Assembly: GCA_018003015.1 (NCBI GenBank)
Contig: JAGNEZ010000064.1
Coordinates: 1-32,881 of the forward strand
Direction: 5' to 3'
Source of the DNA: Phycisphaerae bacterium
GTDB lineage: Bacteria; Planctomycetota; Phycisphaerae; UBA1845; PWPN01
Length of the DNA stretch: 32,881 nucleotides
In this document: positions 1 through 32,881 of the stretch, piece by piece
Numbering within the stretch: the first letter of the stretch is position 1
Layout of the letters: every line of letters starts with the position of its first letter
Notes under the pieces: generated by a model
The model's database searches: none
Told to the model about the DNA's origin: nothing
What the model saw: the letters and a program-made list of their open reading frames with translations, nothing else
Program-made: the position numbers and the translations under genes

Positions 1-1
1 A

Positions 2-940
2 CGACTGCCCCTGCAGGAAACGGACGCGGCCATGGAGACTATACTCCTCCGCCATATCCTGAACGCTGAGCTGCTCGACCGCGCGGTCGTCCTGGCCTTC
101 GATCAGTACCACAACACCGACGGACAAGCCGTCGGAGCCCGCCCAAACCGCTCCGCCATCGGCAGCGATCTGTACCTGTCCAATACCTACGTGCGCGGTC
201 TGTGGCAGCGCTACCCTCGCCGAATCCTGTTCGGTGCGTCAATCCACCCCTACCGCCGGCTCGGCGCCATGACCGCCGCAGACATGCTGACCGAGGTGGC
301 CGCGGCCGGGGCCGTGCTCGTCAAGTGGCTGCCGCAAACACAGAACATCGATTCGCAGGATCCGCGCACCGTGGCGTTCCTCCGCCAGGCTGCGAAACTG
401 GGGATCCCCCTGCTCGTACACTTCGGCCCGGAGTACACCCTCGGCCATCACCACAAGCAGTTCGCCAACCCAGCGGGCATGCTCCAAACACTCCGGCAAC
501 TGCGCGATGATGGAGATATGCCCACGGTCATCGTCGCCCACCTCGCAACACCCTCGATGTGGCCCGTTGCCCTGGCAACCCGCCCCCACCGGATCCTGAT
601 CGAGGCCCTGGCCGGCGAGTTCGCCAGCGCCCCCCTCTATGCCGATATCGCCGCCTTGACCATGTTCAGCAAGGCCCGATGGCTCAAACGCACATTGCGA
701 ATTCCAGCAGTCCGTGCGAAACTGGTCCATGGCAGCGATTTTCCGATACCTTCGAGCCCCTTGTTCTTCCGGTCGGCCCTGGGGAAGGAGTACCACCGCG
801 TCCGCCAAATGCCCTCCTGGCTCGATCGCGACGTGGCGATCAAGTCAGCCGCCGGCATGGGCGAGGACGTGCTTCGACGCGGCGGCGAGTTGCTGGCAAG
901 CCGCATCAGGGCTGCGGACGCCTTGGCAGGCATCGTTTGA
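2..940 (+). CDS. Amidohydrolase-type TIM-barrel metal-dependent hydrolase, 5' truncated by window edge
   Basis: The frame is open to the left edge with no stop, so the start probably lies outside the window; the first ATG inside is at 32. Metal-dependent hydrolases of this kind (amidohydrolase_2-like) begin with a DxHxH strand-1 motif. None is visible here, which fits loss of the N-terminus. Visible barrel-strand signatures are FGASIHPY, an LVKWLPQTQNID strand with a Lys, LLVHFGPE, VIVAHLATP and the C-terminal metal-ligand strand HGSDFPIP, all in the right order. The substrate cannot be deduced. The gene ends 20 bases before gcvT on the same strand and is probably cotranscribed with the glycine cleavage genes. 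It could be either the first gene of that operon or the last gene of an upstream unit. Confidence 0.72.
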   Translation, partial: RLPLQETDAAMETILLRHILNAELLDRAVVLAFDQYHNTDGQAVGARPNRSAIGSDLYLSNTYVRGLWQRYPRRILFGASIHPYRRLGAMTAADMLTEVAAAGAVLVKWLPQTQNIDSQDPRTVAFLRQAAKLGIPLLVHFGPEYTLGHHHKQFANPAGMLQTLRQLRDDGDMPTVIVAHLATPSMWPVALATRPHRILIEALAGEFASAPLYADIAALTMFSKARWLKRTLRIPAVRAKLVHGSDFPIPSSPLFFRSALGKEYHRVRQMPSWLDRDVAIKSAAGMGEDVLRRGGELLASRIRAADALAGIV

Positions 941-960
941 CAAGACCCCATGAGAGGAAT

Positions 961-2055
961 ATGGTTTCACCCGTGAAAAGAACACCACTATACGACTACC
1001 ATGTGCAACAGGGCGCCCGAATCGTAGACTTCGCGGGCTGGGACATGCCCCTGCTCTACGCGGGCATCGTCGAAGAGCACCTGCATACCCGCCGCATAGG
1101 CTCAGTCTTCGATGTCTCCCACATGGGACGAATCGAGTTCCGGGGATCCGACACGGAAGCCCTTCTCCAGAAGGTCTGCACCCGCCAGCTGCATGACGCC
1201 CAGGTCGGCCAGTCCCGCTACAGCCACGTCTGTGACCAGAATGGCGGCATCCTCGATGACGTTATCGTCTCTCGGTACGACGACTACTGGTTCATGGTCT
1301 GCAACGCCTGCAACCACGACCGGATCGTGTCTTGGCTCCAACAACACACAACCGGCAAGGACGTCGAGATCAAGGATGTCACCGAATCCACACTCATGAT
1401 CGCCATCCAGGGCCCCGCCGTCCTCCCGAAACTCGCCCCGAAACTGCCGTTCCCGCTGAACGAACTAAAGAGATACCGATTCACGTCCGGCACTTTCATG
1501 ATGACCCCCTACTCCATCTTCCGCAGCGGCTACACCGGCGAAGACGGCGTCGAGGTGATCCTGCCGGCCTCGATCGGCCCCCTGCTCATCGGCGCAGTGG
1601 CCGGGCTGGCCCAGGGAGAAGATGCCCTCAAACCAGCCGGACTCGGCGCTCGCGATACGCTCCGGATCGAGGCCGGCATGCCCCTCTACGGCCACGAGTT
1701 GACCGAAGAGACCGACTCCCTGTCAGCTGGCCTGGCCTGGTGCGTCGATCTCAAAAAGGACTTCATCGGTGCGGCCAGGCTCCGCGAAATCGCCAAGAAC
1801 GGTTCCAAACACAAGCTCGTCGGACTCGAACTGACCAGCAAGCGAATCGCCCGCCAAGGCACACCCGTCTGCAGCGGCAGCCGCGCGGTCGGCACAGTCA
1901 CCAGCGGAACCATGTCCCCGACCTTGGGCAAGAGCATCGCCATGGCCTACGTGGACAGCGCCTTATCCAGCACGGGCCAGAAACTAGGCGTGGACCTGGG
2001 CGGCAAGACCATCGACGCCGTCGTGGTTCCCATTCCGTTCTACAAGAAACCATAA
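961..2055 (+). CDS. gcvT: Glycine cleavage system T-protein (aminomethyltransferase)
   Basis: 364 aa. GcvT transfers the methylene carbon from aminomethyl-lipoyl H-protein to tetrahydrofolate, releasing ammonia. Family signatures are all present: FAGWDMP near residue 24, DVSHMG at 51-56, NGGILDDVIV, SGYTGEDG in the folate-binding core, LGARDTLRIEAGMPLYGHEL, and the C-terminal barrel motif TSGTMSPTLGKSIA. Length is normal for the family. The frame runs open upstream inside the preceding gene, but the ATG at 961 has a purine-rich AGAGGA ribosome binding site at about 951-956 and gives the canonical start (TPLYDYHVQQGARIVDFAGW-type). It is followed 34 bases later by gcvH. No glycine riboswitch can be placed upstream, because only 20 bases separate it from the preceding gene. 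Confidence 0.97.
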   Translation: MVSPVKRTPLYDYHVQQGARIVDFAGWDMPLLYAGIVEEHLHTRRIGSVFDVSHMGRIEFRGSDTEALLQKVCTRQLHDAQVGQSRYSHVCDQNGGILDDVIVSRYDDYWFMVCNACNHDRIVSWLQQHTTGKDVEIKDVTESTLMIAIQGPAVLPKLAPKLPFPLNELKRYRFTSGTFMMTPYSIFRSGYTGEDGVEVILPASIGPLLIGAVAGLAQGEDALKPAGLGARDTLRIEAGMPLYGHELTEETDSLSAGLAWCVDLKKDFIGAARLREIAKNGSKHKLVGLELTSKRIARQGTPVCSGSRAVGTVTSGTMSPTLGKSIAMAYVDSALSSTGQKLGVDLGGKTIDAVVVPIPFYKKP

Positions 2056-2089
2056 GACCAAGCCATCGAACCTAAGGAGAGTCAACCCA

Positions 2090-2476
2090 GTGAGTGCCAA
2101 CCCGGCTGATCGCAAGTACAGCAAAACGCATGAGTGGTTCGCGGCCGCGGGTAACGTGGTCACAGTCGGAATCACCAAGTTCGCCGCCGACCAGTTGACG
2201 GACATCACCTTCGTGGACCTGCCCCCGGTGGGCACCAAAGTCAACGCGGGTAAGCCCTTCGGCGAAATCGAATCCGTGAAGGCCACCGGCGAGTTGGTGT
2301 CGTATGTCACCGGCGAGGTGATCGAAACCAACACCGCCCTGGCCGACCAGCCCGGACTGGTCAACACGGATTCGTTCGGCGGCGGCTGGATGATCAAGGT
2401 CAAGGTGGCCGACCTCTCGGCCCTGAAGGCCCTGATGGACAGCCCCGCCTACGAGGCCATGCTCCAGGAGGGATGA
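2090..2476 (+). CDS. gcvH: Glycine cleavage system H-protein (lipoyl carrier)
   Basis: 128 aa. It shuttles the aminomethyl group from the P-protein to the T-protein on a lipoyl arm. The lipoyl-accepting lysine is K64 in the motif GEIESVKA. The KYSKTHEWF N-terminus and the IT.FAADQLTDITFVDLP segment are typical. The start is GTG at 2090, preceded by a strong TAAGGAGA site at 2073-2080, about ten bases away. The C-terminal glycine-rich segment FGGGWMIKVK is conserved. It lies between gcvT and gcvPA in the operon. The lipoyl group is probably attached through the LipM-like transferase encoded at 5957-6706. Confidence 0.97.
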   Translation: MSANPADRKYSKTHEWFAAAGNVVTVGITKFAADQLTDITFVDLPPVGTKVNAGKPFGEIESVKATGELVSYVTGEVIETNTALADQPGLVNTDSFGGGWMIKVKVADLSALKALMDSPAYEAMLQEG

Positions 2477-2576
2477 CCCCCCTGCCGGATGCCCGACGGT
2501 CGCCAGCCTTCGACGTCGAGCAAGTAGGACCAGAGACGCAAGAACGCCCTTAGCAGGCGAGTAGGGTGCCACCGGG

Positions 2577-3914
2577 ATGAACTACCTTCAACTGACGGAC
2601 AACGACGTGCAGCACATGCTCTCGACCATTGGCGTCGGGCGAGTGGACGACCTCTTCCGGGACATCCCCCCGAGCCTGCGGCTCAACCGCCCCCTCCAGC
2701 TACCCGAACCGCTCGACGAACTCTCCCTCCTGGCCGAGCTCGAACGTATGGCTAAGGCCAATCACACCTGCGATGAGCTGGTCTGCTTTCTGGGCGGCGG
2801 CTCCTACGACCACTTCATTCCCACCGTGGTCGATTCACTGGCCGGCCAGAGCGAGTTCGTGACCGCCTACACCCCCTACCAGGCTGAGGCCTCCCAGGGC
2901 GCCCTCCAGGCTTTCTACGAGTACCAGACCCTGATCTGCCAACTGACCGGCATGGACGTGTCCAATGCCTCACTCTACGAGGGCGCAACCGCCGTGGCCG
3001 AGGCGGTCCTCATCGCCCGATCAAGCACCGGACGACGACGGGTCGTTGTCTCCGCGGCGGTGCATCCCGATACCCGCGGCGTTCTGGCAACCTACCTCCG
3101 CGAACTGCCCATCGATCTGGTACCCATCGAAACCGCCGGCGGCCTGTCCAGCCCCGATGATCTCCGGCGGGCAGTGGATGATCAGACGGCCGCGGTCGTG
3201 ATCCAGACACCGAATGTCTTCGGATGCGTCGAGCGGCTCGATCGCCTCAGCGCCATCGCCCATGAGCGCGGCGCGGTGGTCGTTGCGGCAGTCGACCCGA
3301 TTTCCTGCGCCCTGCTCAAGTCGCCAGGCACCCTGGGCGCCGACATCGCCGTCGGCGATGCCCAGCCGCTCGGCATCCCAATGTCGTTTGGCGGGCCCTC
3401 GGCCGGCTTCATGGCCTGCAAGCAGGCGTTCATGCGCAAGATGCCCGGCCGGCTCATCGGCGCGACCACCGACGAGGCCGGACGTCGAGCCTTCTGCCTG
3501 ACGCTCCAGACCCGCGAGCAACACATCCGCCGCGAGCGGGCCACGAGCAACATCTGCACCAACCAGGGACTCTACGCCCTTCGTGTGGCCATCTACCTCT
3601 CGGCGGTCGGTCGGCAAGGCGCGGCCAGAGTCGCCTCGCTTTGCCTCGACAAGTCACATTACGCCGCAGAACGGATCGCCGGCCTCAAGGGCTTCGAGTT
3701 GCGATTCCAGGCGCCGTTCTTCAAGGAATTCGTCGTCCGAACAACCAAGGACGTCAAGCGGGTCCTGGCCCACGCCCGCAAACGCGGGCTCCTGGCCGGC
3801 GTACCCCTCGAACCCTGGTACGACCACCTGGCAGACTGCTTCCTGGTGGCCGTTACGGAAAAACGCTCCCGCGAACAGATCGACGCTCTGGTCGCAGCTC
3901 TCGATGAGTCATGA
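2577..3914 (+). CDS. gcvPA: Glycine dehydrogenase (decarboxylating) subunit 1, P-protein alpha
   Basis: 445 aa, the normal length for the split-type P-protein alpha subunit. With GcvPB it forms the PLP enzyme that decarboxylates glycine and loads the aminomethyl group on GcvH. Typical stretches are FLGGGSYDHFIPTVVDSL, the FVTAYTPYQAEASQGALQAFYEYQT segment, NASLYEGATAVAEA, IQTPNVFG, and SNICTNQGLYAL near the C-terminus. The ATG at 2577 follows a 100 base gap after gcvH, which is longer than the other operon gaps, but I see no convincing promoter or hairpin in it. The PLP lysine lies in the partner subunit, as expected for the two-chain form. The next gene is an unrecognised small ORF and not gcvPB directly. 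Confidence 0.96.
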   Translation: MNYLQLTDNDVQHMLSTIGVGRVDDLFRDIPPSLRLNRPLQLPEPLDELSLLAELERMAKANHTCDELVCFLGGGSYDHFIPTVVDSLAGQSEFVTAYTPYQAEASQGALQAFYEYQTLICQLTGMDVSNASLYEGATAVAEAVLIARSSTGRRRVVVSAAVHPDTRGVLATYLRELPIDLVPIETAGGLSSPDDLRRAVDDQTAAVVIQTPNVFGCVERLDRLSAIAHERGAVVVAAVDPISCALLKSPGTLGADIAVGDAQPLGIPMSFGGPSAGFMACKQAFMRKMPGRLIGATTDEAGRRAFCLTLQTREQHIRRERATSNICTNQGLYALRVAIYLSAVGRQGAARVASLCLDKSHYAAERIAGLKGFELRFQAPFFKEFVVRTTKDVKRVLAHARKRGLLAGVPLEPWYDHLADCFLVAVTEKRSREQIDALVAALDES

Positions 3915-3942
3915 GCCCGGAGCGACGCTGAGGAACAAGGAC

Positions 3943-4326
3943 GTGGGTTACGACGTTGAGTTTGTCCAGATACCGGTAGACTCGTCTACGACCTTCCCCG
4001 TCGCGCCCGAAGCGGCTAGGCGGCTACGCAAGAACGCGGTGCCCTTCCGCGATCCGGCGGCGGTCAGCAGTCTGCTGCTGCAAATGGACGGGGCCAAACC
4101 AGCCCTCGATGACGGAATCGACTACCTGGGCAAGGGACTCAGCTATGCCCGGCTGTTCGTTCGCCAGGACGCGATCCATGTGGATAACAATCTCAACGGA
4201 GCGGAATTGCTCAAACTCTACGCCAAACTGAATGATCGCTACCGGCAACTGCTGATTCTGGATCTTCAGAGCGGCCAGCTGCATGACGCAGCCAGCTACA
4301 AGGAGTGGTGGTCCCGACCACTGTGA
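3943..4326 (+). CDS. Unknown small protein embedded between gcvPA and gcvPB
   Basis: 127 aa from GTG 3943, which has GAGGA at 3930-3934 eight bases upstream. An alternative in-frame ATG at 3904 overlaps the end of gcvPA and would add 13 residues, but it has no ribosome binding site. I do not recognise the family. No signal peptide, membrane segment or cysteine motif is visible; the protein looks soluble and mixed alpha/beta. Notable stretches are FVQIPVDSSTTFPV near the N-terminus, GIDYLGKGLSYARLFV in the middle and LLILDLQSGQLHD near the C-terminus. The stop is four bases before the gcvPB start, so it is tightly embedded and probably translationally coupled to it. Position suggests a role with the P-protein or C1/glycine metabolism, but this is inference from location only. 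Confidence 0.8.
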   Translation: MGYDVEFVQIPVDSSTTFPVAPEAARRLRKNAVPFRDPAAVSSLLLQMDGAKPALDDGIDYLGKGLSYARLFVRQDAIHVDNNLNGAELLKLYAKLNDRYRQLLILDLQSGQLHDAASYKEWWSRPL

Positions 4327-4330
4327 TCTC

Positions 4331-5893
4331 ATGGTTCACCAAGCCAATACAGCCAACGCCCTGTCCGCCAACCCCCTGTCCGGAGCAGGCCTCGTCCCCT
4401 CCGAGAAGCTCATCTTCGAGCGAAGCACACCCGGCCTGACCGCGGTTTCACTGCCCCCCACCGATGTCCCTCCGGTGGACAGGGAGAAGGCCATCCCCCG
4501 CGAATTGCTGGCCGACTCCGCCCCCCTGCTGCCCGAAGTCGGCGAACTGGACCTCGTTCGCCACTACACCCGGCTCGCCCATCGCCTCTTCAGCGTCGAC
4601 GGCAACTTCTATCCGCTCGGCTCCTGCACCATGAAGTACAACCCGAAGATCAACGAGCGAGCGGCGGCCATGCCCGGATTCACCGCCCTGCATCCCCTCC
4701 AGCAAGAGGTGGACATTCAGGGCATCATGGAGCTGCTCTATCATACCCGCATCTTCCTGGCCGAAATCGCCGGCCTGGCCGACGTGACCCTGCAGCCCTG
4801 CGCCGGAGCCCACGGCGAGATGACAGGCGTCATGATCATCAGCGCCTACCACCGCCACCACGGCCAGGACCGGCCCAAGGTCCTCACCCCGGACTCGGCC
4901 CACGGAACCAACCCGGCCACTTGTACTATGTGCGGCCGGCACGCCCTGACCGTGTCATCACGACCCGACGGCAGGGTCGACCTCAACGACCTGCGCAGCA
5001 AGGTGGACGAACAAACCGCCGCCTTGATGATCACCAACCCCAACACAACCGGCCTGTTCGACCCCCAGATCGCCAACATCGCCGAGATCCTGCACGCCAA
5101 GGGCGCCCTCCTTTACCTCGACGGGGCCAACATGAATGCCATCCTCGGTATCGCCCGCCCCGGCGACTTCGGGGTCGATGTCATGCACTTCAATGTGCAC
5201 AAGACATTCAGCACCCCTCACGGTTGCGGCGGCCCGGGCGCCGGCCCAGTGGCCGTCTCCGAGAAGCTCCGCGGCTTCCTGCCCGGACCACAGGTTATCC
5301 GCCGGGCGGATGGAACCTATGGATGGGATTCGATGGGGAAAAGTTCTATCGGACGGGTGCGGTCGTTCCACGGTCAAATCGGTGTCCTGGTGCGAACCTT
5401 CGCCTACATCAGGGCCCTCGGAGCTGCCGGCCTGCGCGGCGTCAGCGAGAAGGCCGTACTCTCCGCCAACTACATCGCCGCCCGCCTGCGCGGCCACTAC
5501 GCCATGCCCTTCGAGCCCCCCTATGCCCACGAGTTCATCACCGTGCCCGAGTTCCGCGATCGCGGCGTCACCGAGTTGGACATCTCCAAGCGGCTCATCG
5601 ACCATTCGTTCCATCCGCCAACCATGAGCTGGCCGGTAGCCCACTGCCTCATGATCGAACCGACAGAGACGGAATCGCTGGCCACCCTCGATCAATTCAT
5701 CGAGGCCATGATCAGCATCGCCCGGGAAGCTCGGGAAAACCCCGATATCCTCCACCATGCCCCCCACACCATGCCCGTACGGCGACTCGACGAGGTCACC
5801 GCAGCCCGCAAGCCCGACCTGTGCTGGCAACCGGAGTCCCCCTCGACATCCCCCGCCCCATCGCCCGTCGCCGAACGTGCCCCGGTCTCGTAG
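4331..5893 (+). CDS. gcvPB: Glycine dehydrogenase (decarboxylating) subunit 2, P-protein beta
   Basis: 520 aa. It carries the PLP cofactor of the two-chain glycine decarboxylase; the Schiff-base lysine is K291 in HFNVHKTFSTPHGCGGPG. Other signatures are LIFERSTPG, the YPLGSCTMKYNPKINE stretch, LQPCAGAHGEMTG, DSAHGTNPAT and TNPNTTGLFD. The ATG at 4331, four bases after the previous stop, gives the usual N-terminus. An in-frame ATG at 4283 would overlap the preceding gene; neither has a good Shine-Dalgarno sequence, so translation probably depends on coupling. The inverted repeat GTGGTC-CC-GACCAC at 4308-4321 lies just before the start. The C-terminus has about 25 extra Pro/Ser-rich residues beyond the conserved domain. 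Confidence 0.96.
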   Translation: MVHQANTANALSANPLSGAGLVPSEKLIFERSTPGLTAVSLPPTDVPPVDREKAIPRELLADSAPLLPEVGELDLVRHYTRLAHRLFSVDGNFYPLGSCTMKYNPKINERAAAMPGFTALHPLQQEVDIQGIMELLYHTRIFLAEIAGLADVTLQPCAGAHGEMTGVMIISAYHRHHGQDRPKVLTPDSAHGTNPATCTMCGRHALTVSSRPDGRVDLNDLRSKVDEQTAALMITNPNTTGLFDPQIANIAEILHAKGALLYLDGANMNAILGIARPGDFGVDVMHFNVHKTFSTPHGCGGPGAGPVAVSEKLRGFLPGPQVIRRADGTYGWDSMGKSSIGRVRSFHGQIGVLVRTFAYIRALGAAGLRGVSEKAVLSANYIAARLRGHYAMPFEPPYAHEFITVPEFRDRGVTELDISKRLIDHSFHPPTMSWPVAHCLMIEPTETESLATLDQFIEAMISIAREARENPDILHHAPHTMPVRRLDEVTAARKPDLCWQPESPSTSPAPSPVAERAPVS

Positions 5894-5956
5894 AATGCCG
5901 GCAGAGACCGCCGGTCACCGCGATGGTGACATCCGCAAACTGGGGTGACCCGAGCA

Positions 5957-6706
5957 ATGGACCAAGCCGCATCAACAGTCCGCTGGCTGACAGATCCGCC
6001 CCTGGACGGGCCCGCGAACATGGCCCGCGACGAAGCCCTGCTCCAGCGGGTGGGCGCCGGCCAGTCGCCCCCGACGCTTCGCTTCTACCACTGGTCACCG
6101 GCCACGATCTCCATGGGCTACTTCCAGCCCTACCAGGACTTCGCATCCCTGCCTCCGCCGGCCGGTACCCTACCCGTCGTGCGCCGGCAGACCGGCGGCG
6201 GGGCCATCCTCCATGACCAGGAACTGACCTACTCACTCACCTTGCCGCTGGACCATCCCCTGATCGGCAAGGGCAATGCGAACGGCCTCTATGACCGCGT
6301 CCACGAAGGCTTTGCCGCCGTGCTCGGCTACCTCGGAATCGCCGTGTCACGCGGTGCCGCAACAGGTGCCTGCTCCCATCGCGGCCCCTTCTTCTGCTTC
6401 GAGCGACACAGCTGCTTCGACTTGATCGTGAACGGCCGCAAGATCCTGGGCAGCGCCCAGCGACGCACCAACCACGCAGTCCTCCAGCACGGCTCGCTGG
6501 TTCTGGGCCGCCGGTACGAGCAACAGCCGTGCGCGGCCGTGGCCGACTACTGTTCCGTTGCCATGGACTGCTACCTGGATCGACTGGCGAGCGCCATCCT
6601 GCAGGAGTACACCGGCCTTCAGGACCCGCTCGTGCCCGGGGAACTGGCCCTGGCCGACCAGCTTCGCGGCAAATACGAGGACCCGGCCTGGACTCGAAAA
6701 CGTTGA
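5957..6706 (+). CDS. lipM: Lipoyl/octanoyl transferase, LipM-like
   Basis: 249 aa from ATG 5957 (GTG 5945 is an in-frame alternative, four residues longer). It is a biotin/lipoate protein ligase-fold enzyme. Visible motifs are NMARDEALL, the RRQTGGGAILHD loop, ELTYSL, and GRKILGSAQRR with the conserved lysine (about K162), followed by LQHGSL. A cysteine in FFCFERHSCFDL (about C147) aligns with the catalytic cysteine of LipM octanoyltransferases, which favours octanoyl transfer from octanoyl-ACP over ATP-dependent lipoate ligation. It follows gcvPB by 63 bases and probably serves GcvH. A lipoate ligase A-like role remains possible. The downstream gene overlaps its stop codon. Confidence 0.85.
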   Translation: MDQAASTVRWLTDPPLDGPANMARDEALLQRVGAGQSPPTLRFYHWSPATISMGYFQPYQDFASLPPPAGTLPVVRRQTGGGAILHDQELTYSLTLPLDHPLIGKGNANGLYDRVHEGFAAVLGYLGIAVSRGAATGACSHRGPFFCFERHSCFDLIVNGRKILGSAQRRTNHAVLQHGSLVLGRRYEQQPCAAVADYCSVAMDCYLDRLASAILQEYTGLQDPLVPGELALADQLRGKYEDPAWTRKR

Positions 6707-7629
6707 CTGAGACGCCGCCTGATTCCGTCCGACCCCGCAAACGCCGCCCCCGAATCTGGGTGATCCTCGCCCTGATCACCCTGTGGGGGACCGTACTGTA
6801 CTATCGCATGGAGATACGGGCCTACTGGTGGGTCCATCAACTCCAGAAAGCGACCACCCCCCAGGAGCGTCGGCACTATACACTGTGCCTGACATCCATC
6901 CGGGACTCGTCGTTGTATGCACTCCCCGGGCTGCTGCGCGACCCACGCCCGGAACTTCGCATCCTCGGCGTCGAAGCGCTCCGGGATTGCCAGAGCCTGC
7001 GCGCCCAACAGCTCCTGCTCAACGCCCTGCACGACGAGAGCGACCCGGTGGTCGTGCGCGCCGCACTGATGTTGTCGTGGCGCCGCGATCCAGCCACGTT
7101 TGTCCTGGATCGCCTGCGCGAAGACAGACTCGGCAAGAACCCGCGTTTCGCGTCCGCGGCCATCCTGGCCTTCGAACGGATCGGAGGACCCATCGCCGTG
7201 GAAGGAGTGCTCGCCGATCGAGCTCCCTCCTCCGATCCCAACCTGCTCGCCCAGGCGATGGACTCCCTGGCCAATCTCGACTGCCGAACGGAGTCCCGCT
7301 TTCTGATTGGATTGCTGACCGACCAGCGGCCAGTGACCGTCCCGCCCTTTTCCTGCCGTATGGCCGTCGAGGCCATCGCCCGGCTTCAAGGCGGCGAGGT
7401 GGCCAAGGGCATTGACCGCCAGGCACTTTTGGCCGCTACCCGGGCTCCGCCGACCGTCGGGGCCGCTGCCGCCCGATCGCTCTACCTGCTCACCGGCCAG
7501 TCCTTCGGTGATCCGGCCACCCGGCCCGCCGACGGAGGCCGCGCAATACAGCATCAATGGTACGCATGGCTTGATCGCCACGAACACGGTACTGATGCCG
7601 CATCGTCACCTGCGACGCTCCCGCCGTAG
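6703..7629 (+). CDS. Membrane-anchored HEAT-repeat-like protein
   Basis: 308 aa from a TTG at 6703 that overlaps the TGA stop of the preceding gene (TTGA coupling); GTG 6760 and ATG 6811 are alternatives. The TTG start gives a basic N-terminus (RPRKRRPR) followed by one membrane helix, IWVILALITLWGTVLYY, and then a large domain. That domain is built of helical pairs such as LYALPGLLRDPRPELRILGV, SLRAQQLLLNALHDESDPVV and NLLAQAMDSLANLDC, which read as degenerate HEAT/armadillo repeats. Such repeats are protein-protein scaffolds. No catalytic motif is seen. It is the last gene of the glycine cleavage operon and converges with rseP 38 bases downstream. Function unknown. Confidence 0.75.
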   Translation: MTETPPDSVRPRKRRPRIWVILALITLWGTVLYYRMEIRAYWWVHQLQKATTPQERRHYTLCLTSIRDSSLYALPGLLRDPRPELRILGVEALRDCQSLRAQQLLLNALHDESDPVVVRAALMLSWRRDPATFVLDRLREDRLGKNPRFASAAILAFERIGGPIAVEGVLADRAPSSDPNLLAQAMDSLANLDCRTESRFLIGLLTDQRPVTVPPFSCRMAVEAIARLQGGEVAKGIDRQALLAATRAPPTVGAAAARSLYLLTGQSFGDPATRPADGGRAIQHQWYAWLDRHEHGTDAASSPATLPP

Positions 7630-7667
7630 CCACCCGCAGGGCGCGACTTCCGCACCCGCAAGGTTGT

Positions 7668-9953
7668 CTACTCCCACCCACCGAGTTTGATGATGTCCTG
7701 GAAGGTGACCAACACAAAGATGCCGATGATCAGCACCAGGCCGATCATCTGCGTGGCCACTTGCACCCTGATGCTGATGGGCGTTCCCTTGATCTTCTCG
7801 ATGATCAGGAATACGAACAGCCCGCCGTCAAAGATGGGCAGCGGCAGGAAGTTGATCACCGCGAGGTTGGCCGACATCATCGCCAGGAAGTAAAGGAGCT
7901 CCGGAATCCCAGCCTGGGCGACATCACTGCCGATCTTGATGATGCCGATTGGACCAGAGATCTGGTCCAGCCCCAGCGACCGGGTGAAGATCATCCGCTT
8001 CATGGCCAGATAAGCCTGCCCGATGAAGTAGTAGGTCTTGCGCACGCCGATCATCATGGCCTTCACCGGATTGGTCTCGCGAACCAGCTGCACCTCGTAT
8101 CGAGAAGCGATGTCAATGACGTACTGCACGCGGAGGACCCAGGGATCAACCATCTCCGCGGTCACGGCGAGCTTTTCCTTGTGGAGTACGCGATCGGCCT
8201 GATCCCAGAACTCGACGTCCACGGTCTTGCCGACGCACTGGGACAGCACTTCCCGCGCCCCCTGCCAGCTGTCGACGGTGAAGGAGCGGCGCCGACCGTC
8301 CTTCTCGATCTCGACGTTGGTCTGTCCGTTGATCGACGTGATCGTCCTGGCGCCCGGCAGATCAAACGTCGTGCCAAGTGTGTGAGGAACGTGCAGGGTG
8401 GCCGATACCTCCGGCTGGTTCTCGTGTACCCAGGTGAGCTTCACATCCGTGCCTGCCAGCTTGGTGAACCGCTCCACCAGCTCATCCCAGGTCGCCACCG
8501 GCTGATCGTTGATCTTGGTGATCTTCGAACCTCGCGGCATGATCGACTTGAGCCGCGCCGCGGGAGTCTCATTCTTCTCGACACCCTCCGTCAGGATGTC
8601 GGCCACGACAACCTCGTCGTTCTCGTGCCCCAGAATCTCGGCGCCAATCTGTGGAGACCGCTTGAAGAACCAGCCCGGCACTTTCGGGACCACCTTCAGA
8701 GCAACAACCTGGGGCTTGCCGTCCCTGTAACGCAGTACCTCGACCGGGATGGCTCTTTCGGGATTGTTCTCAATACTGGTCTTATACTCATCCAGCCGGG
8801 GCGCAACCTGGCTGCCCCACCGCACCAGAACGTCGCCCGGCAGGATCCCGGCCTGCTCGGCCCGCTGGCCTTCGACCACATCGGTCACCCGGATCCTCGG
8901 CACCAGCCCCAGCAGGTGGCCGCTGGATTCGCCAAACCGGCCTTCCGGGGTCAATGCCATGCGAGCCCTTCTCTTGACAATGCGCTCCACGGCCCCCGGC
9001 GCGTCGGCTCCGGAAACGCTTGCCGCCCGCCGAACCGTGAGTTCCGCGAAACGTCCTTTCAGGTCGGTCAGTAGATTGCTCGCCTCGAAGAGGCTCGAAA
9101 TGTCACGCCCGTTGACCTGGAGGATCTTGTCGCCGGCCTGCAGCTGCTCCTCATCGGACAGGGCCAGGTCCTTCATCGCCGCCGTGATCGACGTGTTCAG
9201 CGGAGGCGCGACGCCGATCTGGAGAATGTTCTTCTCCGCGTTCTTCTCGGGCAGAATCGTGACCGTCTCGGTGCGGACCTCACCGGACGCCCGATCCTTG
9301 CGCTGGTAGGTCAAGTGCAGCGGCTCGTCAGGATCGGAAAGCACCACGGCAGCTCGAAGATCGTTCTGGTCGGAGATCCACTCATCGTGAACCTTGACAA
9401 TCCGGTCGCCCACCTGGAGGCCGGCCTGCTCGGCAGGACTGCCCGGCAGGATCCATCCAACCACCGCCGTGGGGGATTCCATACCGATCATGAACACAAT
9501 CATGAACACCAGCGCGGCGAAGACCATGTTCATGATCACGCCCGCGGATACGATGATCATCCGTTGACCGGGCGGTTTGAAGAGAAACGAACGGGGATCG
9601 TCCTTCACGATCAGTTCGTCCTCTTTGTCGCCGAAGTCCTCCTGCCCCAGCATCTTGACGTACCCGCCCAGAGGCAAGGCATTGAAGGAATACCGGGTCT
9701 CGCCTCTGTCGAAACCAAACAACTCCTTGCCGAAGCCGATGGCGAACTTGTGCACCCGCACGCCGCAGGCCTTCGCCGCCAGGAAGTGGCCCAGCTCGTG
9801 AAAGAAAACCACCAGCGAAAAACCGATGAAAATCAGCACGTAAGACCAGATCGAACCCAGGTAGGATGAGAACGAAGCCTCCAGCCCGGCCGTCACCAGC
9901 TCGGTATCGACCGCCCCCGACATCCCAATCATGCCAATCACTGCTTCAAGCAT
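7668..9953 (-). CDS. rseP: RseP-like site-2 protease (M50) with expanded PDZ region
   Basis: 761 aa, much longer than the roughly 450 aa of E. coli RseP. It is an intramembrane zinc metalloprotease that cuts membrane-bound regulators such as anti-sigma factors. TM1 (about 35-50) leads to the zinc motif HELGH at 52-56. GGYVKMLGQEDF is at 96-107, the second membrane helix is near 133-157, GLDQISGPIG is at 661-670, and the third zinc ligand motif PIFDGG is at 706-711. Between them I see PDZ-like units around 160-235, 255-310, 345-415 and 440-520, each with an AGL..GD.I or similar core, plus a possible fifth remnant near 535-585. The start at 9953 overlaps the end of dxr by 16 bases, so the two are cotranscribed. 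Confidence 0.93.
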   Translation of the reverse strand: MLEAVIGMIGMSGAVDTELVTAGLEASFSSYLGSIWSYVLIFIGFSLVVFFHELGHFLAAKACGVRVHKFAIGFGKELFGFDRGETRYSFNALPLGGYVKMLGQEDFGDKEDELIVKDDPRSFLFKPPGQRMIIVSAGVIMNMVFAALVFMIVFMIGMESPTAVVGWILPGSPAEQAGLQVGDRIVKVHDEWISDQNDLRAAVVLSDPDEPLHLTYQRKDRASGEVRTETVTILPEKNAEKNILQIGVAPPLNTSITAAMKDLALSDEEQLQAGDKILQVNGRDISSLFEASNLLTDLKGRFAELTVRRAASVSGADAPGAVERIVKRRARMALTPEGRFGESSGHLLGLVPRIRVTDVVEGQRAEQAGILPGDVLVRWGSQVAPRLDEYKTSIENNPERAIPVEVLRYRDGKPQVVALKVVPKVPGWFFKRSPQIGAEILGHENDEVVVADILTEGVEKNETPAARLKSIMPRGSKITKINDQPVATWDELVERFTKLAGTDVKLTWVHENQPEVSATLHVPHTLGTTFDLPGARTITSINGQTNVEIEKDGRRRSFTVDSWQGAREVLSQCVGKTVDVEFWDQADRVLHKEKLAVTAEMVDPWVLRVQYVIDIASRYEVQLVRETNPVKAMMIGVRKTYYFIGQAYLAMKRMIFTRSLGLDQISGPIGIIKIGSDVAQAGIPELLYFLAMMSANLAVINFLPLPIFDGGLFVFLIIEKIKGTPISIRVQVATQMIGLVLIIGIFVLVTFQDIIKLGGWE

Positions 9954-11089
9954 TCAGCGACCTCGCGTCTAGCCCAGGCATCGGCGGCCAACAGCGCATC
10001 CAGGTCCGGCGCTGCCTGGACACTGTGCCGATCAAGCACCTGTCGAGCCAATTCGACAATCCGCCCGAACGGAATGCGCTCCTGGCGGAAGGCCTCGACG
10101 GCCTCTTCGTTGGCGGCGTTCAGGACCGCGCCCGCCGTCCCGCCTGTACGGGCAACCTCATATCCCAGCTCCAGGGCCGGGAACCGCTCAAAGTCCGGCG
10201 ACTCGAAGTTCAGGCGGCGGATGGTCGAGAAATCCAGCTTCCGCGCACACCCTTCCGCCCGGTCGGGACAGGTCAGAGCATACTGGATCGGCGTCTTCAT
10301 GTCAGGCGAACCCAACTGGGCAATGACCGAGCCGTCCACGAACTCGACCATCGAGTGAATAATCGACTCCGGGTGAATCACCACTTCAATTGAATCCGGC
10401 GAGAGATCGAACAACCACTTCGCTTCGATGATCTCCAGGGCCTTGTTCATCATCGTTGCCGAGTCAATCGTGATTTTAGGGCCCATATGCCACGTCGGGT
10501 GACGCAGGGCGTCCTGAAGGGTCGCCCCGGCCATCTGCTCGGCCGACCAGGCTCGGAACGGCCCGCCGCTGGCGGTCAGATAAATCTTCCGAACCTCACT
10601 TCGCCGCCCCGCGCTCATCGACTGAAAAACCGCAGAATGCTCGCTGTCGATCGGCAGCAGCACGGCTCCCGTCCTGGCCGCCAAGGACACAATGATCGAG
10701 CCGGCCACGACCAGGGCCTCTTTGTTCGCCAGCCCAACCTTCTTGCCGGCCTGCACCGCCGCCACCGTCGATTCTAACCCCGCCGCCCCCACGATCGCCG
10801 CCACCACGTAGTCCGTATCCGGACGCCTGGCCAGTTCGACCAGCCCGGCCGGCCCGGCAAGAAGCTCCGATCGACTGTCCAGAAAGGGCGCGATTTGAAT
10901 GGCGTTGGCCGGGTCCGCAACCGCGACGGCCGGAGGATGGAACTCCTGACACTGGGCGGCCAGTTCCTGCCACCGACGCTTGGCCCCCAGCCCCGCCACC
11001 TCGTAGTCCGGCGCCAAGGAGCGGAGCACGTCCAGCGTGCTCGTGCCGATGGAACCCGTTGACCCCAGGATGGTTACCCGCTTCGCCAC
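9938..11089 (-). CDS. dxr: 1-deoxy-D-xylulose 5-phosphate reductoisomerase
   Basis: 383 aa. It converts DXP to 2-C-methyl-D-erythritol 4-phosphate with NADPH, the first committed step of the MEP isoprenoid pathway. NADPH-binding GSTGSIG at 9-15, LANKEALV, the metal-binding D148-S-E150 in IDSEHSAVFQ, ASGGPF, HPTWHMGPKITIDSATMMNK, and HPESIIHSMVEF are all present. I chose GTG 11089, which gives the usual MAKRVTILGSTG N-terminus. The open frame continues to ATG 11164, but that would read through the promoter at 11114-11142 and add 25 non-conserved residues. It is followed by the overlapping rseP, a common bacterial pairing. Isoprenoid products would feed the UbiA enzyme encoded at 14418-15362. 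Confidence 0.97.
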   Translation of the reverse strand: MAKRVTILGSTGSIGTSTLDVLRSLAPDYEVAGLGAKRRWQELAAQCQEFHPPAVAVADPANAIQIAPFLDSRSELLAGPAGLVELARRPDTDYVVAAIVGAAGLESTVAAVQAGKKVGLANKEALVVAGSIIVSLAARTGAVLLPIDSEHSAVFQSMSAGRRSEVRKIYLTASGGPFRAWSAEQMAGATLQDALRHPTWHMGPKITIDSATMMNKALEIIEAKWLFDLSPDSIEVVIHPESIIHSMVEFVDGSVIAQLGSPDMKTPIQYALTCPDRAEGCARKLDFSTIRRLNFESPDFERFPALELGYEVARTGGTAGAVLNAANEEAVEAFRQERIPFGRIVELARQVLDRHSVQAAPDLDALLAADAWARREVAECLKQ

Positions 11090-11113
11090 GGTGTGCCCCG
11101 GTGAAAAAGCGCC

Positions 11114-11142
11114 ACTATAGGCCGCATCGGCGGGGGTGACAA
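11114..11142 (-). promoter_or_regulatory. Sigma70-like promoter for dxr-rseP
   Basis: Reading the - strand, TTGTCA (complement of 11137-11142, five of six consensus bases) is separated by exactly 17 bases from TATAGT (complement of 11114-11119, five of six). Transcription would begin near 11107, giving a leader of about 18 bases before GTG 11089. The two elements sit back to back with a + strand promoter only 6 bases away. Confidence 0.62.
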
Positions 11143-11148
11143 GAAGCG

Positions 11149-11177
11149 TTGCGACACCAGGCATCGGTTCCTATAAT
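11149..11177 (+). promoter_or_regulatory. Sigma70-like promoter for the Nudix/M50/threonine synthase side
   Basis: TTGCGA at 11149-11154 (four of six) and a perfect TATAAT at 11172-11177 are spaced by 17 bases. Transcription would begin near 11184, about 18 bases before the ATG at 11202. In a sequence this GC-rich an exact TATAAT with correct spacing is unlikely by chance. Its -35 element is 6 bases from the -35 element of the divergent dxr promoter. Confidence 0.65.
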
Positions 11178-11201
11178 CCCCAACAATCGAAGCGGGACTT
11201 G

Positions 11202-11747
11202 ATGAGCTCGAAATCCGATGATTCACCCATGAATCAAACGCTCCTGACCACAAAGAAGTTTACAGTCGAACGCCGGGAATACGTCATCCCAGGCGTCGGA
11301 GCAGTCCACCGCGAACTCGTCGTCCACCCCGGAGCCGTCCTCATCCTGCCCCTGCTCACCCCCGACAAGGTGGTCATGATCCATAACTACCGATTCAGCG
11401 TCGGCTCCGAGCTGCTCGAACTGCCTGCCGGTACCCTCGAGCCACCCGAGGATCCCCTGGATTGCGCCCGCCGGGAACTGGAGGAAGAGACGGGCTACGT
11501 CAGCAACAGAATCGAACCCCTCGGCCGCTTCTATACCTCCCCCGGTTTCACCAACGAGCTCATGGTCGCCTTCCTGGCCTCCGAACTGAAGGCCACCACC
11601 CCGCGGCCGGAAGCCACCGAGCAGATCCGCGTCACCACCCTGCCTCTGGCTGACGCCCTGGCCGCCACCAGCGACGGCCGTATCGTCGACGGCAAGACCA
11701 TCGCCGCCCTCCATCTGTACCATTTCCGCCGATCGAGGATGCCATGA
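11202..11747 (+). CDS. Nudix hydrolase, ADP-ribose pyrophosphatase-like
   Basis: 181 aa from ATG 11202; ATG 11229 is an alternative, and the frame stays open upstream to 11136 through the promoter. The complete Nudix box Gx5Ex7REUxEExGU occupies about residues 77-99 (GTLEPPED... RELEEETGY), preceded by the conserved ELPAGT strand. That ELPAGTLE form and the FYTSPGFTNELM segment after the box are typical of the ADP-ribose/ADP-sugar pyrophosphatase subfamily, which hydrolyses ADP-ribose to AMP and ribose 5-phosphate with Mg2+. The exact substrate is not proven by sequence. Its last codons overlap the start of the M50 protease by four bases (ATGA), so the two are translationally coupled. Confidence 0.9.
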   Translation: MSSKSDDSPMNQTLLTTKKFTVERREYVIPGVGAVHRELVVHPGAVLILPLLTPDKVVMIHNYRFSVGSELLELPAGTLEPPEDPLDCARRELEEETGYVSNRIEPLGRFYTSPGFTNELMVAFLASELKATTPRPEATEQIRVTTLPLADALAATSDGRIVDGKTIAALHLYHFRRSRMP

Positions 11748-12814
11748 GCTGGCGAGACCGAACCTGGAACCACGACGAGGGCAGACCGCGAAGGCCCTGG
11801 GGCGGCTTCAACACCGAGAACCCCATGGCCTGGGCTCCGTCGATCGGATCAGTCTTCGGCATCCGGATCAAGTTGCACATCATCTTCCTGATTTACCTTG
11901 CCGTGGAGTTGCTTCGATCGGCGTCTGAGGGAGGCTTCTGGTTCTCCTTGAGATACCTGATCATCCTCTTCGGGCTGGTCTTCCTCCACGAAATGGGCCA
12001 CTGCTTCGGTGCCCGCCGTGTGGGCGGCGACGCAAGCGAGGTCCTCATGTGGCCGCTGGGCGGCCTGGCCATGGTCTCCGTCCCACACAACCCGCGGGCC
12101 CACCTGATCAGCGCTGCCGCAGGACCGTTGGTCAACTTCGCTTTCTGCATGATCTCCGCAACCGTCCTGAGCCTCGCGGCCGGCTCGATTCAAGCCGTGC
12201 CCTGGAACCCATTCGAAGCTTACCCGTCCGAAGCGGCCTTGCCCCTGCTGGTGGGATCGACCGTATTCCTGCTGCTCTATCAGTTCTTCTATGTGAACTA
12301 CGTCCTCCTGCTCTTCAACGTCGTCTTGCCGCTTTTCCCGCTCGACGGCGGCCGTATCTGGCAGGCGATTCTGTGGTATCGACTCGGCTACAGTCGCTCC
12401 ATGCAGATCGCATCGACCGCCGGAATGATCGGAGCCGTGCTCCTCGGCGTGTTCGGACTGTTCAATCAGAACCTCATGCTCGTCGGGGTGGCCGTCTTCG
12501 CCTACCTGACCAGCATGCAGTACCGCAAGGCGGTTGTCGCCGACCCCGAATGGGCCGAAGCACCATGCGATATCAACGCATCTCCAGACCAGGCCGACGG
12601 TCCCAAGCGCCGCAGGGGCCTCTTCGGCAAGGGACTCTGGGAACGCAAGCGGACGAAGATCGCCGCCGAGGACGCCGAGGTGGATCGCATCCTCGTCAAG
12701 GTCCACGATCAGGGCATTCAAAGCCTGAGTCGCTCCGAAAAGAAGACCCTCGAGCGCGCCACCCGCCGGCAACAGGGCACGGACCGCCACGCCGGCCGAG
12801 TCGATCGCCTTTGA
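11744..12814 (+). CDS. Second site-2 protease family (M50) membrane metalloprotease
   Basis: 356 aa. Zinc motif HEMGH is at 82-86 and the third-ligand motif FPLDGGRIWQ is at 198-207; N131 in AAAGPLVNF is also typical. Around five or six membrane helices lie between 40 and 260. No PDZ or CBS domain is present, so it belongs to the compact M50 group (SpoIVFB/Rv-like) and not to the RseP group. The soluble tail has a basic linker and ends with VDRILVKVHDQGIQSLSRSEKK, which resembles the small C-terminal helical motif (DRIL.KI...G..SL...E...L) found after rhomboid and other membrane proteins. The substrate is unknown. The ATGA overlap couples it to the upstream Nudix gene. Confidence 0.88.
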   Translation: MSWRDRTWNHDEGRPRRPWGGFNTENPMAWAPSIGSVFGIRIKLHIIFLIYLAVELLRSASEGGFWFSLRYLIILFGLVFLHEMGHCFGARRVGGDASEVLMWPLGGLAMVSVPHNPRAHLISAAAGPLVNFAFCMISATVLSLAAGSIQAVPWNPFEAYPSEAALPLLVGSTVFLLLYQFFYVNYVLLLFNVVLPLFPLDGGRIWQAILWYRLGYSRSMQIASTAGMIGAVLLGVFGLFNQNLMLVGVAVFAYLTSMQYRKAVVADPEWAEAPCDINASPDQADGPKRRRGLFGKGLWERKRTKIAAEDAEVDRILVKVHDQGIQSLSRSEKKTLERATRRQQGTDRHAGRVDRL

Positions 12815-12838
12815 TCCACCCCGATAAACGCGTATACT
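12811..12838 (+). promoter_or_regulatory. Probable sigma70-like promoter for threonine synthase
   Basis: TTGATC at 12811-12816 and TATACT at 12833-12838 are spaced by 16 bases. Transcription would begin near 12845, giving a leader of about 54 bases. The -35 element overlaps the stop codon of the upstream protease gene. No leader-peptide attenuator is visible in the short leader. Confidence 0.5.
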
Positions 12839-12898
12839 GAGCCGCACGACCCGCTTCCCTTCGTCGTCCAGGAAGCACAACACGGCGGAACAACAACC

Positions 12899-14311
12899 AT
12901 GACCGAGAAAGCCTATCAGATCTGCATCAATCCGGATTGCCAGGCCACCTACGGCATCGACCAGATTCTCTTCAGTTGCGACAAGTGCAAGTCCCTGCTC
13001 GACGTCGTCTACGACTGGGAGCGGCTGGCCCTGCCTCGCTCGCTCGAGTACTTCGAGCACCGCTGGGGAACCAAGGGACTGTGGTCGGAGGGACGGCTCG
13101 ACTTCTCCGGGGTGTGGCGGTTCCGCGAACTGCTTCCATTCGTCCCGAACGAAGCCGTCGTCACCATCGGCGAAGGACGGACGCTGCTGGAGCAATGCGA
13201 CACGCTCGGCCGTCAGATCGGCATGAAACCCAGCCGCCTGTTCCTTCAGTACGAGGGGCTGAATCCCTCGGGCAGCTTCAAGGACAACGGTATGACCGCA
13301 GCGTTCAGCCTGGCCCGCATGCTCGGGCGGCGGCGCGTGGCCTGCGCCAGCACCGGGAACACCTCCGCCTCGCTGGCCATGTTCGCCAACAAGAGCGAGC
13401 CGCCCATGCAAGGCATCGTCTTCATCGGAACCGGCAAGATCGCCTACGGCAAGCTCTCCCAGGCCCTCGACTACGGCGCCCTCACCCTGCAGATCGAGGG
13501 CGATTTCGATGCCTGCCTTCGCCGGGTCATGCAGATCGCCGACAAGCTCGGCATCTACCTGATGAACTCCGTCAACCCGTTCCGCCTCGAAGGCCAGAAG
13601 GCGATCATGTACCGCGTCCTGGAGGCACTCGGCTGGCAAGTACCCGACTGGGTCATCGTGCCCGGCGGCAATCTCGGCAACTGCAGCGCATTCGGCAAGG
13701 CTTTCCGGGAACTGCAGGAGCTCGGCCTGATCAAACGCATCCCCCGCCTGGCCATCATCAACGCCACCGGCGCGAACACCCTCCACCAGCTGGTCGACAA
13801 GCACAAGGTCAGCTGGAACGGCGGACGATACGATCGCGACAAGGTCTCCGCACTGTACAGAGTGATGGACGACAGCCATTACCTGCCGCACACCATCGCG
13901 TCGGCCATCGAGATCTCCCGGCCCGTCAACCTGCCCAAGGCACTGCGGGCTCTGGACATCTGCAAGGGCGTGGTTCGCGAGGTCAGCGACGAGGTCATTC
14001 TGGAGCACAAAGCCCTTGTCGGCCGCTACGGTTTCGGCTGCGAGCCGGCCAGTGCCGCCAGCGTCGCCGGCCTCAACCTGCTCCTGAAACAACAGATCAT
14101 CTCGCCGGATGAAAACGTGGTCTGCATCCTCACCGGCCATGAACTGAAAGACCCCGACGCCACCGTCAAGTACCACACCGGCATCGACATGAAGGCCCTG
14201 ACTCCCCCACCGGCGGTCCCCCCGACCGGCGTCTGTGCCAACCCCCCCCGCCGGGTGGCCGACGATCTGGAGGCCATCTGCTCCGCGTTGGGCGAAACCC
14301 TGCCAGCGTGA
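12899..14311 (+). CDS. thrC: Threonine synthase
   Basis: 470 aa. A fold-type II PLP enzyme making threonine from O-phosphohomoserine. The PLP lysine is K128 in NPSGSFKDNGM; the STGNTSAS phosphate-recognition loop, VPGGNLGNCSAFGKAF and the C-terminal GYGFGCEPASAAS-like stretch (GRYGFGCEPASAA) follow. The N-terminus has a cysteine pattern C9-x4-C14-x12-C27-x2-C30 that reads as a small zinc-ribbon-like element, also found in other long threonine synthases. The ATG at 12899 is the natural start. No homoserine kinase or homoserine dehydrogenase gene is nearby. The C-terminus has a Pro-rich tail (TPPPAVPPTG) after the catalytic domain. It converges with ubiA. Confidence 0.93.
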   Translation: MTEKAYQICINPDCQATYGIDQILFSCDKCKSLLDVVYDWERLALPRSLEYFEHRWGTKGLWSEGRLDFSGVWRFRELLPFVPNEAVVTIGEGRTLLEQCDTLGRQIGMKPSRLFLQYEGLNPSGSFKDNGMTAAFSLARMLGRRRVACASTGNTSASLAMFANKSEPPMQGIVFIGTGKIAYGKLSQALDYGALTLQIEGDFDACLRRVMQIADKLGIYLMNSVNPFRLEGQKAIMYRVLEALGWQVPDWVIVPGGNLGNCSAFGKAFRELQELGLIKRIPRLAIINATGANTLHQLVDKHKVSWNGGRYDRDKVSALYRVMDDSHYLPHTIASAIEISRPVNLPKALRALDICKGVVREVSDEVILEHKALVGRYGFGCEPASAASVAGLNLLLKQQIISPDENVVCILTGHELKDPDATVKYHTGIDMKALTPPPAVPPTGVCANPPRRVADDLEAICSALGETLPA

Positions 14312-14316
14312 TAGAT

Positions 14317-14366
14317 GTCTAAGGAGTCTCAAGTAGTATTAGACCTCATATAGGAGGGTCCCCCTC
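14317..14366. terminator. Weak bidirectional terminator candidate between convergent thrC and ubiA
   Basis: Two inverted repeats lie in the 106 base gap: GTCTAA (14317-14322) with TTAGAC (14339-14344), and GAGGG-TCC-CCCTC at 14354-14366. Neither is followed by a clear T tract on either strand, so intrinsic termination is doubtful. A palindrome TTCCGGACCGGAA lies at 14380-14392. Confidence 0.22.
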
Positions 14367-14417
14367 TGGCACGGTACGCTTCCGGACCGGAATTCAAGGC
14401 AGAGGCTCCGGCACCGC

Positions 14418-15362
14418 TTACCGTCGACTCGAGTCCATGAGAACATCCCCAATGGTCAGCAGCCCGAGGAGCACGCTGACCACCCCGTTGATCGTGAAGA
14501 ACGCCAGCTTGACCCGGGACAGGTCGCCTGGCCGAACCAGCGCGTTCTCCACCGCCAGCAGCACCGCTACGACGCCCACGCCGGCGAAGTACAACCACCC
14601 CAGGCCGGTCAGGCCACCCAGCAACACGAGCAGACCCACGGTGGCCAGATGCGCCGCCCGCACGATCCACAGGGCGGGCCCAATGCCCAGCCGCGAGGGC
14701 AGACTGTACAGCCCTTCGGCCCGGTCGGTGGCAATGTCCTGGCAGGCATAGATGATGTCGAATCCGCCAATCCACAACGTCACCGTAGCCATCAGGACCA
14801 AGGCTGGCCAGCCCACCGATCCCGGATGGACGGCTAGCCACGCCCCCACCGGAGACAAGGCAATCGCACTTCCCAGCACGAAATGCGACAACCGCGTGAA
14901 TCGCTTGGTGTAGGAGTAGAAACACAGATAGCCAAGAACGGGCAGCGAGCAAGCCAGCGGCCAGCTGTTTCCGTCAAGCCACAGGAAACCGGCGCAGGAC
15001 AACTCAAAAACGAACACGGCCGCGAACAGGAACCCTGCCGCCTGCCGCTTCGAGAACACGCCGGCCGGTATCGCCCGGCCTTGGGTCCGGGGATTGCGGG
15101 CATCCAGCTCGGCATCGACGATCCTGTTGAAGGTCATGGCCACCGAGCGAGCCGCGACCATGCACGCCACAATCAGGATGATCTGCTCGGGCGAAGGATA
15201 GACATGACTCGCCTGCCCCGCGAGGTATGCCGCCCGCCCGGCCAGGAACGTCGCCATCAGCGCGAACGGCAAGGCAAACACCGAGTGCGCCAACTTGACC
15301 ATCTCACCCCATCGCAGCACCGCCCCCACGAAACCATGCGTACTCCGCGACGTTCCAGCCAT
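14418..15362 (-). CDS. UbiA-family prenyltransferase (quinone biosynthesis, 4-hydroxybenzoate or futalosine-route type)
   Basis: 314 aa integral membrane protein with about eight or nine helices. It attaches a polyprenyl chain to an aromatic acceptor. Both aspartate-rich motifs of the family are present: NRIVDAELD at 79-87 followed by ARNPRTQGRAIP, and DIIYACQDIATDR at 202-214. The second motif in this form (D..YA..D...D...G..S.P..LG) matches bacterial 4-hydroxybenzoate polyprenyltransferases and the MqnP-type enzymes of the futalosine menaquinone pathway; sequence alone does not separate these. ATG 15362 has a GGAGAG site about seven bases upstream. No other quinone genes are in the window. 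Confidence 0.9.
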   Translation of the reverse strand: MAGTSRSTHGFVGAVLRWGEMVKLAHSVFALPFALMATFLAGRAAYLAGQASHVYPSPEQIILIVACMVAARSVAMTFNRIVDAELDARNPRTQGRAIPAGVFSKRQAAGFLFAAVFVFELSCAGFLWLDGNSWPLACSLPVLGYLCFYSYTKRFTRLSHFVLGSAIALSPVGAWLAVHPGSVGWPALVLMATVTLWIGGFDIIYACQDIATDRAEGLYSLPSRLGIGPALWIVRAAHLATVGLLVLLGGLTGLGWLYFAGVGVVAVLLAVENALVRPGDLSRVKLAFFTINGVVSVLLGLLTIGDVLMDSSRR

Positions 15363-15573
15363 CCTCTATCTCTCCACGCCTTCCTCGAAACAGGACCCAG
15401 ATGAACGGGTGATGCCATCCACACCGGGAATCGTCGCCGGTCCATGGCTACGAGCCACGCGCGGCCGATCAGAACGAGGATCCCCAGAAGCCTGTCAGTC
15501 GGAGCGCGCCGTTGCTTTCGGTCGTCGCGATTCAGAAGCCTCCGAAACCAGTGCCGGAGTCGCCGTCTCCCCC

Positions 15574-17355
15574 CTACTGCTGGAATCGGTAGCTGAACCG
15601 CCCGTTCGGAGCGGCGTCACCGTTCACGGTGAAGTCCAGCGGATCGCCCTCCTTCTGCATATGGTCGTACCACTTGAAGTCGAGACGCAGCTTCGCCGAG
15701 CCATCCGCAAGCCCTAGCGCGGACCGCGGAACTGCCAGTTCCAGTTCGTTCAGCCGGACACGGTACTGCAATTCGGCAACCGGCTCCCATTTCCAGCCCC
15801 CCGTGTTCTTCTCCAGCACCGTCGTGGTCGCATCCTTGAGCTTGCGATTGACGACGAAATCGTATCCGCACCATCCTGTCTTAGGATCGGCGTCCGCGTC
15901 GATGAACAGCATCATCCATGCCGGATCGGTGAACGGCGTGATCGGCTTCTTGGTCCGCGCGTAGAAGCACACGTCGTTCCCGCCGGTCGCGATCTTGGCG
16001 AACGCAAGGTCATTCCTTCCGGTCGCATTGACGTATCGGCCGGCCTGGTCGTATCCGGGATGGTCCCGGGCGGCGGTGTCCCCGACGGAATCACGGAACT
16101 CGGGATGCACGTTCTTCCAGTCGTCGAACTGGCCGTCGATCGCAATGGCCGCGGTACCACTTGCGGCGGGCGGTGGGCGTGCTCCCTTGAACTTCCGGAT
16201 GCAGTCGACCATCTGGTAGTAGTAATTGTCACCGTGGCCACCCTTCATCGGCTCGACGTCTCGGCTGTACTCCTGGGTGTACTGATCGACGAACATCACC
16301 GGTTCTTTGACACCGTTGAACTCGGGCAAGCGCATGGCGATCCACTCGTTCCAGCCCGTGATGAACACGAACTCGGGATCGACCTTGAGGGCCCGCTCCC
16401 ACTGCTCCGCGAGGTTGAAACCCCAGTTGACCGCATCCGGCCGTGCATCCTTGCAGCCGTTGTGCCAGCTCCGCCCATACGTGTTTTTCTCGCTGAAGGC
16501 ACACAGACGCCGACCGGTGCCATTCTGGGCTACGCCAACGGTCATCTGCTCCGGCCGCCCGTTGTCGTCACAGAACACGTGCTGCGGCGAGATCTCCAGC
16601 CAGCCCCACTGGTTCGGCTCGCTCGGTCCGGCGAAGTAATCGGGCTGCGGCTTGCGGAAGGTGAAGACGTCGCGGAGCTCGCGAGGGACTTTCTCCTTGT
16701 CGGCCAGGATCAGCGGCTTGCCCTTCCACTGGAACCACAGATCCGGATATCGCCGGGGTTGGTACAGGTCGCGGTGCAACTCGGAGACGACCTTGCCAGG
16801 GTCCCAGAAGGGGCACAGAAAAGCGATGTGCGGCGTCATGCCCCCCTCGCTGCGCACTTGGGCGAAGACTTCGCAGAGCTTGAAGTAGCTCTTCGGATAC
16901 GTCACCTGGTTGGTCACGTCGAAAACGAGCGTGTCCACGCCGGCATCAGAGAGCATCTGAGCGTGCTTGCGGATGACCCAGGGATCGTCGCTCAGGTAGT
17001 ACCCGAAGAGGGGTTCGCCCCAGAAGTGGAAGTGACGTTCCGGGCCCCAGGGCGGGCTGGAGGGTTGAGTCATGGCTGCCGGATGAGAAGCCAGCACCCG
17101 GCTCACGTCGTAAGGGCCGTCCGTCCCATGCTGACCCAACCACAGGAAGTAGAAGATACCCACAAACCTGTCCCGGCGCGGCGGGCCCACCTTGGCAGAG
17201 GTCGAAACGGATCGCCCCAGGGCGTCGGTGGCCACCCAGGTATCGGGAAAGGTGTCGACCATGGCCGGCCGGCTGGTCTGAGCCCACGCGGCTGTTCCGT
17301 ACAAGATCAACATGCTGGTCCACAATGCGGAACAAGACACTCCCTTGCGGGGCAT
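15574..17355 (-). CDS. Secreted GH99/WbsX-like TIM-barrel glycoside hydrolase with C-terminal CBM9/DOMON-like domain
   Basis: 593 aa. The frame is open to 17544, but ATG 17355 has a strong GGAGG site and starts a classic signal peptide (basic MPRK, hydrophobic core, cleavage after AAWA). The N-terminal two-thirds shows GIFYFLWLGQHG, GEPLFGYYLSDDPWVIRKHAQML, VDTLVFDVTN, and FVFITGWNEWIAMR. This pattern resembles the GH99-like/WbsX barrel, in which the NEW motif sits near the active site. From about 450 on, IDGQFDDW and LFIDADADPKTGWCGYDFVVNR resemble CBM9/DOMON-like sugar-binding beta sandwiches. It is likely exported to act on environmental polysaccharide. The substrate is unknown. It follows the sugar isomerase-like gene by 194 bases. 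Confidence 0.8.
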   Translation of the reverse strand: MPRKGVSCSALWTSMLILYGTAAWAQTSRPAMVDTFPDTWVATDALGRSVSTSAKVGPPRRDRFVGIFYFLWLGQHGTDGPYDVSRVLASHPAAMTQPSSPPWGPERHFHFWGEPLFGYYLSDDPWVIRKHAQMLSDAGVDTLVFDVTNQVTYPKSYFKLCEVFAQVRSEGGMTPHIAFLCPFWDPGKVVSELHRDLYQPRRYPDLWFQWKGKPLILADKEKVPRELRDVFTFRKPQPDYFAGPSEPNQWGWLEISPQHVFCDDNGRPEQMTVGVAQNGTGRRLCAFSEKNTYGRSWHNGCKDARPDAVNWGFNLAEQWERALKVDPEFVFITGWNEWIAMRLPEFNGVKEPVMFVDQYTQEYSRDVEPMKGGHGDNYYYQMVDCIRKFKGARPPPAASGTAAIAIDGQFDDWKNVHPEFRDSVGDTAARDHPGYDQAGRYVNATGRNDLAFAKIATGGNDVCFYARTKKPITPFTDPAWMMLFIDADADPKTGWCGYDFVVNRKLKDATTTVLEKNTGGWKWEPVAELQYRVRLNELELAVPRSALGLADGSAKLRLDFKWYDHMQKEGDPLDFTVNGDAAPNGRFSYRFQQ

Positions 17356-17549
17356 CGTCAACCTCCAGATGAACCGAGAAGTCACATACTCCCAGCGAAG
17401 TACTCCGGGAAAAGCCACGACGGCCATGCTGTCGGCACGATCCGGCACACCGCCCGCGACGACGGGAGCCGCGCCGGCGTCTGGCCGAAGAACCTCAGGC
17501 GTCTCGATCCGAAGCCCGATCCGCGACCAGGATTCCATCACCATCCAGG

Positions 17550-18467
17550 CTAACCGCCGATGATCCGATCCATCCGGGCTGCGATCGCCTTGAGCCGCTC
17601 ACGACCCCCGCCAGGGACCTCGGCCGTGAACCAGCCGGAGAAACCGATCTCGCGGAGGGCCTTCATCACCGCTGGCCAGTCGCAGTCCCCTTCCATCAAC
17701 TCGACGTCGAAGCCCTTGCCAAGTCCCTGCTCGTTCATCTTCTTCCGGCTGAATTCCTTGACGTCGATCTTGAGAATGCGCTTGCCCAGAATGCGGATCC
17801 ACTGCTCCGGCCAGCCGAGGCGGACCACGTTGCCCACGTCAAAGTAGAACCGAACGGCGGGCGAGTTGAACTCGTCGACATACCGGGCCGCCTCGAGGGG
17901 ACTGAGCAGGAAGTTGTTCCAGACATTCTCCAAGGCGATGACCACGCCCAGTTCGCTGGCCAGAGGGATGACCTTCCGGATTTCCTCCTGTGACCGTTTG
18001 TAGGCAGCGTCGTAGGTCATCAGCTTGTCGACCGTAGCGGGCACCAGCAGAACGCTGGCGGCGTCGTAAGCCTTGGCGTCGCGGATGGCCGCGATCAGGC
18101 CATCGAGCCCCTGCTGGCGCACCTTGGCATCGGGATGAGAGAGGGGCAGGTTCCAGTGGACCGAGTCAACCACGCCGTGAATCGGCAGCCCGGACCGATC
18201 GCGGGCGTCCAGCACTTCGCGGGCCTCGAAGGTATTGGGGCTGTCCAGTTCGACTCCGTCGAAGCCCAGTTCCTTGAGCATTCCGAACCGCTCGATGAGC
18301 GGCAGATTACCGGGCGTCATACCGATCTTGACGGCTTTGCGGATCGTCGGCGGCGGCTTGCCCGCAAGCTCGACGGCCTCCTTCGCGAAAGTCGAGCTGG
18401 CCAGGCCCGCTCCGGCAACCACTCCGGACTTGAGGATTGAACGGCGATCGGCCCGCCTCTTTTCCAT
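17550..18467 (-). CDS. Tat-exported sugar phosphate isomerase/epimerase-like protein (xylose isomerase-like TIM barrel)
   Basis: 305 aa from ATG 18467, which has GGGAGGAT at 18471-18478 on the same strand; the open frame goes further, to 18527, but that would overlap tilS. The N-terminus carries a twin-arginine signal (DRRSILK followed by GVVAGAGLASSTFA), so it is probably exported folded. The barrel shows VKIGMTPGNLPLIERFGMLKE-type strand 1, FDGVELDSPN, IALENVWNNF, FYFDVGNVV, and GWFTAEVPGG. The E, D, H and E metal-ligand positions of AP-endonuclease-2-like barrels look only partly kept. Enzymatic specificity cannot be told. It is 52 bases downstream of tilS and upstream of the glycoside hydrolase, which suggests sugar processing. 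Confidence 0.85.
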   Translation of the reverse strand: MEKRRADRRSILKSGVVAGAGLASSTFAKEAVELAGKPPPTIRKAVKIGMTPGNLPLIERFGMLKELGFDGVELDSPNTFEAREVLDARDRSGLPIHGVVDSVHWNLPLSHPDAKVRQQGLDGLIAAIRDAKAYDAASVLLVPATVDKLMTYDAAYKRSQEEIRKVIPLASELGVVIALENVWNNFLLSPLEAARYVDEFNSPAVRFYFDVGNVVRLGWPEQWIRILGKRILKIDVKEFSRKKMNEQGLGKGFDVELMEGDCDWPAVMKALREIGFSGWFTAEVPGGGRERLKAIAARMDRIIGG

Positions 18468-18519
18468 GCTATCCTCCCGTCGAGGTGACCAGGATCCTCG
18501 TGCCAGGACAACGTGCTCC

Positions 18520-19986
18520 TCATCCAAGCTGGCGAACGCGCAGCCGGAGAATCTGCCGGGTGGCTCGGGTGAGGCGTACGCGTTCGTCGATCCGCAAAGG
18601 TACGACCCAGATAGGCCCGAGTTGATCGCAGAGCACGACCAGCTTCTCGCGCTGAGCCGAGTCGATCTTCTCGTCGATCAGGAAATCCGAGATCTTCTTC
18701 ATGCCGGTCATGCCCAAGGGGAAGAAGCGATCGCCGGGCCGTCGGGTTCGAGCCACCAGCGGCGGATGGACGCTCTCGGCGTCGAGCCACTCCTCGTAGA
18801 CATACTGTTCGCGATCCGCCTGCCGGCCGAGGTGTGTGCCGATGGTCGCTTCATCCGCCGGAAGACGATCGGCCACGACCTCCAGGGCGAAGCCCGGTAG
18901 CGGGGTCGTGCCCTCGGCCGCCACCAGAACCTCCTCACCAGGTATCGCCGGAATGTGGCTGGCCGATGCCCGCTGCAGTACCAGTCGCGCGTACCGCCGG
19001 ACGGCCTTGAACCCGCCGGGGAGATCCAGTGACTTGCTGCCGTCCTGGCCGGCGGCCAAGTCCGCCACGGCGTTGAGATGGCCGAAAGTCAGTTCGCCTT
19101 CGGGGAAGCCCATTTTGAGCAATGCTCGGCGGATGAGCTGCGTCTGGATTGCCCGGGGCTTGCGAACCAGCGGCGGGCAGTGCAGTACGAGTTCGCAATC
19201 ATTGTGCTCGATGACAAAGGCGTCCAGCGTACGCTCAGAGGTTTCCGCCAGGTAGGCGTTGATGGCTCGAGCCTGCTCGCCCAGTCGGATCAGCGCTTCC
19301 TCGATCTGCGGGTTGAAGCGCTCGCGGAGGAAGGGCAGGACCTCGTTGCGAATTCGATTTCGGGTGTGTTGCTCTGACAGGTTGGAGGCGTCCTGTCGGT
19401 ACTCGATGCCCCGGTTGCGGAGGTAATCCTCGATCTCGGTCCGCCGGAACGCCAGCAGCGGCCGGACAATCCGAATGTCACTCCCCTCTCGGAGTGGCCG
19501 CCGCGGGCGGATGCCGGCCAGTCCCTGGGTGCCCGTCCCGCGGATGATGCGATGCAGGATTGTCTCCGCGTTGTCGTCCGCGTGATGGGCCAGGGCCACG
19601 ACCTGAAGACTCTTGAGCAGGCAGATCCGCTCGAAGAACTCGTAGCGGCACACCCGCCCGGCCTGTTCGATGGACAGCGATTCGGCCTGCGCCCGCCCGG
19701 CCACGTCGGCCGTATCCACGACCACGGGCAGACGCAAGTGGCGAGCCAGTTCGGCCACGAAGGCGGCGTCGCCGTCGGCCTCCGCGCCGCGCAGTCGATG
19801 GTTCAAGTGGGCTACGTGCAGCGGCACCGACCAGCCGGATTGCTCGTTCAGCCAGCAGAACAGGTAGAGCAGCGTCACGGAGTCCGGCCCGCCGGAAACG
19901 CCGAGCAGTACTCCCTCTTCGGGATCCAGCCGGCATTCGCCGGTGACCGCCTGCATGAATCGTGTTTCCAGATCGGATCGAGGCAT
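18520..19986 (-). CDS. tilS: tRNA(Ile)-lysidine synthase
   Basis: 488 aa. It converts C34 of the AUA-reading tRNA(Ile) to lysidine with ATP and lysine. The PP-loop is SGGPDS at 31-36; HLNHRLRG, LAHHADDNAETIL and RPLLAF..EI..YL follow. The mid-region substrate-binding domain and the C-terminal TilS_C domain (RPGDRFFPLGMTGMKKISDF, then LIDEKI, WVVPLRIDERV) are complete, making this a full-length, three-domain version. It starts two bases after the stop of the CDGSH gene, which indicates translational coupling. TilS is essential in most bacteria, so its promoter at 20290-20318 (through the CDGSH gene) should be active constitutively. Confidence 0.95.
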   Translation of the reverse strand: MPRSDLETRFMQAVTGECRLDPEEGVLLGVSGGPDSVTLLYLFCWLNEQSGWSVPLHVAHLNHRLRGAEADGDAAFVAELARHLRLPVVVDTADVAGRAQAESLSIEQAGRVCRYEFFERICLLKSLQVVALAHHADDNAETILHRIIRGTGTQGLAGIRPRRPLREGSDIRIVRPLLAFRRTEIEDYLRNRGIEYRQDASNLSEQHTRNRIRNEVLPFLRERFNPQIEEALIRLGEQARAINAYLAETSERTLDAFVIEHNDCELVLHCPPLVRKPRAIQTQLIRRALLKMGFPEGELTFGHLNAVADLAAGQDGSKSLDLPGGFKAVRRYARLVLQRASASHIPAIPGEEVLVAAEGTTPLPGFALEVVADRLPADEATIGTHLGRQADREQYVYEEWLDAESVHPPLVARTRRPGDRFFPLGMTGMKKISDFLIDEKIDSAQREKLVVLCDQLGPIWVVPLRIDERVRLTRATRQILRLRVRQLG

Positions 19987-19988
19987 TG

Positions 19989-20231
19989 CTAGGTCAGACG
20001 TGCATGGGTCCCATCACACCACGGCTTATTGCTGCTCTGATGGCACTGACAGATCGCCTTCCTGCCGGGCTCGGTGACCTCGACGGCGATGGGCCCGACC
20101 CCGGTCCCCTCCCGGGCGTGGGTCCCATCGCAATAAGGCAGCTTGGCGGACAGGCCACATTGACAGTAGAACTTCTTTCCCGGGGTCTCTTCAACGATGA
20201 TGGGACGGGTCCCGTGCTTGGGATTGGCCAT
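19989..20231 (-). CDS. Double-CDGSH iron-sulfur protein
   Basis: 80 aa from ATG 20231, which has AAAGGAGC about seven bases upstream; an open frame upstream to 20318 lacks a site as good. The protein has two CDGSH-type 2Fe-2S motifs: YCQCGLSAKLPYCDGTH and ICQCHQSSNKPWCDGTH, each with Cys-x-Cys and CDGTH ligands (three Cys, one His). Such tandem CDGSH proteins bind two redox-active clusters in other bacteria; their role is not well defined, with iron/redox homeostasis proposed. Here the gene is the first of a unit with tilS, two bases apart, which is an unusual partner. Confidence 0.92.
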   Translation of the reverse strand: MANPKHGTRPIIVEETPGKKFYCQCGLSAKLPYCDGTHAREGTGVGPIAVEVTEPGRKAICQCHQSSNKPWCDGTHARLT

Positions 20232-20289
20232 GGCTGCTCCTTTCACGGATGCTGCATTGGGCGCTGTGCCGCCAAAATCCAGATCTAGC

Positions 20290-20318
20290 ATTGTATCCTC
20301 CGGTCCAACTGCGGACAA
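20290..20318 (-). promoter_or_regulatory. Sigma70-like promoter for the CDGSH-tilS unit
   Basis: On the - strand TTGTCC (complement of 20313-20318) and TACAAT (complement of 20290-20295, five of six) are separated by exactly 17 bases. Transcription would begin near 20283, leaving a leader of about 52 bases before the ATG at 20231. This separates the tilS unit from the upstream sulfatase gene. Confidence 0.58.
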
Positions 20319-20366
20319 TGCTTCGCTTCGGGCGAACGTCCGCCGGCCGCTGACAGTCGGTCAGGG

Positions 20367-21869
20367 CTATCGCGCTTGGCTGAGCGTCTGCTGGCCATCG
20401 CGGATGACGAAACGCGCCTCGCCCTGCTCAAGCCGGCCGGGGGGGCGCTTGCCCGATCCTATGATGCTCCTGGCCGAGTCGCCGAGGTCTTCGCGCACCT
20501 GGTCGGCCAGGTTGGTCATCATGGCAACGACCTCGGGGTGCCGGTCCTTGACGTCGGTTGTCTCCCCGATGTCGCTGTCCAGGTCGAAGAGGCTCAGTGG
20601 AATTTCGGCTTCCTTGTAGGCCACGGGTTTTCCCCCGGTGCCGCCCCGGCGCCCGCCCAGTGTTGGATAGCGGTGCGGGAAGTGCAGTTTCCATCGGCCC
20701 ATGCGGACCGCATGCAGGGCCTCGCCCCAGTAGAAGAAGTATGCGGCCTGAGGTGACACTGCACCATCCTGACCCTGGATGAGCGGCCAGATGCTCTTGC
20801 CATCGATCTTGTGGGCAGGCAGGGTGGCGCCGGTCAGTTGGGCAATCGTAGGCAGAATGTCGATGGTCATGGCCGGCGAACTGCACACGGAATCGGCGGG
20901 AATGGTGCCCGGCCACCACATGATGGTGGGTACGCGAAAACCGCCGTCGAAGGTCGAGCCCTTGCCTTCTCGTAACGGCCTGGCTGATCCGGCATGCTCG
21001 CCGTAGCTCAGCCAGGGACCGTTGTCGGAGGTGAAGATCACCATTGTACGTTCCACGAGGCCGTTTCGGCGGACGGCCTTCACAACCTCACCGACGGACC
21101 AGTCCGCCTCCATGACCACGTCGCCGAACAAGCCTCGCTGCGCCTTGCCGGCGAACTTGTCGGAGACGTGGAGGGGCACGTGAACCATGGAGTGAGGCAT
21201 GTAGAGAAGGAACGGCCGGTCCTTGTTGCGATCGATGAACTTGACGGCCCGCTCGGTGTACCAGGTGGTGAGCATCTTCTGCTCGTCGCCGGTCATCCTG
21301 GGTCGGACAATCCTGCTCCCGTCGATCAGGGGCAGGTGGGGCCATTTCCTGTAACGCTCTTCCATGGCTAGGTCAGCGACATCCGGATGAAAGGGCCACA
21401 TGTCGTTGGAATACGGCAGTCCGAAGTACTCGTCGAAGCCGTGATTGGTTGGCAGGAACTTGGGATGGTGACCCAGGTGCCACTTACCGAAACACGCGGT
21501 GGCGTAGCCCTTCTGTTTGCAGATCTCGGCAAGGGTGACTTCGCCCGCGCTGATGCCGTGTTCGGCGCGCGGACCGAGGGCGCCCAGAATGCCAATTCGC
21601 ACATTGTAGCAGCCGGTCATCAGCGAAGCTCGCGAGGCTGAGCAGACCGGCTGGCTGGCGTAGAAGCTGGTGAATCGGCGGCCTTCCCGGGCCAGCCGGT
21701 CGAGGTTGGGGGTCGCATAGCCCTGGGCTCCGAACGGGCCGATATCCGCGTAGCCCATGTCGTCGATGAAGATGAGGACGATGTTGGGGGAAGTCGGGGT
21801 TTGCTGAGCGCCCGGGCTCGGGGGCACAAACGTCCATACCGCAAATGCCACGATCAGCAGCAGTCTCAT
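20367..21869 (-). CDS. Secreted sulfatase (arylsulfatase family, formylglycine type)
   Basis: 500 aa from ATG 21869, preceded by GAGGA at a good distance. It has a signal peptide (MRLLLIVAFAVWTF... to PGAQQ). The metal site begins with FIDDMGYADIG (D36, D37). The maturation motif is C76-S-A-S-R80, a Cys-type CxAxR that must be oxidised to formylglycine; TGCYNVRIG, FGKWHLGH, the NHGFDEYFGLPYSND stretch and TSDNGPWLSYGEH follow. The sulfatase-modifying enzyme is not in this window. Likely role: removing sulfate esters from polysaccharides outside the cytoplasm, which fits the neighbouring carbohydrate genes. The individual substrate cannot be assigned; a phosphoesterase of the same superfamily is less likely given the CSASR motif. 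Confidence 0.92.
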   Translation of the reverse strand: MRLLLIVAFAVWTFVPPSPGAQQTPTSPNIVLIFIDDMGYADIGPFGAQGYATPNLDRLAREGRRFTSFYASQPVCSASRASLMTGCYNVRIGILGALGPRAEHGISAGEVTLAEICKQKGYATACFGKWHLGHHPKFLPTNHGFDEYFGLPYSNDMWPFHPDVADLAMEERYRKWPHLPLIDGSRIVRPRMTGDEQKMLTTWYTERAVKFIDRNKDRPFLLYMPHSMVHVPLHVSDKFAGKAQRGLFGDVVMEADWSVGEVVKAVRRNGLVERTMVIFTSDNGPWLSYGEHAGSARPLREGKGSTFDGGFRVPTIMWWPGTIPADSVCSSPAMTIDILPTIAQLTGATLPAHKIDGKSIWPLIQGQDGAVSPQAAYFFYWGEALHAVRMGRWKLHFPHRYPTLGGRRGGTGGKPVAYKEAEIPLSLFDLDSDIGETTDVKDRHPEVVAMMTNLADQVREDLGDSARSIIGSGKRPPGRLEQGEARFVIRDGQQTLSQAR

Positions 21870-22040
21870 TGTGATTCCTCGGATTCCATTTCTCGGCAGG
21901 GCTCGATTCCGGCTTAGGTCAAACCGCGGCTCAGACGCCCCTGCCCACAAGGCAGGCGGAGTCTCGTCAGGGCATAGTATACAACTTCCTCCGCGGGCGT
22001 CTTCCTCCCTTCTCTTGCGCCGGGATACGGTCGAGCTCGC

Positions 22041-22069
22041 TTGACAGCCCCGAGTTGCCCGGGCAGACT
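22041..22069 (+). promoter_or_regulatory. Candidate promoter for the GxGYxYP gene
   Basis: A perfect -35 hexamer TTGACA (22041-22046) is followed after 17 bases by CAGACT (22064-22069, three of six). Transcription from about 22076 would give a 47 base leader to ATG 22123. The weak -10 suggests a low basal level or a need for an activator. Confidence 0.4.
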
Positions 22070-22122
22070 GCCATGGACTCACTTCTGTGGCCATGCCAAT
22101 CGGGGACGAAAGGACGGTAGCG

Positions 22123-24012
22123 ATGTGCGCGATCGTGCTGTTGTCGAGTTGTCTTCTGACTACCGCCCCTGCCCCGCCCATCGGGCTTTACGACCTGACC
22201 TACGCGCTGCGTTTCGACGCCAAGGATGCCAGGCAGGTCGCCCGGGCGTGGGATCACTGCCATGCGGTGGCGACGCTCCAAGGCAACGTCAACCGAGAGG
22301 CGGCCAACCTGTACATCCGATTCGTCGAAGCACACGGCATGAACATCGACGACTACTGGCTCAAGCGCATGTCCGAGCCCGGGCAATGGCTGCACGATCG
22401 GCCACGCGAGCTGATCCCGGACATTCTCGCCCTAGTCAACGCCTACCGCCGGTTCGTCAAGGGCGTGGTGGTGTATGACCCGAACGTCGGCGCGACGAGC
22501 AATCTGGCCTCGACCCTTGCGGGCATTGACGAGCTGATCGCCATTCGGTACGACCCCGACACGGACAGTCTCTACAGCGGGCTCGTGACTGGCGGCCCGC
22601 GATTGCCGGTGGTCAAGTGGCTGCTCAACGAGAACGGTAGCTCGATCTTCACCGGCAAGGGCACGATTCCGGGCACGGACATTCCATCGACTGGCAGTTC
22701 GAAATGTGACGCCTACCTGTGGCTCAAGCACTTCTACATCGACTCCGGCAAGCTGGACGCGACGTACGCCGGCTACTACCTCGACCAGTACTGGCTCAGG
22801 AATCCCGCGGCGGCGTCGCCCAACCATCACACCCTGACGAATCACGACTTCTTTGTCGCGAGGCGGGGCTTCTTCTTTGACCTGAGCATCTGGGGAGACG
22901 AGACCCCGGTTGATGATCCAGGTCAGAGGCTGGGTTGTGATCTGGCCACCTTCAAGGCCCTGCTGTTGAGCGCTTACCAGCGCGGCGGGAAGGAGCGGAT
23001 GATTCACATCGGGGGGTTTACTCCGTGGGCGTACAAGTACACGAACCACGCCAAGGCCGGCGGCAAGCACGAAGGGGTAGCGACCGAATGGGAGACCTCC
23101 AAGATCGTCAGCGCCTACAATGGCTACATTGACGCCGATGCGATCGTCTTCGGGGCGATGGCCAACGGCTCGTTCTTTGCCCACTTCCCGCTCCGAAAGG
23201 AGTATCCGCAGAAGTGGATCACGCCCGAGGAGCTCCGCCGGCGCGGCTACCTGGCGTCGGACGGCCGGGTGGACTTTGGCGGTCGTCAGTTCATCATCTT
23301 CTACGTGGGTGATTTTGACTCCGCCGCATGGATTTACCAGTGGATGCCAGTACTGGGGGATCATCCGGCCCGGGGGAAGGTGCCGATGATGTGGTCGATC
23401 AGCCCGGTGGCCGAGCGTCGGGCGGGCATGGCTTTGGACTACATGCGGCGAACGGCCACCTCCAACGACTACTTCGTAGCCGCGGACAACGGGGCGGGAT
23501 ATCTCAACCCGGGTTCGCTTCAGGCACCCCGCCCGTCGTCGGGTCTTTCCAGCGGGGTGGAGGCCTGGGCGAGGCACTGCGAACCGCTCTACCGGCGATG
23601 GGGGATGACCGTGACCGGCTTCATCATTGACGGTTTTGCACCGGGTCTGAAGCGAGACGGGCTGGACGCCTACGCCCGTTTCAGCCCCAACGGCATTGTT
23701 CCGCAGGACGTTCCCCCATCGCTGCTGCACGGTGACATGCCCGTGCTGCGCGCCGGTTACGACCTGGGAGACAGCCCCGAGGCCGCGGCGAGGACGGTTG
23801 TCGAGCGGGTCCGGTTGCGTGCGAAGCTCCCCTTTCACTGGTTTAGAGCAGTTTTAAAAAGTCCTGAGTGGTATGAAGCCCTTTATGAGAAGGTTCGGGC
23901 GGCCGAGCCGAGCATTGAACTGCTCGACGCCCCCACCTTCTTCGAGCTGTACCGCATTCACCTTCGAGCGACGCCGGAAGCGGCGGCCGGCAAGTTGGAC
24001 ATTCCCCGGTAG
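22123..24012 (+). CDS. GxGYxYP-family putative carbohydrate-active protein
   Basis: 629 aa from ATG 22123, preceded by AGGACGG five bases upstream. GTG 22087 and ATG 22093 are in-frame alternatives without a site. A short hydrophobic N-terminus with LLSSCLL suggests export, possibly as a lipoprotein. The family motif appears as GAGYLNP at residues 457-463 (from ADNGAGYLNPGSL), with DFDSAAWIYQWMPVLGD before it and the conserved FRAVLKSPEW-type segment near the C-terminus. The N-terminal half carries the family's first domain (AANLYIRF, WL.RM, VVVYDPN..AT.NLA). The family is common in Planctomycetota and Bacteroidota polysaccharide loci but has no established reaction. The gene diverges from the sulfatase and ends 10 bases from dacB. 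An odd AT-rich codon run lies at 23842-23865. Confidence 0.83.
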   Translation: MCAIVLLSSCLLTTAPAPPIGLYDLTYALRFDAKDARQVARAWDHCHAVATLQGNVNREAANLYIRFVEAHGMNIDDYWLKRMSEPGQWLHDRPRELIPDILALVNAYRRFVKGVVVYDPNVGATSNLASTLAGIDELIAIRYDPDTDSLYSGLVTGGPRLPVVKWLLNENGSSIFTGKGTIPGTDIPSTGSSKCDAYLWLKHFYIDSGKLDATYAGYYLDQYWLRNPAAASPNHHTLTNHDFFVARRGFFFDLSIWGDETPVDDPGQRLGCDLATFKALLLSAYQRGGKERMIHIGGFTPWAYKYTNHAKAGGKHEGVATEWETSKIVSAYNGYIDADAIVFGAMANGSFFAHFPLRKEYPQKWITPEELRRRGYLASDGRVDFGGRQFIIFYVGDFDSAAWIYQWMPVLGDHPARGKVPMMWSISPVAERRAGMALDYMRRTATSNDYFVAADNGAGYLNPGSLQAPRPSSGLSSGVEAWARHCEPLYRRWGMTVTGFIIDGFAPGLKRDGLDAYARFSPNGIVPQDVPPSLLHGDMPVLRAGYDLGDSPEAAARTVVERVRLRAKLPFHWFRAVLKSPEWYEALYEKVRAAEPSIELLDAPTFFELYRIHLRATPEAAAGKLDIPR

Positions 24013-24022
24013 TGGGCCAAGC

Positions 24023-25543
24023 TCAGTTGGCCGTTCGCGTGCTGTTGGCGCCCCAGTTGGCCAGGAGCTGGCAGATCTGGTCCTGGAGCCTGTTGCCGCT
24101 CCCGGAGTTGGCTTTGGCCTTTTGGGTATCGTTGCACAGCACGCTGAACACGTACTTTTGCTGGTTGGCTCCGATGACGTAGCCGCTGAGGGTGCTGACT
24201 CCGGCGATGTGGCCGGTCTTAGCGAACACCTTGCCTTTCATATTTCGCATCCGCCTGGACAGGGTGCTGTCGGTTTGACCTGGTTCGGCCAGGTTATTCC
24301 ACCAGGTTTCCCGGGTGGGCTGGCGGTCCATATGCTGGAGGACGCGTACCAGGGTGGTGGCGGCGAGGCGGTTTTCGTGGCTCAAGCCGGAGCCGTCGTC
24401 GATGAGGTAGAGATCCTCGGTCAGTCCGAGGGTGCCCAGGAATCTGCGAACCGCGGCCTGGCCGTTCTCCAAGGTTCCCTGGCGAGGTGGTTTACTTGGT
24501 CCCTGGCAGGCTCCCAGGGACTTCAGGAGGGCCTCAGCGAACATGTTGATGCTGCTCTTGTTGACTCGCCAGAGGATATCCTTGAGTCTGGTTTCACGGA
24601 CGGCGATGACTTTGAGTCCGGCGGGCAGTTCGTCCCCTGGCTGGCGGATCTGTTGTCGTCTGGTCGTCCCGGCGATTTCGACACCCTGGCTGGCGAGGGC
24701 TGTCCGACAGGTGCTGGCGAAGAACTCGCCCGGATCGGTCACTGCGATAGAGAGCGGGTTATCCTGGCTGTTTCCTCTGGAGACGGAGCCAGTGACGGAG
24801 ATGGTGAGGGGGCCATTTCCGAGTCGTCTGACGGTGGGTTCACCCTTGGCGGCGGTGACGGCCTTGTTGTGGAGCTTGATGTAAGGAGTGGTTGGGATGA
24901 GTGTCACCTGGGCGGGTTGACCGGTGCCTGCCCCCCGTTTGATGATCACGTCCACGCAATTGTCGTTGAAGTTGAGTCCCCCTACCGGGGCCGAGTACCA
25001 AGTCTGCAAGTTGAACCGGGATACCCAGTTAGGGTGCACGAACTGCTGTTCAAACGCGAAATCGTCGAAGAGCAGGTCGCCGTCGATTCGGCTGATTCCG
25101 GCGGCTTTGAGTTTGGCTGCCCATTGGTGGAAGTCGGCGGTCATCTGTTCCCTGGCCTGTTCAGCCAGTCGGGAATCGCCGAAGGACGGGTCGCCTGATC
25201 CGATCACAACGAGGTCCTTACCCTGCAGGGCGAGGATAGTCCGATAGCTGAAGTCGGGGGGCAGCAGGCAGAGGGCGGCGGCCGTGGTCACGAGCTTCTG
25301 ATTGCTTGCCGGTTTGAGCAATTCCCTGCTCTTGTGCTCGAAGACGAGTTTGGGCTGGGCTCCGAGGGTTTCGACGCAGACGCCGATGCTCATTTTTCCC
25401 CACTGGGTGTCGTTCACCAGTGCGGCGATTTCTTCTCCCAGGGTTGTCTGGTCGGTTCCCGAGGCCGGGCTGGGGCACATGCCGGTCATGGCCAACAGCA
25501 CTGCAACCGACCCGCCGAGCGGGGTACCCGAGATCCTTCTCAT
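24023..25543 (-). CDS. dacB: D-alanyl-D-alanine carboxypeptidase/endopeptidase, PBP4 type
   Basis: 506 aa from ATG 25543, with GGGAGT seven bases upstream; the open frame continuing to 26158 is antisense to the neighbouring + strand gene. The class C penicillin-binding motifs are complete: S80-N-Q-K83, S331-I-N333 and K442-T-G444. SGDPSFGD, the SAPVGGLNFNDNC stretch and IDDGSGLS are family features. The signal peptide (MRRISGTPLGG... to ASG) sends it to the periplasm. It trims the terminal D-Ala of peptidoglycan stem peptides and cuts cross-links. The long insertion between the first two motifs is normal for PBP4. It has its own promoter candidate and diverges from the receiver-like gene. Confidence 0.93.
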   Translation of the reverse strand: MRRISGTPLGGSVAVLLAMTGMCPSPASGTDQTTLGEEIAALVNDTQWGKMSIGVCVETLGAQPKLVFEHKSRELLKPASNQKLVTTAAALCLLPPDFSYRTILALQGKDLVVIGSGDPSFGDSRLAEQAREQMTADFHQWAAKLKAAGISRIDGDLLFDDFAFEQQFVHPNWVSRFNLQTWYSAPVGGLNFNDNCVDVIIKRGAGTGQPAQVTLIPTTPYIKLHNKAVTAAKGEPTVRRLGNGPLTISVTGSVSRGNSQDNPLSIAVTDPGEFFASTCRTALASQGVEIAGTTRRQQIRQPGDELPAGLKVIAVRETRLKDILWRVNKSSINMFAEALLKSLGACQGPSKPPRQGTLENGQAAVRRFLGTLGLTEDLYLIDDGSGLSHENRLAATTLVRVLQHMDRQPTRETWWNNLAEPGQTDSTLSRRMRNMKGKVFAKTGHIAGVSTLSGYVIGANQQKYVFSVLCNDTQKAKANSGSGNRLQDQICQLLANWGANSTRTAN

Positions 25544-25585
25544 CCGCGAGACTCCCTGAAAACAGACCCTTGATTGCGCTGGTGA

Positions 25586-25614
25586 TTGACCGCACCCCCA
25601 GCGATGGATAGACT
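25586..25614 (+). promoter_or_regulatory. Sigma70-like promoter for the receiver-like/GGDEF operon
   Basis: TTGACC (25586-25591, five of six) and TAGACT (25609-25614, four of six) are spaced by 17 bases. Transcription near 25621 leaves about 43 bases of leader to ATG 25664, which is preceded by GGAGTAAGGA. Confidence 0.52.
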
Positions 25615-25643
25615 CTAATAGCAGGAAGAGGAGTTTAACGCAA
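25615..25643 (-). promoter_or_regulatory. Candidate promoter for dacB
   Basis: On the - strand TTGCGT (complement of 25638-25643) and TATTAG (complement of 25615-25620) are spaced by 17 bases. Its -10 abuts the -10 of the divergent + promoter, so the two could exclude each other. The match is moderate (three and four of six). Confidence 0.35.
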
Positions 25644-25663
25644 ACGGAGTAAGGACTGTCGCC

Positions 25664-26641
25664 ATGCCCTCCCTGACGCAGCACGGCTCTCGGGTCGTCT
25701 ACGTGGCGGGTCTTACTGCCGGCGTACCGGACGCGGTTCAAGCCTGGCTCGACGAGCATCCAGCCCAGCATTCGCCGGACATTTACGACGCTCTGGCCAC
25801 GCTCACCGGCCGGCAGCGTCCGGTGGCTCTGATTGTGCACATTGAGGCCATCGACTGGCAGGAGATGGACTTCTTCGAGGTTGCGGCTCATGTCAGCCGG
25901 GAGACTCGTGTATATGTTGTGGGGTTGGATCATCATCGCTCCAAGATCGAGGCGGCGGTGGCCAAGGGGGCTCGCGGGTTTTCGTCGGAGGATTTGGCGG
26001 AGGATCTTGCCAGACCGGCTCCGGGGTCGCAGCGAGCTGGCGTTCGTGACCTGTTGGCGGGCAGCCTGAGGGAGGCGACCAAGCGTGGAGTTCGGGCGAC
26101 GGCTGGGGGGCGGTTGCGGCAGGCGGAGTTGGTGTTGGTTCCTACGCCGGCGGAGCACCCGGTGGAAGAGCGGAGCGAAGTGGACGGAGTGGAGCGGTCG
26201 ACCTGTTCGGTGAAGCAGCCGCCGGGTCTCGTGTCGCCAGCCGTTCCGGTCTCGACCGAGGCTGGCGTTGAGGCCGGGTCTTCGCCGCCGGAGCCGGTCC
26301 GCGAGGAGCGTCCCAACGTGCGTCTTGTTGGTTTGGTGGAGGAGACTCGTCCGCCGGCGAAGCCGGAGACCTCGGCGACTCCGTTTCCCTGGTCCCCGAG
26401 TCCGAGCAGGCCCAAGCGTATTCCCCCGGCGTCGGCAGGCCGGGGGTTGCCGGTGAACAGCGTTCCGCCTGCGGACGCCACGAAGGCGACTGCGGCTGGG
26501 GAGTCAGGAGTTCCTGCGGCGGCTTCGCCCGCGCGCCTGACGGCACCGCTGCCGGTGGAGTTGACTGCGGACGAATTGGCGGCGTTGATGGCCAAGTCGA
26601 GCCAATCTGGGTCCACGTCACGGCAGGGGCGACAAGGATGA
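25664..26641 (+). CDS. Receiver-like domain protein with long Pro/Ala-rich tail, unknown function
   Basis: 325 aa. Residues 1 to about 115 alternate hydrophobic strands and helices (VVYVAGLTAG, ALIVHIEAIDW, RVYVVGLDHH, AVAKGARGF), the layout of a CheY-like receiver fold. The acidic pocket and phospho-acceptor are not clear, so it may be a degenerate or pseudo-receiver. Residues from about 150 to 325 are low-complexity, rich in Pro, Ala, Glu and Ser, probably disordered, ending with a short predicted helix (LTADELAALMAK). No DNA-binding or enzyme motif is visible. The stop overlaps the start of the GGDEF gene (ATGA at 26638-26641), so the two are translationally coupled and probably act together. 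I do not recognise a named family. Confidence 0.72.
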   Translation: MPSLTQHGSRVVYVAGLTAGVPDAVQAWLDEHPAQHSPDIYDALATLTGRQRPVALIVHIEAIDWQEMDFFEVAAHVSRETRVYVVGLDHHRSKIEAAVAKGARGFSSEDLAEDLARPAPGSQRAGVRDLLAGSLREATKRGVRATAGGRLRQAELVLVPTPAEHPVEERSEVDGVERSTCSVKQPPGLVSPAVPVSTEAGVEAGSSPPEPVREERPNVRLVGLVEETRPPAKPETSATPFPWSPSPSRPKRIPPASAGRGLPVNSVPPADATKATAAGESGVPAAASPARLTAPLPVELTADELAALMAKSSQSGSTSRQGRQG

Positions 26642-27993
26642 GGTTGCCGAACAGTTTCTGGAGTGTGACGGATCGCAGCCGGCTGGCGGTGGTCTGTGAT
26701 CCTGGCGAGCTGGCTGCTCAGCTTCGCGCCCGTTATCCGCAGTTCAATGTTATCGAGAGCCCGACCTATCTGGCTGGGATTGCTGCCCTGGCGAACCAGC
26801 CCGCCCGGGGGTTGCTGGTTGGCGTTGATCCGAATGCCCGCAAGCTCGAGTCGGCGGTCGCCGGTTTGCGGAAGGCCGCGGGGTCCTCTTCGCGGATTGT
26901 GTTGTGCTGTCGTCCAAGCGGGGAGCCAGCCGCTCGGAGCGTTCTCGGATCCGGGGCCGATGACTACCTGATCTATCCGCCGCGTGGAGAGGAGCTTGAC
27001 GAGGCGTTGGGTCTGACTTCCCCGGCCGTCGCTGCTCGTCAGGCCTCGCTGCCGCTGGCGGCGGCGACTCCCTCGTGGGAGGAGCTGACTGGTCTGGCCG
27101 AGGTGATGGCCCGGATGGGTGAAGGGCAGCGACCGCTTCTGGAGCGGCTTTGCCAGTGGATTGCCGGTTCGATGCGGACGGCTCACGTGCGGATTACGAC
27201 TGCGGACGAGTGTGCCCACGTGGGTGATCCGCAGGCCGATGCGGCCGTGGTCGAGACGATCATGGCGGGTGGCAAGACGTTGGGTCAGATTCTGGTCGGT
27301 GGACGTCAGAAGTCTCCTTTCTCGCTGACCGAGATTGAGAAGCTCCGCCACTATGGCCAGTTGATTGCTCATCTCATTGAGGCCAGCGAGCAGCAGCAAT
27401 CCTGGCAGTCGCTGGCGATGATTGATGAAGTCACTGAGCTGCCCAATCGCCGATACCTGCTGCAGGCGTTGAGCGAGTTGTTGCAGAAGGCGGGTGCGCA
27501 GCGGTTTCGGGTGACGGTTTTGCTGTTTGATCTGGACGGTTTCAAGCACTTCAACGACACGTACGGTCATGCGGCCGGCGACGAGATTCTGCGGGACATC
27601 AGCCGGCTGTTTCGCCAGCACTGTCGGCAGCACGACATTGTTGCCCGGTATGGTGGGGACGAGTTTGTGGTGGTGTTCTGGGACGCGGACGAGCCGCGTG
27701 TACCGGGCTCGAAGCATCCCACGGACGTGCTGGCGGTTCTTCGTCGAGCGAAGGAAGCGATTCACTCTCACGCCTTCCCCAAGCTTGGGCCGGAGGCCCA
27801 AGGCTGCATCACCATCAGCGGTGGCCTGGCCACGTTTCCGTGGGACGCTCACGACGCGGAGAGTCTGATTGAGCGTGCCGACGAAGCCCTGCTGCAGGCC
27901 AAGCGGGCGGGCAAGAACCGCATTCACATCGTAGGGCGTCAGGATCCGGTCGATGAATCCGCTCCCGAGGAGGAGCGGCTTGCGGAAGACTAG
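26638..27993 (+). CDS. GGDEF diguanylate cyclase with receiver-like and GAF-like N-terminal region
   Basis: 451 aa. The C-terminal GGDEF domain (about 255-435) makes cyclic di-GMP from GTP. The signature is intact as GGDEF at 339-343, with metal-binding D298 in FDLDGFK, substrate-binding HAAGDEILRD, and the domain-start motif DEVTELPNRRYL. An inhibitory I-site R330-Q-H-D333 sits five residues before GGDEF, so feedback inhibition by c-di-GMP is expected. Residues 15-125 resemble a receiver (AVVCDP, GLLVGVDPNA, GADDYLIYP) without a clear phosphorylation aspartate. Residues 145-255 look GAF-like (HVRITTADECAHVG, LGQILVGG, LRHYGQLIAHLIEAS). No EAL domain is present. It is coupled to the upstream receiver-like protein. 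Confidence 0.9.
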   Translation: MRLPNSFWSVTDRSRLAVVCDPGELAAQLRARYPQFNVIESPTYLAGIAALANQPARGLLVGVDPNARKLESAVAGLRKAAGSSSRIVLCCRPSGEPAARSVLGSGADDYLIYPPRGEELDEALGLTSPAVAARQASLPLAAATPSWEELTGLAEVMARMGEGQRPLLERLCQWIAGSMRTAHVRITTADECAHVGDPQADAAVVETIMAGGKTLGQILVGGRQKSPFSLTEIEKLRHYGQLIAHLIEASEQQQSWQSLAMIDEVTELPNRRYLLQALSELLQKAGAQRFRVTVLLFDLDGFKHFNDTYGHAAGDEILRDISRLFRQHCRQHDIVARYGGDEFVVVFWDADEPRVPGSKHPTDVLAVLRRAKEAIHSHAFPKLGPEAQGCITISGGLATFPWDAHDAESLIERADEALLQAKRAGKNRIHIVGRQDPVDESAPEEERLAED

Positions 27994-28001
27994 CCGGCGG
28001 G

Positions 28002-28781
28002 TCAGAGGCCGATGGTGTTGTATCCTGCGTCGACGTAGAGGTTTTCGCCAGTCACGCCGCTGGCGAGTTCGCTGATCAGGTAGACGGCTGTTTTGCCGAC
28101 CTCGTCGGTATCGATGTTCCGCCGGAGGGGGGCCTTTTTCTCGACCCAATCGAACATTTCGTCGATGCCGCCGACGGCCATAGCGGAGAGTGTCCGGCAG
28201 GGTCCGGCGCTGAGGGTATTGACCCGGATCCGCTGGGGGCCGAGTTCGGCGGCGAGGTATCGTGTGCAGGCCTCGAGAGCGGCCTTGGCGACGCCCATGA
28301 CGTTGTAGCCGGGGATGACCTTTTCGGCGCCGTAGTAGCTCATGGCCAGGATTGACCCGCCGTCGGGCATGAGGAGTCGAGCGCGATTGGCGATACCGAC
28401 GAGGGTAAAGGCGGAGATATCGAGGGCCTGGGAGAACACGTCGCGAGGCGTTTCGACGAAGCGGCCGATCTGGAGGTAGTCTTTGTTCGCGAAGGCCAGG
28501 GAGTGGACGACGAAGTGGATGGTGCCGAACTGCTCGCGTACGGCCGCGAAGAGGGTATCGAGATCGGCATCGCGGCTGACGTCGCAGGGGTGAAGCCACG
28601 GACTGCTGACGCCGCCGTTCTCGATGGTCTTGCGGGCGCGACGTTCCATTTTCTCTCCGGGCAGGTAGGAGAAGCCGCACACGGCTCCGTGTTCGATCAG
28701 GTTGCGGGCGATATGCCAAGCGATGCTTCGCTCGTTGGCCACGCCGAAGACGATGCCCTTGCGTCCGTCCAGCAGCCCCAT
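28002..28781 (-). CDS. fabI: Enoyl-[acyl-carrier-protein] reductase (NADH), FabI type
   Basis: 259 aa. It reduces the trans-2 enoyl-ACP in the last step of each fatty acid elongation cycle. The cofactor loop is GIVFGVANERSIAWHIA at 9-25; active-site residues align with E. coli as Y149 (SYYGAEK), Y159 and K166 in GYNVMGVAKAALE. The HSLAFA segment and RVNTLSAGPCRTLSA are family features. The start ATG 28781 has GGAG at 28789-28792. It is the main target of triclosan-type inhibitors in other bacteria. The gene is single, converging with the GGDEF gene (8 bases apart) and diverging from the metallo-beta-lactamase gene. Confidence 0.96.
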   Translation of the reverse strand: MGLLDGRKGIVFGVANERSIAWHIARNLIEHGAVCGFSYLPGEKMERRARKTIENGGVSSPWLHPCDVSRDADLDTLFAAVREQFGTIHFVVHSLAFANKDYLQIGRFVETPRDVFSQALDISAFTLVGIANRARLLMPDGGSILAMSYYGAEKVIPGYNVMGVAKAALEACTRYLAAELGPQRIRVNTLSAGPCRTLSAMAVGGIDEMFDWVEKKAPLRRNIDTDEVGKTAVYLISELASGVTGENLYVDAGYNTIGL

Positions 28782-28838
28782 CGCGATGCTCCGTCGACTG
28801 GTTCAACCGGCCATGTAGAGGGTGCCGGGGAACTGTGG

Positions 28839-28867
28839 ATTGTCGTACTCGTCTGGCGGTTTGGCAA
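28839..28867 (-). promoter_or_regulatory. Sigma70-like promoter for fabI
   Basis: On the - strand TTGCCA (complement of 28862-28867, five of six) and GACAAT (complement of 28839-28844, four of six) are spaced by exactly 17 bases. Transcription near 28832 gives a leader of about 51 bases. No FapR- or FadR-like palindrome stands out. Confidence 0.5.
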
Positions 28868-28890
28868 GTGGGCTGGCCGTCCTGCCTTGG

Positions 28891-28919
28891 TTGAACGGGG
28901 GCAGGAGAAGGCCTATCAT
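28891..28919 (+). promoter_or_regulatory. Sigma70-like promoter for the MBL-fold gene
   Basis: TTGAAC (28891-28896) and TATCAT (28914-28919, five of six) are spaced by 17 bases. The -10 overlaps the upstream ATG at 28918, so transcription would start near 28926. This supports GTG 28954, and not ATG 28918, as the translation start. Confidence 0.5.
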
Positions 28920-28953
28920 GGGTTGGCAGCTGTCCCTGAGTGACGGAGCAGGC

Positions 28954-29715
28954 GTGATCACCTTTTCGCTTCAGAGCGGCTCGAACGGCAACTCGATTTA
29001 CGTCGAGGCTGGGGATGTGCGTCTGTTGTTCGACGCGGGGATTTCGGGGAAGGCGGCCGAGGGCCGGATGCGGGTTCACCGGCGTGATCTGGGTGACGTG
29101 GATGGGGTGTTGATTTCGCACGATCACGTTGACCACATTCGGGGGGCGGGGGTTTTGCAGCGCAAGTATGGCCTGCCGATCTACATGACCGAGGCGACGC
29201 ATCGGGCCACGAACTGTGGCCTGGGTCTGCTGAGCGATGTGCGGTATTTCAAAGCCGGGCAGAGGTTGTGGTTCAACGGGGTGATCGTGCATACGATTCC
29301 GACGCCGCACGATGCGGCTGACGGTGTGGCCTTCATCGTGGAGCACGAGGGCAAGCGGCTGGGGATCATGACCGATCTGGGACATCCGTTTCCGGATCTG
29401 GTTCGTTTGCTGCCGGGGCTGGACGCCTGCTACCTGGAGAGCAACTATGACCCGGAGATGCTTCGCACCGGTCCGTATCCGGTACAGCTGCAGGAGCGGA
29501 TCCGGGGGTTGCACGGGCACCTGTCGAATCATGAAGCCGCGGAGTTGATCCGGGTTGCCCGTGGTCGGCTGAGGTGGGTGGCTATTGCCCACCTGAGCGA
29601 GCACAACAACAAGCCGCAGCTGGCCCTGGAGACACACCGGCACTATCTTGGCAAGTCCTTTCCGCTTCACGTGGCCTCGCGATACGAAGTCAGCCCGATG
29701 CTGGAAGTCCTCTGA
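28954..29715 (+). CDS. Metallo-beta-lactamase fold hydrolase, WalJ/YycJ-like
   Basis: 253 aa from GTG 28954, which has GGAG at 28945-28948 and gives the family's usual N-terminus (MITFSLQSGSNGNSIYVE). ATG 28918, twelve residues earlier, has an AGGAGAAGG site but lies in the promoter -10. The zinc motif HxHxDH is SHDHVDH, followed by the GAGVLQRKYGLPIYMTEATH segment, HTIPTPHDA, LGIMTDLGH, ACYLESNYD, RGLHGHLSN and AHLSEHNN, all typical of the YycJ/WalJ exonuclease-like group. In Firmicutes this family is tied to WalKR cell-wall signalling and DNA repair. No WalKR homologue is nearby here. The 3' end overlaps the - strand gene on the right by 49 bases. Confidence 0.9.
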   Translation: MITFSLQSGSNGNSIYVEAGDVRLLFDAGISGKAAEGRMRVHRRDLGDVDGVLISHDHVDHIRGAGVLQRKYGLPIYMTEATHRATNCGLGLLSDVRYFKAGQRLWFNGVIVHTIPTPHDAADGVAFIVEHEGKRLGIMTDLGHPFPDLVRLLPGLDACYLESNYDPEMLRTGPYPVQLQERIRGLHGHLSNHEAAELIRVARGRLRWVAIAHLSEHNNKPQLALETHRHYLGKSFPLHVASRYEVSPMLEVL

Positions 29716-30731
29716 TCCGGGGTGCGGGCAGGCGGTGGTTTCCGGGCGCCAAACGAAGCCAATTCAGCGATCCGTGGTTGGCGGTAGGCATTCAGCAGCA
29801 GTGATCGGCGGTCGGCGGTCAGCCAGAGTGGTGGGCGCCAATCTGGTCGGAGGTTGGGGTGCGGTGATGAGTCCGAGGAGAGGGATGGCGGGTGGTGCGG
29901 CGAGGTACGGTGCCAGAGCTTGTCGGAGCGGATTCCGTGAGACAGAGAAGCGGTTTGGATTGGCCGCGGGGAGACGCCGGTGCCACACCTACTGGCACAG
30001 GGGCTGAGGGTGCGGGCCTGGCGGCCGGCCTGGGGAGGTGGGGCAAGGGTATCGGATTGGGATGGAACGGAATGAGGGGTAAGGTGGTCGGGGTGTTGGC
30101 TCACGGGTAATGAGGTCGTTGGGGGGCGTGGGTTGGCGTGCGGGGGTGGGTCGACCGGTTGGGGGCTGGCCGTGGTTTGGTCCGAGCTTTCGGATCGGGT
30201 TTTCTGGAGGGTTTCGAGGTACTTGAGGTCGTGGCGGAGCTGGCGATTGATCATGCTCTCATAGCGGATGAGTTTGTCGAGGTCGTCGTTCCTGGGGAGG
30301 GCCAGGGACTGGGCGTCTGGGGGCTTGGGCATGAATGGGTTGAGGCTGGCGGCGTACTGGTAGGCAGGGTGGTTGGCGTTATCGCGGCGGGCGATGATGC
30401 AGGCGGTTTCATGGCGGTAAGCTCGTCTGAGTCGCCACCAGGCGACGGCGACGCGTTGGAGGATGAGGTTCTCGATGGGCTGGCGGGGCTGGTATTGCTG
30501 ATTCAGCTCGGAAACCAGGGTGGTGAATTCGTCGAGGCTCTCATCGGGTTGATTGGGGGGCATGAGGATGGTCCGAGCGAGCAGGCCGTGCTGACAGGCG
30601 TTCTGGCGGGACCGGGTCTTGCCCTCGGGGGTTCGGGGTCCGGTGGATTTGGCGGCGTTGCGGCGATTGGCCTCGATTTGGCGTTGAGAAGAGGTTTTGA
30701 GTTCGGTTGAATCTGGGGATTCTCTTGACAT
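29667..30731 (-). CDS. Hypothetical protein of the ANRRNA-STGPRTPEGK family with Pro-rich tail
   Basis: 354 aa from ATG 30731, which has AAAGGAGA upstream; the frame is open to 31022 but the 5' part is low-complexity. The N-terminal domain has QIEANRRNAAKSTGPRTPEG, KTRSRQNACQHGLLA, and then a helical stretch with ENLILQRVAVAWWRLRRAYRHE. This module recurs, often in many copies, in Planctomycetota, Acidobacteriota and other genomes without a known role. The Lys/Arg-rich start and helical body could fit nucleic-acid or protein binding, but no function is established. The C-terminal half is Pro/Ser/Arg-rich and looks disordered. Part of that tail may be an overextended frame, since GC-rich sequence has few stops. 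It overlaps the MBL gene tail-to-tail. Confidence 0.68.
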   Translation of the reverse strand: MSRESPDSTELKTSSQRQIEANRRNAAKSTGPRTPEGKTRSRQNACQHGLLARTILMPPNQPDESLDEFTTLVSELNQQYQPRQPIENLILQRVAVAWWRLRRAYRHETACIIARRDNANHPAYQYAASLNPFMPKPPDAQSLALPRNDDLDKLIRYESMINRQLRHDLKYLETLQKTRSESSDQTTASPQPVDPPPHANPRPPTTSLPVSQHPDHLTPHSVPSQSDTLAPPPQAGRQARTLSPCASRCGTGVSPRPIQTASLSHGIRSDKLWHRTSPHHPPSLSSDSSPHPNLRPDWRPPLWLTADRRSLLLNAYRQPRIAELASFGARKPPPARTPDQRTSSIGLTSYREAT

Positions 30732-30999
30732 GGGTTCTCCTTTCGGTCTGCTGGGACGGTTCAGGTTTTGCGGCTTCTTCGTTGACAGAAGAACGTGGGG
30801 CGTGTCCCGGTCGAGAGTCGCAGGGCAGGGCGCGAGTGCCGACGTCGAGAGGTAGGCGTGACGCGGGGCTGTCGGGTCGGATGACGTTTTGGGGTGAGGG
30901 CGGCGAGGCAGTTTGGGGGCCGTTTCCGGCGTGTGTTGTCGGGCTTGATTCGCCGGCGGATGCGGGTACCGTATGGCTGCATAGTGGACGAGGGCGCGG

Positions 31000-32802
31000 A
31001 TGATGAGATGCGAGGCAGCCATACTGGCCGGTGCGATTCTGTTCTACGGTTCGTCGTGCGGCCAGGATCAGGGCAAGCCGGCCGGTGCACGCGGGCCGCT
31101 GACGCTGAAGATCATGGCACCGTCGGACGGCTACCAGACGGTGCAGGAAGTGGCGTATCTTCTGGGCCGCACGAATCCGGGGGTTCAGGTCAAGGTTGGG
31201 GATGTGGCGGTTGAGGTTTACTCGACTGGTGGTTTTGCCCGGGACGGCATTCCTCTTCAGATGGGCAAGAACACGATCGCGGTGGTGGCGACGGACGCGA
31301 CCGGTCAGCGTGTGACCCGCAGTGTCACGGTGATTCGCAAGGAGCCGCAGCCGGAGCCACCGCCGAGCGTGCTGAAGGTGGTCGAGCCTGCTGAGGATAT
31401 CGTTTTGCTGCCGGGTGAGACGCTCGCGATTCGGGCGGTGGGTCCTCCCGGGGGGACGGGTTTTGCCACTTGCCTGGGCAGCGAGGCCAAGCTTGCGCTG
31501 ACCGAGGCCCGGAACGATCGGGGGGAACCGACGGGCAGCTACTCGGCGACGGTGAAGGCCCCGGCCAGAGGCAGTGGCCAGGCTGCGATGGTGACGGTGT
31601 CGCTGCGTCGGGCGAAGAATGGTCCGACGATGGAAGCGAAGTCGAAGGGCACGGTGGACGTTTGGGATCCTTCGGCGGTTCATGTTGGCGAATGCAAGGA
31701 TGATCGATCGGGGATCACGCTGGGCCTGCACTCGGTGCGTCTGGGTGGTCCCTACCTGGCGCGCATTCCGCGCGGGGTGCGGTTTGAGATTGTCGGCCGG
31801 CAGGGAGCGAACTACAGGATCCGGCTCTCGAAATCCCGCACCGGCTGGATTCCGGTCGATGACGTGGCCCGGCTGCCCGAAGGGACGCTGGTGCCGCACA
31901 ACTACTTCACTTCCTGCGAGGTCAACGGTGACGAGCAGCATGACCGGGTGACCGTCCCGTTGCTGGAGAAGGTTGTGGTGGCGGCCACCTCCGAGACTGA
32001 GCCGCTCAACAAGCTCTATCTGGACTTCTTCAACACGCATGATGCGCTCACCTGGATCAGTCACAAGACTGGCGCCCGGGTTGTCGGCACGATCACCGGG
32101 GAGCAGATGGAGGACGACTGGTACCGGCTCACGGTCCCGCTCAAGTGCAAGCAGATCTGGGGCTACTGGCTGGAGACGGACGGCAAGTCGCTGAGCCTGG
32201 TCATTCGCCGCCCGCCGGCCATTGCGGCCGAGCCGGCCTCGCCGCTAAGGGGTTTGTTGTTTGCCCTGGAAGCGGGGCATGGTGGTTCGAGCGACGGTGC
32301 CGTCGGGCACATGGGTACGAAGGAGAAGGACGTCAATGCGGCCGCGGTTGCGGCGTTCAAAGGCGTGCTAGAAGGGCGTGGGGCGACGACGGTGGTGGTG
32401 CGGCCGGGCGACACCAACCCGACGCTTGCGGCTCGCGTTGAGGCGGCGAACGAGGTCAACGCCAACTTTTACGTAGCCATCCACGCCAACGCAGCGGGTA
32501 ACGGGCGCGGCTTCCTCAAGATTTCGGGCACGAGCACGTACTACCGGGACAAGCACTGCCGTCTCCTGGCTCAGCTGGTGTACAACGGGCTGCTCGGTCT
32601 GGGGTGGAACGAGTTCGGGGTGGTGGGCAATTTCTCGTACTCGCCGCTGCAGAACACGAAGATGCCGAGCATCCTGATCGAGCAGGCGTTCATGTCGAAC
32701 CCGGCCGACGAGGCTCGACTGCTCGATTCGATCTACCAGGAGCAGCAAGCCCAGGCGGTGGCCGACTCGCTGGAGCAGTTTCTGAGGCGGGTGCGAGAGT
32801 GA
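31000..32802 (+). CDS. Secreted N-acetylmuramoyl-L-alanine amidase (Amidase_3) with SH3-like domains
   Basis: 600 aa from the first of two tandem ATGs (31000 and 31003). It starts with a short signal peptide ending in FYGSSC20, a possible but imperfect lipobox. Residues 35-115 and 125-225 look like Ig/bacterial beta-sandwich units, 235-295 is SH3-like (ARIPRGVRFEIVGRQGANYR, TGWIPVDDV), and 310-400 is another beta domain. The catalytic Amidase_3 domain covers 415-600: zinc ligands H427 (LEAGHGG), E442 (GTKEKDVN) and H495 (VAIHANA), with catalytic E561 in ILIEQAFMSNP. It cuts the bond between MurNAc and the stem peptide. Neighbouring dacB is also peptidoglycan-related. The long multi-domain N-terminus probably directs it to the envelope. 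Confidence 0.93.
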   Translation: MMRCEAAILAGAILFYGSSCGQDQGKPAGARGPLTLKIMAPSDGYQTVQEVAYLLGRTNPGVQVKVGDVAVEVYSTGGFARDGIPLQMGKNTIAVVATDATGQRVTRSVTVIRKEPQPEPPPSVLKVVEPAEDIVLLPGETLAIRAVGPPGGTGFATCLGSEAKLALTEARNDRGEPTGSYSATVKAPARGSGQAAMVTVSLRRAKNGPTMEAKSKGTVDVWDPSAVHVGECKDDRSGITLGLHSVRLGGPYLARIPRGVRFEIVGRQGANYRIRLSKSRTGWIPVDDVARLPEGTLVPHNYFTSCEVNGDEQHDRVTVPLLEKVVVAATSETEPLNKLYLDFFNTHDALTWISHKTGARVVGTITGEQMEDDWYRLTVPLKCKQIWGYWLETDGKSLSLVIRRPPAIAAEPASPLRGLLFALEAGHGGSSDGAVGHMGTKEKDVNAAAVAAFKGVLEGRGATTVVVRPGDTNPTLAARVEAANEVNANFYVAIHANAAGNGRGFLKISGTSTYYRDKHCRLLAQLVYNGLLGLGWNEFGVVGNFSYSPLQNTKMPSILIEQAFMSNPADEARLLDSIYQEQQAQAVADSLEQFLRRVRE

Positions 32803-32808
32803 GCTTAC

Positions 32809-32827
32809 GGGTGGGTGGGGGCGGGGG
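32809..32827 (+). other. Canonical G-quadruplex motif just after the amidase gene
   Basis: Four G runs (GGG, GGG, GGGGG, GGGGG) are joined by loops of one base, directly after the stop codon at 32800-32802, and more G-rich sequence follows to about 32840. As written it could fold into a stable parallel quadruplex in the + strand or its RNA. Whether it affects transcription or replication is unknown. Confidence 0.5.
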
Positions 32828-32881
32828 AGGCGGTGGTGGGCTGCGGATGGGTCTTGCCAAGGCCTGACCGGCGGGGGATTA

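Follow-up and report, generated by a model that had tools for sequence, protein, structure and literature searches.

The glycine cleavage operon of a Phycisphaerae bacterium (contig JAGNEZ010000064.1, 32,881 nucleotides, called the window below) raises the question of what a small gene between gcvPA and gcvPB does, and whether its product serves the split P-protein that these two genes encode. The gene, designated X here, and its neighbours are arranged as follows:

32..940, plus strand: amidohydrolase-like gene (Pfam Amidohydro_2, E 9.9e-07)
961..2055, plus strand: open frame, start inferred, putative gcvT (T-protein), so named from gene order
2090..2476, plus strand: gcvH, H-protein (Pfam GCV_H, E 5.4e-42)
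2577..3914, plus strand: gcvPA, P-protein subunit 1 (NCBIfam NF001696, 622 bits over a cut-off of 364)
3931..3934, plus strand: AGGA, which may serve X as a ribosome binding site, 8 bases ahead of its start codon (from the sequence)
3943..4326, plus strand: X, protein of 127 aa with a predicted SirA/ZipA-type alpha/beta fold (frame, orthologues and fold model)
4331..5893, plus strand: gcvPB, P-protein subunit 2 (NCBIfam NF003346, 673 bits over a cut-off of 441)
5945..6706, plus strand: lipoate-protein ligase A/B family gene (Pfam LplA-B_cat, E 1.5e-26)

The amidohydrolase-like gene is the upstream neighbour in some relatives as well, and the lipoate-protein ligase gene follows gcvPB in most of them. 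No glycine riboswitch or other Rfam RNA was found in the window. A literature search returned no paper on planctomycete gcv operons; the gcv papers listed concerned other bacteria.

In the first-pass annotation the frame of X was described as complete, native and provided with its own ribosome binding site. The frame was confirmed, from GTG 3943 to TGA 4326, with its start 28 bases after the gcvPA stop (3914) and its stop 4 bases 5′ of the likely gcvPB start (ATG 4331), and the AGGA listed above is a possible binding site. The residues M-G-Y-D open all 11 orthologues at the same codon (GTG in nine, ATG in two), and the start is confirmed because both its position and this motif are kept throughout. 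Long chance frames are plentiful in GC-rich genomes, 54 frames of at least 60 aa being counted here in 9 kb, and X might be taken for one of them. This reading is already refuted by conservation and keeps a practically negligible probability, since 11 ungapped orthologues retain start and end, the fold model is confident, and dN/dS against a genus-mate is 0.148, a value resting on few changes (15 synonymous, 7 non-synonymous). For gcvPA, gcvPB and gcvH, the same genus-mate gives 0.059, 0.115 and 0.122. The claimed match in codon style holds only roughly, as GC3 is 0.72 in X versus 0.81-0.87 in gcvPA, gcvPB and gcvH. Judged by sequence comparison, X is a real, native gene, with full-length orthologues free of indels.

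The distribution of X is narrow. A profile search of the order detected it in 11 of 114 genomes, all 11 among the 13 that belong to the same taxonomic family as the window and none in the other 101, so that the frame proved to be conserved in relatives, a point on which the first-pass annotation had let its reading depend. A protein search of 61 relatives yielded strong orthologues (E 3e-30 or better) solely within this family. Outside it, nothing passed 0.01 when 397 genomes sampled from the class and 392 sampled from the phylum were searched. Weaker matches at 0.017-0.055 in these samples were judged to be chance; those of the phylum sample, inspected one residue at a time, span 33-65 residues within longer frames of an unrelated kind, one of them flagellin-like by eye. 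Weak matches in the relatives (E 0.01 and above) and one in the window's own genome (C7) were likewise taken as chance. Among the matches, the records that carry names are MAGs of Planctomycetota and Phycisphaerae.

All 11 orthologues are exactly 127 aa long and align without a gap at 45-94% identity, the window's own copy excluded. In the alignment 25 columns are invariant, among them those of the first four and the last two residues as well as D4, D60, R70, H79, N82, D107, Q109 and H114, and the C-terminal end carries an invariant W-W-x-x-P-L. Conservation is unevenly spread, with a mean pairwise identity of 0.34 in residues 10-46 versus 0.55 in 47-127, and with 2 of 37 invariant columns in the former versus 23 of 90 in the latter (hypergeometric 0.006). 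The median end branch is 0.46 changes per site for X and 0.11 for gcvPB; by this measure X is evolving faster than gcvPB, unlike a core subunit. Only 2 of 8 inner branches are well supported in each of the X and gcvPB trees, too few for a congruence test. X is a genuine gene of a single planctomycete family, best explained as present in one copy and inherited vertically.

The tabulation of neighbourhoods, which had been proposed along with the first-pass annotation, placed X between gcvPA and gcvPB in 10 of the 11 orthologues and elsewhere in one, that of G006. Flanking order decays beyond the operon, an rseP-like neighbour being kept in the fetched flanks of G001 and G010 and not in those of G003, G004 and G009; the position of X thus belongs to the operon and not to a long frozen block. 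X is neither always with gcvPA-gcvPB nor only with them: among the 13 family genomes, ten have gcvP and X, one has gcvP only (G005), one has X only (G006) and one has neither (G008). G005, with gcvPA and gcvPB adjacent, is the one genome without X among the 11 of the family that carry gcvPB, and this may be a secondary loss. In G006, X is followed after about 260 bases by a metallophosphoesterase gene, and the 927 bases upstream, as far as a run of N, revealed no gcvPA. No gcvP was found elsewhere in G006 either; this absence is weak evidence, as the assembly is 72% complete and contains 100-N runs. The sole GcvH-like match of G006 (59.6 bits; C1:1614216-1614521, L056) sits in an open frame of 899 aa, unlike a normal H-protein.

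These data bear on the suggestion of the first-pass annotation that X could assemble or regulate the two-part P-protein. A dedicated factor of this kind would bind GcvPA-GcvPB, assemble or stabilise it and tune glycine cleavage. The site between both subunit genes in 10 of 11 orthologues, the mere 4 bases that separate X from gcvPB within the window's genus, and the joint absence of gcvPB and X from the 90% complete G008, which fits co-loss, all speak for such a factor. It is weakened by G005, which has the enzyme without X, by G006, which has X without a detected gcvP, by the faster change of X relative to gcvPB, and by the situation outside the family, where split gcvPB scored over the cut-off in 19 genomes of the order (relatives set) and X was present in 0 of 19. 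A dedicated P-protein factor is considered unlikely. Should X bind the P-protein after all, a widespread C1 enzyme would have an accessory confined to one lineage.

Other lineages were found to hold unrelated genes at the same junction, which further weakens the case for a P-protein factor. The junctions examined were those of 13 of the 19 genomes, plus that of G005. Among the 13, six contain a membrane zinc-ribbon gene, one a Y1-transposase-like gene (G053, L069:379-990, Pfam E 3.7e-06) and six no clear gene. By coordinates, gcvPA and gcvPB appear adjacent in G024, one of the other six genomes, and lie apart in the remaining five. A decayed copy of X was looked for in the 370-base gap of G016 and not found. 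All six zinc-ribbon genes belong to the sister family f8 (L067 in G060, L068 in G042, L070 in G030, L071 in G051, L072 in G033 and L074 in G054) and encode proteins of about 90-105 aa that begin with a hydrophobic stretch and contain a cysteine zinc ribbon. They resemble X in lying between gcvPA and gcvPB, in size and in being conserved within their own family, whereas the sequence is unrelated and the hydrophobic start is, by eye, probably transmembrane. A close zinc-ribbon relative also stands beside one subunit gene in G023 and G045, two of the five genomes in which the subunits are separated, and other zinc-ribbon relatives are numerous in 22 of 22 genomes searched. The junction looks like a permissive spot, one where small genes of unrelated kinds have settled in different lineages of planctomycetes. 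Since it takes different small genes, conserved residence there is by itself no proof of a function related to the enzyme, and a position kept across a family inside a core operon need not mark a part of the enzyme.

As a side observation among the relatives analysed, families f1, f2, f5, f6 and f8 of the order carry a split glycine decarboxylase. In f4 and f7 the enzyme is mostly a single chain, the open frames measuring about 970-1090 aa, and G053 is the one split case in f7.

Sequence searches assigned X to no known family, in agreement with the first-pass annotation, which had seen no recognisable domain. Pfam gave no family, NCBIfam nothing under E 0.22, and PHROGs only matches of single members, none better than E 0.025; the best PDB match by sequence, a linked cytochrome trimer at E 0.083, is not convincing. 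By these comparisons X is undescribed in the libraries searched. Origin as a mobile or phage gene was rejected, because no relative occurs in viral contigs and the PHROGs matches are of the kind just given, and a defence gene was rejected as well, PADLOC giving a single match for one member (E 0.053). Against a viral structure library, the model of X gave nothing under E 0.001; the best match, at E 0.033, is a siphovirus protein that is itself uncharacterised.

AlphaFold2 modelled X as a single confident domain (pLDDT 92.8, pTM 0.87), and a repeat with the most diverged orthologue as query, about 46% identical to the first, reached pLDDT 92.9. The first match of both models is SirA (4tps_A; Foldseek E 8.4e-4 and 7.8e-4, probability 1.00), which is also the sole Foldseek match under 0.001 for each, with Z 10.2 (114 aligned residues, rmsd 3.0) and Z 9.8 (115 aligned, rmsd 3.2). 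The FtsZ-binding domain of ZipA is the second match of both, at Z 7.7 and 8.4, where the structure-comparison tool warns that values below 8 are common; COR, TBP-like and KA1-type domains follow. X is thus predicted to fold like SirA and like the FtsZ-binding domain of ZipA; a shared fold is no proof of function. With its clear predicted fold and a genomic context that can be tested, X represents a new, well-bounded protein family.

The likeness to SirA (PF10747, PDB 4tps) comprises size and predicted chain topology, over 114-115 of the 127 residues at an rmsd of about 3 Å and a Z of about 10, and the order of secondary-structure elements given for SirA in PMC4285326 agrees with the model. Both are orphan families confined to a single lineage, that paper stating for SirA that no significant sequence similarity exists beyond orthologues in Bacilli. 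The two differ in phylum and setting, X lying in a glycine cleavage operon and SirA acting in sporulation control, and they share only 10-11% identity with no significant sequence similarity. PF10747 matched 0 of 11 members of the X family at E 5 and nothing in the window's own genome at E 10, while the Bacillus subtilis control was detected; the X profile scored 0.2 bits against SirA, a value exceeded by 184 of 2000 shuffles. Homology to SirA by sequence was therefore rejected as not significant. The best local hhalign alignment (probability 0.4%) sets residues 65-113 on 88-136 of SirA in the register expected from the element order, a hint at kinship that is suggestive only.

ZipA carries an N-terminal membrane anchor and a linker ahead of its FtsZ-binding domain. 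X is the bare domain from residue 1 at 127 aa, without anchor or linker, and matches the ZipA domain (PDB 1f46 and others) over 101-103 residues at Z 6.8-8.4, near the level called common by the tool, with 6-10% identity.

On these grounds X could be imagined as a SirA-like regulator of replication initiation that would bind DnaA domain I and link C1 and glycine supply to replication. SirA is the top fold match of both models and a DnaA_N domain is present in the window's genome, but the PF10747 and profile searches were silent, and the chain-order counterpart of the helices by which SirA grips DnaA is the least conserved part of X. These helices lie around residues 13-52 of SirA, with the conserved contacts Phe14, Tyr18, Gln48 and Ile52 on the helical part, as described in PMC4285326; the corresponding stretch of X is shorter and variable. 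A role of this kind, predicted from the fold model, is very improbable. The same slight probability is given to the broader idea that production of X would keep pace with that of the glycine cleavage enzyme and that X would bind DnaA domain I or another cell-cycle partner; if true, X would tie replication or division to the supply of one-carbon units and glycine.

That X is a small enzyme or senses a ligand is improbable as well, if less so. The conserved polar residues would then form a site, which might take up a C1 compound or an amino acid; about a dozen of these residues could mark a ligand or active site, the eight named above are invariant in 11 of 11 orthologues, and X is co-located with C1 genes. 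No structural match to the active domain of an enzyme, however, stands above SirA and ZipA.

The explanation preferred here, which is probably correct though far from certain, is that X is a native, family-restricted, non-obligate cistron of the operon, encodes a binding protein of the SirA/ZipA type and is not required for the P-protein. X would have moved in between the genes for the two halves of glycine decarboxylase, which are translated separately, and remained there; the place appears to tolerate small extra cistrons. Its product would be a soluble, non-enzymatic binding module of 127 residues. Because residues 10-46 are the least conserved part, the conserved sheet and the C-terminal tail (residues 47-127) are the likelier surface for contact with one partner; the variable helical stretch, which corresponds in chain order to the DnaA grip of SirA, would not be the binding part. 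X would modulate this partner without being required for the P-protein. The partner might be a glycine-cleavage or lipoylation component, an assignment that is tentative and on balance unlikely, and some regulatory link to glycine cleavage is possible. The near-constant position of X would fit a functional link with the P-protein just as well.

Under this preferred explanation X is presumably co-transcribed with the gcv operon. The stop of X four bases from gcvPB, which the first-pass annotation had taken as a sign of native integration, holds only in the window's genus; the 8 other orthologues that neighbour gcvPB are separated from it by roughly 25 to 210 bases. By eye, gcvPB of the window's genus lacks an obvious ribosome site ahead of its start, so that translational coupling of gcvPB to X is plausible, and probable, there; with a gap varying from 4 to about 210 bases, tight coupling is not family-wide. 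In G002, the gap between X and gcvPB contains a palindromic GGGGACTGTCCCC-type sequence (L033:1949-2139) that resembles a scattered repeat.
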